Positions 1-56,491 of a stretch of 56,491 bases of DNA are shown one piece after another. Location: NCBI GenBank assembly GCA_007121535.1, contig SKKK01000025.1, forward strand, positions 1 to 56,491, written 5' to 3'. A program made the position numbers and the translations under genes. Below the pieces are notes generated by a model, which was not told where the DNA came from, did not search any database, and saw nothing but the letters and a program-made list of their open reading frames with translations. The stretch is from Planctomycetaceae bacterium. GTDB lineage: Bacteria; Planctomycetota; Planctomycetia; Pirellulales; Pirellulaceae. Positions within the stretch are counted from its first letter, which is position 1. Each line of letters begins with the position of its first letter.

Positions 1-91
1 GAAGTGGCGGTTCAGGGGGATCTCGTAGCCGATCTTGGTTTTGCTCTCGTCAATCCAGGCGTCGGGGACATGGGGGCGGACTTCGCGTAGG
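1..91 (-). pseudogene. hsdM: Second copy of an hsdM C-terminal tail, cut by the window edge
   Basis: Read on the minus strand, this stretch encodes [20 protein letters not shown] followed by YEIPLNRHF. This is nearly identical, at protein and DNA level, to the tail of the hsdM pseudogene at about 671-760. Identity stops abruptly near position 90, where upstream sequence no longer resembles HsdM. It is therefore a partial duplicate or the start of another decayed type I methyltransferase whose remaining end lies left of the window. No start codon in this frame can be assigned; an ATG with a good GGAGGA site nearby opens a different frame and is probably chance. Confidence 0.7.
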
Positions 92-230
92 ACTGCCTGC
101 TCATTGTTCCTCCTCGGCTCGCTGCAGCGATTCCGCACGTCGGGAGACCGCAGTGTGAACTGTCCGATGCTCTCGAATCTTTGGCACGGAAGATAAATCA
201 TTGGGTTCCCCAGGCGCCCATGATCCCTTC

Positions 231-519
231 TCTCCGTGCCCTCCGTGCCTCTGTGTTTCCGATTCCTCGGAACTCAACCTTCGTATCCATTGACAATCCG
301 ACTAACGCCGTCCACGAGCCGTTCCTCATGGAAGTTGATCAGCAGTCCAAAACGAAGGTTCAATAAACGCAGGTGGGACAGCGTTTGGGCTTTGTCGACC
401 GGGGCCCAAGGCGTCGGTGGACCTCGATGGCTGCCCCAATAATGGCTTTCGTCAAGTCGTTGACTTGCATCGGACTAACTCCTGATTGTAAAACACAGAG
501 ACACAGAGAACACAGAGAA
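231..519. repeat. Imperfect inverted repeats (CACRGAG motif) bracketing the GxxExxY remnant
   Basis: Positions 231-256 read, on the complement, as ACACAGAGGCACGGAGGGCA followed by CGGAGA. Positions 492-519 read ACACAGAGACACAGAGAACA followed by CAGAGA on the plus strand. The two share the same nine-base rhythm of CACRGAG units and face opposite directions, with the GxxExxY remnant exactly between them. That arrangement resembles terminal inverted repeats. Whether the unit ever moved cannot be decided from one copy. Confidence 0.55.
274..470 (-). pseudogene. GxxExxY family protein, internally deleted and out of frame
   Basis: Reading down the minus strand from ATG at 470, the sequence encodes MQVNDLTKAIIGAAIEVHRR then LGP, the typical N-terminus of GxxExxY proteins. 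About 65 bases on, in a different frame, it encodes VDKAQTLSHLRLLNLRFGLL then INFHEERLVDGVSRIVNGYEG, ending at TGA 274-276, which is the family's C-terminus. The middle of the protein, including the GxxExxY motif, is missing and the two ends are out of frame. Intact members are about 120-135 residues, so roughly half is lost, with the junction near 398-406. The molecular role of the family is not established; it is common in planctomycetes. Confidence 0.7.
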
Positions 520-563
520 AGGAACGCCCGTCACAGGCGTTTGCCGCATTCATTATCGATCAT

Positions 564-2404
564 TCATCCTTTCTCCTCCACCACCTCCCGGAGCATTCGC
601 ACAATGTCTCTCTCCAGATCCGCGATCTCGGTCTCGATCACTTCCAACGGTCGTGGCGGTTGGTATTTGTAGAAGTGGCGGTTCAGGGGGATCTCATAGC
701 CGATCTTGGTTTTGCTCTCGTCGATCCAGGCGTCGGGGACGTGGGGGCGGACTTCGCGTTCGAAGTACTCGTGGATGTCTTCCTTCAACGGCACGTTTTC
801 GTAGTCGCGCAACTCGGGATCGGGTTCGGGGTTGCCGCCCTTGTCGGTGCAGATCTCGGCCGTTTCGTCGCGTTCGGATAGCGCCGCCAGGATGGCTTTC
901 TTGATGGCGGCGGGGATTTTCAACTCCGCAGACTCCAGCGCCGTGTCCAGTTCCGCGAGAAAACGATCGCGGCTGCGGTGGACGTGCGTCGCGTCCAGCC
1001 CGTTCAGCGCTCGGAGGATCGCATCCTGCAACTGGCGGCCCGCGGCGATTTCCGCCTCGGCGGCCTTCGTGCCTTTCTTCTTCTTCGATGCGGCCAGATT
1101 CTCGAATGCGCGTTGCTCGCGCAGACGCTCGATCCGCTCGGGCGATGCCTGGAAATTCATCCGCAACGGCCGCTCGACGGTGATCTTTTGAAACCCGAAG
1201 TCCCGGTTGTCGAAGATCTTCGAGTGTTCACCGGTGGCGAAATCTCCGTAGATCCGCGTGATCTCTGCGATGTGTTGGTCAGAGATCTCGTTCCGCTTGT
1301 TGTTCAGGCTCTTGCGCATCTTGCGATAGAAGCTCACCGCGTTGATCAATTGGAGCTTCCCGCGCCGCTCCGGGGTCTTGCGGTTGGTGACGATCCAAAC
1401 GTAGGTGAAGATGCCCGCTGCAAGAACAACAGCGATCCGTCGTTGATCCGAGGCAGCCCGGCGCCGAAGCGTCCCGAAAAACCCTGCTGTTCGTGCTCGC
1501 GGCGGATGAAATCCTGCTCAGGCTTCCACTCGACGCCGAACGGTGGGTTGGTGGCCATATAGTCGAACCGTTGTCCGACGAACCCGTCATCCGTAAAGCT
1601 GTCGCCAAACACGATGTGGTCGATGTTGTGGCCCTTGATCAGCATGTCGCTGCTGCATATCGCGTAGGACTCGGGATTGTAATCCTGCCCGAAGGCCTCC
1701 AGCCGAGCTTCCGGGTTCAGTTCGTGTAGGTACTCGTCCGACCCGGCCAGGATGCCCCCGGTCCCGCTGGCAGGATCCAGCATCGTCTTGACGATCCCTT
1801 TGCGAGTCAGTACGTCGCTGTCCGGCTGGAACAACAGGTTGACCATCAGCCGGATGACCTCGCGAGGCGTAAAGTGATCCCCGGCCGTTTCGTTGGCCGC
1901 TTCGCTGAATCGCCGGATCAGTTCCTCGAAGATGTAGCCCATCTCAATGTTCGGGACCACATCCGGGTGCAGGTCGATGTCACAGAACTTGGACACCACC
2001 AGGAACAGCCGGTTATGCTCGTCCAGCCTGGCGATGTGTTCCTCGAACCCGAACCGTTCGAAGATCTCCCGGACATTGGCCGAGAAATTCTTGATGTAGC
2101 TGGCCAGGTTGCGGGCGATCTTGCCCGGATCGTCTTTCAGCCGGGCAAAGTTCAGCTTGCTGGTGTTGTGAAACGGCACGCCCGCCGCCCGGTTCAGGAT
2201 CGGATCGACGTTCCCGACCTTGCCGCCGGACAGGCTCTGCACCTTCTTCAACACCTTGTCCTTGGTCGGTTCCAGCACACAATCCAGCCGCCGCAACACC
2301 GTCAGCGGCAGGATCACCCGCCCATACTGATTCGGCCGATACGGTCCCCGCAGCAAATCCGCCACGCTCCAGAGGAACCCCACCTTGTCCGAGAAGTTTT
2401 TCAC
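564..2404 (-). pseudogene. hsdM: Type I restriction-modification DNA methyltransferase (hsdM), internally deleted
   Basis: The N-terminal part (1422-2404) carries the N6-adenine methyltransferase signatures LDPASGTGGIL (SAM motif I) and NPPFGVEW (catalytic motif IV), preceded by the usual N-terminal bundle starting KNFSDKVGFLWSVADLLRG. A GTG at 2404 with GGAAGG upstream is the likely start; a TTG at 2470 is an alternative. After NDGSLLFLQ the frame breaks. The downstream frame (564 to about 1418) resumes at GIFTYVWIVTNRKTPERRGK and continues to the C-terminus. In intact relatives about 60 residues lie between these two points, so a deletion near 1416-1422 removed them and shifted the frame. 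No hsdS or hsdR is visible in the window. The gene is very probably non-functional, even though both catalytic motifs survive. Confidence 0.85.
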
Positions 2405-2696
2405 CGCTGCCAACCCTTCCTTCCTTGGTAACCCATCGCGAGACACATACGCCGGGGCGGCACCAACCAACGTCCGACACTGTGCTACTAATGTCCAAGA
2501 CCGTTAAACTCTTGACAAAGTCAGCGAGCAACGGAGCGGACCAATGCCAGCCGAGCGGTAGCTCGGATTTGGTTGGCGGCCCAGTCGCCCTGCATAAGTC
2601 GACTTTAGCCCTACGCCTCGCCGAACCTTGGGGGCACCCCTTTGGAAGTAGCGTAACCACCGCCAAGTCAGTTTTCAACCGTAGGTCGTTCGCACC

Positions 2697-2985
2697 ATGA
2701 GTCGAGTCCTGGAGCACTTGGGCTTCCGTCCCAGTGGGAGGGCGCAGTCCTCAACTCCGCGGCCCTTGTCCGCTGCGGAACTGTCCGGGCGTGATGTCGC
2801 CGAGCTTCTCCGTTAATCTTCAGCGGCACATCTACCGCTGCTTCGCCTGCGGATCGTCAGGCAATCAGCTCGAACTCTGGGCTGCTGCTGACCGGCCACC
2901 CCATCGCAGGAAAACTGGCCCCCTTTCCAGCCGGAATCGGCAGCCGATCTATAGCGGCCGATGGGGGGCGAAAAACAGCGGTTAG
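2697..2985 (+). pseudogene. CHC2-type zinc-finger protein remnant, frameshifted
   Basis: An ATG at 2697 opens MSRVLEHLGFRP, which resembles the N-terminus of planctomycete CHC2 zinc-finger proteins (DnaG primase-like zinc ribbon). The matching continuation, GPCPLRNCPG...SFSVNLQRHIYRCFACGSSG, lies in the next frame from about 2734. It contains the C..C pairs expected for the zinc ribbon (CPLRNC and CFAC). A one-base frameshift near 2730 therefore separates the two parts. Similarity fades after NQLELWAAADRPP. These zinc-finger proteins are typically associated with mobile or accessory DNA. I cannot tell whether the remnant is still expressed. Confidence 0.5.
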
Positions 2986-3016
2986 CGTCGCGCAGGAAAC
3001 GGTGTTGACCGACTCC

Positions 3017-4645
3017 TTACGATCGATCCCGATCGGCGGTGGCCGCGCGGGGCTGGTCTTGGACGATTTGATGCAAGGGCGAAAAGAACAGGGCGCCGGT
3101 CGGACAGGCGGCGACGCAACGGGCAGCGACGGATCCGAGAGCCTCTTCCATGGTCCCGTTAAAAGGGACACCGACTCGAACGTCGAAGCCGCGGCCCACA
3201 AAGCTCAATCCCAACGCGTCTTCGGCTTGCCCGGCGATTCGGATGCACAGTTCGCAGTTGATGCACTTTCCGGGTTCGTAGATCACTTTGCCTTGCCGAT
3301 TGACTTGAACGAAGGCGCGCCGGCCGCTCTGGTACCGGGACGAATCGGCCCCGTATTGGGCGGCATAGCGTTCCAAGCGGCAGGTGCCGTGAGCAGGACA
3401 GCCGCAGGCCAGGCAGCGATGAGCCTGCTGGGACATGACCGGCAGTTCCAACGACCCGGCGGCTTGATCCACCGGCAACGGCGGTTTGGGCTCGGCCATC
3501 GCCAAGAACTCCGGCATCTCTTCTTCCGAAACCTTGCCGATCCGCGACGAGAACGGTCGACTGACCGGCGTGATCGGCCGGTCCATCACGAACTGCGAAA
3601 TCGCGGCGGCGGCTTCCTTTCCGTCCGCTACGCTACGGACGACCATCCCTCGACCCCGGATGGCATTGCCTGCGGCGAAGATACCCCGCACGTCGGTCTC
3701 GAAGGTCTTCGCATTGATCTTGATTCCGCGCTTGGTGACCTCCAGTCCCCAATCGGCGGCCCGGTCCTTGGCTTCGCTGCCCGTGGCTACCAGCACCGCG
3801 TCGAACTGCTGTCGCAAATCGTTCATGTCCAATTCGTCGCCCAGTCGCTGGTCGCACCGCAGTTCGACGCCCGTCTGCAGGATCACCTCGATTTCGCCTT
3901 CCAACGTGGCGACGGGCAGTTCGTCCGGAAAATCATCGCGCAGCCGCCCACCGGCCCGCTGGGCCGCTTCGAACAGGGTGACTTGGTGTCCTTCGCAGCG
4001 GAGATGAAACGCGGCGGCCAGTCCGGTCGGACCGGCGCCGATCACCGCCACGTGCTTTCCCGTGTCCGGGGCACAGGCGGGCAGGTAGGGATTGCCCGAG
4101 GCCAGATCCCGGTCAGCAACTTCGCGTTTCAGGTCGCAGACTTCGACCGGCCCGTCCGCACTGCTGCGGCGGCACCCTTTTTCGCATGGCTTGGGGCACA
4201 CCCGTCCCAAGACGGCGGGCAAGGCGATGTCTTGCTTGATCGTGGCGATGGCGCCGCGGAGATCCTGATCGCCGATCTCGCGCAGCATCAGTTGCACGTC
4301 CATGTGGGCGGGACAGGCGAAGAAACAAGGCGCCATGCAATCGCCCACGTGATCGCTGAGCAGCAATTCCAAAGCCGTGCGCCGCAACGCGTGGACTTCG
4401 GGAGTCTCGCTTTCAACACGCAACCCGTCGCTGGCGGGCATCCCGCACGACGCCACCACGCGGCCGCTGTCGACCAGCTTGACCACGCAAACCTGGCACG
4501 AGGTCGAAGGGAGGTAGCCTTCCAGATAACACAGCGTCGGCACATCGATGCCCAATTGCCGCGCGGCATCCAAGACCGAGGCTCCCGCAGGCACCCGGAC
4601 CTGCCGCCCGTCGATTGTCAGTTCCAGCGTTCCATTTTGACTCAT
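3017..4645 (-). CDS. NuoG/GltD-like iron-sulfur flavoprotein, last gene of the redox operon
   Basis: Predicted cytoplasmic, 542 residues. Domains in order: a NuoG/HydA-type [2Fe-2S] ferredoxin (about 1-85; Cys in PTLCY, TSCQVC and ASCG); a His/Cys cluster site HVGDCMAPCFFACP (about 98-112); a GltD-like cluster region (CPKPCEKGC); an FAD Rossmann fold with VIGAGPTGLAAA near 200 and ATGSEA plus GIFAAGN later; and a C-terminal ferredoxin part (CINCELC, CVAACPTGA). The second Rossmann fold (NADPH) usual in GltD proteins appears absent between LVATGSEA and GIFAAGN. The start is ATG 4645 with GGAAAG just upstream; a TTG seven codons earlier is less likely. It follows the NuoE-NuoF fusion by 63 bases and probably receives electrons from it. 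Its physiological partner is unknown; a hydrogenase-type H-cluster is not present. Confidence 0.85.
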   Translation of the reverse strand: MSQNGTLELTIDGRQVRVPAGASVLDAARQLGIDVPTLCYLEGYLPSTSCQVCVVKLVDSGRVVASCGMPASDGLRVESETPEVHALRRTALELLLSDHVGDCMAPCFFACPAHMDVQLMLREIGDQDLRGAIATIKQDIALPAVLGRVCPKPCEKGCRRSSADGPVEVCDLKREVADRDLASGNPYLPACAPDTGKHVAVIGAGPTGLAAAFHLRCEGHQVTLFEAAQRAGGRLRDDFPDELPVATLEGEIEVILQTGVELRCDQRLGDELDMNDLRQQFDAVLVATGSEAKDRAADWGLEVTKRGIKINAKTFETDVRGIFAAGNAIRGRGMVVRSVADGKEAAAAISQFVMDRPITPVSRPFSSRIGKVSEEEMPEFLAMAEPKPPLPVDQAAGSLELPVMSQQAHRCLACGCPAHGTCRLERYAAQYGADSSRYQSGRRAFVQVNRQGKVIYEPGKCINCELCIRIAGQAEDALGLSFVGRGFDVRVGVPFNGTMEEALGSVAARCVAACPTGALFFSPLHQIVQDQPRAATADRDRS

Positions 4646-4708
4646 GCGTAAACTCTTTCCGAACAATTCGCCTTGACAACGAAAGTTGCCTTCTTCTTCC
4701 CCGAACCG

Positions 4709-7066
4709 TCACTCCACGTACACTGCATCTTCCGGGCAGACCTGGACGCAGGTGTCGCAGCGGGTGCATTTTTCCGAATCGATGGTGTGGCGGCGGTAGG
4801 GGGTCATCGGGATGGCGTCGACCGGGCAAGCCTGGGCGCACAGCGTGCATCCGATGCAGCGGTCGTTGATCTTGTATTCGATCAGCGACGTGCAGCGGCC
4901 GGCCGGGCAGCGGCCTTGCAGATGGGCTTCGTATTCTTTCCGAAAGTATTGCAGGGTTGACAGCACGGGGTTCGGCGCGGTCTTTCCCAGGCCGCACAGG
5001 CTGCCGGCACAGACGTCGCGCGACAGATGCTCCAGATGCTCCAGATCGCCCTTCCGCCCTTGGCCTTCGCACAGACGATCCAATACATCCAGCATCCGCC
5101 GCGTACCGACTCGGCAAAACGTACACTTTCCACAAGATTGATCCTGGGTGAAGCGCAGGAAGTACCGAGCGATGTCGACCATGCAATCGTCTTCGTCCAT
5201 CACGACCAGTCCGCCACTGCCCATGATGGCGCCGACACTGGCCAGCGCTTCGTAATCGATCGGGGTATCGGTCAGTTCCGCCGGGACGCAACCGCCGGAC
5301 GGACCGCCCACCTGGACCGCCTTCAGCCGCTTGCCTCGCGCCACGCCACCGCCCACGTCGTCGATCACCTGCCGCAACGTGACGCCCATCGGCACCTCGA
5401 TCAAACCGCCTCGCTCGACCTTCCCGGCCAACGCGAAGACTTTCGTTCCCTTGCTCTTGGCGGTTCCCAGCGATGCAAAAGCGTCACCGCCTTGCCGCAG
5501 GATCCAGGGCACCATGGCATAGGTTTCGACGTTGTTGATCAACGTAGGTCGCTGCCACAATCCGACCTCGGCCGGATACGGTGGCCGCAGGTGGGGCATC
5601 CCTCGTTGGCCTTGCATCGATGCCAACAAGGCAGTCTCTTCGCCGCAGACGAACGCGCCGGCGCCCTCCATGACTCGCAGCTCCAGTGAAAACGGGCTGC
5701 CCAAAACGTTCGACCCCAAGATGCCTCGTTGGCGACACACCTCGATCGCCTCGCGGATGCGTTTGACGGCCAACGGGTACTCGGCTCGGATATAAAAGTA
5801 CCCTTCATGAGCGCCGACGGCCATCGCGCCGATCGCCATGCCTTCGATGATCCGGTAGGGGAAGGATTCCAGCAGCATCCGGTCCATGAACGCACCGGGA
5901 TCTCCTTCGTCGCCGTTGCAGATCACATACTTTTTCTCACCCGGCATTTCTCGAGCACGTTGCCATTTGATCCCGGTCGGGAATCCGGCGCCGCCGCGAC
6001 CCCGCAGACCGCTCTGCTGCACCTGATCGATGATACGCAACGGATCGTTCCATTCGATACACTTTTGCAACGCTTCGAACCCGTGATGCCGCTCGTATTC
6101 TTCCAGATCCGTCGGATCGATCTGACCACAGTATTCGGTCGCCAGATGCTTCTGCGGCCCGAGAAAGGCGCACACGGGGCCTTCGCGGGGGCTGACCGCC
6201 CGATGGATCGTCGGTTCATCGTCGTCGTCCGTCAACAGCCGGTCCAACCAGCGCTGAGCCGTAAAGGTAAACCGCCGCAGCACGCTGGGCGGCTTGAAGT
6301 GTTTCATGACCAACGAGGGCACGTCGGCTGGTTGGACGCGGGCGTACAGGCTGCTGTCACCCTGCCGCGGCACCATTTCCACCAGCGGCACCTGATGGCA
6401 CATTCCGACGCATCCCACACGTTTGATCTCGGCCGGCGCTTGCGTGTCCTGCAGGATATCCCGGATCGCGTCCCGGACCTTGGCGCTGCCTTGCGCCACA
6501 CAACACGAACCCAGACCAACGCGGATTTCGCCGGCCACCCGGGCCGCACTTTCCCGTCTGGCGGCGGCCGTCTTCCTGGGTGCTCCGTCGTGGTGGCGAG
6601 CGAAATCGCGGAGCACACCGGAGACCATCTTCGGGGTCACGTGGCCGTACGTAACTTCGTCGATCTGCACGACGGGGGCCAGCGTGCAACAGCCCAGACA
6701 GGCGATCGGCTGGACCGTGTATTGGCCTCCTTCATCGGTATCGATTCCTTGCGGCAGATGCAGTTCGCTACGGAAGGAGTCCAGGACCATCTGCGCGCCT
6801 TTGACGTGACAGGCGGTGCCCAGGCAGACATGGATCATGTGCTGTCCCACCGGTTGCCGTCGGAATTGCGTATAGAACGTCGACACGCCTTCGACCGATG
6901 CGGGCGTGATGTCGGTCTGATCGCACAGTCGATGCAGGGCTTCGTCCGGCAGGTAACGGTAATGTTCCTGGATGCGTTGCAGGATGGGGATCACGGCTTC
7001 GGGTCCGCGTCCGATCTGCTGGATCGTCTCGTCGACAAAGGTCAGGTCAAGGTCAAGGTCAGCCAT
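4709..7066 (-). CDS. NuoE-NuoF fusion, NADH-oxidising diaphorase subunit (HydB/HndC-like)
   Basis: A 785-residue cytoplasmic electron-entry subunit. Residues 1-160 form a NuoE thioredoxin-like [2Fe-2S] domain (CLGTAC and CLGCC). About 175-255 is a second thioredoxin-like [2Fe-2S] domain (GSCC and VGCVGMC). About 300-700 is NuoF: GRGGAGFPTG near 355 (NAD/FMN), NGDEGDPGAFMD near 383 (FMN), CGEETAL, an SLBB-like part, and the N3-type cluster SCGKCTFCRVGT near 645 with a later CGLG. Two ferredoxin clusters close the protein (CIGCTLCAQACP, CTRCDTCVQVCP). This architecture is known from soluble NAD-dependent and electron-bifurcating hydrogenases. The start is three bases after the upstream gene's stop. 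The N-terminal DLDLDL comes from a short GACCTT tandem repeat. NAD-linked redox chemistry is well supported; bifurcation is only a possibility. Confidence 0.92.
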   Translation of the reverse strand: MADLDLDLTFVDETIQQIGRGPEAVIPILQRIQEHYRYLPDEALHRLCDQTDITPASVEGVSTFYTQFRRQPVGQHMIHVCLGTACHVKGAQMVLDSFRSELHLPQGIDTDEGGQYTVQPIACLGCCTLAPVVQIDEVTYGHVTPKMVSGVLRDFARHHDGAPRKTAAARRESAARVAGEIRVGLGSCCVAQGSAKVRDAIRDILQDTQAPAEIKRVGCVGMCHQVPLVEMVPRQGDSSLYARVQPADVPSLVMKHFKPPSVLRRFTFTAQRWLDRLLTDDDDEPTIHRAVSPREGPVCAFLGPQKHLATEYCGQIDPTDLEEYERHHGFEALQKCIEWNDPLRIIDQVQQSGLRGRGGAGFPTGIKWQRAREMPGEKKYVICNGDEGDPGAFMDRMLLESFPYRIIEGMAIGAMAVGAHEGYFYIRAEYPLAVKRIREAIEVCRQRGILGSNVLGSPFSLELRVMEGAGAFVCGEETALLASMQGQRGMPHLRPPYPAEVGLWQRPTLINNVETYAMVPWILRQGGDAFASLGTAKSKGTKVFALAGKVERGGLIEVPMGVTLRQVIDDVGGGVARGKRLKAVQVGGPSGGCVPAELTDTPIDYEALASVGAIMGSGGLVVMDEDDCMVDIARYFLRFTQDQSCGKCTFCRVGTRRMLDVLDRLCEGQGRKGDLEHLEHLSRDVCAGSLCGLGKTAPNPVLSTLQYFRKEYEAHLQGRCPAGRCTSLIEYKINDRCIGCTLCAQACPVDAIPMTPYRRHTIDSEKCTRCDTCVQVCPEDAVYVE

Positions 7067-7069
7067 GGT

Positions 7070-8920
7070 TCACGGTGTCGTTGAAGGGTTGGGCCCGATA
7101 CAAATCAAATGGTGTTCGCCGCGGACGATGATCCGGCCGTTCGAGACGATCGGGCTGGTCACGCACGGTTCGCCCAGATGGTTCTCCGCGACGATCTGGC
7201 CTTCTTCCGTAGTGGCTTCCACCACGTAGAACTCGCCGTCTTCGCCCAGCAGCAAGATCTGGTCTCCGACCAGAGTCGGCGACGAAACGAACGAGGCGTC
7301 GAAATCCAGCTCCCACAGCGGATCGCCGCCTTCGACCGCATCGTAACAGGTCAGGATTCCGTAGGACGCCACCAGCAGCACAAGTTCCTCGGTCGCCAAT
7401 GGACTGGCCGTGTCGGGCGCACCCAGGTCGGCTTCCCACAGCAGGTGCGTCTGGCTGACATCTCCTTGGCCGTCGGCACGGATCGCCGCCACTCCCGGGA
7501 ACTCGTTGGCCGCGTACACCGTGTGGCCGACGAAGACGGGCGATGGTCCCACGTCGCCGCGCAAGTTGTCGGCTTGCCACAAGAGGCTGCCATCGGCGGG
7601 CGAGTTGGCTTTGACCCAGGGATCGGCACAGGTGATGATCTGCGCTTGGTCGTCGACGTACATCACGATCGGGGAAGACCACGAGTTGGGTACGTCGCGC
7701 ACGTGCTGCCAGATGGTCCGACCGGTGGCGGCATCCAGCGCGAACAGACGCGACAGTTCTTCGTCTCGGATGCCTTGATCGAATTGCACGATCAACCGGT
7801 CCTGGTACATGGCCAGCGAGGACGCGTGCCCGTAGGAGTTTTTGGGAATGCCCAGACTGCGAGCCCAACGCACGCGGCCTTCGAAATCCAGCGCGGCCAG
7901 ATCGCCGTTGGCAAAGATCGCGTAGACGCGGCGACCGTCGGTTACGGGAGTCGGCGCCGCGTAGCCGGTGGCTTCCATCACCTTGGGAACCTCGGCCGTG
8001 CTCTCCGGCGTGCCCGGCACTTCCTTACGCCACACCAATTGTCCCGTCGAGGCGTCGAAGCAGAAGACTTCCCGAGTCTGCTGGTCCGCACCGGTCAGAA
8101 AAATGCGATCCTCCCAGAGGATCGGCGAGCTGTTACCCGGCAAGGGAACTTCGGTTTTCCAAAGAATGCCCTCGCCGGTCTCGATCTGCCAATCGCTGGG
8201 TAGACGGTCCTGGACGATGCCCCGGCCGTCCCAGCCGCGAAACCGAGGCCAATTGGCTTGCAATTCCTCGTCGCTGGGGAATCCCGGCGGCAGCGGCGGC
8301 AGATCCGCGTCGGGTGGCGGTGGCTCAGGCGTTGCGGTCGTATCATCGACGGGATCAGCGTGATGCGCGGGAGCAGCCAGCCCCAACGGCGCGTCCGAGG
8401 CCACTTCGCTGCCGATCCAGGCGGCCAGTTGTTGTCGATCGCTGGGCAGGCTGCTGGGCATCATCGCGTACAGTCCCACGACCGCCAGCACCACCAGCCC
8501 GCCGAACCCGGCGACCGCCCAGCGGCCCGTCCGCCGATCCTCTTGCTGCAGCTCCTCCGGCGAATCTTGCGGTTCGGGGTGTGGCAAACGCCGGTGCAGC
8601 GTCGCGGCCCATTTGGCCATCGCGGCGCAAAGTATCGCGCCGCCAAACATCAGCCAAGTACCCCACCAGGAAAATCGACGACGTTCGAAGTATGCCGTCC
8701 GCAACCGTTCGTCCAGAGTCCGAAACTGACCGATCAACGCTTCGCTCCGCGGGTCTTCCCTCAATTGTTGTTTCAGCTCGTAATACGCGGGGGCGTTCAA
8801 CGGATCGTCCGCGATGCGACGGGTATAGTCGACCAACAGCAGGGCTGCGACCACGGCCACGAACACACCGCTGACCGCAGCACAACGAAACGCCAGCAGG
8901 TATTGTTCCCATCGTGTCAT
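7070..8920 (-). CDS. Membrane-anchored PQQ-like beta-propeller protein
   Basis: A 616-residue protein with three hydrophobic segments (about 12-31, 87-105 and 135-152), then an acidic/proline linker, then an eight-bladed-type PQQ-like propeller from about 230 to the end. Repeating blade signatures include FDASTGQLVWRK, LDFEGRVRWARS and LDAATGRTIWQH. The propeller opening WPRFRGWDGRG matches the large planctomycete family of PQQ-like proteins, most of which are not shown to bind PQQ. No classical PQQ dehydrogenase active site was recognised. ATG 8920 overlaps the preceding stop (ATGA), indicating translational coupling inside the redox operon. The propeller is probably extracytoplasmic and may dock or sense the exported redox partners; this is inference. 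Confidence 0.85.
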   Translation of the reverse strand: MTRWEQYLLAFRCAAVSGVFVAVVAALLLVDYTRRIADDPLNAPAYYELKQQLREDPRSEALIGQFRTLDERLRTAYFERRRFSWWGTWLMFGGAILCAAMAKWAATLHRRLPHPEPQDSPEELQQEDRRTGRWAVAGFGGLVVLAVVGLYAMMPSSLPSDRQQLAAWIGSEVASDAPLGLAAPAHHADPVDDTTATPEPPPPDADLPPLPPGFPSDEELQANWPRFRGWDGRGIVQDRLPSDWQIETGEGILWKTEVPLPGNSSPILWEDRIFLTGADQQTREVFCFDASTGQLVWRKEVPGTPESTAEVPKVMEATGYAAPTPVTDGRRVYAIFANGDLAALDFEGRVRWARSLGIPKNSYGHASSLAMYQDRLIVQFDQGIRDEELSRLFALDAATGRTIWQHVRDVPNSWSSPIVMYVDDQAQIITCADPWVKANSPADGSLLWQADNLRGDVGPSPVFVGHTVYAANEFPGVAAIRADGQGDVSQTHLLWEADLGAPDTASPLATEELVLLVASYGILTCYDAVEGGDPLWELDFDASFVSSPTLVGDQILLLGEDGEFYVVEATTEEGQIVAENHLGEPCVTSPIVSNGRIIVRGEHHLICIGPNPSTTP

Positions 8921-10305
8921 GACGTTGGCTTTGCCTCCAGGGTTTCCAGGTCGACCAGTTCGGAGACGTCATCGATCAATCCCAGCCGGACCTGTTCGCC
9001 CGGGCAGTACCAATAGCATCGGGCGCAAGACACACAACGGGCTCGATCGGGCCGATACTCGTCGCAACGCCGGTACACCGACAAGCTGATCAACTTGACG
9101 GCGACCACCAGCCCCGTCCAAGCGCCCAACAGGATGGCAAACCAACGGACGCGGCTGCGGATGTCGGCCACCATCGCCAGCAGTTCCTCTTTCGGCTGCC
9201 CGGTGTTGCGAAACGCCTCGCTGGCATCCGTCATACCTTCGACTTGGCCGGTGTCCTCGGCGTGAATGCGTTCGGCCAAGCGGACGTTGTGGTCCAGTCG
9301 CGCCAGCGGGACGGTCATCAACCAACCCAATCCGGCAGCCCCGATCACTAACAGCGGGGCCAGCGCCAGCATGGCCGCCAAACGTCGACGCTCGGGCGGG
9401 CGATCCTCACGAGACGGCGGCGTCGAAGGCAGTTCGATGGCCCCATACGGACAACTGTCCTCGCACAGACGGCACTTGATGCATTCGTCGGGCGGGATAC
9501 GAGCGTGCCACTTGGAGACCTTGGACAAGACGGCCAGGATCGCGCCGTAAGGGCACAGGTAACGGCAATAGGGCCGGCCGACAAAGACTCCCATCACCAG
9601 CAGGGCGCCGCCGAAGATCAACATGTTGACATCCCCGCTCAACCGGAATATCGGGACGAACGGGTCATAGCGGCAGATGACGAAGGCTGTACCCGTAGCA
9701 GCGTAGAGCACGGCCAAACCCAAGTAGATATAAGGAAACAGCCCCAAGGCATGATCCAACCAGCTAGGTACCCGCACCGTACGCACGGCCACGATTTCCT
9801 GGATGGCCCCCAACGGGCAAACGGCCGCGCAGAAAACCCGCCCGAAGAACAGCGTGAACACCAGTGGCAGCAAGAACACCAACACCACCGTCACCGGGAT
9901 CGCATAGCTGGAATCGAACGCGGCCAGCACCACGTTCTGGATCGATCCGATGGCGCAAATACAGCCCTCGTACAGGAATCCGAACCAGATCAGCGCAGCC
10001 ACCGTCAGCAGGAACATCGCTCGCCGCGAACGGTTGACCAAGGCGATATACGAGGCGGCGATCAACGCCACCAGCAGCAGGCTCACATTGAACCATTCCC
10101 ACAGCGGATGATCCGGTGCGGGGGGCATCGAGATCGGAACCTGGTATTCGGTGAAATCGGGAACGGGGATCAGATCGCTGGCGCGAGCGATCGGAGACAT
10201 CAGGCCGGTTGCCAGGAAAGGAATACCGATTCGGCCTGCGCGTCTTCCTAGCGGCTTGATTTGTCGGGCAGGCGATTTCGATTGATCACGAACGCTAGGC
10301 GTCAC
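8917..10305 (-). CDS. NapH/NosR-like membrane polyferredoxin
   Basis: A 462-residue membrane protein with several transmembrane helices and the paired CxxxCP motifs of the NapH/NosR C-terminal family: FGRVFCAAVCPLGA near 150 and GRPYCRYLCPYGA near 245. A [4Fe-4S] site (CIKCRLCEDSCPYGA) follows near 277. After another membrane segment and a soluble loop, a last cluster site CVSCARCYWYCPG lies near 425. An additional GCICAIGSIQN motif sits in an early loop. The family carries electrons between the quinone pool and periplasmic acceptors in nitrate and nitrous oxide respiration. No FMN domain of the NosR type is present. GTG 10305 overlaps the previous stop by 11 bases. The terminal reductase it would serve is not in the window. 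Confidence 0.85.
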   Translation of the reverse strand: MTPSVRDQSKSPARQIKPLGRRAGRIGIPFLATGLMSPIARASDLIPVPDFTEYQVPISMPPAPDHPLWEWFNVSLLLVALIAASYIALVNRSRRAMFLLTVAALIWFGFLYEGCICAIGSIQNVVLAAFDSSYAIPVTVVLVFLLPLVFTLFFGRVFCAAVCPLGAIQEIVAVRTVRVPSWLDHALGLFPYIYLGLAVLYAATGTAFVICRYDPFVPIFRLSGDVNMLIFGGALLVMGVFVGRPYCRYLCPYGAILAVLSKVSKWHARIPPDECIKCRLCEDSCPYGAIELPSTPPSREDRPPERRRLAAMLALAPLLVIGAAGLGWLMTVPLARLDHNVRLAERIHAEDTGQVEGMTDASEAFRNTGQPKEELLAMVADIRSRVRWFAILLGAWTGLVVAVKLISLSVYRRCDEYRPDRARCVSCARCYWYCPGEQVRLGLIDDVSELVDLETLEAKPTS

Positions 10306-11047
10306 GGGCGGTCCCTTCGGGTTCTGAGCTGGCGGTTGAAGCCGATCGCTGCTGCTGCCGCCATCGACGTTGGGTCAGTGCTCGTTCCAGCAGCTCGGCC
10401 CCTTCGCGGTACATTCCAGCGTCGTCGCCCGCTTCTCGCATCATCCGTCGACCCCGCGCCCCCAACACGGCCTCGGCTCGCCGCTTCAAGATTTCCTTTT
10501 GACTGGCCGGAATGCGGTGAAAAGCCTGCGTGGGACAGGCCACCGCGATCGCGCATTCGTTGCAGTCCACGCACCGATCGTGTTCGACTTGCATGTACAG
10601 CGACCCGTTCATCAAGGCACAGCCGATCACGCATTTGCCGCAACCGATGCACAGCGGCACATCGATCGTGTACTCGTAGAAGCGCTGCCCCGATTTTTCT
10701 TCGATGAACTTCCGCACAAGTGCCCCGGTCGGACACAACTGGTTCTCCGCTGCCGTGTCCAGAGCCAAATAGTTCATCTCGAAATAACCCGTGCAGATAT
10801 CGCAGAATCCGCACATGTCGAAGCAGTTCACGCACTTGACCGCCGACTCGTCCAGCACACAGTACGTGGCACAATGGCCACATCCGATGCACTGGTCGGG
10901 GTCCAGTTGCCATACCATGGGTTCGCCTTCGCTACGACGGCCCGCCAGGAACCCGCCGGCGCCGGCCAAGGCGATCACGCTGGTCGTCCGCAACGCATCG
11001 TTCAGGAATCCACGCCGGTCTTTCTTCGAGGAGGTGTCGGCCATCAT
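10295..11047 (-). CDS. Tat-exported polyferredoxin (NapG/HybA-like)
   Basis: A 250-residue iron-sulfur protein. It begins with a twin-arginine signal (KKDRRGFLND, then a hydrophobic stretch VIALAGAGGFLAG), so it should fold with its clusters in the cytoplasm and be exported. Cluster sites are CIGCGHCATYC, an unusual five-cysteine string CVNCFDMCGFCDIC, CIGCGKCVIGC and CVDCNECAIAVACP. Up to four [4Fe-4S] clusters are possible. The start is ATG 11047 (or the adjacent ATG 11044), preceded by GGGAGGA. ATG 11047 also overlaps the stop of the small upstream gene (ATGA), which favours it. It is the expected partner of the NapH-like membrane protein encoded next, by analogy to NapGH. Confidence 0.88.
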   Translation of the reverse strand: MMADTSSKKDRRGFLNDALRTTSVIALAGAGGFLAGRRSEGEPMVWQLDPDQCIGCGHCATYCVLDESAVKCVNCFDMCGFCDICTGYFEMNYLALDTAAENQLCPTGALVRKFIEEKSGQRFYEYTIDVPLCIGCGKCVIGCALMNGSLYMQVEHDRCVDCNECAIAVACPTQAFHRIPASQKEILKRRAEAVLGARGRRMMREAGDDAGMYREGAELLERALTQRRWRQQQRSASTASSEPEGTARDA

Positions 11048-11277
11048 GCATTCCTCCCATGTTCGCGTCGAGCCTGGTTCGCCTTGGGCAGAACACAATC
11101 CTGCCATTGACCGCAGCGCTGGCACACCAGTCGCCGATCGCAACCGTCCGCACGCCCGGGGCGCAGCACCAGTCGGCCGGTCAGCACGGCCAGTACCGTC
11201 AGAGCGGCCCAACGGCAGACGGTCGTCAGCCACTGCCGCCGGTGTTCGCCTCGCGGGTTCATCTTGTTATCCGGCAT
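11044..11277 (-). CDS. 77-residue single-pass membrane protein with four conserved-looking cysteines
   Basis: A small protein I do not recognise. A basic N-terminus is followed by one hydrophobic helix (WAALTVLAVLTGRLVL), then a short tail with the spacing C-x5-C-x2-C-x5-C (CDRRLVCQRCGQWQDC) and LPKA. The four cysteines could bind a metal or an Fe-S cluster, on the outer face if the positive-inside rule holds. The start at ATG 11277 has GGAG nine bases upstream and overlaps the NHL gene by 11 bases; ATG 11262 is an alternative. Its stop overlaps the next start (ATGA). Embedded between redox proteins on both sides, it is probably a real accessory or electron-transfer subunit rather than a chance frame. 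Confidence 0.65.
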   Translation of the reverse strand: MPDNKMNPRGEHRRQWLTTVCRWAALTVLAVLTGRLVLRPGRADGCDRRLVCQRCGQWQDCVLPKANQARREHGRNA

Positions 11278-12370
11278 CTGCCATGGCTCCTGATTCCAGA
11301 GGTTCGAAAATCCGCACCTGCCGAGTGTTCGGGTCCAGCACCAACACGCGGCCTGTGGCGTCGGCCGCCACGTCAAACGCGCGGGGACTGTGTTCGTCGC
11401 GGATCTCCTGACCGCCGCCTCGAGCGGTCAACGAGGCGGTCGCCGCGATCACCGATTCGAATTCGCCCCGGGGGCTGTAGAGCTTGATTCGCGGCAAGCC
11501 CTTTTCCGACGTGACGAAACGGCCGTCGGCCAGCACCGTCAGATGCGACGGATTGCAGCATCCAAAGAAGCCCTCGATCCGCGCCGAAGCCTCGCCCCAA
11601 TGCCCCAACGGATCGCCGTCCAACGTAAAGGCTTCGACCCGCAACGCACCGGGGTTGACCACTCGCAGAATCCCATCTTGCGGCACAACGAGGTCGAAGA
11701 ATTCGCTGGGGATCACAAAACCGTCGATGCCGCGTCGGTCGTCCGGTTGTCCGATCGTTCCCAACAGACGGCCCGACGCATCCCAACGCACCACGACACG
11801 ATTGCCTGCGTCGGCGGCCAGCACGTTTTCCTCGAAGACGGCCAACGACGTCAACAGGCTGTCCTGGTTCAACCCCTCCGACCACGAAGCGATCGGCTGG
11901 CCGGATGCGTCGAACACTTCCACTCGCGATGCCATCCCCACGTAGATCCGACCGGGAAAATCGTGGTCCTCGCCCGCGACCGCCAGGCTGCGTGGTGCGT
12001 CGGGTACGGAAAACGCCTGAGCCATCGTCCCATCCGCCTGGAACATCTGAACCGCACGGTCGCCCGCCACCAGGAATCCGCCATCGGGCTTGGCGGCGAT
12101 CGCTTGGACCGTCTGCATGCCGACCGGGATTTGAGCGGTCTCGGCATGAGAAACCAGAGCCGGATCGACGGCCGCCAACTCCGATACGTCGAATTCGAAT
12201 CGAGGCGACAACCCGCTGCCTCGATCCCCCCACGTGTCGACTCGGAAAACGGCCAGCGCCGCGATCAACGCGACAAGCCCCACCACGCCCCAAATCACCC
12301 CGGGTGGGAGATTCGTTGGACGCGGTTGTTGCCGATCGTTACTCGGACCCTGTTTGGTTTGGCTCATCAT
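11267..12370 (-). CDS. Membrane-anchored NHL-repeat propeller
   Basis: A 367-residue protein with an uncleaved-looking N-terminal anchor (VIWGVVGLVALIAALAVF, about 25-42) and an extracytoplasmic NHL-type beta-propeller. Blade motifs include GGFLVAGDRAVQMFQADG, IYVGMASRVEVFDASG and VLAADAGNRVVVRWDASG. A distinctive FFGCCNPSHLTVLADGRF segment places a Cys-Cys pair near residue 268; a disulfide or metal contact is conceivable. It ends in LDPNTRQVRIFEPLE. Its position between the PQQ-like propeller gene and the Fe-S protein genes suggests a scaffold or sensor role in the same extracytoplasmic complex. No enzymatic residues were recognised. Confidence 0.8.
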   Translation of the reverse strand: MMSQTKQGPSNDRQQPRPTNLPPGVIWGVVGLVALIAALAVFRVDTWGDRGSGLSPRFEFDVSELAAVDPALVSHAETAQIPVGMQTVQAIAAKPDGGFLVAGDRAVQMFQADGTMAQAFSVPDAPRSLAVAGEDHDFPGRIYVGMASRVEVFDASGQPIASWSEGLNQDSLLTSLAVFEENVLAADAGNRVVVRWDASGRLLGTIGQPDDRRGIDGFVIPSEFFDLVVPQDGILRVVNPGALRVEAFTLDGDPLGHWGEASARIEGFFGCCNPSHLTVLADGRFVTSEKGLPRIKLYSPRGEFESVIAATASLTARGGGQEIRDEHSPRAFDVAADATGRVLVLDPNTRQVRIFEPLESGAMADAG

Positions 12371-12382
12371 TGCCTCGTTCGT

Positions 12383-13798
12383 TCAGTTTGCGGATCGCCG
12401 CAGATCCAGGCAGGTCATTCGTGTCATGTCGCGGACGATCAACAGGCCCGAAGCGATGGCCATCGGCCCCCATGCTTCGTGTCCGGGATCGTAAACCCTC
12501 GTACGCCACACCGGCCGATACTCTTCGGCGGTCGCATCGGCCGCAACCAGTTCCCCGTCTTCACCCAAGATCAGCAACAGATCGTCGGCGATCAAGTAGG
12601 GACCATGCCCGAACCGGTCCTGGCCGCTGTTCCAGACTTCGTTCCCCTGCAAGTCCAGGCAGACGAATTGCCCACCCCGGTGTTTTCGGATTCCGAAAAT
12701 ATGCCCCTTGTAGAACACGGGCGTGTGTTGCTCGGAATTGAAGTCTCGCCGATCAAGCTGGCCGTCCGCCCGGGCAAGCATCTGGTCGCCATTCTTTTCC
12801 ATCTGCAGCCACATGGCTCCCACCGTTCCATAACCGCTGCTGAGCAAGAATCGTCCGTCGGGCAACGGCAACGGTGATGGGCTGGTGGCAAAGTTTTCGG
12901 TCCAAGACGTTTCATCCCAAAGCAACGTCCCGTCATCGGCCGCCACGCCCGCCGTACCACCGGTGCCACAATAGACGTACATCCGCTGGCCCTCGAATTC
13001 CGCGAGCATCACAGAGCTGTGGGTCTTAACCCAGCCACGGGGGTTCGGCGTTCGCCAAATCTCCTCGCCCGTCCGATAGTCCAACGCCACCAGCAAGCTG
13101 TCCGGCCCGCAGGGCGCCAGGATCAGGCGATCCTCGTCCACCAGCGGGCATTGGCCCGTGTACCACTGCCGTTCCTGGCTGCCGTAACGCTGCACCATGC
13201 TGAACAACCAGAGATTCTGGCCGGTTTCCGCCTCCCAAGCGGCTACGTGACAGCGAGGCCCGATCGTGATTACCGTGCCGTTGTGAACCACGGGCATCGT
13301 GCGAGTGATCCCGTGGTTGGGCGTGATCTGGACCGGATAACTGTTGCGCCAGATCTCTTGGCCATCGCTGAGCGACAGGCAGCGAATCGTATCGGCCAAC
13401 TCCTGCCGGTCATAGTCCAGGAAAAAGACGCGACCATCAGCGATGGCCGCCGAAGCATAGCCTTCCTCGACTTCAATCTGCCACAGTACCGGCGGGCCAT
13501 CGGACGGCCATTGCCTGCCTAACGGTACGCCCGCGTCGCAGATCGCATCGCGGCCAGGCCCGCGAAAAGATACCCATTGTCCAGGAATCGATGCCGGGAT
13601 GCCCGGGCCGAGAATCGGATCGCCCGCAACCAATTCGCGCGGGTCGGTGTCCCCCGATGTTTCCGGTGTTCCATCCTGACCAGGCTCTCGCAACGCAAAT
13701 TGATCGGATGGTGCCCAAGAAGTCCAGAACAGTAGGACAACAGCCCCGATCACGGCCAGCGAGGCGGGAATGATGCTGGTCAGTTGGCGTTTTTTCAT
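12383..13798 (-). CDS. Secreted or anchored PQQ-like beta-propeller protein
   Basis: A 471-residue protein. The N-terminus has a signal or anchor sequence (SLAVIGAVVLLFWTSW) after MKKRQLTS. A propeller follows with the family opening WVSFRGPGRDAICDAG near 72 and blades such as LSLSDGQEIWRNSYP, LDYRTGEEIWRTPNPRG and LDLQGNEVWNSG. It resembles the other propeller of this operon in family but not in membrane topology (one segment rather than three). It starts eight bases after the DUF4912 gene and ends 12 bases before the NHL gene. A PQQ-binding role is not shown by the sequence. Confidence 0.85.
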   Translation of the reverse strand: MKKRQLTSIIPASLAVIGAVVLLFWTSWAPSDQFALREPGQDGTPETSGDTDPRELVAGDPILGPGIPASIPGQWVSFRGPGRDAICDAGVPLGRQWPSDGPPVLWQIEVEEGYASAAIADGRVFFLDYDRQELADTIRCLSLSDGQEIWRNSYPVQITPNHGITRTMPVVHNGTVITIGPRCHVAAWEAETGQNLWLFSMVQRYGSQERQWYTGQCPLVDEDRLILAPCGPDSLLVALDYRTGEEIWRTPNPRGWVKTHSSVMLAEFEGQRMYVYCGTGGTAGVAADDGTLLWDETSWTENFATSPSPLPLPDGRFLLSSGYGTVGAMWLQMEKNGDQMLARADGQLDRRDFNSEQHTPVFYKGHIFGIRKHRGGQFVCLDLQGNEVWNSGQDRFGHGPYLIADDLLLILGEDGELVAADATAEEYRPVWRTRVYDPGHEAWGPMAIASGLLIVRDMTRMTCLDLRRSAN

Positions 13799-13805
13799 CG
13801 AGGAT

Positions 13806-15092
13806 CTATCGTGGATCTTGTTCCGTCAGGTCGCGATGTACGGGCTCCATCACTTTCGTATTACGTTCGATGGCCAGGATGACCGTCCTCTCTTCCAGAC
13901 CGTCACTGCTGCCCGCAACCACCGGGATCACTTCACGACGTTCGGCAATCGGTCGTTGCACGTGGAACATTCCATCCGGACGCACCTTGACCGGCTGCCC
14001 TGCCAGCGTCACAAACGCACCGGGTTGCGTTTTTCCAAAAACGACCAGTTCGGCATCCACTTCGAATGCGAATGGCGCCCGGCGAAACGAAGCCGCGTCG
14101 GCGCCGACGCCGAAACGAGTCACCATGGGGGTACCCATCGGACGCCGCAACCGCTCTTCGAACCACTCCTTCAAATCGTCCGACGGTTGATCGCCATACC
14201 CGCCGCTCATCGAATAGATCCGCTCGTAGTCCTTGGCAATGTCTTGCCAGTCCTGATCGACGGACCCATTGCCACCCGAACTGGGCGTGGTGACGGTATT
14301 GCTGCGCGTCAGAGCCACGAATTGCCCCTGGTCCGATTTGTAGCCAATGTCCACCCGGTAGCTTTTGGGAGGATCTTTCACATCGATGTACCAGCGCGCG
14401 ACACCGCCATGGATCTCGATCTCGCGCGCCACGCGTTCCGATGTGTTTGTGGTCGACCCGGAGTCCAGTTCGATCAATCGCAGGACCGGCCGCGCGGCAT
14501 GCCATTGGGCACCCAAGGCCGCTCGTACCCGTTCGACGCTCTTGCGACGGATCTCCCAAGAAGCCTGTAACCAGTACGAGTCCCGGACCAACAAGACGAC
14601 ACGGTCCCGCCGAGGTCCCCCGTTTACCTTGCTGCCATTGCCGTCTTCGTGGACCCGGTCATGAATCGAGGACAAATCCTTCAGCCTGTCGTGTTCGGCA
14701 TGCACCAACTGAATCTGCTCGGAAATCTGCTGACTGTTCCGCTTCTTCACAGTCTTGGAACCTTTTCCATTTCCATTCTTGGAAGTTCCATTTCCACTCT
14801 TGGACGCCCGAGCCGTCGAGCGTGGTGAAGTGGACGTTTTAGCACGAGCCGCTACTTTGCCCCTTCCTTTGGACAGTTTCTTTCCATCTGATTTGCCATT
14901 TCCATTCGCCGAACCGTTACTTGCCTCTTTCCGCGAACCGCGTTTAGCCGTTGTGCGACTTCGCGATTTGCGCAACAGAGCGCGTACCAACTGGTCTTTC
15001 CGCATTGAATGCCATCCTGTGACCCCCTGGCGCTTGGCCATTTGGGCTAAATCCTGTCGAGTGCGTTCGTGTAAGGTGGCTGCGGTGATCAA
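13806..15092 (-). CDS. DUF4912 protein with N-terminal Rho/SAP-like helix motif
   Basis: About 428 residues if translation begins at TTG 15092, which has GAGGAGG nine bases upstream; this gives the family-like start (M)ITAATLHERTRQDLAQMAKR. An ATG-type start further upstream lacks a site. The N-terminal about 40 residues (DLAQMAKRQGVTGWHSMRKD) look like a Rho N-terminal/SAP-type module. A long Ser/Gly/Lys/Asn linker (about 50-130) is rich in SKNGNGK motifs. The C-terminal half is DUF4912 with VVLLVRDSYWLQASWEI and RWYIDVKDPPKSYRVDIGYK. It is the promoter-proximal gene of the redox run, eight bases before the propeller gene. Function unknown; nucleic-acid contact is plausible from the N-terminus only. 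Confidence 0.75.
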   Translation of the reverse strand: MITAATLHERTRQDLAQMAKRQGVTGWHSMRKDQLVRALLRKSRSRTTAKRGSRKEASNGSANGNGKSDGKKLSKGRGKVAARAKTSTSPRSTARASKSGNGTSKNGNGKGSKTVKKRNSQQISEQIQLVHAEHDRLKDLSSIHDRVHEDGNGSKVNGGPRRDRVVLLVRDSYWLQASWEIRRKSVERVRAALGAQWHAARPVLRLIELDSGSTTNTSERVAREIEIHGGVARWYIDVKDPPKSYRVDIGYKSDQGQFVALTRSNTVTTPSSGGNGSVDQDWQDIAKDYERIYSMSGGYGDQPSDDLKEWFEERLRRPMGTPMVTRFGVGADAASFRRAPFAFEVDAELVVFGKTQPGAFVTLAGQPVKVRPDGMFHVQRPIAERREVIPVVAGSSDGLEERTVILAIERNTKVMEPVHRDLTEQDPR

Positions 15093-15314
15093 GAGACTAT
15101 ACCTCCTCAAGGTGGGTATTGTTGCGCGATTCGATCGCGGCGGTGTGCTCGACAATGCCGATGCCAGTTACTGCTACGAAAGACAACTGCTGCTTGGCCG
15201 TCAGCTTTCAGTTTACTCGAAACGCGCGCAGAAGGCAAACATAGGTCTCCCCTAGACGGGGTGCGCATTCGGAAAAAAATGCAAGGTTTCGCGCGGTTTG
15301 CCGAGTGACCAATG

Positions 15315-15806
15315 TCAGGTGCACATTCCAATGATCCATTGGACAAACAACAAAAGGATGGTTCCCATCAGCAAGTTCTCGAAAACCCCTGAATACTGTA
15401 GTTCGGGAACCCCACTGAGGACCCTCCTCATCTGAACCACTCGATAAGGAAACTGCAATACGACTAGAAGTAGCACCAGAAAGATACCCGGGTTATAGGT
15501 CCATGCTTCCTGCCACCGTCCGTGCATCAAGGCGATGCAGCCACGAGTTAATCCGCAGCCTGGGCATGACATACCAAGCCACTGGAGCGAGACGCAAACA
15601 GCGGGCAACGCTAGTTCGATGCCGGGAACGACCACTCGGTTCTGGTCGTCAATGCGCAAAACCGAACCGAGCACCAACACGGCAAGGGCGATCAACAGGT
15701 ACGTGGCATGATGGCGCAGACGCAACAAAGTCTGCGCGCTGACGGTTCGCGACGGGATCGCTTCCGCATTACAAATGGAATCAGGCGGTGGTCTAACAGA
15801 ACTCAT
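15315..15806 (-). CDS. DUF2752 small membrane protein
   Basis: A 163-residue protein with about three hydrophobic helices and the hallmark CPGCGLTRG motif (GMSCPGCGLTRGCIALMHGR) of DUF2752. Family members are short membrane proteins of unknown role. The N-terminal about 30 residues are polar and cytoplasmic-looking. ATG 15806 overlaps the stop of the TPR gene (15803-15805), so it is translationally coupled to it. The 222 bases between this gene's start side partners and the DUF4912 gene (15093-15314) contain no gene I can support and probably hold the redox operon's promoter. Confidence 0.8.
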   Translation of the reverse strand: MSSVRPPPDSICNAEAIPSRTVSAQTLLRLRHHATYLLIALAVLVLGSVLRIDDQNRVVVPGIELALPAVCVSLQWLGMSCPGCGLTRGCIALMHGRWQEAWTYNPGIFLVLLLVVLQFPYRVVQMRRVLSGVPELQYSGVFENLLMGTILLLFVQWIIGMCT

Positions 15807-17707
15807 GTCGGTTCGTCTGCGTCATGGCTGTGGTCGACGGCTTCACCATCGTCAGTTGCTTCGCGTGATGCTTTCAAAGTGGTTTCGAACAGTTCGAGTT
15901 GGCGAAGAATCTGTCCCGAGAACGGTTCCAATTGGACGGCCTGACGTTGGACTCGGACTGCTTGCTCGTACCGGCCTTTCGCAAAGTAGCAGCGGCCTAA
16001 CGTGTCCAGGTAGGCTGCCGTTGCAGGCCGCAGTTCCAAGGATCGCCGACTGCATCGCAAGGCTTCATCGAAGTCGCCTTCGGTGTTGCTGACCAGCCAA
16101 GCCAACTGGTTTTTGGACCCGGCCAGTTGCCGATTGTAGATGGCACGCAGCTCTTCGTTCTGAGCGGCAGCGACGGCTTGCTGGCCGGTCCGGATCTGCT
16201 GGCGGAAATGCTCGACGGCACTGGCGATCAAACCTCGCGTCTTGTCGTGCCAATCTTCGTCGGATTGCGATGCCCGGTGCATGGCGATCAGCAGATCGGC
16301 ATCGGTCGGGTCCGCCTCAGCACCTTCCTCCAAGCGTTGGCGTTGCTCGTCGAACTGCCCTCGTCGACGAAGGTCTTCGCCGTAGAAGTAGCTCATTCGC
16401 GATCGGATGCTGCCCGGTTCGCGGCCCATGCGCCGGGACAGGTGAGCGATGTTCGGATCCTTTTCCATCGCGTCGACGGCGTTTTGCAACGTTTGGGCCG
16501 CTTCCAAATCGCGTTCCATATCATGCAACATTTCCGAGAACAGAAATCGAGCCCGCAAATCGTGTTGCGAACCGGTAGGCCCCAACTGCAGCACGTATCG
16601 GTACTCACGCTCGGCCCACTCAAACAAGCCGCGTTCCTGCAACGCGTAGGCCGCCAGAATATGTTCCTGATGATTGCCTTGGTTCTGCTCCAAGGCCCGT
16701 GCGGCCGTCTGTTCGGCCAGTTCTTCGCGTCCCTGATTTTGCTGAGCTTCCGCAAGTCGATAAAGCAGGATGGCCGATTCGTTGAACGACTCGGAAAACC
16801 GCTCGGCAACCTGCTCGACCAGCGACCAGGCTTCGCGATGGATCAGCCATTCCACGGTCTCCAATAACTGCTCGCGGCTGCCGTCCAGCAAATCGATCGT
16901 CCGGGTGATGACCGCCAACGCTTGGTCGTTCCTCCCCAGCCGTTCCAGCAAGTCCGCTTGCCATCGCAACAGGTCGCGCACGATGTCGGGGGCCGATAAC
17001 TCGGGGGTCAGGTGAAAGGTCTCCAGTTCGTCGCGCACCACCTGTTCCCAAAAATCGAGCAACGCTTCCAGGTCGTCCTGGTGTTGGACGTGCCGCCGCA
17101 ACCAGTCGGCTGCCAAGCGTCGGCTGGGGCCAAGCTCATCAAGAATCGTTTCGGCCAACTGCGGATCGGCGACGGCGGCATCGTCCGCCATCGTCTGCTT
17201 GACGATCGCCAGCACGGCTCGTTTCGATAGCAGGTTGGAATCGTCGAATCGCACGATGCGGCAAAGCGCGGCGATCCCCTGCCCATCGCCCAAGGCCGCC
17301 AGTTGCTCCAGCAGATTGCCGCGTTCGGTGACCGTTTTGTCACCGTAGTCTTGCAAGAATTCCCGAACGGCCAGCGGATCGTCGTCACGCGCCCACCGCA
17401 AGTCCAGGCTGCCCAGCAGGTAGCGCGAACGGATCGCGATTTCGATGTCGTCGCTGTCCCGGGCCTCGTGCAAGGAATCAAATGCGGACAGCCCCAACCG
17501 CTTGAGTTCGGCTTGCGCCCGTTCGCGAACGGCAAACTGCTGAGACCCCAGGTCGGCGATCAACCGGTCGACATCCGCGACAACCGCTCCCTGGCTTTCC
17601 GGCCGACGATCCGAATCGGCACCTAACGCTGCCGCAATGCCCACCCAACCAACGATCAGGCAGTGCCAACGAAAGTTCAAATCGTTGGCAAGACGTTCGC
17701 GCTTCAA
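15803..17707 (-). CDS. Secreted HEAT/TPR-repeat protein
   Basis: About 634 residues if the start is TTG 17707, which forms a TTGA overlap with the kbl stop and has GGGAG upstream; a TTG at 17734 is the alternative. A signal-like segment ([17 protein letters not shown]) near 14-30 suggests export. Residues about 40-200 look like HEAT-type helical pairs ([20 protein letters not shown]). The C-terminal half is made of tetratricopeptide repeats, for example [20 protein letters not shown] and [20 protein letters not shown]. Such planctomycete proteins are presumed scaffolds. There is no catalytic motif. The gene lies between kbl and the DUF2752 gene in one transcription unit. Confidence 0.8.
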
Positions 17708-18888
17708 AGTCCCATCTCCCGCTTGACTTGACAAAAGGCGTCGATCGCAAAGTCCAGGTCCCGGGAAGTGTGAGCCGCCGAAATCTGAGTACGAATGCGG
17801 GCCTTTCCCTTGGGGACCACGGGATACGAAAATCCGATCACGTAAATGCCTTTTTGCAACAACGCATCGGCCATCCGAGACGCCAACGCTGCGTCGCCCA
17901 ACATGATCGGAACGATCGGATGCTCGCCCGGAAGAATGTCAAAGCCACTGCCTGCCATCCCCTCGCGGAACTGACGCGTGTTGGCTTCCAGTCGATCGCG
18001 CAGCTCGGTGGAGCGTGACAGCAGCTCGATGGCCCGGATCGCCGCTCCGACGATCGGCGGCGGTAACGTGTTCGAGAACAAGTATGGCCGCGATCGCTGG
18101 CGAAGCATCTGGATGATCTCTTTCCGCCCACTGGTATAGCCGCCGCTGGCGCCGCCCAACGCTTTGCCCAACGTTCCCGTGATGACGTCGATCCGCTGGC
18201 TTACGCCGTGATGTTCCGGCGTACCACGGCCCTTGGGTCCCATGAACCCGACGGCGTGCGAGTCATCGACCATTACCAAAGCGTCGTACGCGTCAGCCAA
18301 ATCGCAGATTCCTGGCAGATTGGCGATCGAACCGTCCATCGAAAAAACACCATCGGTGGCGATCATGCGAAATCGAGCCGCCGAGGCTTCGCGTAAACGA
18401 GCCTCCAGGTCCGCCATGTCGTTGTTGCGATATCGGAATCGAGCGGCTTTGCACAGTCGCACCCCATCGATGATGCTCGCATGATTCAATTCGTCCGATA
18501 TCACGGCGTCGTCAGGACCCAAAAGCGTTTCGAATAATCCCCCGTTCGCGTCGAAGCATGAGCTGTAAAGGATGGTATCTTCGGTGCCGAGGAATTCGCT
18601 GATCTTGTCCTCCAACTCCTTATGAACCGCCTGAGTTCCGCAGATGAAACGTACCGACGCCAACCCATACCCCCAACGGTCCAACGCCTCGTGCGCCGCC
18701 GCAATCACTTCGGGATGCCCCGCCAAACCCAGATAGTTGTTCGCGCAGAGGTTCAGAACCGCAGCACCGCTTCCTACGCGAATCCGAGCACTCTGGGGAC
18801 TCTCAATGACCCGCTCGGCCTTGAACAGACCGGAATCTCTGGTTTCGTCTATTTGGGTGGACAGATATTCCCGCATGGTGCCGTACAT
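17704..18888 (-). CDS. kbl: Glycine C-acetyltransferase (2-amino-3-ketobutyrate CoA ligase)
   Basis: A 394-residue cytoplasmic PLP enzyme of the alpha-oxoamine synthase family; length matches E. coli Kbl (398). It interconverts 2-amino-3-oxobutanoate plus CoA and glycine plus acetyl-CoA in threonine degradation. Seen: [35 protein letters not shown], the PLP-binding [15 protein letters not shown] and the lysine motif [14 protein letters not shown] near residue 240. ATG 18888 follows AAAGGGA; ATG 18876 is possible. Threonine dehydrogenase (tdh), its usual partner, is not adjacent. The gene heads a minus-strand unit with the TPR and DUF2752 genes and is divergent from rplU. Confidence 0.93.
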
Positions 18889-19103
18889 TATCGTATTCCC
18901 TTTTGCGCGACCCGATTGCCCATTTCGATTTCGTTACCCGGGTCCAGACCGACGAGGCGGTTTTCGCCTGAGTTGACCGATCGGCACTCGACAGCCCGAT
19001 CAAAGTCGACTAGAATCCGCGATTCGTCCATCGGTCGTGAAGCGGGCCAGGTCCCGTAACAGATATTAGTCAACGTTCATTACTACCGTACCAGGTGACG
19101 CGC

Positions 19104-19415
19104 ATGTATGCGATTATTGCAGATGGTGGCCGACAATACAAAGTGGAGGAAGGTCAGGAATTGGAGATCGATTACCGAGAGATCTCGACCGGTGAAGAAC
19201 TCACGTTCGATCGGGTGCTGGCAGTATCTGGAGAAGAGGGCCTGAAACTGGGCCAACCGTCCGTCGATGGTGCTCACGTTACGGCCAAAGTGTTGGGTCC
19301 GATCAAAGGCGAAAAGATCTTCGTCCAAAAGCTCCGGTGCCGCAAGAATTCCCGGCGTCGCACCGGCCATCGCCAGATCTTCACACGAATTCGGATCAGC
19401 AAGATCTCCGCCTAA
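19104..19415 (+). CDS. rplU: 50S ribosomal protein L21
   Basis: A 103-residue protein beginning MYAIIADGGRQYKVEEGQEL and containing FDRVLAVSGEEGLKLGQPSV, KVLGPIKGEKIFVQKLRCRK and RRRTGHRQIFTRIRISKI, all typical of L21. ATG 19104 is the homologous start; a GTG three codons earlier is less likely. In most bacteria rpmA (L27) follows immediately; here a palindromic repeat and tRNA-Leu follow instead, so L27 must be encoded elsewhere. The 215-base gap to kbl (18889-19103) holds the divergent promoters; no further gene is seen there. Confidence 0.95.
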   Translation: MYAIIADGGRQYKVEEGQELEIDYREISTGEELTFDRVLAVSGEEGLKLGQPSVDGAHVTAKVLGPIKGEKIFVQKLRCRKNSRRRTGHRQIFTRIRISKISA

Positions 19416-19445
19416 TGCGTTGTCCAGGCGAAAAATGGGGATTGT

Positions 19446-19505
19446 GAGCGGCACGGCGCTAGCCGCCGGTTCTGGTCACCACCGGCGGCTAGCGCCGAGC
19501 CGCTC
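19446..19505. repeat. 25-bp inverted repeat of the GCTAGC family downstream of rplU, possible terminator
   Basis: The left arm 19446-19470 (GAGCGGCACGGCGCTAGCCG then CCGGT) pairs with the right arm 19481-19505 with a single mismatch, leaving a 10-base loop. No T-run follows. The same core GGCGCTAGCC recurs as a half-site at 37251-37275 and in tandem at 37358-37548 and 38952-39038. It could terminate transcription between rplU and tRNA-Leu, but its recurrence shows it belongs to a dispersed repeat family. Confidence 0.8.
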
Positions 19506-19614
19506 AGGGATCTGTTGTGGACCGAATCCACAAGAATTTCACGGACCGTCAGATTTCGCATCAGGTTGACGGTCCCGCATTTTCGTATAGATTAATAGAT
19601 TAACCGATATGCCT

Positions 19615-19699
19615 GCGGGAATGGCGGAATTGGCAGACGCGCCAGGTTGAGGGCCTGGTGGGGGTTAACCCCGTGCAGGTTCAAGTCCTGTTTCCCGCA
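19615..19699 (+). tRNA. tRNA-Leu (anticodon GAG)
   Basis: An 85-base type II tRNA. The acceptor stem GCGGGAA pairs with TTCCCGC (19692-19698), with discriminator A at 19699. The anticodon arm is CCAGG-TTGAGGG-CCTGG, giving GAG, which reads CUC/CUU leucine codons. A long variable arm (TGGGGGTTAACCCCGT) and a T-arm GCAGGTTCAAGTCCTG are clear. CCA is not encoded. Confidence 0.96.
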
Positions 19700-19713
19700 C
19701 TGTTGCTCATCCA

Positions 19714-20412
19714 TTATCGCCGACGTCGTCCCCAGTAAGAATCAGTAAAGGGGCGGCTCGGAGTCGCGCGAGGCGGTTCCGGCAGATTGGGGATTTGGCC
19801 CGCACGATAGCCCTCTTGGGGTGGTCGGTAAAGATATGGGGGCGTGCCATGGTCGTACTCCGGTAGGCGTCTGGTTTGACCCGTATTCAAGTTGTACGAG
19901 TATACCGGGCCCACACTGGAGAAGAACGGCGTGGGACTCACTCGAACATGGCGGCGATCAGGCGAGACGACTGCCGAAGCCCCAAAGTGGGTTCCCTGAG
20001 GCAACCAAGTGATGATCGGCATGTAGCCAACCGCGTTGTAACGGCGCCACCAGAGGTCGTTTTCCAACATCTGCCGCAGCCAGATGGCTCGTTGAAGTTC
20101 GAACTGAGCCTGTTCGAGCATCTCATCCGCATGGCGTCGAGGAAACCGCTGAGCCAACGCCACATTGGTCAGCGCGTCGATTTGGGCTGGGTTCATGCGG
20201 CTCAGTCGCCGCTGCATGTTCCGGATTTCGCCAGGATTGTCCAGGCCCTGAACGAGTTGTTCGCGCAACCAATTTCGCTTCTGGGCCGTTGTGTTCAGTA
20301 CCGGTGGTTCGACAACCGGCGCCTCAGGGTATTCGCTCGCATCATCCTGCGACCATGCCGTCGCAGATACTGCGATCATGATCGTCATGCTGGTCATTTT
20401 CAGCCATCTCAT
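19714..20412 (-). CDS. Secreted hypothetical protein
   Basis: A 232-residue protein I do not recognise. The N-terminus MRWLKMTSMTIMIAVSATAW then SQDD looks like a signal peptide with cleavage near residue 21. A helical middle contains NTTAQKRNWLREQLVQGLDN and RMNPAQIDALTNVALAQRFP. A likely beta-rich part follows with ITWLPQGTHFGASAVVSPD and FFSSVGPVYSYNLNTGQT. The tail is proline- and arginine-rich, ending GRRRR. It converges on tRNA-Leu, only 14 bases from its 3' end. Probably a periplasmic or surface protein of the planctomycete core. Confidence 0.75.
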   Translation of the reverse strand: MRWLKMTSMTIMIAVSATAWSQDDASEYPEAPVVEPPVLNTTAQKRNWLREQLVQGLDNPGEIRNMQRRLSRMNPAQIDALTNVALAQRFPRRHADEMLEQAQFELQRAIWLRQMLENDLWWRRYNAVGYMPIITWLPQGTHFGASAVVSPDRRHVRVSPTPFFSSVGPVYSYNLNTGQTRRLPEYDHGTPPYLYRPPQEGYRAGQIPNLPEPPRATPSRPFTDSYWGRRRR

Positions 20413-21017
20413 GTTCCACGCTCCTTCCTTTTCCTACCTCTCAGGTCGCCAACCCTTTTCAAGAGAAGTGCAACCCGTGTGCCATCTTGGGACCTACAAA
20501 TGAATTCGTTTCGCCTGATGGTCATTATATGCGGATTGAACCGGAAATGGCAAGAAATCTGAAACTCGCCAACTTTGTACATAAGCTGTGATACAACACC
20601 GCGCCATCAGATTGACGACGCGGTGCCATCGTTTGGTTGGCGCCGGAGGTCGTAAGCACCAGCCACGAGTTTCTTGTCATTTCGGGCAGCGTTGCATGGG
20701 TGAAGCAGTGGGTCCCGCGCGCTGAGCGGGACCATGCAGGCCCCGCTCAGCGCACGGGGGGCCCCCGGGGGCGGGAGTCGTTTTCGGGCAACGACCAACC
20801 CGCGTGGAAACGAGCTTGCGCCAAAAACGACGCCTGACCCCTTCCCCCCGATTCCCCCAAGAAATACGTAGCCAAGGGTACATTACGCAAGTTCCCATTT
20901 GCACTTCGGGTAACCGATACCTTGGGCTATTGTCAGAAAGATCGATTCGGCGCTAAGATGATTGACAAGTTGTAATCCGATGGGACACTTTCCTGATCGA
21001 CTGAAAGGATGGCTCGA
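20413..21017. other. 605-base intergenic region with palindromes only
   Basis: No gene is supported here. Around 20706-20726 a small hairpin GTCCCGC-GCGCTGA-GCGGGAC is seen, followed by G/C-rich inverted sequence to about 20770 and then the palindromic element at 20767-20841. The upstream regulatory sequence of the lipoprotein gene at 21018 must lie at its right end. Confidence 0.6.
20767..20841. repeat. MITE-like palindromic element, GGGGTC...TCGTTTT family (copy 1)
   Basis: The left arm (about 20767-20791) reads GGGGGCGGGAGTCGTTTTCG then GGCAA. The complement of the right arm (about 20815-20841) reads GGGGTCAGGCGTCGTTTTTG then GCGCAA. The arms are imperfect inverted repeats and share their core with the elements at 26182-26315 and 36075-36197. 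There is no coding capacity, so any transposase would be supplied in trans. Confidence 0.65.
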
Positions 21018-21470
21018 ATGTTTCGATTTCGATGGGTGGTCTTGGCAGCCTGTAGCGCTGTGTTCAGCGTTGGGTGTGGCGGTTCGAAGGTTGCCGAGTT
21101 GACGGCGGAAGTGCAGCAGTTGAAGAGTCGCGTAGCCGATTTGGAGGCTGAACGTGTTGCTATGGAAACTGAACTGTCGGCTGCCCAGGCGGACTTGGCT
21201 CGGATGGAAGAAATCCGGACCGGGTACGAGACGGCCCGCGTCGAATTCCAGAAGAACCTGGCGCAACTGGCCCCGGTGCTGGGGCTCACAGGATCTCCCC
21301 TGCCGCCGTTCGAACAGTTGAGCGACAGCAGTTGGGTCGATCGATTTGCACCCAGCGGGGATCTGACCACCGGGTTGAAGGACTTGAAAGACTTGGAGCA
21401 GCAGTTCCGGGGCCTTCTGGAAGCTGCCGGCGAAGGGCTACCCGAACTGAAGCCGCCAGCGGACGATTAG
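21018..21470 (+). CDS. Putative lipoprotein with a coiled coil
   Basis: About 150 residues from ATG 21018, which has AAAGGA eight bases upstream; ATG 21009 is too close to that site. The N-terminus MFRFRWVVLAACSAVFSVGC contains a lipobox (SVGC), so the mature protein would start with a lipidated cysteine followed by GG. Residues about 25-75 form a heptad-rich coiled coil (VAELTAEVQQLKSRVADLEA). The C-terminal part has no recognised domain. Presumably it is a membrane-tethered structural protein. It stands alone, convergent with the oxidoreductase gene at 21504. Confidence 0.75.
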   Translation: MFRFRWVVLAACSAVFSVGCGGSKVAELTAEVQQLKSRVADLEAERVAMETELSAAQADLARMEEIRTGYETARVEFQKNLAQLAPVLGLTGSPLPPFEQLSDSSWVDRFAPSGDLTTGLKDLKDLEQQFRGLLEAAGEGLPELKPPADD

Positions 21471-21503
21471 CCAGGATTACTTGTGGGGCTCCTGAGTCAG
21501 CGC

Positions 21504-22853
21504 CTAAAACACTTCCGTGAATCCGGGCATGGCGATCGGGTAGGCGCCGTGCTCGTTCGGCTGGACGGGGGCCGGGCAATCGAGCGTTAAATCGTCCAGC
21601 CCCGGGGCCAGTTCCAAGTCCGAGGCCATGGCTTCTTCCCAAGTGATCATCTTGCCGGATTCGGCGGCCATCCGCCCGAGGATTCCCGTCATGCCGGCTT
21701 TCGCGGAACGCAACGTCTCGTTGTATGGTTGATCGTTGCGGATCGCTTCCACCAGCCGATCCAGTTCCACCTGGTACTGATTGGCAGCGGTACCTTCGAA
21801 ATTCCAGATCTGGTTGTCCGCCGTCTGGTGGTAACCCTTGTAGATCTTCGGGTCCGTGATGCCTTCGCCCAGCACGGCAGAGCCTTTGGTTCCGTGGATG
21901 ACATTCCCGAAGAATCCCCAGCAATTGGCCATGTGGCGGCCCTGAGCGAACAGTCGGGTACCGTCCGGGAAATGGTACTCGACGGCATAATGGTCGAACA
22001 ACTGATCGGGCTCGTTGCGGACTTGACGACCGCCCTGCCCCTGGGCGGATACCGGCCAGGCATCCTTGACCCAGCAGCATACGTCCAAGTTATGGATCAA
22101 CCAATCCAGCAAGAAACTGCCGTTGACCCAAGTGAAGCAGCTATAGTTTTGAACCTGATGCGCCAGTTCGCTCATGCCTTCGCTACGCGGCCGGAACCCG
22201 ACGGGCCCGTGAGCGCGGTAGGCCCACGCGGTGATCACGTCGCCGATGATCCCGTCGTGAATTCGGGCGACCGCTTCCTGTAACGGCTGGTAATGACGGC
22301 TCATCAGCCCGCCAGCGATCTTCAGGTTCTTGCTGGTCGCTTGCTCGCCGGCTCGGATGACCCGCCGAGTTCCCGGAGCGTCGACGGCGAACGACTTTTC
22401 CATGAAGACGTGGCAGTCCTTCTGGACGGCGTACTCCAGGTGCTGCGGCCGAAAGGCGGGCGGCGCGGCCAGCAGGACCAGGTCGCCTTTGCCCAAACAG
22501 TCGATGGCTTTGCGAAAACCATCCAGCCCGACAAAACGGCGCTCGGGCGGAACATCCACCTGATCGCCAAAGCGGTTCGAAAGGCTGTTGTAACTGCTCT
22601 GCACCCGGGCATCGAAAGCATCGGACATGGCGACCAGCTTGATCGGTCCGGCCGTGGATAACGCATTCAACGCCGCGCCCGTACCGCGTCCACCGCAACC
22701 GATCAGGGCCACGTTGATCGTGTTGTTCTCGGCCGCATGAACGCGCGCCGGGATGGCACTCGCCAGCGCCGCCGTGGTCAATGTTACTCCGGAACGCTTC
22801 AGGAAATCACGCCGGTTGGTGTCGGGTTGTTGCGAACTGGGGCAAGGCTGCAT
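21504..22853 (-). CDS. Tat-exported Gfo/Idh/MocA family oxidoreductase
   Basis: A 449-residue protein. A twin-arginine signal (NRRDFLKRSGVTLTTAAL...ARVHA) is followed by an N-terminal NAD(P)-binding Rossmann fold (INVALIGCGGRGTGAALNAL). A VFMEKSFAVD segment corresponds to the family's EKP motif but with the proline replaced by serine. The C-terminal alpha/beta domain contains HNLDVCCWV (the HxxD-type site) and GNVIHGTKGSAVLGEGI. The family oxidises or reduces sugars and related polyols. Planctomycetes carry many exported paralogues of unknown substrate. It is divergent from the second paralogue at 23186. Confidence 0.88.
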   Translation of the reverse strand: MQPCPSSQQPDTNRRDFLKRSGVTLTTAALASAIPARVHAAENNTINVALIGCGGRGTGAALNALSTAGPIKLVAMSDAFDARVQSSYNSLSNRFGDQVDVPPERRFVGLDGFRKAIDCLGKGDLVLLAAPPAFRPQHLEYAVQKDCHVFMEKSFAVDAPGTRRVIRAGEQATSKNLKIAGGLMSRHYQPLQEAVARIHDGIIGDVITAWAYRAHGPVGFRPRSEGMSELAHQVQNYSCFTWVNGSFLLDWLIHNLDVCCWVKDAWPVSAQGQGGRQVRNEPDQLFDHYAVEYHFPDGTRLFAQGRHMANCWGFFGNVIHGTKGSAVLGEGITDPKIYKGYHQTADNQIWNFEGTAANQYQVELDRLVEAIRNDQPYNETLRSAKAGMTGILGRMAAESGKMITWEEAMASDLELAPGLDDLTLDCPAPVQPNEHGAYPIAMPGFTEVF

Positions 22854-23185
22854 GGTTGGACCTTTCCTGTGGGAAAAACGTGCAAATCTTTGGCGAAAAA
22901 ACTACACGCAACCAACAGACCGTCGCCTCCCCACAAATCGGAGAACAACCATCGATTGTCGGCTGGTGCGAATTGCTCGCAGTCATTGCGGCCATTAGGG
23001 CATGATTATCCGTGGCCGGCAAGTAGGCAACGCCAATCTGGTACCCCGTAGCCACGTTCTCCGGAACGTGGTAATTCCCCGACTTGTTTCAGCAACGACG
23101 GGCAGACACCGGGAGGCGAGATGTGCTAGGATATTAGCATCGATTTCTCGAAACCAGTTCGTATTCAGATCCAGAGGGAATGGTT
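22854..23185. other. 332-base divergent intergenic region with a hairpin at 23052-23071
   Basis: This separates the two divergent Gfo/Idh/MocA genes and must contain both promoters. The only structure I see is the perfect hairpin CCACGTTC-TCCG-GAACGTGG at 23052-23071. It could be an operator or a small extragenic palindrome. Confidence 0.5.
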
Positions 23186-24547
23186 ATGTCGCAGCATCTT
23201 ACTCGACGACAGGTACTGGGCGGCGCGATGGCCACCGGAGCAACGTTCACCATCCTGCCACGACACGTGTTGGGCGGTGCCGGGCATACGGCCCCAAGTG
23301 ACAAGCTGGCATTGGCCGGTATCGGCGTGGGTGGTATCGGCTTCCCGCAATTGCAGGCATGTGAACAAGCCGGTTTCGAAATCGTGGCCTTGTGCGACGT
23401 CGACCACGTGTACGCCAAGAGGACGCTGGACCGTTGGCCCGACGCCAGGCGGTTCCGCGATTTCCGCGAGATGTACGAGGAGATGGACGACCGGATCGAT
23501 GCCATTTACTGCGGGACTCCGGACCATTCGCACGCGGTGGTTGTGTTGCCTGCGCTGCGGCGGAAAAAGCACGTGTGTTGTGTCAAGCCCATCACACGAA
23601 CGATCGTCGAATCGCGCAAGGTGGTGCAAACGGCGTTGGATGGGGGCGTGGCTACGACGGATACCTCGGCTTCCAACACAAACGAAGCCGCATGCCGCAC
23701 GTGCGAATTGATCTGGGCTGGTGCGATCGGACCGGTGCGCGAACTGCACCTGTGGAGCGATCGGCCTTGGTGGCCCCAAGGCATGACGCGCCCCGCTGGA
23801 AACGACGCCGTCCCCGACACATTGGACTGGGATCTATGGATCGGGCCGGCCCCCATGCGTCCCTTCAAAGCCGAGTGGCCCGAGGGGCACTTGGCGCTCG
23901 AGCAGATCGAGCGGCGACTTCGCTCGGCGGTCTACCACCCGTGGAATTTTCGCGGCTGGTGGGATTTCGGTACAGGCTCGTTGGGCGACATGGGTTGCCA
24001 TCACGTCAACACGCCGCTGCGCGCACTGAAACTGAAGCACCCGACCACGATCTCCGCCATGTCCACCAAGGTAATGCCCGAAACGGCGCCCCTGGCATCG
24101 GTTGTCACCTACGAATTCCCGGCTCGCGATGACATGCCGCCGTTGCGGGCGGTGTGGTACGACGGCGGCTTGAAGCCATTGAGTCCCATCCCGGACATCC
24201 CTCTGGGCGGAAGCGGAGAAATGTACGTCGGCGACGAAGGGGTCATGATCGGCCCTCGCATCTATCCGGAAGAACGAGCCAAAAAATTTGCCGACGTGCC
24301 TCGGACACTGCCCCGCCGTCCTGGAAATTATCGCGAATGGATCGAAGCCTGCCGCGGCGGGGAACCGGCCGGGTCGCATTTCCCGGTGGCTGGGCTGCTG
24401 ACGGAATTCGTGCTGCTAGGCAACATCGCCATCCGTACAGGCAAAGCATTGGAATGGGATGGCGCCGCCGGTCAGTTCACCAACGAGGATGCTGCCAACC
24501 AATTGCTGCACGACGAGTATCGCGAGGGCTGGTCGCTGGACGCGTGA
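23186..24547 (+). CDS. Tat-exported Gfo/Idh/MocA family oxidoreductase (second paralogue)
   Basis: About 453 residues from ATG 23186, six bases after GAGGGA; ATG 23180 lies directly on that site and is less likely. The N-terminus TRRQVLGGAMATGATFTILP is a Tat-type signal. The Rossmann part reads LALAGIGVGGIGFPQLQACE. YCGTPDHSHAVVVLPALRRK and HVCCVKPITRTI cover the family's CTPxxxH and KP region. The C-terminal part has GSLGDMGCHHVNTPLRALKL. The motif WWDFGTGSLGDMGCH is characteristic of the planctomycete subgroup. Substrate unknown. It is convergent with the kinase gene, with four bases between the stops. Confidence 0.88.
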   Translation: MSQHLTRRQVLGGAMATGATFTILPRHVLGGAGHTAPSDKLALAGIGVGGIGFPQLQACEQAGFEIVALCDVDHVYAKRTLDRWPDARRFRDFREMYEEMDDRIDAIYCGTPDHSHAVVVLPALRRKKHVCCVKPITRTIVESRKVVQTALDGGVATTDTSASNTNEAACRTCELIWAGAIGPVRELHLWSDRPWWPQGMTRPAGNDAVPDTLDWDLWIGPAPMRPFKAEWPEGHLALEQIERRLRSAVYHPWNFRGWWDFGTGSLGDMGCHHVNTPLRALKLKHPTTISAMSTKVMPETAPLASVVTYEFPARDDMPPLRAVWYDGGLKPLSPIPDIPLGGSGEMYVGDEGVMIGPRIYPEERAKKFADVPRTLPRRPGNYREWIEACRGGEPAGSHFPVAGLLTEFVLLGNIAIRTGKALEWDGAAGQFTNEDAANQLLHDEYREGWSLDA

Positions 24548-24551
24548 GGGG

Positions 24552-25442
24552 TCAAGCTGCATTCCGGCGGGGAAAGGTCAAGATCTCCAGGCGATTCAAC
24601 TCGCGGACCAGAGCTTCCGTACCCGGACGCCGATGGGGTTGTTTCGCGAGCATGGCCAACACCAGCCGGGCGACGGGTACGGCCAGCCGTGGATGAAACC
24701 GACGCGGATCGGGTGGTACGTCGTGCAGATGCGCCTCGGCTAACTCGGCCGCTTGCCGGACTTCGAAAGGCAATCGGCCCGTCAGCATCCGGTACAGGGT
24801 GACCCCCAAGGCATACACGTCCGACGCGGGCTGCAAGTCGACGACCGAAGTGTAGGCTTCCGGCGCTAGATAGGCCAACGTACCTGCCAACGGCCAGGGG
24901 CTGATCTGACCTTCCGCGAACGAACGAGCCAACCCCAGATCCAGCAGGACCACGTGCCCCTCGTCGGCGATAAACAGATTGCTGGGCTTTATGTCACCGT
25001 GCAACCATCCGTGCCGATGCAGTGCTGCCACTGCTTCGGCGGTTTGCCGTGCGATCCACAGCGCCAGCGGAACGGCGATCATGTCGTGCCGCCGCAGCAG
25101 TTGTTCCAGTGTATTGCCCTCCAAGTAGGGCATGACCAAATAGTACGGAGCCTGGTTCAAACGCGACGACAACACGCTGATGACGTGTTCGTGCGAGACC
25201 GATTGGGCCAACAGCGCTTCGCGCATCAGCAATCGTCGGGCGGTATCGAGCTGCTCGCCGTCGATGGGAGCGGCCAGTTTGATGGCGTAATCGGCCGGTG
25301 CATCGGCAGCCGCTTCGCGCGGTCGAGCCCGATAGACTTCCGACCAGCGGCCTTGGCCAAGCAACGAAACGAACTGCCAATTGCCAACGTGGGGCATGCT
25401 GGCAGCGCGCGCAGTGCTGGAGGTGCGGGTTGGCTCCGGCAT
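24552..25442 (-). CDS. Soluble Hanks-type Ser/Thr protein kinase
   Basis: A 296-residue kinase domain with little else. Visible motifs: glycine loop LGQGRWSEVYRA (about 29-40), YAIKLA (ATP-binding lysine), the catalytic loop HGDIKPSNLF near 148, the metal-binding LDLGLA (DLG rather than DFG), GTLAYLAPEAY (P+1 region) and SDVYALGVTLYRMLTGRLPF. All essential residues are present, so it should be active. The transmembrane and sensor domains usual in planctomycete PknB-type kinases are absent, suggesting a cytoplasmic kinase. It lies upstream, on the same strand, of nothing closely coupled. The response-regulator gene 183 bases away is on the same strand. Confidence 0.9.
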   Translation of the reverse strand: MPEPTRTSSTARAASMPHVGNWQFVSLLGQGRWSEVYRARPREAAADAPADYAIKLAAPIDGEQLDTARRLLMREALLAQSVSHEHVISVLSSRLNQAPYYLVMPYLEGNTLEQLLRRHDMIAVPLALWIARQTAEAVAALHRHGWLHGDIKPSNLFIADEGHVVLLDLGLARSFAEGQISPWPLAGTLAYLAPEAYTSVVDLQPASDVYALGVTLYRMLTGRLPFEVRQAAELAEAHLHDVPPDPRRFHPRLAVPVARLVLAMLAKQPHRRPGTEALVRELNRLEILTFPRRNAA

Positions 25443-25625
25443 GAAAACACGCTGACGAAAATAGGTAGAATCGTGAATACGCGATCAGGCGACAAGGTCG
25501 TCATCCTTAACATCGGCGTTCTGGCACCGATAAGTTAATCTCAGGACCGGCAAAGGAATATCGGTCCGGTTTTCATGGGAGCAGCAAGTGCCGTGCCGCT
25601 CAGGAAATTATTGTCGACCACGTGC

Positions 25626-26069
25626 TTAGCTGTTGATGCTGCCACTGCGGTAGATTTCGTCGAAGGGAAGGTCCTGCCGGGCATACGTTGTTCGAAGCGC
25701 GTCTCGAATCGCCGAATTCAAGTCGGCGAACCGAACCGGTTTTGGTAACACCGCGTGAGCTTGGGCCTGCCGCGCTTTCGCGGCTAGTGCCTGGTCCATG
25801 GCCGCCGAGATCAGGATGCAGGGCAGACGTGCGTGCAATTCGCGGACCCGCCGAATCGTCTCCAAACCACTTAAACGCGGCATGTGCATGTCCATCAACG
25901 CAACATGCACGGTCTCTCGACGTACCACCGCCAACGCCTCCTCGCCATCGCCAGCCAACAGAGTGCGGAAGCCCCGAGATTCCATGGCCTCTTTCAACGT
26001 CTGGCGAAAGTCGACATCGTCGTCAGTGATCAGCAGAGACGGATATTGGAGCGAAAAGTTTGACTTCAT
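25626..26069 (-). CDS. Stand-alone response regulator receiver protein
   Basis: A 147-residue CheY-like receiver domain. Acidic pocket residues sit in LLITDDDVDF, the phosphoacceptor aspartate is in VALMDMHMPRLSG (about residue 60), the switch serine is in ILISAAMD, and the conserved lysine is in AVLPKPVRFADL. A short C-terminal tail (TYARQDLPFDEIYRSGSINS) has no output domain. It is therefore a single-domain regulator that must act through protein contacts. No histidine kinase is adjacent; the closest signalling gene is the Ser/Thr kinase downstream. Confidence 0.9.
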   Translation of the reverse strand: MKSNFSLQYPSLLITDDDVDFRQTLKEAMESRGFRTLLAGDGEEALAVVRRETVHVALMDMHMPRLSGLETIRRVRELHARLPCILISAAMDQALAAKARQAQAHAVLPKPVRFADLNSAIRDALRTTYARQDLPFDEIYRSGSINS

Positions 26070-26181
26070 CGCTATTTTGGCACACTAAGGATTCGCTTGG
26101 CGAACATGCTAGCCTCAAACAACGGAAATTCACCCAATATTCTTATAGATCTCCGACGATTGCATTCCAAGGGGGGCAAGT

Positions 26182-26315
26182 GGGGTCAGACCTCGTCTTT
26201 CGTTTGTAGCAGACGCTGTTCGATGACTTCGATCACACGGCGGAGAACCGTGGCCATCACCGTTTCCGTCGCCAAGAAGTTGTGAAGACAACAAACGAAA
26301 ACGAGGTCTGACCCC
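26182..26315. mobile_element. 134-bp MITE-like element, GGGGTCAGACC inverted repeats (copy 2)
   Basis: The left arm begins GGGGTCAGACCTCGTCTTTC then GTTTGT (26182-26207). The complement of the right end reads GGGGTCAGACCTCGTTTTCG then TTTGT. The arms are about 25 bases and differ by one or two bases; the 80-base centre has no long reading frame. Similar GGGGTCAGACC termini are known around REP-associated (Y1) transposases, so a non-autonomous element is likely. It ends three bases before the antiporter stop codon and may serve as its transcription terminator. Confidence 0.75.
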
Positions 26316-26318
26316 AGA

Positions 26319-28043
26319 TTATTCTTCTTGCATCAAGATCACCATCCCGATCTGCTCGATCGTCCCGTGGGCACTCAACCCCCGAACATGCAGCGCGATC
26401 GGGCCGAAATGCACCATGGCATCGGCTCGCAATTCGTCTCCCTCCAAGCGGCTGCGGATCAGTTGCGACAGCGTCCAATCGCCGGGGGCATCCATACGGA
26501 CTCCGTAAGCTTCTTCCAAGTCGCCGACCTTGACGCTGGGGCGCAATGGAAACTCGATCAGCGGCGGGAGATCCTCGTCCACCAGACGTTGGTCGGCAAA
26601 GATGCGGGAGACCAGCGGCATCGTGTCCGATCGGAGCACCAGGATAACGTGATCGCCCGGTTCGATGCGAGTGTTCCCGTGCGGCGGAATCACATTCTTG
26701 TCTCGGACAATCAGGGCGATCACCGCCCCCGCCGGCAACGCCAAGTCTTTGACTCGCCGCCCCGCGGCTCGCGATTCCGCTCCGACCGCGTAGTCGACAA
26801 CTTCACCATCGACATTCTGCAGCGACATGATTTCCAGGGTGACGGGGGGGGGCGGTTCGGCCGGCACTTCCAGGCCCAGGTATCGCGCCAAGTAGGGCAT
26901 CGTCCAACCTTGAACCACGGCCGAAAGCACGACGACAAAGAATACGACGTCGAAGATCAACGGGGCTTGTTCGACCCCTTCCAGCAGCGGGAAGGTGGCC
27001 AGCGTGATGGGCACGGCGCCTTTCAAGCCAACCCACGAGAGGAAGATGATCTCCTTACGGTTGAACCGGAACAGCGGAGCGATGATGCTGATAGCGATCG
27101 GGCGAGCCACAAGCAGTAGCACCACACCGACCAGGAGCCCTTGGACGCTGACCGCGAACATCCGGCTGGGAAAGCTGAGCAAACCCAGCATAATGAACAT
27201 CATGATCTGGGCCAGCCATGCGGCAGCATCGTGAAACAGCCGCACGCCGCGTTGGAACACAATGGAATGGTTGCCGATCACCAACCCGGCCAAATACACG
27301 GCCAAGAACCCGCTACCACCCAGCCAATGGGTGATCCCAAAGGTCAACCATGCAAATGCCTGCACCAGAATGGGGTACAAACCCGAGGAATTCAAGTGGA
27401 TTCGGTTGATAACCCACACCGCCCAGTAGCCGATCGTCAGACCACCGATGGCCCCAAGGGTCAACTGAGCAAACAACAATCCCAGCAGATCCTGAACACC
27501 GGTTACCCGACCGGCCAGGACTTCCAAGCAGCCGATTGTAAGAAAGATGGCCATCGGATCGTTCGACGCGCTTTCGACCTCCAGCGTCGATTCCAGGCGT
27601 TTGGGCAGCGAAATTCCTCCATGTCGCATAATAGAGAACACGGCTGCCGCATCGGTCGATCCTACGATACTGCCTAGAAGGATACCGATTAGAAGAGGCA
27701 GACCTAAGATCCAAACGGCCGCCAGCCCCGTCACGATCGCCGTGATCAAGACGCCAAACGTGGCCATCAACAATGAAGGTACCCAAACTGCACGGAAGGA
27801 TGTTGCCGAGGTGCCCAGGCCTCCATCGAACAGGATCACCACCAGTGCCAGCGTTCCAATGCCGTAGGCCAGTTCATAATTGTCGAATACGATTCCCCCG
27901 ATGCCCTCGTCGCCGGCCAGCATGCCCAGCAGCAAGAACAGCACCAGCACGGGCAGTCCCAACCGTGCGGATACTTTGCTGGACGCGATTCCCAGCAGCA
28001 GCAGCAATCCCGCGATTAGAATAATAACGTCAACTCGTGGCAT
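26319..28043 (-). CDS. K+/H+ (or Na+/H+) antiporter, NhaP2/CvrA type
   Basis: About 574 residues from ATG 28043 (MPRVDVIILIAGLLLLLGIA); longer upstream reading lacks membrane character. Some twelve hydrophobic segments form a CPA1-type exchanger. ILFDGGLGTS, STDAAAVFSIMRHGG and ESASNDPMAIFLTIG match the transport core with its ND pair, and WVGLKGAVPITLATFPLL is the conserved late helix. A cytoplasmic C-terminal RCK_C-like domain follows (AVIALIVRDKNVIPPHGNTR, GDHVILVLRSD), then a CvrA-like tail. Members expel K+ or Na+ in exchange for protons. The MITE-like element lies immediately beyond its stop. Confidence 0.9.
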   Translation of the reverse strand: MPRVDVIILIAGLLLLLGIASSKVSARLGLPVLVLFLLLGMLAGDEGIGGIVFDNYELAYGIGTLALVVILFDGGLGTSATSFRAVWVPSLLMATFGVLITAIVTGLAAVWILGLPLLIGILLGSIVGSTDAAAVFSIMRHGGISLPKRLESTLEVESASNDPMAIFLTIGCLEVLAGRVTGVQDLLGLLFAQLTLGAIGGLTIGYWAVWVINRIHLNSSGLYPILVQAFAWLTFGITHWLGGSGFLAVYLAGLVIGNHSIVFQRGVRLFHDAAAWLAQIMMFIMLGLLSFPSRMFAVSVQGLLVGVVLLLVARPIAISIIAPLFRFNRKEIIFLSWVGLKGAVPITLATFPLLEGVEQAPLIFDVVFFVVVLSAVVQGWTMPYLARYLGLEVPAEPPPPVTLEIMSLQNVDGEVVDYAVGAESRAAGRRVKDLALPAGAVIALIVRDKNVIPPHGNTRIEPGDHVILVLRSDTMPLVSRIFADQRLVDEDLPPLIEFPLRPSVKVGDLEEAYGVRMDAPGDWTLSQLIRSRLEGDELRADAMVHFGPIALHVRGLSAHGTIEQIGMVILMQEE

Positions 28044-28685
28044 TTCGCTTGACCGGCAAGTGGATTCTCTGGCACAGTCCACCCATTTTGCACCAAGCGA
28101 ATTGGTTCGTCCAGCGGGCCACGTTCCGTGGTATTTCAACGCTGTGCCAGCTAAGCATCTTTGGTGGGCCTGAAACGCCCCATATCCTCGCGAACATTTC
28201 TCGCAGCAACCATTTTGAACATGATGACGCGCTCGGCGCGGTGCTTCCGCCAGACAGCTCGCTGAAGACCGGGGCGTTCAAGCCGGGCGGCGAGCAGTGC
28301 ATCGTGGGGTGCGATCTTGATACATTTTTCTCCAGCAGATTCAGGGAGGCCAACAGATTGAATTGATTGTAGATGCCGCCGGGACTCACCATTTCTTGAA
28401 ACGGTTTGCCAAATCGGGTAATGGACCTATTGGTTCATTGCTCGTGCACTCGTCGTAGATTCTCCTGAGACTCTGGGTACTGCCGCTGGTTTTCTGTTTC
28501 CGGAACGTAGGGGCCCGCAGGCGTGCGAGCCCCAGAATCCACTCCCGCAACCCAAAAAGACGCAGGACGAGATTCTACAACGCCGTCGGCGTATCCGCGC
28601 CAGACCCCAAGACTTCCCGCGGGGCATCGAGCCCTATTGCAAAGGGCTGGTCGTCGGTGCCGAATGCATGCCGTCGGATAACGAT
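28044..28685. other. 642-base intergenic region with an IS110 remnant at its right end
   Basis: No intact gene is supported. The left part contains short overlapping frames without family character. The right end holds the transposase fragment listed at 28551-28670. The antiporter promoter must lie at the left. Confidence 0.5.
28551..28670 (+). pseudogene. IS110-family transposase remnant
   Basis: One frame encodes DEILQRRRRIRARPQDFPRG followed by IEPYCKGLVVGAECM. This resembles the region of IS110-type (DEDD) transposases just before the conserved 'WYWLADLC' stretch, where family members read like 'RARPxDFLxAIxPYRxGLVVGxECM'. Similarity stops abruptly at 28670, beside the end of the MBL gene, and no transposase start is seen. 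It is about 40 codons of a protein normally near 350-400. Judged by memory of the family only. Confidence 0.5.
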
Positions 28686-29492
28686 TCAACTCACCGATGG
28701 CGGCCCCTCCGTGACTTCCGAATTGCCAACCGGCGTGGCGGAGCCACCATTCGGTGCAGCGTTTGGTTCGGCCTGATCGTAGTTCTCCTTGATTACGCCG
28801 GCCAGGTCGGTGAGCAGGCGGTCGCCGTGACCGCTGTAAGACGAACCATGCATGACGGCCAGCGTCTTCGGTTTCAATGCTGCCAGCGAGCGTAGAACGC
28901 CTTCGGTGTGCCGTGTGTAAGGCATGTAGCCAGCCAGCGGTCCTTGCTGCATTCGTTGGATTGCATTCCGCGTCGGCTCGATCAAGTCCGACGAAGTCAA
29001 GGGCGGGACGTCACCGAAATGATGAAACAGGTCCGAACAGAACAACGTCTTGCGCGTCTCCTCGAACAACACACCGGCGTCCCAGCCGTGTGGAATGTGC
29101 GGTGTCCGATAAAACCGATAGCGGTACTTGCCCGTGCTCAGCGCGTCCTCGGACGTCATGCCGCGTGCAGGGCGAATGGAAAAATCATCCACGTTCACCA
29201 GTTTGCCGACCAGCGTGCAGACGCCCTGGGCCTGGCCCGCCAGTTGCAGCCAGTCGTTGAGCGCGCCGCATTCGTCGGATTCAAAGTGACTCCACGCGAT
29301 GTGCCGGAGCTTCGCAGGATCAATCAGGGAAGCGACGGCCTCCCGCAGGGCTGGGAACATGGCTCGAAGCCCGGCGTGAACGAGCAGCGGTTCCTCGTCC
29401 CGAACGAGAAAATGATTGAACTGCATGTCGAAGTCCGGAACGTAAATCGAGAGCCGGAACAGGTCGGGGGCGATTTCATTGATGGTAGTCAT
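28686..29492 (-). CDS. MBL-fold diiron protein (ODP/flavodiiron-like)
   Basis: A 268-residue metallo-beta-lactamase-fold protein of the oxygen-binding diiron (ODP) type. It begins [20 protein letters not shown] and carries the HFESDECG motif (H-x-E-x-D, about residue 89), typical of flavodiiron-type metal sites rather than hydrolases. Later metal-site candidates are [27 protein letters not shown] and [13 protein letters not shown]. No flavodoxin or rubredoxin domain is fused, so an electron partner would be separate. The C-terminal tail is Pro/Ser/Thr-rich. Roles proposed for such proteins include O2 or NO sensing or reduction. Confidence 0.82.
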
Positions 29493-29728
29493 GAGTTACT
29501 GATTGACCTTCTAACCGAATCCGCACAGTGGAATGCCAACATGTTACGAGTTGCCCGATAACGGCACGGGGCACGCGGGCGCAAGTGACCCATCCAACAT
29601 CCCGGACGCCAACGCCGCCTTGCGTGCACCCGTTCGTTACGTGCCCAGAGCCACTTTGCGGCTTCCGAACGGCGGGACCGTCGAATCCCTCGTCTTCAGC
29701 CCTGAAGCGATTCGGGCAATTCGTTCCA

Positions 29729-30109
29729 TTATAATTCAGCGCGGCCCCTCAAGGCCAGGAGAAGCAACATAATACCACTTGCGCCCAGTGCAAGCATCAC
29801 GTACCCGACAATGTACAGAGCCCGCATTCTGTGGGACATCGACTTAGGGCCGAACGAGACAACGTGACCTCCGCGAATGACGGACGCCTTCGCGACGGCG
29901 AGCGCAAGGAATCCTAGTCCAAGTGCGGCCACACAGAAGCCAGCAATCACGAAAGGAGAATGGCATTCCACGTCACGAAACGCCAAAAGGAACCGCAGGA
30001 TCACCGCAAGCACACCGGTCACAGCCACGAGGATTATCAGCGGCATGACCGAGATCGAGACCTCGTGTCTGACACCCTGCCTGTCCCGATAGCGAAACCA
30101 CAAGGACAT
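29729..30109 (-). CDS. Small three-helix membrane protein, unknown
   Basis: About 126 residues from ATG 30109 (MSLWFRYRDRQGVRHEVSIS); an in-frame start six codons earlier is possible. Three hydrophobic segments are plain: MPLIILVAVTGVLAVILRFL, FVIAGFCVAALGLGFLALAV and ALYIVGYVMLALGASGIMLL. I do not recognise a family. It stands alone between the MBL gene and the EEP gene, with 236 bases (29493-29728) of unexplained sequence beyond its stop. Composition is consistent with a real membrane protein. Confidence 0.55.
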   Translation of the reverse strand: MSLWFRYRDRQGVRHEVSISVMPLIILVAVTGVLAVILRFLLAFRDVECHSPFVIAGFCVAALGLGFLALAVAKASVIRGGHVVSFGPKSMSHRMRALYIVGYVMLALGASGIMLLLLALRGRAEL

Positions 30110-30254
30110 AACCATCGGCAGTACCATTCCTTCACAGGGAGCGAAACGCCATGAAACCTGTTCGACCGTCGTTGGTCTTCCACGAGATCCCTCCCTGGCG
30201 CTCGATGATCTTGGTCAGCATATCAAACGCAGCTATCCGCTGATAGCTGCCGGC

Positions 30255-31238
30255 TCATTTTCGCGCGGTTGCGACACGACCGGGTTGGCCGCCTTCGTAC
30301 ACGTAGAATTCGGCCCACACGGGCAGGTGATCGGAGACCTCCAGGGCTTCTTCCAAGGTCAAGTTGTATCGGCGTAAGAAATCGAACACGCCGCTACGAC
30401 CCGTAAACTCACTGGTCGCTTTGCTATGAAAAACGATGTTGTCCAACTGGGCCGTGCCGCGAGTGTCGGTCGGCACGGATGAAATCGCCCAGGTCATACC
30501 GGATATGGCCCCCAGTCGCCCCAGGTTCCGGTCGTCGGCGTACAGCGTGCCCAGGATGATCACGTCATCCTCCTGACGACCGTCGTCCCGAACAACGCGG
30601 TAGACATCGGCCAGCGCATCCAATTCCTGGCGGGTGGCTTCCAAGTCGGTGTGAATGTTCACCAGTGTAAAGGTGAATGCTTGATCCGGAGGCGGACCAC
30701 GGACTCGGAACCAAGCGACCAATGGTTCGCGGTGCAACAGATCGTCGGGGTCGGCAACCGTGTACAATTGGGACCGATCGACCTCGACCGTCGCTGAGTC
30801 GAATAAGAACGCATACTGCTCAAATTGGGAATGCCGCCCCACACGGGGACCGATGACATAATCGTAGTAACGATCCGCACGGTTGATCAAATCGACGAAG
30901 TTCGGGATCAAATCCTGGTCGGTCGACCGGATTTCTTGCACCGCCACAATATCGAACTCGCGTACGATCCGCGCCAGGATCTCCATCACGTGCGGCTTCC
31001 TGGCTTTGGTAGTTCCCAGCGCCTGGACGTTGAACGAAGCGATCCGAATCGTTTCTCCCGTCTGAACCGGAGGAGCTGAAGGCGCGATCCGATCATCGTC
31101 GGTCCGCGTCTGGGTCAGCGAAGCACCGCCAAACGTCAGCCGGAAATCCTTGAAGCGTTCCAGTCCGTAGCGTTGCAATGCAAACCAGCCGAAGGCCGCG
31201 ATGACCACGCCGATCAGAAAAGTCGCAAGTCGGTTCAC
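30255..31238 (-). CDS. Endonuclease/exonuclease/phosphatase (DNase I-like) family protein with altered active site
   Basis: A 327-residue protein with an N-terminal membrane anchor or signal (ATFLIGVVIAAFGWFALQRY) and an extracytoplasmic EEP domain. Conserved pieces: IASFNVQALG (Asn), DIVAVQEIRSTDQD (metal-binding Glu), TLVNIHTD (His) and EVSDHLPVWAEF (Asp-His). The usual GDxN motif reads GTLYADDR here: the catalytic Asp and Asn are replaced by Thr and Tyr. Either catalysis is lost or the following acidic residues compensate. The family includes nucleases and sphingomyelinases; substrate unknown. Confidence 0.8.
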   Translation of the reverse strand: MNRLATFLIGVVIAAFGWFALQRYGLERFKDFRLTFGGASLTQTRTDDDRIAPSAPPVQTGETIRIASFNVQALGTTKARKPHVMEILARIVREFDIVAVQEIRSTDQDLIPNFVDLINRADRYYDYVIGPRVGRHSQFEQYAFLFDSATVEVDRSQLYTVADPDDLLHREPLVAWFRVRGPPPDQAFTFTLVNIHTDLEATRQELDALADVYRVVRDDGRQEDDVIILGTLYADDRNLGRLGAISGMTWAISSVPTDTRGTAQLDNIVFHSKATSEFTGRSGVFDFLRRYNLTLEEALEVSDHLPVWAEFYVYEGGQPGRVATARK

Positions 31239-31481
31239 AGTGCCCTCATTTTGCTAACAATGCGACGCCGCCGATCTCCCGGGGCGTTCCGTATCGCCGG
31301 ATGGCCGAAGCAGCGCGTCTGGATATCCTCCGAGCGGCAAAACTACTCAAAATCGCCAACGACCGCCAGACCAGTTTCTAGCCTGAACGGGAAAGAAAGG
31401 ATGTCTGGAAGTGGGGCTTTTTCCTGCATGGTCTGCCGCGCGTTCTGAGGTCGGCTGGCGCGAATCCTGTGCCCCAAGACG

Positions 31482-32144
31482 CTAACGAACTCGCCGTCGA
31501 GCGCGGAAGATGCGCTGTGGCCGATCGCACTGGGCGACCTGGATCGTGGTGGCTTCCACCCACCAGCCGCGGGCTCTTAGCCACTCGGGGAATATCTGTC
31601 CGGTTCTCCGACCGGATTCCCCCAGCAGGAGATGGCCGCCATCGCTCAGATGCTCGCTCCAAAATCGCTCGAGATACGGCCAGTCGTCCGTATCGTAGAT
31701 GATGTCGGCGCCGACGATCAGCTCGAAACGATGCGGCGTCAAACGATCGGTCCGCCAGTCCAAACGACGGACATCCACTCGATCCCGCCAGGACCAGGTA
31801 TTCAGTCGGGCAAACAACAGAGCGGGCTGAGCCGCATCGACCATGCAAACCTGAGCGCCGCGTGCCGCCGCCACGGCGCCGGTCAGGCCCAAACCGCAGC
31901 CCAGATCCAGCACCGAGCGATCTGCAAGAGACGCTTCTGCCAAGACGTGCGATACGGCCCAGGAACCATCCCAATGAGCGGCCCAGTAGGGTTGCCATCG
32001 CGGTTCATCCCGTGAATCATCGGCGGCGGGCATGTGGCGAGTCATGTCGTCCGGATCGGCGATCCGGGTAAAGGGCAGCCGCAGGCCGCCGATGATGACC
32101 TGTTGGGTGGTGGTCGTGTAGCGACGCGCGATCCGCTGTTCCAA
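31482..32144 (-). CDS. Class I SAM-dependent methyltransferase (FAM86/METTL-like)
   Basis: About 220 residues if translation starts at TTG 32144, giving (M)EQRIARRYTTTTQQVIIGGL, a family-like N-terminus; ATG 32045 (MTRHMPAADDSR) is the conservative alternative. The SAM-binding motif is VLDLGCGLGLTGAVAAARGA, preceded by PYWAAHWDGSWAVSHVL. ADIIYDTDDWPYLERFW is a post-II/IV segment. This pattern matches small bacterial relatives of protein lysine or nicotinamide methyltransferases. The target is unknown. It is divergent from the protease gene at 32264. The 243 bases downstream (31239-31481) hold nothing recognisable. Confidence 0.75.
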   Translation of the reverse strand: MEQRIARRYTTTTQQVIIGGLRLPFTRIADPDDMTRHMPAADDSRDEPRWQPYWAAHWDGSWAVSHVLAEASLADRSVLDLGCGLGLTGAVAAARGAQVCMVDAAQPALLFARLNTWSWRDRVDVRRLDWRTDRLTPHRFELIVGADIIYDTDDWPYLERFWSEHLSDGGHLLLGESGRRTGQIFPEWLRARGWWVEATTIQVAQCDRPQRIFRARRRVR

Positions 32145-32263
32145 ACCACGTCGTCGGATCGCAGCCTTGTTTCCACAGACCTTACCCCTTGATCGGGTCG
32201 AACCGGCTGAGTCTACTGAGGCCATGGGGGAAACGCTGGCTGAAGGAAGGAAAGTCGAATCGT

Positions 32264-33232
32264 ATGCGAACCGCGATGATCTGCCTAGCCGTCTTGGGCT
32301 GGTTGCCAACGTGCCGTGCCGACCAGCGGGAGCTGACACAACTTTACAGTTCCGCACGTCAAGCGGCTGTCGAGATTCTGGTCGACGGTCACCACAGTGG
32401 GTCGGGATGTTTCGTGTCGGCCGATGGCTTGGTGGTCTCAGCAGCCCACGTGATCGGTTGCCCGCAACGTCGCATCGAGGTGTTGACCGCCGCCGGTCAG
32501 CGTCTGTTGGCCGATGTCGTCGCGGCCGATCTGGGGCACGATCTGATTATCCTGCAGTCGGCGGCCGGTGATCGGCCACATCCCTTCTTGCCCATCGCCG
32601 ACCGGCTGCCTTCCGTCGGGTCACCGGTCTGGCTATGCAGTTCGGCCGCCTTCCGCCGCGTCCTGTTCCAACCGGGTACCATCGCCAGGGACGACCTGAC
32701 CTTCGAATACCAGGAACACTTTGTCCGGGTGACGCAAATCGCAGCCATGATCCAGGAAGGCACATCGGGCGGGCCTTGGGTCAATCGTCAGGGCGAATTG
32801 ATCGGCGTGCAATCGGGTACGGTCACCGTCAAGGGCCAACCGGCGGGCATCGCCAATGTCGCTCCGGCCGAGGCCGTTCGGCGATTGCTGACGACGAAAC
32901 AGGACGCTCGGTCGACGACCTTGGGCATGTTCGTCGACGAACTTTGGCTGCTTTCGGCGGACGATCTACGTCGCTACCCGATCGGCTGGGAAGGCATGAT
33001 CGTCCAGTCTGTCAAGCCTGACGGCCCTGCCGACCAGGCAGATATCCGCCGAGGCGATGTGATCCTCGCTTGGGAAAAAACCCCTTTGAGGTACCGGGAT
33101 GACTTTGTACGTCTGTTGCGAGACCGCCAACCGGGAGACACGGTCCAAATCACGGTCTTCCGCCCCGATGGTACAGGACGGCGCAGCGTATCGGTTCGAA
33201 TCGACTGCCTGGAGACCGCTTGGTCCCTGTGA
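32264..33232 (+). CDS. Exported HtrA-like trypsin-fold serine protease with PDZ domain
   Basis: About 322 residues from ATG 32264; the signal peptide MRTAMICLAVLGWLPTCRAD fits and a GGAAAG site lies upstream. The catalytic triad is intact: His62 in SAAHVIG, Asp93 in GHDLIIL and Ser168 in EGTSGGPWVN. A C-terminal PDZ domain (GMIVQSVKPDGPADQADIRR, GDVILAWEKTPL) should bind exposed peptide ends. It is shorter than DegP, with one PDZ domain as in DegS. Expected role: periplasmic protein quality control. It is convergent with the cupin gene, 48 bases apart. Confidence 0.88.
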   Translation: MRTAMICLAVLGWLPTCRADQRELTQLYSSARQAAVEILVDGHHSGSGCFVSADGLVVSAAHVIGCPQRRIEVLTAAGQRLLADVVAADLGHDLIILQSAAGDRPHPFLPIADRLPSVGSPVWLCSSAAFRRVLFQPGTIARDDLTFEYQEHFVRVTQIAAMIQEGTSGGPWVNRQGELIGVQSGTVTVKGQPAGIANVAPAEAVRRLLTTKQDARSTTLGMFVDELWLLSADDLRRYPIGWEGMIVQSVKPDGPADQADIRRGDVILAWEKTPLRYRDDFVRLLRDRQPGDTVQITVFRPDGTGRRSVSVRIDCLETAWSL

Positions 33233-33280
33233 TACTTCCCGTCGCGGGCCAAACCGCCGTGGTGATGGACGACGGATCGG

Positions 33281-34564
33281 TCAGAGAAAATCCTCCAGTC
33301 GATCGTAATTCTTCCGGTCCAAACCGTCCTCGTTGTAAGGCGCCTGGCCGTCCGTGCGATCGCGGATCTCCTGGTCGATGTAAATCTCGTTGTGTGGCTT
33401 GAATCCCGGCACGGTCAGCACGTTGACAAAGACATCCAGTCCGCGATGACCGACGTTGGGCGGGATGTACACAAAGTCTCCGGGTTGCAACGCCAGTTCT
33501 TCATAACGATTCAAGTCCCGCAGGTCGGGGAACAACAGGATCGAGGCTTCCCGCCCGTGCGTTTCCAAGTTGGCGACTCGCGGATCCAGCACCAGATACA
33601 TCTCGGTTTGAGGCAAGCCGCCCAGCGGCGATTGCCGCGGATGGAAGTGAGTCGACGATAGTTCCCGAGGGATATTGACCACGTGTGAATTCACGAAGTT
33701 CACCCCGTCACCTTGCATCCCCGGATGATCCATGTACCAGGTCAATGGCAATCGGCGGTACGGATCGAAATCGAAGCTGCAACCGCCCGCCGTATCGACC
33801 AGATAGGGCAGTCGTCGCGCCGTCGAAATGTGGCTGACCGACCGATCTTCCTTTTCCATGGCCAGGCAGCGGAAGCGACCTCGCACCGCGACGGACTGGT
33901 CGCCGCAGGCAACGATCTGATCGCCCGCCAGGACCGGTTCGTACGAGCCGGTTTGTTTGGTCGAGTAACCCGCTCGCCGATACCAGTCGAACAGCGACAC
34001 CAATAAGTCCTCGACACGCGAATCCTGAGCCCAGGGTCGCGGGATGTGCTCCAGATTCCACATCTCCACCGCAAAGTCTCCGATCAGAACGTCGCCCCGT
34101 CGCCGATCGAAAATCGTCTGGACGTGGGCGGCGGCTTGCGGCCCGACGGTTGGCATCTGCCGCCCGATCGCATCGAGCAGTTCTGCCAGTTCGGGATCAA
34201 GCGGGTCCGGGACGTAGCCTTCGGGCAACAGGCCCGGACCACCCTCCTGCGTTCGATAACCGGCGGGTAATTCGACCTGTCCCTGTCCCCGATAGATCCA
34301 AAAGACTCGCATTCCCCCATGCTCGCTGCGCAGGCGATCGCGTCCGTCGACTTCCATCAACGACAACCGAATGCCGGGATAATCGGCCTCGAACCGCTCT
34401 TTGATCGCCGCGAACTGGCGGTCGTCATCCAGCGAAACTTTCGCCACCCGTTCCGCCGCCTGGTCGCTCGAACCAGCGAAGACAGCGGGCAGACCAGCCG
34501 CCGCGGGCAAGCCCCAGGCGGCAGCGGTAGCCGTGGCGAGGAATTGGCGTCGCGTTGCAGTCAT
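33281..34564 (-). CDS. Tat-exported cupin-like protein, unknown function
   Basis: A 427-residue protein with a twin-arginine signal (ATRRQFLATATAAAWGLPAA). The C-terminal half contains a cupin-type metal site: STHFHPRQSPLGGLPQTEMY (two His and a Glu) and later PPNVGHRGLDVFVNV (His), followed by PGFKPHNEIYIDQEIRD. The N-terminal half holds FWIYRGQGQVELP and a helical region I cannot classify. The size and Tat export suggest an exported metal-dependent lyase, isomerase or oxygenase, but no specific family is recognised. It lies 133 bases downstream of the C45 gene on the same strand and may be co-transcribed. Confidence 0.7.
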   Translation of the reverse strand: MTATRRQFLATATAAAWGLPAAAGLPAVFAGSSDQAAERVAKVSLDDDRQFAAIKERFEADYPGIRLSLMEVDGRDRLRSEHGGMRVFWIYRGQGQVELPAGYRTQEGGPGLLPEGYVPDPLDPELAELLDAIGRQMPTVGPQAAAHVQTIFDRRRGDVLIGDFAVEMWNLEHIPRPWAQDSRVEDLLVSLFDWYRRAGYSTKQTGSYEPVLAGDQIVACGDQSVAVRGRFRCLAMEKEDRSVSHISTARRLPYLVDTAGGCSFDFDPYRRLPLTWYMDHPGMQGDGVNFVNSHVVNIPRELSSTHFHPRQSPLGGLPQTEMYLVLDPRVANLETHGREASILLFPDLRDLNRYEELALQPGDFVYIPPNVGHRGLDVFVNVLTVPGFKPHNEIYIDQEIRDRTDGQAPYNEDGLDRKNYDRLEDFL

Positions 34565-34697
34565 GGCATTTCTCCTTTATGGACGGTAACAAAACTGGCC
34601 CGGGAGACCTACGGTCGGCGGTTCCGGCGGGGTCAGCGACCCGCGCCGAACGGCTTTGTCAGGGCCCGTTTGTTACGGCCTGTTCGTCTGTGTTGTT

Positions 34698-35852
34698 TTA
34701 GTCCGGCCGACGTTCCAACAATCGGCTCAACTGGAATTCATGATACTCCCGCTCGGCAGCCGGTTGGCCGTCAGGGCCGGCGTTGGCCACCCAGAACCGG
34801 GTACTGGCCGGTTCGAACAGCACGTTGTGCAGGTTCGAACTCATGGCCACCGGCCGATCCATCAACCGTATCGCGCCGGCCGCGTCGAAACGGCCATGAC
34901 CTTCGCTCACCCGCCTGGCCAGCTCCTCGTAGCGGTCGCCTGCCGAAAGCAGCACCGTATCGGGACTTGGGTTGGCCAGCATCGGATGACTCTCGCCGGG
35001 ATAAACCAGTTCGAATCGGTTCCACGAAGCTTCCATCCCCACCGCGCGATTATCCTTGCCGTCGGCGATCACGTAAAAGTACTGGCAGGTGCGCGGATTG
35101 TCTCGAAACACCGCAATCGCCTCGTCCAACGTCCCGGCCGTCTGCAGTACTTCGCGGATCAACCAGGCCATCGGCACCCCCTGCCAATGTCCCAAACCGG
35201 CGCCGCCCATCTCGCCGATCGAAACGTGCCGCGCGTTCATGCCCGTCACCGAGCCCAAAAATCCGGCGTACGTCACGTTCACGAACGGAATGCCGCCCTC
35301 CGGTTCGGCCACGACGATCACCGCGTGCTCCTGCAGGCCCCAATCGGTCGCATAGTCCAATACGCGACCATGATACAAGGTCCCGTCAGCGGTGGCCGAA
35401 TTCATGATCGCAAAACCGCTGCAGTGGAACAATTCCGGAATGAAATTCGCCACCCGGGCATCGTCCAACGAAACCTGAGCGCCGTCGGCCAGTCCTCGAA
35501 GCTCTTCGAAATACTTCTCCGGGACGAACGGCTCCTGAAGTTTAATGATGTTTTCGATGATCTTTCGAGGTCCGAGCTTGAATGGCCCCCATTGGAACAC
35601 CACGTTTTCCGCTTCGACCTTCAACAGGTTCTCCAGGTTGCTCTGAACCTGTTCCCGCAACAATTCGCCGTGCTGGCGGCCCATGTCGTAGGGCGAGCCC
35701 TTGACATGCAGCACCGGATACCCGTCGATCGACTCCAACCAACCCTGTCCGAAACGCCCCAGCACCTGGGCTTGTGTCGGTGCCGACCAGACGACGATCC
35801 CCAGCATCAGCAGGGCGAATATGATCCAAACCCGACGCTTTTGTGATCCCAT
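34698..35852 (-). CDS. Exported C45-family Ntn-hydrolase (acyltransferase/amidase-like)
   Basis: About 384 residues from ATG 35852, which follows AGGGA and gives the signal peptide WIIFALLMLGIVVWSAPTQA. YPVLHVKGSPYDMGRQHGEL is the classical C45 entry motif. The candidate nucleophile is the Cys in ELFHCSGFAIM near residue 142, followed by DGTLYHGRVLDYATDWGLQE. GFLGSVTGMNARHVSIGEMG and VLQTAGTLDEAIAVF continue the fold. C45 enzymes hydrolyse or transfer acyl groups on amides such as 6-aminopenicillanate. The substrate here is unknown. It probably forms a unit with the downstream cupin gene. Confidence 0.82.
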   Translation of the reverse strand: MGSQKRRVWIIFALLMLGIVVWSAPTQAQVLGRFGQGWLESIDGYPVLHVKGSPYDMGRQHGELLREQVQSNLENLLKVEAENVVFQWGPFKLGPRKIIENIIKLQEPFVPEKYFEELRGLADGAQVSLDDARVANFIPELFHCSGFAIMNSATADGTLYHGRVLDYATDWGLQEHAVIVVAEPEGGIPFVNVTYAGFLGSVTGMNARHVSIGEMGGAGLGHWQGVPMAWLIREVLQTAGTLDEAIAVFRDNPRTCQYFYVIADGKDNRAVGMEASWNRFELVYPGESHPMLANPSPDTVLLSAGDRYEELARRVSEGHGRFDAAGAIRLMDRPVAMSSNLHNVLFEPASTRFWVANAGPDGQPAAEREYHEFQLSRLLERRPD

Positions 35853-36074
35853 GACAATTGGTCCCTGTTGCTGAGTCAGACGTTCGGCAGCCCCCAAAAT
35901 GCATCGATCACAAAGCATTCCGGCGTCCTTTGATCCGGCCGCTATCCCATCCGACATAATCTCTCGATTCTACAATAATCGATCCAAACGGAAAACGTTG
36001 CAATTCACCTACCCGTCCACACAGCAACATCGAACCATCTAGAAATACCTGGCCAGGCGTTTCTTTTCAACTAG

Positions 36075-36197
36075 GGTAGCCTTGTATGGGGGGCGTACCG
36101 AGGTCGGGAGTCGTTTTCGGGCAAGCTTGTTTCCTCATGGTTCTTTGTTGGCCGAAAACGACTCCCGACCCCGTAGCGTTACCCGTGCAAGGCTACC
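36075..36197. mobile_element. Nested palindromic MITE-like element (copy 3)
   Basis: The outer arms GGTAGCCTTG (36075-36084) and CAAGGCTACC (36188-36197) are perfect inverted repeats. Inside lies a second pair, GGTCGGGAGTCGTTTTCGG (36102-36120) against its complement at 36150-36170. The inner core matches the elements at 20767-20841 and 26182-26315. No coding frame is present. Confidence 0.7.
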
Positions 36198-36250
36198 GGA
36201 AACGCAAACACATTCCCGGCCGGGTGCTTGGGCATCCACGGTTCCAGCTA

Positions 36251-36352
36251 AGCACCGTTCGAGAAATAACTGACGCACTTTCTGACCCCCTCACCCTGCC
36301 CTCTCCCCTGAGGGGCGAGGGGACATCGGACAGTTATTTCTCGAACGGTGCT
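36251..36352. repeat. Perfect 22-bp inverted repeat abutting the SDR stop codon
   Basis: The left arm 36251-36272 (AGCACCGTTCGAGAAATAAC then TG) is matched perfectly by 36331-36352. The 58-base centre contains its own partial hairpin (CCCCTGAGGGG). The right arm runs into the TAG stop of the SDR gene. It is a different sequence family from the GGGGTC elements. It may act as a terminator. With the nested element before it, it fills most of the 498-base gap 35853-36350; the rest holds the promoter side of the C45 gene. Confidence 0.75.
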
Positions 36353-37157
36353 AACGTGTCATTTTGTTCAGAATCCAATCGCCCAGCGTGGGTGAAAGCT
36401 GGGCCAGGGCGAACAGCCAGCGAGCGCGGCCGGGCATGACCAATTCCGGTCGCCGGCGCTCGCACGCGCGCAAAATCGCGGACACCAGTTTCTCCGGCGA
36501 AACGCCCTTCAGCCGTACACCGGCGCCGGGTTGGCGAGCCGATTCGGGAAGCTCAGCCGCTTGGTCGTCGTAACGTCGCCCGGCATCGGCCCTCGCGATC
36601 GGCCCCGGACAAACCAGCAGCACGTGGACCCCGCGAGGATTCAGCTCCAGACGCAATTGTTGCGAGTAAGCGGCGACCGGAAATTTGCTGGCCGCGTAGC
36701 CACCCAGATGACGCGAGGCCGATTTGGCAGCCAGCGAGCCGATGTTGATGATGTGACCTTTCGATTCGATCAAATCCGCCCCGAAAGCTCGAGTACACCG
36801 CACCATCGCCAAGAAATTCAGGTCCAACAACTGCTGGAACTGCTCGGGAGTCGTCTCCAACACGCTGCCGCGCGCCGATCGGCCCGCACAGTTCACCAGC
36901 ACATCCACCCGCCCAAAACGTTGATGGCTCTGCTGGACCAAGCGGTCAACATCCGATTGTCGCGTGATATCGGTGGGAACTCCGATGACCTCGGTGCCCG
37001 AGTCACTGAGAGCTTGGGTGGCAGCCGTCAATTGAGGATCGTCCAACGCTGCCAAGACCAACCGGCCACCGGCCCCAGCAAACGCCTTGGCGATCACGCA
37101 TCCCAACCCCTGAGATCCACCCGTGACCACCACCGTCTTGTCTTTCCAATATTCCAT
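36351..37157 (-). CDS. Short-chain dehydrogenase/reductase (SDR)
   Basis: A 268-residue classical SDR. The cofactor motif TGGSQGLG (about 12-19), NCAGRSARG near 90, the catalytic GSLAAKSASRHLGGYAASKF (Ser, Tyr and Lys of the YxxxK) and CPGPIARADA are all visible. The C-terminal region (RPELVMPGRARWLFALAQLS) resembles DHRS7-like or 3-ketosphinganine reductase-like SDRs, which are membrane associated, though this is only suggestive. The substrate cannot be told. The stop codon TAG lies at the boundary of a perfect inverted repeat, so the last codons may have been shaped by the insertion. Confidence 0.87.
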   Translation of the reverse strand: MEYWKDKTVVVTGGSQGLGCVIAKAFAGAGGRLVLAALDDPQLTAATQALSDSGTEVIGVPTDITRQSDVDRLVQQSHQRFGRVDVLVNCAGRSARGSVLETTPEQFQQLLDLNFLAMVRCTRAFGADLIESKGHIINIGSLAAKSASRHLGGYAASKFPVAAYSQQLRLELNPRGVHVLLVCPGPIARADAGRRYDDQAAELPESARQPGAGVRLKGVSPEKLVSAILRACERRRPELVMPGRARWLFALAQLSPTLGDWILNKMTR

Positions 37158-37885
37158 CGTAAAAGCCCGGTAGGAACCTCGTGGTTGTCGCTCGATTCGA
37201 ATTGACCCAAAAGGCAGAAGGATCGAAAAAAATGACTATCGATTTTTGGTGAGCGGCACGGCGCTAGCCGCCGGTGACGACGACCCATTCATTCCCGAAA
37301 AAACGGCTTTTGGCGCCTTGCAGGTCAAGGTGTCCAGGTGCAATGTGAGTGGCATCGGGCTAGCGCCATTCGGGTCTTGAGCAACGGTGGCTAGCGCCAT
37401 TGCTTCGGGAACCGGTGGCTAGCGCCATGCCGCTGGGAACCGGTGGCTAGCGCCATGCCGCTGGGAAACGGTGGCTAGCGCCATGCCGCTGGGAAACGGT
37501 GGCTAGCGCCATTCCGCTGGGAACCGGTGGCTAGCGCCATTCCGCTCAGTGATTGCTTTGTTGATGCTAACCCACACATCGATTGCTGGCAAGCGAAGGA
37601 AACGATCTTGCGTCCGGTTGATCATGGATGCGTCGCGCACTCCCACCGAAATCTCGCGGAAAAAAATTTTTCTCATCACACCACGCAGGGCCTATTCCCC
37701 ATCCCCGTTTCCCTGTACACTGCTGCCGTATGACGTGTTACAGAAAAATAATCCGTACGAAACTTCTTCAGCAAGAAGGGGGGGCTGAGCCTTGGGGATT
37801 GCATGCTGAAAACTAAGCAAACGCTGGATACATAACGACAATCCCGCACCTTTTTCTGGAACAGTCTAACCTTCAGGAGGTAGAA
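37158..37885. other. 728-base gene-free region rich in GCTAGC repeats, upstream of the DUF1559 gene
   Basis: It holds a half-site GAGCGGCACGGCGCTAGCCG then CCGGT at 37251-37275 and the tandem array at 37358-37548. The remaining sequence to 37885 contains no supported gene. A strong AGGAGGT ribosome-binding site (about 37876-37882) precedes the DUF1559 ATG. Confidence 0.7.
37358..37548 (+). repeat. Tandem array of about seven 28-bp GGCTAGCGCC units
   Basis: GGCTAGCGCC occurs at 37358, 37389, 37417, 37445, 37473, 37501 and 37529. The last six are exactly 28 bases apart with the unit GGTGGCTAGCGCCATTCCGC then TGGGAAC and few substitutions (T/G before CCGC, C/A before the GG). The first unit is degenerate. 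There are no spacers, so it is a direct tandem repeat, not a CRISPR. The same unit appears inverted downstream of the next gene. Confidence 0.92.
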
Positions 37886-38929
37886 ATGAAGAATAGACGG
37901 GGATTCACCTTGGTCGAGTTATTGGTCGTGATCGCCATTATCGGCGTGCTGGTCGCCTTGTTGCTGCCCGCGGTCCAAGCAGCTCGTGAGGCGGCTCGGC
38001 GAATGAGCTGTACCAATAATTTGAAGCAGATCACGTTGGCGCTGCACAACTTTCACGACACCCACCGGGCCTTTCCCACAGGCTCGCCGTCGCGAACCTG
38101 TCCCGGATACGAGCACATCCCAGCTTGGCAGTACCGCTGGGGCCCGCTGGCGATGCTGACGCCCTACATGGAACAGTTCAATCTGTACCAGTCATTGAAC
38201 CTGGACGTACCCCTTTATGGTCATACTGGGGTGTTCAATGGACCGGGAGTTGGAGTGCATCCGGACAATCACGAGGCTTTGACGCAGGAGGTTGCCTTCT
38301 TCTATTGTCCCAGCGATCAGGCACGTAAGCAATTCGTCCCGGACGCCGAGCTTGAATATGCCGGCACCAATTATATGGCATGCTGGGGCCGTGGCGCGCC
38401 GACGGCGACGGGCACCGCCGTTTTTGATACCGACGGGTTGTTCAACAACAATCGAGCGATTCGCTTTGCCGATGTCACCGATGGAACCAGTCACACTGCC
38501 GCATTCTCGGAAAGTTTACTGGCGACTGCCAACCTTTCGTTCGCCGGCGGCGAGATCCTCACGCGGCAGAACAGGGGACTGGTCGTCGTTGGGGAGCGCA
38601 GCAGTAACGATCCGTTCCTGACGGAAGAATTCTGCACGCGATTCGGTGAGCCCGTCGCCGCCCGCACCAGTCGCTCGGTACGCTGGTTCGACGGGTTTGT
38701 GCTGTACACGGCCTACTATCACTGGTGGGGGCCGAACTCGGAGATCCCCGATTGTTCGAAATGGGGGCCTTTACGATCTCTTTGGCAGATGGCCCGCAGC
38801 CGACATCCGGGCGGCGTCAACGTCAGCTTCGTCGACGGCTCGGTTCACTTCATATCCGACACGATCGATTTGGACACGTGGCGAGCGATGGGATCGCGCG
38901 ACGGCGGCGAAGTGATCTCGTCGTGGTAA
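37886..38929 (+). CDS. DUF1559 pilin-like protein
   Basis: A 347-residue protein of the large planctomycete DUF1559 family. The N-terminus MKNRRGFTLVELLVVIAIIG is a type IV prepilin/pseudopilin signal (cleavage G-F, N-methylation expected) followed by VLVALLLPAVQAAREAARR. The C-terminus carries the H-X9-DG motif (HPGGVNVSFVDGSVHF). The intervening domain has family features such as NNLKQITLALHNFHDTHRAF and FADVTDGTSHTAAFSE. AGGAGGT lies just upstream of the ATG. These proteins are thought to be surface or pseudopilus components. This one is bracketed by inverted tandem repeat arrays, suggesting mobility of the cassette or recombination between copies. Confidence 0.95.
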   Translation: MKNRRGFTLVELLVVIAIIGVLVALLLPAVQAAREAARRMSCTNNLKQITLALHNFHDTHRAFPTGSPSRTCPGYEHIPAWQYRWGPLAMLTPYMEQFNLYQSLNLDVPLYGHTGVFNGPGVGVHPDNHEALTQEVAFFYCPSDQARKQFVPDAELEYAGTNYMACWGRGAPTATGTAVFDTDGLFNNNRAIRFADVTDGTSHTAAFSESLLATANLSFAGGEILTRQNRGLVVVGERSSNDPFLTEEFCTRFGEPVAARTSRSVRWFDGFVLYTAYYHWWGPNSEIPDCSKWGPLRSLWQMARSRHPGGVNVSFVDGSVHFISDTIDLDTWRAMGSRDGGEVISSW

Positions 38930-38951
38930 GGACCGTCAGCGGAACAAGTGA

Positions 38952-39038
38952 GCGGAATGGCGCTAGCCACCGTTCCCGAAGCGGACTGGCGCTAGCCACC
39001 GTTCCCGAAGCGGAATGGCGCTAGCCACCGTTCCCGAA
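38952..39038 (-). repeat. Three 29-bp units of the GGCTAGCGCC repeat, inverted relative to the left array
   Basis: GCGGAATGGCGCTAGCCACC then GTTCCCGAA is repeated at 38952, 38981 (one change) and 39010. Its complement equals the unit of the array at 37358-37548. The two arrays face each other across the DUF1559 gene and could pair as a long-range hairpin or recombine. Confidence 0.9.
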
Positions 39039-39121
39039 CCGCACCTAAAAATCGTAGCCACGATCGCCAGACCGTGAAACTCCAATACTTGCAACCTTTT
39101 TTTTCAGAAAGCAGACCCTCC

Positions 39122-39997
39122 ATGAATCGTTTGCATGCCAATCGTAGAATTGCCAAGATTTCCTGGATTGTCGCCACCTTGGTGTTGATCGCAGCGGTCG
39201 CGCGACCGGCTGTCGCCACCGAATCACCCACCCAGTTGTACCTGGTGGGGGTCGGGCCTGGCGATCCCGATCTGATCACCCTGCGCGCGATCGATACGAT
39301 CAAGCGGGCCGATATCATTTTCTGCATGGAAAGCATCAAGGAGCGGTTTTCCGAGCTGATGCAGGACAAACAGGTGATCCACGGATACTGGCGTCTGTTT
39401 CCCTTCTACGGCCAAGACATTGAAGATCTGGAGGGTGACCAGCGGGCCGAGGCCGAAAAACTGGCGGTCCGGCGAAACGAGTTCATCGCCATGGTTCGCA
39501 AGGCAGTTGCAGACGGAAAGACGATAGCGATCGTCGACAGCGGCGATCCGCTGATCTACGGACCGTGGGCTTGGACCATGGAGGAATTCGAGGACTTGAA
39601 ACCGGTGGTCGTCCCGGGGGTCAGCGCCTTCAACGCGGGAAACGCCGCGTTGCGGCGAGGGATCACGAACAGCGATTTCACGAACTCCGTCATCTTGACC
39701 GCCGCCGACTGGGAAGGCAAAACGGATACGATCGAACGGCTGTCCACACACCGGACGACCATGGCGCTGTTCACGATGCGGACGGAATTCGAGGAGTTTA
39801 TTCGCAAGTTGGCGATCAACTATCCGGCGGAGACGCCGCTGGCCGTCGTCAAATTCGCCGGCTATGCTGATCGAGAACAGGTGATTCAGGCCACGGTTGG
39901 GACCATTCTGGAAGAGGTTGGGCAGGAGGATCTGCCGTTCGAGTACATGATCTACGTGGGCGACTTCCTGAACTTTCGGTACCGGAAGGAACAGTAG
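39122..39997 (+). CDS. Apparently exported tetrapyrrole methylase-fold protein (CbiF-like)
   Basis: A 291-residue protein whose body is a tetrapyrrole (corrin/porphyrin) methylase: SAM-loop YLVGVGPGDPDLITLRAIDT near 41, DSGDPLIYGPWAWTMEEF near 140, VPGVSAFNAGNAALRRGI near 160, and PLAVVKFAGYADREQVIQAT. These match precorrin-4/CbiF-type enzymes. Unlike those cytoplasmic enzymes it begins with what looks like a Sec signal peptide (NRRIAKISWIVATLVLIAAV...AVATES). SAM is not expected outside the cytoplasm, so it may bind a tetrapyrrole or metal complex rather than methylate, or the segment may be an anchor. The DUF4198 gene follows after 44 bases, very likely co-transcribed. The fold is secure; the location and role are not. 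Confidence 0.85.
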   Translation: MNRLHANRRIAKISWIVATLVLIAAVARPAVATESPTQLYLVGVGPGDPDLITLRAIDTIKRADIIFCMESIKERFSELMQDKQVIHGYWRLFPFYGQDIEDLEGDQRAEAEKLAVRRNEFIAMVRKAVADGKTIAIVDSGDPLIYGPWAWTMEEFEDLKPVVVPGVSAFNAGNAALRRGITNSDFTNSVILTAADWEGKTDTIERLSTHRTTMALFTMRTEFEEFIRKLAINYPAETPLAVVKFAGYADREQVIQATVGTILEEVGQEDLPFEYMIYVGDFLNFRYRKEQ

Positions 39998-40041
39998 GTT
40001 CTTTCCCAACTGGGTAACACAAAATCCAAGCGAGAAACAAG

Positions 40042-40893
40042 ATGATTCAAAAGAACATGGCACGTGCCCGATTTTGTTTGGTTGCGATCTTCGCAGCGGT
40101 TTCTTCATTTTCGTTCACACCGGCGGCCGTCGGTCATGAGGTCTGGATCGAGGCTGATGTGTCGGCCACCGTGGGACAGGAAATGGACGTGTGGCTGTAT
40201 TGGGGCCATGCGGGCAACAAAGAAAGCGGTGATCGTCTGGCGGCTCAGTTGAGCAAGCTGACGGCGTTTGCCCAGACAGCCGGCGGCCGCGAAGTTCTGG
40301 AACTGGAAATGGCCGATGACGGTTTCGTCACGAAGTTCACGCCCGAGACTCCGGGGTATGTCGGACTGGGCGCAGAACTGCAGGTGGGCATCGTCGATCG
40401 ACAAGTCCACTCGATTCCCGCTTATACCCGCATCGTGATGTACGGCAAAACGATCACTCGCGTCGCGGGCGACGTTCAAGCGAGGCCCGCTCCGATCGGC
40501 TTGGATCTGGAATTGGTCCCGGTCGCTCCGGATGCTCAGCCGAAGGTCGGTGATCTGATGACGGTTCGCGTCTTGCACAAGGGGCAGCCCGTTGGCGGCC
40601 GTCAGGTCCAGATCAGAGCGGCCACGGTGGGCGGTCGCCAGACGATGGATGACCCGCGAGTGCAGAATTGGGAGTGGTCGACCGAAGCGATGGCCGACCC
40701 GCGGACCGGCGAAGCAACCTTTCCGTTGATCGTCGCCGGCCAGCACCTGTTCATCGTCCGGTACACCGACGAGACCCCCGGAACTTACGACGGGCCGCGA
40801 AACGACAAATCGGACTTCAGCTACCTGAGGCCAGGGGACACCTTCGAACGGACCATGCACGTTTCGACGCTGACCGTCCAAGTCGCCGAATAG
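40042..40893 (+). CDS. Exported DUF4198 protein, candidate metal-uptake component
   Basis: A 283-residue protein with a signal peptide (RARFCLVAIFAAVSSFSFTP...VGHE), so the mature N-terminus would start HEVWIEAD with a histidine, as in many DUF4198 proteins. Two beta-rich domains follow; the second carries the Ig-like RVLHKGQPVGGRQVQIRAAT and GEATFPLIVAGQHLFIVRYT. DUF4198 proteins include periplasmic parts linked to nickel or cobalt transport. Paired with a tetrapyrrole methylase-like protein, handling of a metal or corrinoid outside the cytoplasm is plausible but unproven. ATG 40042 follows GAGAAACAAG; ATG 40057 is an alternative. It is convergent with the EF-hand gene. Confidence 0.82.
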   Translation: MIQKNMARARFCLVAIFAAVSSFSFTPAAVGHEVWIEADVSATVGQEMDVWLYWGHAGNKESGDRLAAQLSKLTAFAQTAGGREVLELEMADDGFVTKFTPETPGYVGLGAELQVGIVDRQVHSIPAYTRIVMYGKTITRVAGDVQARPAPIGLDLELVPVAPDAQPKVGDLMTVRVLHKGQPVGGRQVQIRAATVGGRQTMDDPRVQNWEWSTEAMADPRTGEATFPLIVAGQHLFIVRYTDETPGTYDGPRNDKSDFSYLRPGDTFERTMHVSTLTVQVAE

Positions 40894-40913
40894 CCCGGGG
40901 AACAAACGTTATC

Positions 40914-41672
40914 CTACTCGTCGTCTGTCGGTTCGCGGACAAGTCGTTTTGGGCCTGCGGCGGCTTCCTGCGGCGTGATCACTCCGTCTCGATTGTGATC
41001 GTATGCCTCGAATTCCCGTATCGCGGCGGCAGAACCGGTCGGAGCGAATTCCGACAGCGTGATCTGGCCGTCGCCATCTGCGTCCAGTTCGTGGAACCAA
41101 GCGGGCAATCCTGGCGGCAACCGCGACGGTTTCACAGTGAACTGCTTCTGGCCCGGTTGTTCCGAAGGCTTCACCGCTTCTTCTTCCGAAGGCATGTCGA
41201 CGGGTTTGCTGATGGCTTCCGGAACCAGCGGGACCGAGTCGCCTGCGGCCAGCACGTCGTACAGCAGCGGGGGCAAGCGATCAAGGGCCTCGGGTGTCAA
41301 CCGAATCCGTCGAGCGGAACCGTAATCGGCGATATATCGAGCCAGTTCGTGGACATCGATAAGACCGTCGCCGTTGGCGTCTGCCGCACTCGGATCGCCT
41401 CGCATTTCTTTCCATTCTTCCGGTTGAAGCACACCGTCACCATTGGCATCATATTCGTCAATCAGGTGCTGTGCGTAGCGCATGACATTTAGCGGAACGG
41501 GTATCGTCTGTTCCGCCGCCAATGCTGCGAATCCCAGGGTAAGGACCATCAACCCAAGCAAAACAGCCAGGCTGACGGCGGTGCAGTGACCGTTGCGGAT
41601 GGTCGAGGGCACTCGGAAACGACCGAGTCCGTGTGATCGTTCGGCTTTACTGCGATGGCAAAAAGTCATCAT
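40914..41672 (-). CDS. Exported EF-hand calcium-binding protein
   Basis: A 252-residue protein. A polar N-terminus leads to a hydrophobic signal (AVSLAVLLGLMVLTLGFAAL, then AAEQ). Four EF-hand loops are plain: DANGDGVLQPEEW, DANGDGLIDVHEL, DADGDGQITLSEF and DHNRDGVITPQEA. They are grouped two and two, separated by a Pro/Glu/Lys-rich linker. All have the Asp residues and terminal Glu for Ca2+ binding. Such proteins are abundant in planctomycetes, often surface-associated. Two ATGs in a row (41672, 41669) follow GGAAGG. Confidence 0.9.
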   Translation of the reverse strand: MMTFCHRSKAERSHGLGRFRVPSTIRNGHCTAVSLAVLLGLMVLTLGFAALAAEQTIPVPLNVMRYAQHLIDEYDANGDGVLQPEEWKEMRGDPSAADANGDGLIDVHELARYIADYGSARRIRLTPEALDRLPPLLYDVLAAGDSVPLVPEAISKPVDMPSEEEAVKPSEQPGQKQFTVKPSRLPPGLPAWFHELDADGDGQITLSEFAPTGSAAAIREFEAYDHNRDGVITPQEAAAGPKRLVREPTDDE

Positions 41673-42077
41673 GCAACCCTTCCTCTGGAAAAAAACGGGA
41701 CGCTACTTCAGTGATTTCGATCGCCGATGCAGCCTTCCTTTACTATAATCAAACAGCTCGACCGATGCCAGGTTTGCCAAGGCCGGAGCGACCGAGTGGC
41801 AGCGGCCAACGAACCTGGGAACTTAGCGCGTTCAGCCTCGTCCAAATATGGGGTATCACGTATTTTGGGGACGATTCTCGCCCGTCGAGTCGATCACGAG
41901 GCCGCCCAGTGAACTTAACGATTTTACCGATCGTATCAGGCGCATCGCCCGCGACGCCGCTCTTCGAACTCGGAAATGATGGACGTTTTTGGTCGATTCG
42001 TGCGATCAGTAAAGATGCGTCACGTGGACACTTAGGGGAAAATAGGCAAATCAGAAATTTTAGCATTGACGAGAGCT
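41673..42077. other. 405-base divergent intergenic region
   Basis: This lies between the EF-hand gene and the giant secreted-protein gene, and must hold both promoters. A perfect TATAAT hexamer occurs at 41744-41749 on the plus strand but without a convincing -35 partner. No coding sequence or strong palindrome was seen. Confidence 0.45.
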
Positions 42078-45000
42078 ATGTTACTTAACAAACTGACCGC
42101 GCGTGCAAAACGATTCATCGCTCGAACCCGCCGATCCTCTCGAACCCGCGATCGCGGGCGTCGCACCTCGATGATCTTTGAATCTCTGGAAAACCGAAGC
42201 CTGCTGGCAGCGGATCTGCTGCAAGCTTTGTCTTTCGAGGATGCTGGTGCCTCGGCCGCATCGGAGTCTGTGGCAAGTACGACCTCGATGGCAAGTACGA
42301 CGTGGGCGGGGCCTGTGTCGACGATGTCGGTCGGGGAATCCTGGATGTCCGAGGCGGAAGGCGAATGGGCTGCCGAGGGGGAAGATGCCCCGGATCTTGT
42401 GGCATTTGCCAAGGCATTGACCGACGCCGGGGCGAAGATGTACACCGCGGCATGGTGTGCCTTCTGTTCGATGCAAAAACAGCTCTTTCAGGCTGGAGGC
42501 TCGTACCTGCCGGCCATCGAGGTCACCAATCCGGACCGAACGTTGAACGAGGTGGGCATCGAGAACAACATCACCAGTTTTCCCACTTGGGAGTTTCCCG
42601 ACCAGACGCGCGAATCAGGTCTGCTGGATCTGCAAACGCTTTCCGATCGCAGCGGGGTACCGATTCCCACGTCCAGCATTCCCTACCTGAAGCCGATCGA
42701 AGACAAGACGCTGCTGGCGACTTCGCCGCTGCATGTCGCTTTGGACGGCTACGATCCGAAGGGTGGTCCGTTGACGTACACGGTCAGCAGCGATAACCCT
42801 GAGGTCGAAGCGACGTTGATCGAGGGCAACCGGAGCATGAGGATCGAGGTTGCCGGATACGGCGATATGGTGTTTCAACTGTTCGAGCAGCGGGCGCCTC
42901 GACCGGCGGGGCGCGTGATCGAATTGGCCGAGTCGGGTTTTTACGACGGGATCCTCTTTCACCGGGTGATCGACGGATTCGTGATTCAAGGGGGCGATCC
43001 CACCGGTACCGGCACGGGTGGTTCCACCTTGGGTACGTTCGATGACCAGTATCACGTCGACCTGCAGCACAATCAAGCGGGCATTCTCTCGTTTGCCAAA
43101 TCGGCGGACGACACGAACGATTCGCAGTTCTTCGTCACGCTGGCGCCGACCCGCCACTTGGATTTCAATCATTCGATTTTCGGCATTCTGGTCGAAGGGT
43201 TGGACGTTTTACAGGCGATCGGCAGCACCGCGACGGGTGAAGGCGATCGTCCGATCCACGACATCCAAATGAATACCATCGAGATCTTTCAGGACACCGA
43301 GAATGCCGTGATGATGCTGAAGGCGGATCCGGAAGCGATCGGTCAACAAGCGAACATCACGGTCGCGGTCGACGATGGATTGGGCAACCAGACGCAAGAG
43401 ACTTTCCTGGTGACGGTAGCCGAGGATCCGTTTAATAGCGGCCCGTTCCTGGAAGATCTTCCCGATTTCGAGACCGCAGTGGGAACTCCCCTTGAAATCC
43501 AATTGTCGGCGATCGACGTGGAAGGCGACCCCGTGTTCTTCGACGCGGCGCCTGCTGGCAGTGTCGAATCGACGGTCGAAGTGGACAACGAGACGGGCCT
43601 GGTGACGGTGACGCCACCAGCCGGATACGTCGGCCCGATGCAAGTCTTGGTCGGGGTCCAGGCGTGGGACGGATCGGATCGATCCGATCCATGGGATACG
43701 CAGGTTGTCAACATCAACGTCGTGGGCGAACAGTTGCAACTGGAACTGGAACTGCTGCCCGAATCCGACTCGAACATCGTTGGTGATAACGTAACGAACA
43801 TCACCGAGATGACGTTCCGGATCAACAATACCGCCCCGGGGGGGCAGGTGCAGATCCTGTACAATGGCGCCGTGATCGGACAGGGTACGGCGACGGGAAC
43901 CAGCATCGACATCACCACCGACAACTTGGCAGCGTTGGGCGACGGCGTGTACCCGCTGACCGCGGTGCAGACGATCGATGGCGTTGCCGGCGATCCCTCG
44001 AACGAATTGACGGTCACCTTGGATACCACCCCGCCGGTTCCGCTGACTTCCACGCCGCCCACCACGGCGACCAACGGAGTCGAGTTGGTCTATGATGCAC
44101 AGCATCCGGAAGAAGGGACGCCTGGCTTCGAGTACTCGCTGGTCGATCCACCGCAGGGAGCCACGATCGATCCGGTGACGGGTGTGATGCGTTGGACACC
44201 CATCATCGATCAGGGCGGTGTGAACACGTTCCAGATCCTTGTGATGGATCTGGCAGGCAACACGCAGACTCAGGATCTGGCGATCGATGTGACGGTGGCA
44301 GAGCAACTGGTGATGATCGAGCTGGTCGTGGTCGATCAGGAGGAGAACCCCATCTCGACGATCACGGCGGGAGGAGAGTTTTGGGTCATCGCCTATGTCG
44401 AGGACTTACGCGAGCCGGCCGAAGGCGTCTTCGCTGCTTACGTGGACGTGCTATACGACCCGTCGATGGTCACCAGCCTGACCACCTCGCTTGCGGACGT
44501 GGAATTCGGCGACTTGTATCAGAATGGAAAATCCGGATTCTTTACCACTCCGGGACTGTTGGATGAAATCGGTGCGTTCGGGCCGACGTCGCCGGTCGGC
44601 GGCGGCAAAAAGGTGCTGTTCGCCGTTCCCTTCCGAGCCGACGAAGGGGGGCAGACAACGTTCGTGCTGGAACCGGCGGATCAGGTGGGCCGCGAGGTCT
44701 TGTTGTTCGGTCAGAACGAGCCGGTGTCATCGAACGCGGTCACCTTTGTCGATGCTGCTCTGAACGTGGAATCCGGGTTGACGGCCGTCGACGATCTGTT
44801 CAATGTGGACGAAGACAGTATCGCTTTCCCCTTGGATGTCCTGGCGAACGATGTCAACGAGACGGGCTTGCCGGTCGAAATCATCCAGGTGGGATTGACC
44901 AGCCAGGGAGGCACGGTGGAAATCTCGGGCGACGGACAGCAGGTGTTGTACACACCGTTGTCGAATTTCTTCGGCGAGGAAACCTTTACGTACACGATTG

Positions 45001-47024
45001 CCGCCGGCGATTTGACCAGCACGGCCAGCGTGACGGTTCAGGTCGCGCCGGTCAACGACCCGCCCACAGCCGTCGACGACGAATTCACGGTGGGGTTGAA
45101 CAGCGAAAACAACTTCCTGGACGTGTTGGCCAACGATCACTTCGATCCGGACGTAGACGAGGTTCTGCGGATCGTTAGCGTCGGTCCGACCAGCCATGGC
45201 GGCGAGGTGGTGATCGCTCCTAACGGCACCCATCTATTGTACACTCCCGCGACCGGGTTCTCGGGCGTCGAGACTTTCACGTATACGATCCGCGATCGCG
45301 CGATCACCGATCCGACAGGCTTGGAGGACACCGCGACGGTGCGGGTCAACGTCGATACCTCGCCGCGCCCCACGGCGGTGAACGACACGGCGACGGTCGA
45401 CGAGGATTCTGTCGATAACCCGATCTTCGTCCTGGAAAACGACTCGCCGGCCGAACCGGGAGCGGCGTTGACCGTGATCGAGGTGTCCGACTCGAAATTC
45501 GGCGGTACGGTGACCATCGCTGCCGACGGTTCCCACGTGCTGTACACGCCCTTCCCCGATTTCTTCGGCGAGGACACCTTTACGTACACGATCGAGGAAG
45601 AAGACGGCGGTCGAGCCACGGCTTCGGTGACCGTGACCGTACTGAACGTGAACGATCCACCGACGGCCAACGACGATTTCTATCAAATCAGCAAAGGCGC
45701 CGGGACCAGAACCCTGGACGTCCTGGAAAACGATACGTTCTTCCCGGATGTCGATGAAGTGCTGACCATCATCGCCGTGACGCAAGGTTCGATGGGCGGC
45801 ACCGTCGAAATCGCGGCGGATGGAAAGAGCATCTTGTACACCCAGTCCGATGATCCCAGTCTGCCGGATACCTACACCGAAACGTTCACCTACACGATCG
45901 ACGACGGGTCCGGTGCGGAAAACTCGACGGACTCAGCCACCGTCACGATCGACATCCGCCCGTTTACGACGCGCGTTTTGGGCGGGATGGTGACCGATGC
46001 TCAGCTTCACAAGGGGATCGGCGGCATGCCGATCCGTCTGACCGGGATGGACGTGTTCAACGGCCAGGTGACGTTCCATAGCCGTTCGTCGGGCAGCGGA
46101 CAATATCTGTTCAACGATCTGGCGCCGGGCAGCTACCAAGTCGAAATGGAGGAAGTCCCGTTCCTGCTGACCCCGAACAATGTCTTGACCGTCGAATCGT
46201 CCGACGAAGACGGCGACAATCTGAGTTTGAATTTCGACTCGGCGACTCGCGATCCGGCCTCGCTCAGCATTTATGACTTCTTGGCTCGCGCGCCCGGTCA
46301 ATCTTCGCTGGCTACGTCCCAATCGGTGATGATCGCCGCCGAAACCGGCCGGTCGCAACATTGGTATTCCTATCAGGCCGGTTGGCAGGACTACTCGAGT
46401 CTGGATGCCCAGTTGTCCAGCGATGGCAAGATGCTAACCATCGAGACCGTCGCCAGTAACGGCCAGCAGCATCGGGGAACCCTGAATCTGGACGAAGTGA
46501 CGTACGTCAAGCGTTTGGCCAATTCGGGTGATTCGCATCTGATCCGAATCGACGCCAGTCCCGAACAGATGGGATTACAACCGATCGGTTCGGTTCCCAC
46601 AGTGACCGTCACGCCGCTGACCACCACCAGCACGACCCCCGAGATCACCGGCACGGTCAGCAACGGAACGCTGGAAGTGACGGTCGCCGATCAGACGTAC
46701 TCGGCCGGAGACGGCGATCTGCAGGTTGTCGGCACCGATTGGATGCTGCAGATTCCACCCGGTGATGCCCTGGATGTGGGAACGTACACCGTGATTGCCA
46801 CGGCCACCGATGCTGAGGGCAATGTGGGGACCGACGCGAATACCAATCAGTTGGTGATCCTGGCCGACGAATCGGGAGCCGAGGGTGAGGCCTTGGATTG
46901 GGTATGGTCCGACGAGGATTTCCCGGACCAGATCCAGGATGCTTCGCTTCCGGAATCCCAGACGTCCGAGGACGATTACGCCCAGGCAGTCGATCTGCTG
47001 TTGGCCTTGGATGCCGCTGCCTGA
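42078..47024 (+). CDS. Giant secreted protein: thioredoxin-like + cyclophilin + cohesin-like + tandem-95 repeats
   Basis: About 1648 residues from ATG 42078 (a TTG at 42066 is weaker). The Arg-rich N-terminus leads to IFESLENRSLLAADLL, the planctomycete export/anchoring signature. A thioredoxin-like domain has the redox motif WCAFC near 124-128. Residues about 255-405 are a cyclophilin peptidyl-prolyl isomerase with FHRVIDGFVIQGGDPTGTGT and SQFFVTLAP; the catalytic Arg is kept. Ig-like domains follow, then a cohesin-like domain (about 745-895), four tandem ~95-residue repeats of the 'VDEDSxxxPLDVLANDxxxxG' type (about 898-1295), a Cna-B-like domain (QYLFNDLAPGSYQVEMEE) and a C-terminal Ig-like domain. 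It should act outside the cell, perhaps folding or cross-linking surface proteins. Enzymatic activity of either domain is inferred. Confidence 0.9.
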   Translation: MLLNKLTARAKRFIARTRRSSRTRDRGRRTSMIFESLENRSLLAADLLQALSFEDAGASAASESVASTTSMASTTWAGPVSTMSVGESWMSEAEGEWAAEGEDAPDLVAFAKALTDAGAKMYTAAWCAFCSMQKQLFQAGGSYLPAIEVTNPDRTLNEVGIENNITSFPTWEFPDQTRESGLLDLQTLSDRSGVPIPTSSIPYLKPIEDKTLLATSPLHVALDGYDPKGGPLTYTVSSDNPEVEATLIEGNRSMRIEVAGYGDMVFQLFEQRAPRPAGRVIELAESGFYDGILFHRVIDGFVIQGGDPTGTGTGGSTLGTFDDQYHVDLQHNQAGILSFAKSADDTNDSQFFVTLAPTRHLDFNHSIFGILVEGLDVLQAIGSTATGEGDRPIHDIQMNTIEIFQDTENAVMMLKADPEAIGQQANITVAVDDGLGNQTQETFLVTVAEDPFNSGPFLEDLPDFETAVGTPLEIQLSAIDVEGDPVFFDAAPAGSVESTVEVDNETGLVTVTPPAGYVGPMQVLVGVQAWDGSDRSDPWDTQVVNINVVGEQLQLELELLPESDSNIVGDNVTNITEMTFRINNTAPGGQVQILYNGAVIGQGTATGTSIDITTDNLAALGDGVYPLTAVQTIDGVAGDPSNELTVTLDTTPPVPLTSTPPTTATNGVELVYDAQHPEEGTPGFEYSLVDPPQGATIDPVTGVMRWTPIIDQGGVNTFQILVMDLAGNTQTQDLAIDVTVAEQLVMIELVVVDQEENPISTITAGGEFWVIAYVEDLREPAEGVFAAYVDVLYDPSMVTSLTTSLADVEFGDLYQNGKSGFFTTPGLLDEIGAFGPTSPVGGGKKVLFAVPFRADEGGQTTFVLEPADQVGREVLLFGQNEPVSSNAVTFVDAALNVESGLTAVDDLFNVDEDSIAFPLDVLANDVNETGLPVEIIQVGLTSQGGTVEISGDGQQVLYTPLSNFFGEETFTYTIAAGDLTSTASVTVQVAPVNDPPTAVDDEFTVGLNSENNFLDVLANDHFDPDVDEVLRIVSVGPTSHGGEVVIAPNGTHLLYTPATGFSGVETFTYTIRDRAITDPTGLEDTATVRVNVDTSPRPTAVNDTATVDEDSVDNPIFVLENDSPAEPGAALTVIEVSDSKFGGTVTIAADGSHVLYTPFPDFFGEDTFTYTIEEEDGGRATASVTVTVLNVNDPPTANDDFYQISKGAGTRTLDVLENDTFFPDVDEVLTIIAVTQGSMGGTVEIAADGKSILYTQSDDPSLPDTYTETFTYTIDDGSGAENSTDSATVTIDIRPFTTRVLGGMVTDAQLHKGIGGMPIRLTGMDVFNGQVTFHSRSSGSGQYLFNDLAPGSYQVEMEEVPFLLTPNNVLTVESSDEDGDNLSLNFDSATRDPASLSIYDFLARAPGQSSLATSQSVMIAAETGRSQHWYSYQAGWQDYSSLDAQLSSDGKMLTIETVASNGQQHRGTLNLDEVTYVKRLANSGDSHLIRIDASPEQMGLQPIGSVPTVTVTPLTTTSTTPEITGTVSNGTLEVTVADQTYSAGDGDLQVVGTDWMLQIPPGDALDVGTYTVIATATDAEGNVGTDANTNQLVILADESGAEGEALDWVWSDEDFPDQIQDASLPESQTSEDDYAQAVDLLLALDAAA

Positions 47025-47047
47025 GACGACTTACGTCGCTCGAAAGA

Positions 47048-47113
47048 GCCGCGCACGAAGTAAGCGGCATTGCCGTGAACGGCACATCGGGAATCGCTTA
47101 CTTCGTGCGCGGC
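47048..47113. terminator. Perfect 19-bp inverted repeat with a nested hairpin, possible terminator
   Basis: GCCGCGCACGAAGTAAGCG (47048-47066) is perfectly complementary to 47095-47113. The loop contains a second hairpin, TGCCGT-GA-ACGGCA. It starts 23 bases after the giant gene's stop. No U-run follows, so a Rho-independent role is uncertain; it could equally be a dispersed repeat. Nothing else is seen in the 220-base gap. Confidence 0.6.
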
Positions 47114-47244
47114 GCGATTGTGTTCTTCGTGCTCGTTACTGCCAAGGCTGCTCTGCCAAGAACACGCCCACCTGCTTTTCCGCTGCTTTCCCGGTAAACT
47201 AAGGGAAATGTCCTTTTTGGGTTTGTTTGGCAAAGGCGACGGTC

Positions 47245-50200
47245 ATGGGGTCTTCGAATCGGCGGTTCCTGCGGTATTTCTTGGTCGGGTGCTTCGCCCT
47301 TGCATACACCGGAGCGTTGGCGATCGAGAGTCAACATGCCCAGTCCCAAAGCAAATCAGACGGGCAGCCCGAGGTCGTTCAACCGATCGAGATCGACAAG
47401 CGGTTGATCGCCCATTGGACGTTTGACGAGTCGGATGGGGATTGTCTGGATCGCAGCGGCAACGCTTATCATGCGCGGCCGCGAGATGGATTCGACGGTC
47501 ATCTGACGCGAACCGGCGGCATTTTCGGTCGCGCAATGCGATTTTCCGGTCGGCACATGCTGGCCGTGTTGGGCGACGGTCAGCCGGATCTGTCGGAGAT
47601 CCAGCACATCAGCTTTTCCGCCTGGGTCCAGGTCGATGGATTTGCTCGCTATGACGAGATCTTTCGTAAAGAAGACGGCAGCGATCGGGTGTTGTTTTCC
47701 TTCCAAGAACACATGACGTGTTTGACTCTGGGTCTGAACATCGACGGGTATGTGGAATTGCGGGCGCCGATCGATCCCAAGGCCATCGTTGGTACCGGCT
47801 GGCATCACTGTGCGGCCACCTTCGATGGCCAAACGATGCGAGTCTACTGGAACGGTCAGGAAATCGGGGCGCTTCCACGACCCGGTCGGATCCAAGCCGG
47901 CGATCGCGCGCCGGGTTGTATCGGTTCGACCAACGGGAACGAATGTTTGCAAGGAGTCATGGACGATCTGCGGATCTACGCCGATGCGTTGACGGCAGAC
48001 GAAGTCGCGCGGCTGTACCTGAACGGGGTGCAAGCGATGACCGAGGCCGACAAGCGGGTGGCCGAACAGGTCGCGTTGGTTTACCAGCCCGCCGATGATT
48101 TCGCGGGAACCCTGGCAGCCATCCGCCGAAACCTGGCCGACCATGACATCACGCCCAGCCCGCTGTTGGTTCAAGTCCTGCAAGCTCGCTTGACAGCCGA
48201 ATTCGCCGAACCGTTGGCGCGTCTGACCGAGTACACCGAAAGGCCGCTGATCGATCACCTGTCGGCGACGGGCACCGATCTACAACTGCCCGCTGCACGA
48301 CGGCTGATCGAATTGCTGCTGGAGTACCGACCGCTGACCGACGACCAGTGGGCGCGGCAGAGCCCTGCGGACCTGGAACAGTGGAAGCAGCGAGACCGGA
48401 TCGCCGAACGTTTCGAGGCGCTGGTGAACCAAGGCTCGGCTGCGACTTTCTCGCCCGAATGGGTGCATCTGATCTTGGATGCAGGCGATCGAATCGATTT
48501 CCGGCCCCGAGTCCACGAGCCTGTGGCTCCGTATATTACGCCATCGACGCCCCAGACAAGAGATCTGACGCCGATCGAGGCTCGGGAGGCGCTCGAACGC
48601 GACTGGCTGCACCAAGGCAGCGGTCAAACGCCAACGGTCGTCGTGCAGGGAGTCCGCTCGTGGAACCGGGCCGCCGGGTTATCGACGGCTGCGCCGACCC
48701 CCGAGACGATTCGCGAAGAAATCCAACGCACGTGGGAACTGGCCGATCGCATTCAAGCTCACCCCGGCGGGACCGTCTGCTTGGAAGACCAGCGAACTCG
48801 GCTACGAGACCTGGAGGCTCGGGCCGCCGAGTTGACCGAAGGCGACACGCGCCTGTATTTCCAGATCCGCGAGGTGAAGCGCGAGATCATGTTCTTGAAC
48901 CCGGTGCTCGATTTCAGCCGGGTGCTGTTGATCGACCAACCCTTTCCGCAAGGTCGCGAGTGGCAGCATGAGACCCGCCATCGTCTGGGCTATCAAGCCG
49001 TGCCGGGCGGTCGGTTGCTGGTCCTCGAAGGACTCGGCCCCGATGGGCGGCTGACCCAATTGATGCCCCAGACACCGCTGCACGGTTCCTTTTGGCGTCC
49101 CGATATCTCGTTCGACGGGCAACGCGTCCTGTTTTCCTACAAACCTCATAACGAAAAGGCCTTCCATCTGTACGAGATCGGCGTGGATGGTTCCGGACTT
49201 CGCCGATTGACCGACGGGATCTATGACGATCTGGACCCGATTTATCTGCCCGACGATCACATCATGTTTTCGACGACTCGCGGGCACACCTACGTCCGCT
49301 GCATGCCACCCACCAACGCCTTTGTCCTGGCGCGGTGCAACCCGGACGGCAAAGACATCTACCTTGTTTCGCGCAACAACGAACCGGATTACCTGCCGTC
49401 GCTGATGAACGATGGCCGAGTGATCTACACCCGTTGGGAGTACACGGACAAACCGCTGTGGCGAGCCCAAGGACTGTGGACCGTCAACCCCGACGGCACT
49501 CAGGTGCAAACGTTCTGGGGCAACCAGACCGTTTGGCCCGATTTGATGAAGGACGCTCGAGCCATCCCCGGCAGCCGTCGCGTGATGTTCACCGGCAGCG
49601 CCCACCACAACTGGTTCGCCGGCACGGTCGGCATCATCGACCCCGATCGGGGATTCAATTTCCCCGACGGCCTGACCAAAGTGACCGCCGAACTGGTCTA
49701 TCCCGAATCGGGCGACGGTCCGGTCGATCCCATCGAATCGCCTCGCTACCGGCCCAGCGGTTCGTATGCGGCTTACTATTCCCCGTACCCGCTCAGCGAA
49801 CAGGACTTCTTGGTTTCGGCCGATCGAGGCGGCAAGTTTGTCCTGTACTTGATGGACACGGATGGCAACCGGGAACTGATCTACGAAGGCCAGCATCACG
49901 CGTTCTATGGCATGCCGCTCCGCCCGCGGCCTCGACCGCCCGTGATGCCCGACCGGGTCACCTGGCCAACTCGCCAACAGCGAGACGACCCCGCGCCGGG
50001 CATCATCTTCAGCGGGAACGTGTACGCCGGAGCCCCGCCCGAGCTGCAGGGCAAGGCGCGGATGCTGCGGGTATTGAACATCGAACACAAGACCTACACC
50101 TACTGGTACCGGCGACCGTATCTGTCCACCGGACCTGTCGTATCGGCCGTCCAATCGGACGGGGTGAAAAGGATCCTCGGCACCGTGCCGATCGAGCCGG

Positions 50201-50955
50201 ACGGATCGGTGTCGTTCAACGCGCCCGCCGGGCTTCCGTTACATTTTCAGTTGCTGGATGAACGCTACCGCGCGTTGCAGACGATGCGCAGCTTTACCGG
50301 AGTTATGCCGGGCGAACGACGCGGCTGCTTGGGCTGCCACGAATCGCACAGCCGAACCCCCGTTCATGAAGGCGGCAGCCTGGCGCTGTTGCGCCCGCCA
50401 CGGGACATCCAAACGCCGCCTTGGGGCGATGCCTCGGTCAGCTTCCCCCGTTTCGTTCAACCGGTACTGGATCAATACTGCGCACGTTGTCACCAAGGCG
50501 ACGGGGAAGCTCGCCAGGTACTCGATCTGACGGACCGGCCCGGATTCCTGATCTTTTCGGAACCGTACATGCACTTGACCGGCCGCCCGACCTGGAATCG
50601 ACCGTATCAACCGCCCGAAAACCCGCCGCCCGGATTCGGTTTTGCCGACATGTTGCACGTCGAAGGCTATCTGGAGACCGATCCGGTCGCCTATCAAACC
50701 CCGCCACCGATGACCGCCCTTTCCTATCGGAGCCGATTGATCGACATCGCCTCCAGCGGCCAACATCATGACGTTCAGGTCGATCCGATCAGCCTGCGAA
50801 AGTTGATCGCTTGGGTCGATACGATGGCCCCCTACCGAGGCGCCGAAGAGATCCGCGAAATCGACGACCCGGACTTCCAAGGCATCGACTGGCTCTCCAT
50901 CCGCCCCCGAGTCAAAACCGCCCCGATCATCACCCGCCCCGGTCCCGTCGATTGA
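47245..50955 (+). CDS. Exported LamG / HzsA-related protein with two CxxCH heme-type sites
   Basis: About 1236 residues from ATG 47245 (TTG 47227 is upstream). The signal peptide is RFLRYFLVGCFALAYTGALA. A LamG/concanavalin-like lectin domain (about 45-270; LIAHWTFDESDGDCLDRSGN, GVMDDLRIYADALTADEVAR) is followed by a helical region. A TolB/PD40-like propeller (about 620-890; SFDGQRVLFSYKP, VMFTGSAHHNWFAGT) leads to a C-terminal region like the middle domain of hydrazine synthase alpha. CLGCH (near 1028) and CARCH (near 1079) are c-type heme sites. The family is widespread in planctomycetes that do not perform anammox, so hydrazine synthesis is not implied. Role unknown; probably a periplasmic or surface glycan-related or redox protein. 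Confidence 0.88.
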   Translation: MGSSNRRFLRYFLVGCFALAYTGALAIESQHAQSQSKSDGQPEVVQPIEIDKRLIAHWTFDESDGDCLDRSGNAYHARPRDGFDGHLTRTGGIFGRAMRFSGRHMLAVLGDGQPDLSEIQHISFSAWVQVDGFARYDEIFRKEDGSDRVLFSFQEHMTCLTLGLNIDGYVELRAPIDPKAIVGTGWHHCAATFDGQTMRVYWNGQEIGALPRPGRIQAGDRAPGCIGSTNGNECLQGVMDDLRIYADALTADEVARLYLNGVQAMTEADKRVAEQVALVYQPADDFAGTLAAIRRNLADHDITPSPLLVQVLQARLTAEFAEPLARLTEYTERPLIDHLSATGTDLQLPAARRLIELLLEYRPLTDDQWARQSPADLEQWKQRDRIAERFEALVNQGSAATFSPEWVHLILDAGDRIDFRPRVHEPVAPYITPSTPQTRDLTPIEAREALERDWLHQGSGQTPTVVVQGVRSWNRAAGLSTAAPTPETIREEIQRTWELADRIQAHPGGTVCLEDQRTRLRDLEARAAELTEGDTRLYFQIREVKREIMFLNPVLDFSRVLLIDQPFPQGREWQHETRHRLGYQAVPGGRLLVLEGLGPDGRLTQLMPQTPLHGSFWRPDISFDGQRVLFSYKPHNEKAFHLYEIGVDGSGLRRLTDGIYDDLDPIYLPDDHIMFSTTRGHTYVRCMPPTNAFVLARCNPDGKDIYLVSRNNEPDYLPSLMNDGRVIYTRWEYTDKPLWRAQGLWTVNPDGTQVQTFWGNQTVWPDLMKDARAIPGSRRVMFTGSAHHNWFAGTVGIIDPDRGFNFPDGLTKVTAELVYPESGDGPVDPIESPRYRPSGSYAAYYSPYPLSEQDFLVSADRGGKFVLYLMDTDGNRELIYEGQHHAFYGMPLRPRPRPPVMPDRVTWPTRQQRDDPAPGIIFSGNVYAGAPPELQGKARMLRVLNIEHKTYTYWYRRPYLSTGPVVSAVQSDGVKRILGTVPIEPDGSVSFNAPAGLPLHFQLLDERYRALQTMRSFTGVMPGERRGCLGCHESHSRTPVHEGGSLALLRPPRDIQTPPWGDASVSFPRFVQPVLDQYCARCHQGDGEARQVLDLTDRPGFLIFSEPYMHLTGRPTWNRPYQPPENPPPGFGFADMLHVEGYLETDPVAYQTPPPMTALSYRSRLIDIASSGQHHDVQVDPISLRKLIAWVDTMAPYRGAEEIREIDDPDFQGIDWLSIRPRVKTAPIITRPGPVD

Positions 50956-51057
50956 AGAACAGGCTGTGAAAAAATCGGGACAGTCACCTTGGCGACGCCT
51001 GTTCTTTCCATGGTTTCGGCGTTTCCGCCCGAGCCAGTCCCATCTTTTTCAAGTCGT

Positions 51058-52026
51058 TCATCGGTTGCGAAAGATCCACAATGAAATGAGAAAGGCGGGG
51101 GTACAGACGACCAGGGTGGCTACTGAGATTCCGTCCCAGGCCAACCGCTGCTGATCCTCTGGCAGAAGCATCACCCAAACAATAGCCATCGCGTTGTTGA
51201 CGATGTGACAGAGCACGGCCGGCCAGACCGAGCCGGTTCTCCAGGCGATCGCTCCCAACCACAGCCCCAGCGGTAACACGCCCAGGCTGTGCAAAGGATC
51301 GATGTGGGCAAAGGAGAAGATCATCGCACTGACCAGAATCGCCCAAATAGGATGCCAGCGTTCTGCCAATCGCGTCAGCAAATACCCTCGAAACAAAAAC
51401 TCTTCAAACACGCCAGGCACGACGGCCAACAAGACAAACAGCAACGGCAGCGATTGGCGGATGTGCCACCGCATCATCGTTTCGATGAACTTCAGATTCT
51501 CGCTTAATTCGTCCACCATCAACGACAGGATTTGGGACGCCACCCACCCGACAAGCGGCGTGGCAACCACAAAGATCACCCAGGTCCAAAGCGGCAAGAC
51601 GCCCACCCCAAGACTCAACCGCTGCGAGAAAGGACGCGGCGAAGCGGTGGCGGCGATGCAGGCGACCAGCAAGAACACGGTCTGGGACGGCAACAGCATC
51701 ACCAACAGCCCACCGGTGGTCTGGCTGAAATCCTCGATCCATGCCCTCCATGTCTGGGCGTCTACGAACGATTCGAGGCCCAGATCGATCGAAGCAGCGG
51801 CGACCAAAAAAATGCCGGAAACGATCGCCGACAGAAGGATGGCAGCTACCGAAACACCGATCGCCGTCCAGACGGGTCGAGGCTCAGTCGCGGGGTCCGC
51901 TACCATTTCGGCCGTGATGATCGATGCATCGTCGGACCAGGGATTGCTGATTTCGGACGGTGTCCGGGGCATTTCGTCACCGGCCATCGGAGGTTTGGGG
52001 TCGGGAGTGTCTGTCATCTGGTCCAT
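51058..52026 (-). CDS. CPBP-family intramembrane metalloprotease
   Basis: A 322-residue membrane protein. The polar N-terminal about 50 residues (Pro/Asp-rich) precede some seven to eight hydrophobic segments. The CPBP (Abi/CAAX protease) motifs are complete: EEFLFRGYL (glutamate pair and Arg), FSFAHIDPLH (His) and LCHIVNNAMAIV (His...Asn). The family cleaves membrane proteins or acts in immunity or maturation; the substrate here is unknown. It is the last gene of the minus-strand group before the EF-P genes. It converges on the HzsA-related gene. Confidence 0.88.
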   Translation of the reverse strand: MDQMTDTPDPKPPMAGDEMPRTPSEISNPWSDDASIITAEMVADPATEPRPVWTAIGVSVAAILLSAIVSGIFLVAAASIDLGLESFVDAQTWRAWIEDFSQTTGGLLVMLLPSQTVFLLVACIAATASPRPFSQRLSLGVGVLPLWTWVIFVVATPLVGWVASQILSLMVDELSENLKFIETMMRWHIRQSLPLLFVLLAVVPGVFEEFLFRGYLLTRLAERWHPIWAILVSAMIFSFAHIDPLHSLGVLPLGLWLGAIAWRTGSVWPAVLCHIVNNAMAIVWVMLLPEDQQRLAWDGISVATLVVCTPAFLISLWIFRNR

Positions 52027-52097
52027 TCACCTTTCCAAGAGCTGGCCGGCAGCTACCAGGCCGCTGGCGAACGATCGGTTTTGCTTCAACGGCGATG

Positions 52098-53087
52098 TTA
52101 GGCGATTTCGCTTGGAAAAGCGATCACTTCGGACAACTCCTTCGCACCACACGCCAGCATCACCGAACGGTCGAATCCCAAAGCCACCCCGGTGCATGCT
52201 GGCAGTCCATGCTGCATGGCCGCCAGCAATCGACTTGATTCGGGCAACATCGGTTTGCCGTCCGCCTGGCGCATACGGTTGATCTGTTGGTTTCGGCAAC
52301 GCAACTGATCGGGATCCGTCAGTTCGTGGTAACCGTTCGCCAATTCGATGCCGCGAAAATACAACTCGAAACGCTCGGCCGTCGGCGTACGGTCGCCGCG
52401 CACTCGGGCCAACGCAGCTTGACTGGCCGGGTAGTCGTACAGGATCACGGGTGATTCGATCCCCAAATGCGGCTCGATGCCATCGACCAACAACAGATCC
52501 AACCAGCCGTCCCGGTCCTCTGCCCGCAGGCTGGCCGGTGCGGCGATGCCGTGAATTTCTGCCACCTCGGCCAGTTGGGAACCATCCGCGTGATGTGGGT
52601 CGATCCCCAGCCAACGCTCGAAAGCCGAACCATAGCTGATTCTTTCCGCAGCGCCGGCCTGGAACAACAACTCGGCCAAATCCGACAGCAACTGCATTCC
52701 CTGCTGCATGTCGTGCCCGATTCCGTACCATTCAACGATGGTGAATTCGGGATTGTGCAGTCGGCCCACCTCGCCGCCGCGAAAGGAACGCGTGATCTGG
52801 TAGATCGAAGGCGCACCCGCCGCCAATAGACGCTTCATCGCAAATTCGGGCGATGTTTGCAACCAACGTTGCGGCCCGTTTGCCATCTGCCGGGGATCAG
52901 CGAACAGGGTGACGGGAATCGGGTCCAGATGACGATCGATAACCGTATCGGCCGAGAGTAGCGGCGTTTCGACCTCCAAAAACTTGCGATCCTCGAAAAA
53001 CCGCCGAATGCAACGCAGCAATCGTGCTCGCAGATGCAACACCTCCAAGGATGCGGTGGGGCGAAACTCCCCACTTTCCCCCGCCAT
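52098..53087 (-). CDS. epmA: EF-P lysine ligase EpmA (PoxA/GenX)
   Basis: A 329-residue class II lysyl-tRNA synthetase paralogue lacking the anticodon-binding domain, as in EpmA (325 residues in E. coli). It ligates (R)-beta-lysine to a lysine of EF-P. Seen: IRRFFEDRKFLEVETPLLSA (motif 1 region), LQTSPEFAMKRLLAAGAPSI, YQITRSFRGGEVGRLHNPEF then TIVEWY (motif 2), FRGIELANGYHELTD and GVALGFDRSVMLACGA (motif 3). ATG 53087 with GAGG upstream is preferred over GTG 53090. It lies 25 bases downstream of efp, on the same strand, forming an efp-epmA unit. Confidence 0.94.
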   Translation of the reverse strand: MAGESGEFRPTASLEVLHLRARLLRCIRRFFEDRKFLEVETPLLSADTVIDRHLDPIPVTLFADPRQMANGPQRWLQTSPEFAMKRLLAAGAPSIYQITRSFRGGEVGRLHNPEFTIVEWYGIGHDMQQGMQLLSDLAELLFQAGAAERISYGSAFERWLGIDPHHADGSQLAEVAEIHGIAAPASLRAEDRDGWLDLLLVDGIEPHLGIESPVILYDYPASQAALARVRGDRTPTAERFELYFRGIELANGYHELTDPDQLRCRNQQINRMRQADGKPMLPESSRLLAAMQHGLPACTGVALGFDRSVMLACGAKELSEVIAFPSEIA

Positions 53088-53112
53088 CACCCGCCCTCGT
53101 ATGGCCGTCCGC

Positions 53113-53682
53113 TCATGTGCTCACCCGCTCGACGTACTGACCCGTGCGAGTGTCGACCTTGATCACGTTGCCCATGTTGATGAACGACGGACAGATGATT
53201 TCCGCGCCCGTCTCCACCTTGACTGGCTTGGTGACATTGGTCGCCGTATCGCCCTTGGCGCCCGGCTCGCAGTACTCGACCTTCAATTCCACGTGGTTTG
53301 GCGGCGACATGGTGACCGGGTTGCCGTTGAATAGCATCATCGAGCACCCCATCCCCTCTTTCAGGTACTTCCAGTTATCGTCTACCTGGTCGCTAGACAA
53401 TTCGTATTGCTCATACGTCTTATTGTCCATAAAGACAAACGTATCTTGTTGGCGGTACAGGTACTGGACGTCGATCTCTTCCACGTCCGCCGACTCCAAG
53501 GAATCCCCACCTTTATAGGTTCGATCGAGGACCGTACCGCGCAACAGGTTCTTCAATTTGCACTTATACAGGGCGTTTCCCTTGCCGGGCTTCACGAAAT
53601 TCATCTCGATCATCAAGTACGGTTCGCCGTCGATTTGAACCTTCAGTCCTTTGCGAAAGTCGCTTGTCTTATAAGTACCCAC
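53113..53682 (-). CDS. efp: Translation elongation factor P
   Basis: A 189-residue protein, matching the E. coli length (188). Translation probably starts at GTG 53682, with GGGGA nine bases upstream, giving (M)GTYKTSDFRKGLKVQIDGEP; longer readings add non-family sequence. NFVKPGKGNALYKCKLKNLL contains the lysine modified by EpmA (in the PGKGNA loop). The later domains include YLYRQQDTFVFMDNKTYEQY, VTMSPPNHVELKVEYCEPG and the C-terminal GAEIICPSFINMGNVIKVDT. EF-P relieves ribosome stalling at polyproline. epmA follows immediately and epmB is divergent. Confidence 0.96.
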   Translation of the reverse strand: MGTYKTSDFRKGLKVQIDGEPYLMIEMNFVKPGKGNALYKCKLKNLLRGTVLDRTYKGGDSLESADVEEIDVQYLYRQQDTFVFMDNKTYEQYELSSDQVDDNWKYLKEGMGCSMMLFNGNPVTMSPPNHVELKVEYCEPGAKGDTATNVTKPVKVETGAEIICPSFINMGNVIKVDTRTGQYVERVST

Positions 53683-53787
53683 GCTCTGTTTTCCCCACTT
53701 CGTTGCGCTTGCCGAAAACATTACCATGCACGCTTGACCGGCCCTCCCCCGACTTAGCAGGCCCTGACCGACCAAGGCGAAACAGCC

Positions 53788-54813
53788 ATGATTGTAGCCA
53801 ATGCGACCGATCCTGTCCGCACCCCTTCCGCCGTCGCCGACGGCTGGCGTGATATCATGCGCCACGCGATCCGCGACCCCATCGCACTTTGTCAACATTT
53901 GCAGTTGCCCCGGCGTTTCGAACAGGCAGCGATTCGTGCCAGTCACCAATTTCCTTTATTCGTCCCCCGCCCCTATCTGGAACGCATCCGATTGGCAGAT
54001 CCCCACGACCCGCTGCTGCGCCAGGTTCTGCCGCTCGATGATGAATTGGCCGACGTGCCCGGGTTCACCCAAGATCCGGTCGGAGACCTGCTGGCCAGGC
54101 AACAAAGCGGAATACTGCAGAAGTATCAAGGTCGTGTGCTAATGATCGCCACCGGTGCCTGCGGAATCAACTGCCGCTACTGTTTCCGCCGCCATTTCCC
54201 CTACGCCGAAGTCGCCAAACTGTCGCGACATGCGGTGACGTGGGTCGAGGAGATACGACGCGACCCGTCGATCGAAGAAGTGATCCTCAGCGGTGGCGAC
54301 CCGCTAACGCTGGCCGATTCCCAGTTGGCTCGACTGATGGACATGCTCAGCACGATACCCCATGTTCGTAGGGTTCGCATTCATTCCCGAATGCCGATTG
54401 TGATCCCCAGTCGAGTCACGACCGAGCTGTGCCGATGGCTGACCGGCCATCGATTTTCCTCCGTTATGGTGGTGCATTCAAACCACCCCAATGAACTGGA
54501 TCAGCATGTGGAAGCGGCCTTGAAGAGGCTGGCGAACGTTGGGGTATTGTTGCTAAATCAATCGGTCCTGCTGCGAGGTGTGAACGACCAGGTGGACACA
54601 TTAGCCGAGCTATCCCACCGATTGCTGGACTGTCGGGTGGTCCCCTACTACCTGCATCAATTGGACCGGGTTGCCGGCGCAGCACATTTCGAGGTGCCAA
54701 TCGAACGAGGGGTACAACTCGTCCATCAGTTGCGTGCTCGCATGGCTGGTTACGGTGTGCCACGTTTCGCTCGCGAGGTTGCTGGTCAAGCCTCCAAGGA
54801 GGTGCTAGCATAA
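53788..54813 (+). CDS. epmB: EF-P (lysine 2,3-aminomutase-like) EpmB
   Basis: A 341-residue radical-SAM enzyme of the KamA/EpmB family, which converts (S)-alpha-lysine to (R)-beta-lysine for EF-P modification. The radical-SAM motif is CGINCRYCFRRHFPY (CxxxCxxC) near residue 128. EEVILSGGDPLTLADSQLAR, RIHSRMPIVIPSRVTTELC and VVPYYLHQLDRVAGAAHFEV contribute SAM, PLP and lysine contacts. The length is that of EpmB (342) and shorter than true lysine aminomutases. ATG 53788 has AAGG upstream. It is divergent from efp, with about 105 bases between the starts. Confidence 0.95.
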   Translation: MIVANATDPVRTPSAVADGWRDIMRHAIRDPIALCQHLQLPRRFEQAAIRASHQFPLFVPRPYLERIRLADPHDPLLRQVLPLDDELADVPGFTQDPVGDLLARQQSGILQKYQGRVLMIATGACGINCRYCFRRHFPYAEVAKLSRHAVTWVEEIRRDPSIEEVILSGGDPLTLADSQLARLMDMLSTIPHVRRVRIHSRMPIVIPSRVTTELCRWLTGHRFSSVMVVHSNHPNELDQHVEAALKRLANVGVLLLNQSVLLRGVNDQVDTLAELSHRLLDCRVVPYYLHQLDRVAGAAHFEVPIERGVQLVHQLRARMAGYGVPRFAREVAGQASKEVLA

Positions 54814-54862
54814 TCGGCCTTGCACCGCCGGGAACCGAACTGTTTTTTTGGAGGATGGATTG

Positions 54863-55222
54863 ATGAGCGACTGGGTAGTCCAAGGTACTGTGCATCTGAT
54901 CGAGGAAACCAAGAGCTTCGGTCAGAAGGGGTTTCGAAAGCGGTTGGTTGTTCTGGAGCAGGATAAGGGAAAATTCATCAATTACATTCCGTTGGAATTC
55001 ACCCATGAAGGATGCGACCAGGTCGACCAACTACAGGTGGGCGACGAAATCGAAGCCGTTTTTCGATTGAGCGGTCGACGGTGGCAACGGGATGCGAACA
55101 GCGAGGTGAAGTACTTCTTGAGCGCCGAAGCAAGCGATTTCAAAGTGCTGAGCGGTGGCAAGAGCGGCCCGCTTCCCCCGGAATCCGAAGCCCCTTACGA
55201 AGACGAAGGCGCCCCGTTCTGA
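54863..55222 (+). CDS. DUF3127 protein (OB-fold-like, single-strand DNA-binding type)
   Basis: A 119-residue protein from ATG 54863, with GGAGG seven bases upstream; the ATG at 54848 lies on that site. It reads SDWVVQGTVHLIEETKSFGQ, then FRKRLVVLEQDKGKFINYIP and LEFTHEGCDQVDQLQVGDEI, followed by a short acidic C-terminal tail (EAPYEDEGAPF) like that of SSB. DUF3127 proteins are small OB-fold-like proteins; the tail hints at partner binding, as in SSB. Role not established. It stands between epmB and the methyltransferase genes, all on the plus strand. Confidence 0.82.
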   Translation: MSDWVVQGTVHLIEETKSFGQKGFRKRLVVLEQDKGKFINYIPLEFTHEGCDQVDQLQVGDEIEAVFRLSGRRWQRDANSEVKYFLSAEASDFKVLSGGKSGPLPPESEAPYEDEGAPF

Positions 55223-55283
55223 GCGGTGTGTTTTCCGCGTCGGCAAACATCTGATTACCACGAACCGAAAGGAGTTTCCTCTC

Positions 55284-56159
55284 GTGACGCACCCCTTGAT
55301 CGACACCTTGCTGGCTGGCGCTCCGGTGATTACCGACGGAGGCTGGGGCACGCAAATGCAAGCACGCGGATTACCCGTCGGCGGTTGTCCCGACCAATGG
55401 AATCTGACGCATGCGGATCTGGTCCAGCAGGTACCCAGTCAATACGTGGACGCAGGCAGCCAGATCGTGTTGAGCAACACTTTTCGGGCCAATCGAATCG
55501 CGTTGGCGGACTACGGCTTGGCCGACCAGGCAGCCGAGATCGCGCGGGCGGGCGCCGAAATCTCGCGACGAGCCGCCGGCGATCGAGCCCACGTCTTCGC
55601 CTCGATCGGTCCCAGCGGCAAGATGCTGATGGCTGGCGATGTCCCAGCGGATGATCTGCTGGCCGCGTTTCGCGAACAGGCCGAGGCGCTGGCGGCCGGT
55701 GGCGCCGACGGACTGGTCGTCGAGACGATGGCCGAATTGGAGGAAGCAGTGCTGGCGATCCGGGCGGCCAAAGCGACCGGGTTGCCGGTGGTCGGTTGCA
55801 TGGTCTTCGATTCCGGAGCGGATCTGGACCGGACGATGATGGGCGTTACGCCCGAACAGGCGGCCGAGGCGTTGACGGCGGCGGGCGTGGATGTGGTCGG
55901 CGCCAACTGTGGGCAGGGCATCGCGGGCTACATCCCGATCTGTCGGCGGATGCGATCGGCGACGGAATTGCCGATCTGGATCAAGGCAAACGCGGGGTTG
56001 CCCGAGATGATCGATGGCCAGGTCGCCTACAAAACGACGGCGGCGGAATTTGCCAGTCACGCACCGGCCTTGGTAGCTGCGGGCGCTCGTTTTATCGGAG
56101 GCTGTTGCGGTACCAGCCCGGAGTTCATCCGCGCGTTGCACCAGGAGCTTCACGGATGA
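55284..56159 (+). CDS. Homocysteine S-methyltransferase family protein
   Basis: A 291-residue protein from GTG 55284, nine bases after AAAGGAG; longer upstream reading is not family-like. It is a homocysteine-binding TIM barrel as in the N-terminal module of MetH or in BhmT. Visible: ITDGGWGTQMQARGLPVGG, SNTFRANRIALADYGL, a Zn-ligand Cys in GANCGQGI near 213 and the paired Cys in FIGGCCGTSPEF near 275. It transfers a methyl group to homocysteine. The cobalamin domain of MetH is absent. The stop overlaps the ATG of the URO-D-like gene (ATGA), so the two are coupled; the methyl donor may come from that partner. Confidence 0.9.
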   Translation: MTHPLIDTLLAGAPVITDGGWGTQMQARGLPVGGCPDQWNLTHADLVQQVPSQYVDAGSQIVLSNTFRANRIALADYGLADQAAEIARAGAEISRRAAGDRAHVFASIGPSGKMLMAGDVPADDLLAAFREQAEALAAGGADGLVVETMAELEEAVLAIRAAKATGLPVVGCMVFDSGADLDRTMMGVTPEQAAEALTAAGVDVVGANCGQGIAGYIPICRRMRSATELPIWIKANAGLPEMIDGQVAYKTTAAEFASHAPALVAAGARFIGGCCGTSPEFIRALHQELHG

Positions 56160-56491
56160 ACTCCAGAGAACGAGTGTTGCGGGCCATCCATCATCAACCG
56201 GCGGATCGTGTGCCGATCGACTTGGGAGGCACGCGCCAGTCGGGTATCGCCGCGTCCACCTATCATCGTTTGAAACAGATGCTGGGTATCGACACGCCGA
56301 CTCGTGTCTACGACGTCTATCAGATGCTGGCCGAAGTCGAACGGCCGATCTTGGAACGCTTTGGCGCCGATGTGATCGGTCTGAACCGTCGCGACGTGGC
56401 CTTCGGCATCGTAAACCGGGACTTCAAGCCTTGGACGATGTTCGACGGAACGCCGGTCCAGGTTCCGGGTGGGTTTCAGCCGGTCACCGAA
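56156..56491 (+). CDS. URO-D-like methyltransferase (MtaA type), truncated by the window end
   Basis: The first 112 residues begin MNSRERVLRAIHHQPADRVP then IDLGGTRQSGIAASTYHRLK, the typical start of uroporphyrinogen decarboxylase-fold proteins of the corrinoid methyltransferase group (MtaA/MtbA-like). VYDVYQMLAEVERPILERFG and ADVIGLNRR continue the fold. The start overlaps the preceding stop (ATGA). True heme-pathway HemE proteins lack this neighbourhood, so methyl transfer between a corrinoid and homocysteine is more likely. The zinc-ligand region lies beyond the window. Confidence 0.8.
   Translation, partial: MNSRERVLRAIHHQPADRVPIDLGGTRQSGIAASTYHRLKQMLGIDTPTRVYDVYQMLAEVERPILERFGADVIGLNRRDVAFGIVNRDFKPWTMFDGTPVQVPGGFQPVTE

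Follow-up and report, generated by a model that had tools for sequence, protein, structure and literature searches.

Hydrogenases and other enzymes need traces of nickel, cobalt, tungsten and molybdenum, and the ways in which bacteria gather such metals outside the cytoplasm are only partly known. In a Planctomycetaceae bacterium (GenBank assembly GCA_007121535.1, contig SKKK01000025.1), a gene for a protein of the tetrapyrrole methylase fold starts with an apparent secretion signal and precedes a gene for a predicted exported DUF4198 protein, of a family linked to nickel. What would such a fold do beyond the cytoplasm? We address this question for the whole 56,491-nucleotide stretch of DNA analysed, called the window below, and for relatives of the protein, called TPm, in other genomes. 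We lean towards TPm being a repurposed, exported and non-methylating form of the fold that serves as an accessory of trace-metal uptake.

A methylase-fold protein paired with DUF4198

On the forward strand of the window, a DUF1559 gene, the TPm gene and a DUF4198 gene follow one another (Table 1), the last two with 44 bases between stop codon and ATG. The Pfam TP_methylase model (PF00590) matches TPm over the whole domain (152.4 bits, model positions 2–211 of 212), and the partner matches the Pfam model of DUF4198 (63.9 bits against a cut-off of 34). A previous sequence-only reading of this DNA had proposed methylase motifs behind a Sec-like signal, followed 44 bases on by an exported DUF4198 protein with a mature N-terminal histidine; the motifs that it quoted are present and its coordinates are exact. 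In the comparison of the window's genome with a close relative (G000–G001), dN/dS is 0.112 for TPm and 0.165 for DUF4198.

The closest known sequence family is CbiF/CobM, the precorrin-4 C11-methyltransferase, which also provides the closest solved structures (PDB 4e16 and 1cbf). TPm keeps the SAM-loop positions of that family but differs from it in its signal segment, in several replaced CbiF-invariant positions and in its score of 120.5 bits for the CbiF/CobM equivalog TIGR01465, against a cut-off of 259.65. The score for the CobA equivalog is 82 against a cut-off of 185, and TPm stays below cut-off in every one of the best 25 NCBIfam models listed. A structure prediction from three near-identical sequences reached a mean pLDDT of 52.7.

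Table 1 Features of the TPm locus (window positions)
Feature	Position	Strand	Remarks
DUF1559 (SBP_bac_10) protein, type IV prepilin-like N-terminus	37886..38929	+	
TPm, TP_methylase-fold protein (P0001) with signal segment	39122..39997	+	291 aa; ATG at 39122
N-terminal signal segment of TPm	39122..39220	+	about residues 1–33; predicted cleavage near AVA-TES
GVGPGD loop, residues 43–48	39248..39265	+	conserved with ordinary TP methylases
Residues 139–151, DSGDPLIYGPWAW	39536..39574	+	D142 kept; D139, P148 and W151 at NirE K102, R111 and E114
Residues 165–175, PGVSAFNAGNA	39614..39646	+	N171 invariant and N174 nearly so in the TPm family, not in CbiF-like proteins
DUF4198 (NikK-like) protein (P0002) with signal	40042..40893	+	283 aa; ATG at 40042
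Signal of DUF4198 protein	40042..40134	+	predicted cleavage before H32; alignment of 7
Codon of H32, predicted mature N-terminal His	40135..40137	+	alignment of 7; precedent in available part of PMC12537917
Codon of H56 (WGH motif), candidate second Ni ligand	40207..40209	+	7/7; putative equivalent of IsDUF4198 His18, the two being unaligned

TPm forms a patchily distributed family

We read 31 TPm members in total, all within Planctomycetota, 30 of them from the window's order and one from another. Placed in a tree with three CbiF and two CobA rows, they come together as a single clade (support 100/99). Carriage is patchy, even inside one family. With a profile built from eight relatives, 21 of 396 genomes in the order sample match at E 1.3e-94 or better, the next match being at 7.7e-31, and a second, weaker group resembles CbiF and CobA. 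The phylum sample holds such a protein in 2 of 392 genomes (3e-140 or better; next 8.5e-30), the class sample in 7 of 397 (E 1e-40), the window's own family in 12 of 241 and family f17 in 14 of 119 (both at E 1e-60), these samples overlapping. Two genomes, G002 and G806, each contain one copy of type I, the nickel-linked branch, and one of type II, linked to tungsten and molybdenum.

Beyond these samples, a single-query scan of genome contigs gave two near relatives, and viral contigs gave one distant relative. None of 306 plasmid records covers 80% of a TPm fusion protein, and the annotated plasmid matches among the 40 listed are CobA, CobM, CobJ or CysG.

Gene neighbourhoods were compared over 30 TPm loci, which are not independent (four type I loci come from one genus) and several of which stop at contig edges. 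Genes in these loci were called by a codon-score caller of our own; transporter and regulator labels derive from probes that include those same genes, and were checked against libraries.

A signal-like segment is kept as its letters change

The N-terminal segment of TPm reads ..VATLVLIAAVARPAVATESPTQLY. In a crude hydrophobicity scan of our own (not SignalP; at most 58 residues upstream of GxGPG, any start codon), which is biased towards positives by this freedom of start and by the choice, in four fusion proteins, of the ATG giving the strongest segment ahead of the fused domain, all 30 members from the window's order have a hydrophobic N-terminal segment (best 11-residue Kyte-Doolittle mean at least 2.1), followed in 28 by a lenient A-x-A-like pattern. 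We take this to exceed chance. In the same searches, ordinary TP methylases, some of them in frames with long read-through upstream, stayed below 1.6, the one exception being a partial ORF of 153 aa (L101, 2.54). Twin-arginine export as the general route was rejected, since a twin-arginine-like pattern occurs in only 2 of the 30 signals.

A mis-called start, by which a cytoplasmic protein would appear to have a signal through a spurious upstream frame, was rejected because divergent relatives keep the signal-like segment despite its changed letters. In three pairs, dN/dS is 0.58–1.2 for residues 1–33 and 0.09–0.15 for the mature part. The partners of TPm look exported as well: DUF4198, the prepilin-like DUF1559 protein and, by eye, a molybdopterin-fold protein encoded separately at one type II locus (L119).

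G1013, a divergent TPm from outside the window's order but within its class, has 41 residues ahead of the motif, none of them forming a hydrophobic segment. In the tree it groups with type II members that do bear a signal (81/67), so loss of the signal or a fault in the assembly is plausible; as it stands, this protein implies that part of the family may act in the cytoplasm. Its gene (L156, G1013:C408, 5236–6162) adjoins an HTH–PBP_like gene and one for a 67-aa TOBE protein, and the protein may be a cytoplasmic TPm in a molybdenum context.

Catalytic positions are replaced in the pocket

TPm and ordinary methylases have in common G43xGPG, G141-D142-P143, P165-G166-S168, A172, A175, F217 and V279-G280. 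At the SAM-loop positions P46, D142, I145, S168 and A169, residues are identical or changed conservatively, the last four positions corresponding to the NirE SAM contacts D105, I108, T133 and A134. Other positions that matter in NirE are not kept. According to the available part of PMC4731766, mutation of K102, R111, E114 or R149 lowers or abolishes NirE activity, R111, E114 and R149 contact uroporphyrinogen, and K102 and M186 matter for SAM binding. In TPm, the columns of K102, R111, E114, E115 and R149 hold D139, P148, W151, T152 and S184, all replaced, and that of M186 holds T218; CbiF also differs from NirE at both K102 and M186. The NirE numbering was mapped by motif spacing and checked on one CobA row, NirE itself being unaligned. 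A HMMER alignment of TPm to 4e16 pairs the same columns and a small MAFFT alignment with one CbiF places a gap there, so the residue mapping is alignment-dependent. This comparison of kept and replaced residues covers 27 of the 30 members (three gene calls lack the motif), with the CobA group as one row that carries K/R/E/E/R at the NirE columns.

The replacements are family-wide. Column 151 is Trp in 25 of 25 TPm members, Glu in 32 of 32 CbiF-like proteins and Glu in 24 of 29 CobA-like motif matches (only entries fitting the motif pattern are counted, and one of the 29, L061, is not CobA-like). All 25 aligned members share P148, W151, N171, T218, Y275 and Y278, a count that leaves out L061, whose frame holds fused genes; residue 278 differs in G1013. 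As catalytic residues are replaced, with P148 and W151 invariant in the family, precorrin methylation by TPm appears unlikely, and the invariant new residues suggest that a different ligand or reaction is under selection. The idea that a methylase might work here where SAM is absent, raised by the earlier reading, thus loses ground at the very columns on which NirE depends.

Some type I members lie near nickel and cobalt import genes

The window's DUF4198 protein resembles known nickel binders in several respects. NikK and NikL are parts of the nickel uptake system NikKMLQO (available part of PMC2667541), and the DUF4198 protein of Ideonella, IsDUF4198, binds nickel by means of its N-terminal His and of His18, with a Kd of 18 nM (available part of PMC12537917). 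Like the latter, secreted protein (PDB 9GCB), P0002 has a signal, a His predicted at the mature N-terminus and another conserved His, and so combines the features of the NikK/DUF4198 family, its cleavage site being a prediction; all 7 aligned pair members have H32 and H56. It differs in that its match to the NikK entry 9gcb is weak (E 3.1e-4) and restricted to residues 121–189, outside the His region; nickel binding by P0002 is putative. Matches to the chains 9mhk and 9mhi are at E 6e-6 and 2e-5.

DUF4198 adjoins TPm in 7 of the 30 loci and lies two genes away in one more (G000, G001, G002, G003, G639, G554, G564 and G806 in all). Conservation of the pair, which the earlier reading had made a test of its idea, holds only in these neighbourhoods; the remaining loci have no DUF4198 near TPm. 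In G000, G001, G002 and G003 (the last 63% complete), the sole full-length DUF4198 found is the pair's own. In 11 genomes of f17, a DUF4198 match lies at most 705 bases from a CbiM match and away from TPm, an independent tie of planctomycete DUF4198 to the CbiM importer.

The most telling locus is that of G806 (L150), where the DUF1559, TPm and DUF4198 genes are followed on the same strand by those for a CbiM whose C-terminus is NikL-like, for CbiQ and for an ABC ATPase (CbiO); the frames of TPm and DUF4198 are 2 bases apart. By its gene content, this run is predicted to encode a nickel/cobalt ECF transporter. Its CbiM (L150, 4818–6101) has a NikL-like C-terminal part, 40% identical to the NikL of G564 and containing a His-rich loop, and is apparently a natural NikM–NikL fusion. 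In G564 (L111), a DUF1559–TPm–DUF4198 run faces CbiM (cut by the contig end), NikL, CbiQ and CbiO, the NikL passing its NCBIfam cut-off (155.1 against 100). The link of DUF4198 to nickel and cobalt drawn by the sequence-only reading is supported by such relatives, in or beside Ni/Co ECF genes. Cobalt genes nearby, for which it had proposed a search, are present in G806 and G564, the 2 of 30 loci in which TPm is linked to M, L, Q and O importer genes, but not beside the pair in the window's own genome: there CbiM, CbiQ and CbiO (66, 52 and 69% identical to their G806 counterparts) lie on contig C429, unlinked to the pair on C440, and no NikL was seen beside them. A metal transporter of any kind is near TPm in 5 of the 30 loci; about half of the loci, many from f17, have neither a partner domain nor a transporter.

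At the level of genomes, CbiM is found in 14 of 24 carriers of TPm (and missing from 10) against 6 of 24 hand-picked non-carriers, a comparison confounded by kinship. Of 12 carrier genomes tested, 11 have matches to the NiFe-hydrogenase family, among them the window's own, in which one such match lies in a stretch that we read; a nickel demand of carriers is likely. Urease was rejected as the nickel user, being found in 1 of 12 carriers tested.

Cobalamin synthesis offers a different setting for such a fold. No cobalamin genes were recognised beside TPm in the 30 loci, and CbiD was not found in 23 of 24 carrier genomes. The one exception is a short contig, G001:C719 (L045), with CbiD and several TP methylases, which may be a true pathway or contamination. 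For the window's genome, a place of TPm in the cobalamin pathway was rejected, as we found there only two TP_methylase genes, TPm and one of CobA type, and no CbiD.

The commonest neighbour of TPm is DUF1559, directly beside it in 19 of the 30 loci, compared with 6 DUF1559 genes among 220 others in these loci. A single clade (99/97) unites 13 of the 20 cassette DUF1559 proteins, and none of the seven others enters it; this clade, to which the window's protein belongs, travels with TPm, and the DUF1559 proteins beside type II members fall in other groups. In G002, a DUF1559-like gene lies directly before CbiM and away from TPm (L149, G002:C52, 7065–8782).

The G806 cassette thus resembles NikKMLQO in its DUF4198, CbiM/NikM, NikL-like, CbiQ and CbiO components, as do the genes that face one another in G564. 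It is unlike NikKMLQO in its additional TPm and DUF1559 genes, as the window's genome is in its unlinked importer. In the literature searched, TPm and DUF1559 are nowhere described as extras of NikKMLQO; among the matches listed, none for TP_methylase with nickel and related terms holds the phrase, and none for DUF1559 with metal terms holds DUF1559.

Some type II members lie near probable tungsten and molybdenum genes

Of the seven members in the sister group, five have a molybdopterin-fold domain, fused to TPm or encoded next to it, and three have genes of Tup- or Mod-type transporters as neighbours; the type II group including G096 and G1013 has a support of 90/93. TPm is fused to an Oxidored_molyb-like domain in L040, L151, L152 and L153, and in L119 this domain is a separate upstream ORF (28.9 bits). 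Against a Pfam cut-off of 24, the fusions score 39.9 bits in L151, 23.7 in L153 and 22.7 in L040, so that only L151 and L119 pass; in L152, where Pfam gives no Oxidored_molyb match at E 1e-5, the domain was assigned by similarity to L040 or L119.

Three of these fusions adjoin transporter genes. The order is ModE-like HTH, fusion, TupA/B-like, ATPase in L040 and fusion, TupA/B-like, ATPase in L153, TupA and TupB being in both the best-named matches, below NCBIfam cut-offs. The fusion of L152 adjoins ModA (212 against 62.5) and ModB (235.6 against 182.6), both above NCBIfam cut-offs. Regulators flank four type II loci: ModE-like but below cut-off in L040 (65.5 bits against 98.5), an HTH with PBP_like in L119 and L152, and an HTH only in L151, as seen by Pfam. 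Type II TPm is like the TupABC and ModABC tungstate and molybdate transporters in its gene company at L040, L152 and L153, and unlike them in the fusion itself, of which we found no described component in the literature searched; among the matches listed for a tetrapyrrole methylase with tungstate or TupA, none holds the phrase. Across this divide, W151, N171 and Y275 are common to nickel-linked and tungsten/molybdenum-linked members.

What an exported methylase fold might do

From the fold, signals, branches, gene order and replaced residues, which can be read in the sequences, we infer a role in metal uptake through non-enzymatic binding and hand-over. With a secretion signal gained and the site for tetrapyrrole methylation lost, a TP-methylase fold would now work outside the cytoplasm. 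In the nickel branch, TPm would work with the DUF4198/NikK-like protein and the pseudopilin-like DUF1559 protein: it may bind a metal-bearing ligand or complex in the old cofactor/substrate cleft and pass the ligand or the freed metal to DUF4198, which would feed the CbiM/NikM–CbiQ–CbiO importer. In the tungsten/molybdenum branch, the fold would act with the Oxidored_molyb-like domain, alongside Tup- or Mod-type genes. TPm stays constant and its partner varies with the metal (DUF4198 and CbiM, or the molybdopterin fold and Tup/Mod), for which an extracytoplasmic uptake accessory is the simplest account. Most likely, TPm acts as a binding partner and not as a methylase. That one largely conserved, non-methylating pocket serves both nickel/cobalt (with DUF4198 and ECF) and tungsten/molybdenum (with Oxidored_molyb-like and Tup/Mod) is a tentative idea that we hold to be somewhat less than probable; such a general module would probably bind a common organic chelate or a metal-gathering surface pseudopilin.

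For the function of TPm, we rank chelate binding ahead of chelate modification or the holding of DUF1559. As an exported enzyme with a non-precorrin chemistry, TPm would modify or break a metal chelator and so release the metal to DUF4198 or TupA/ModA. The conserved polar and aromatic set D139, W151, N171, N174, R220, Y275 and Y278 does resemble an active site, its W151, N171 and Y275 are found on both sides of the metal divide, and TPm is under purifying selection; no candidate substrate is at hand, however, we know of no non-methylase enzyme of the TP_methylase fold, and we regard this reading as unlikely. Little weight falls, too, on TPm as an assembly factor or holder of the DUF1559 pseudopilin-like protein, with metal operons as one use of the complex: the frequency of DUF1559 as a neighbour (19/30) and the single clade of 13 of the 20 cassette proteins speak for it, but 11 of the 30 loci have no immediate DUF1559, and type II members associate with other DUF1559 groups.

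Two further readings keep TPm closer to its ancestry. An exported binder of tetrapyrroles (corrinoid, heme, F430 or porphyrin), which would scavenge nickel or cobalt with the ring, gains from the use of the same fold by CobA, CbiF and NirE to bind tetrapyrroles, from the nickel binding of the partner family and from the 23 of 24 carriers without CbiD. We nevertheless consider it quite improbable: the residues of NirE that contact uroporphyrinogen (R111, E114, R149) are replaced, the invariant pocket residues persist in type II proteins beside tungsten/molybdenum transporters, and importers of CbiM type take metal ions rather than rings. The sequence-only reading had suggested a repurposed corrinoid- or heme-binding protein in metal or corrinoid scavenging; repurposing for metal scavenging agrees with the Ni/Co ECF and Tup/Mod-type genes nearby, and it is the corrinoid or heme part that fits poorly, given the carriers without CbiD and a pocket largely kept beside tungsten/molybdenum transporters. 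Finally, TPm as an active SAM-dependent methyltransferase, acting beyond the cytoplasm or charged with SAM prior to export, seems very improbable. Its SAM-loop positions are kept or conservatively changed, as would be expected of a SAM binder, the twin-arginine-like signal of two members could export a folded, loaded protein, and G1013 is without a signal; yet 28 of 30 members lack a twin-arginine-like pattern, the SAM-binding K102 and M186 of NirE (available part of PMC4731766) are D139 and T218 here, albeit with CbiF also differing at both, and the literature searched gave nothing on a periplasmic SAM-dependent methyltransferase. In the papers searched, mostly non-subscription ones, there was likewise no description of a signal-bearing or periplasmic tetrapyrrole methylase. 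Free SAM is, to our knowledge, not expected beyond the cytoplasm.

Were TPm indeed an accessory of metal uptake, an enzyme fold of the B12 pathway would have moved outside the cell's interior for a new task, a clear case of repurposing. The same reading would warn against annotating such genes as methyltransferases, and it adds to the NikKMLQO and Tup/Mod systems a further component that can be tested.

Further observations in the window

A scan of the window for promoters and terminators gave nothing useful. Tandem-repeat arrays with units of 28–29 bases lie on either side of the DUF1559 gene, at 37385–37546 and 38951–39038, and their units look like mutual reverse complements around GGCGCTAGCCACCG. 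Two large proteins are encoded beyond the pair: one of 1652 aa (42066–47024) that combines a cyclophilin domain with cadherin/Ig repeats and matches Planc_extracel below its cut-off, and one of 1242 aa (47227–50955) with a LamG domain and a match to the middle domain of hydrazine synthase alpha.
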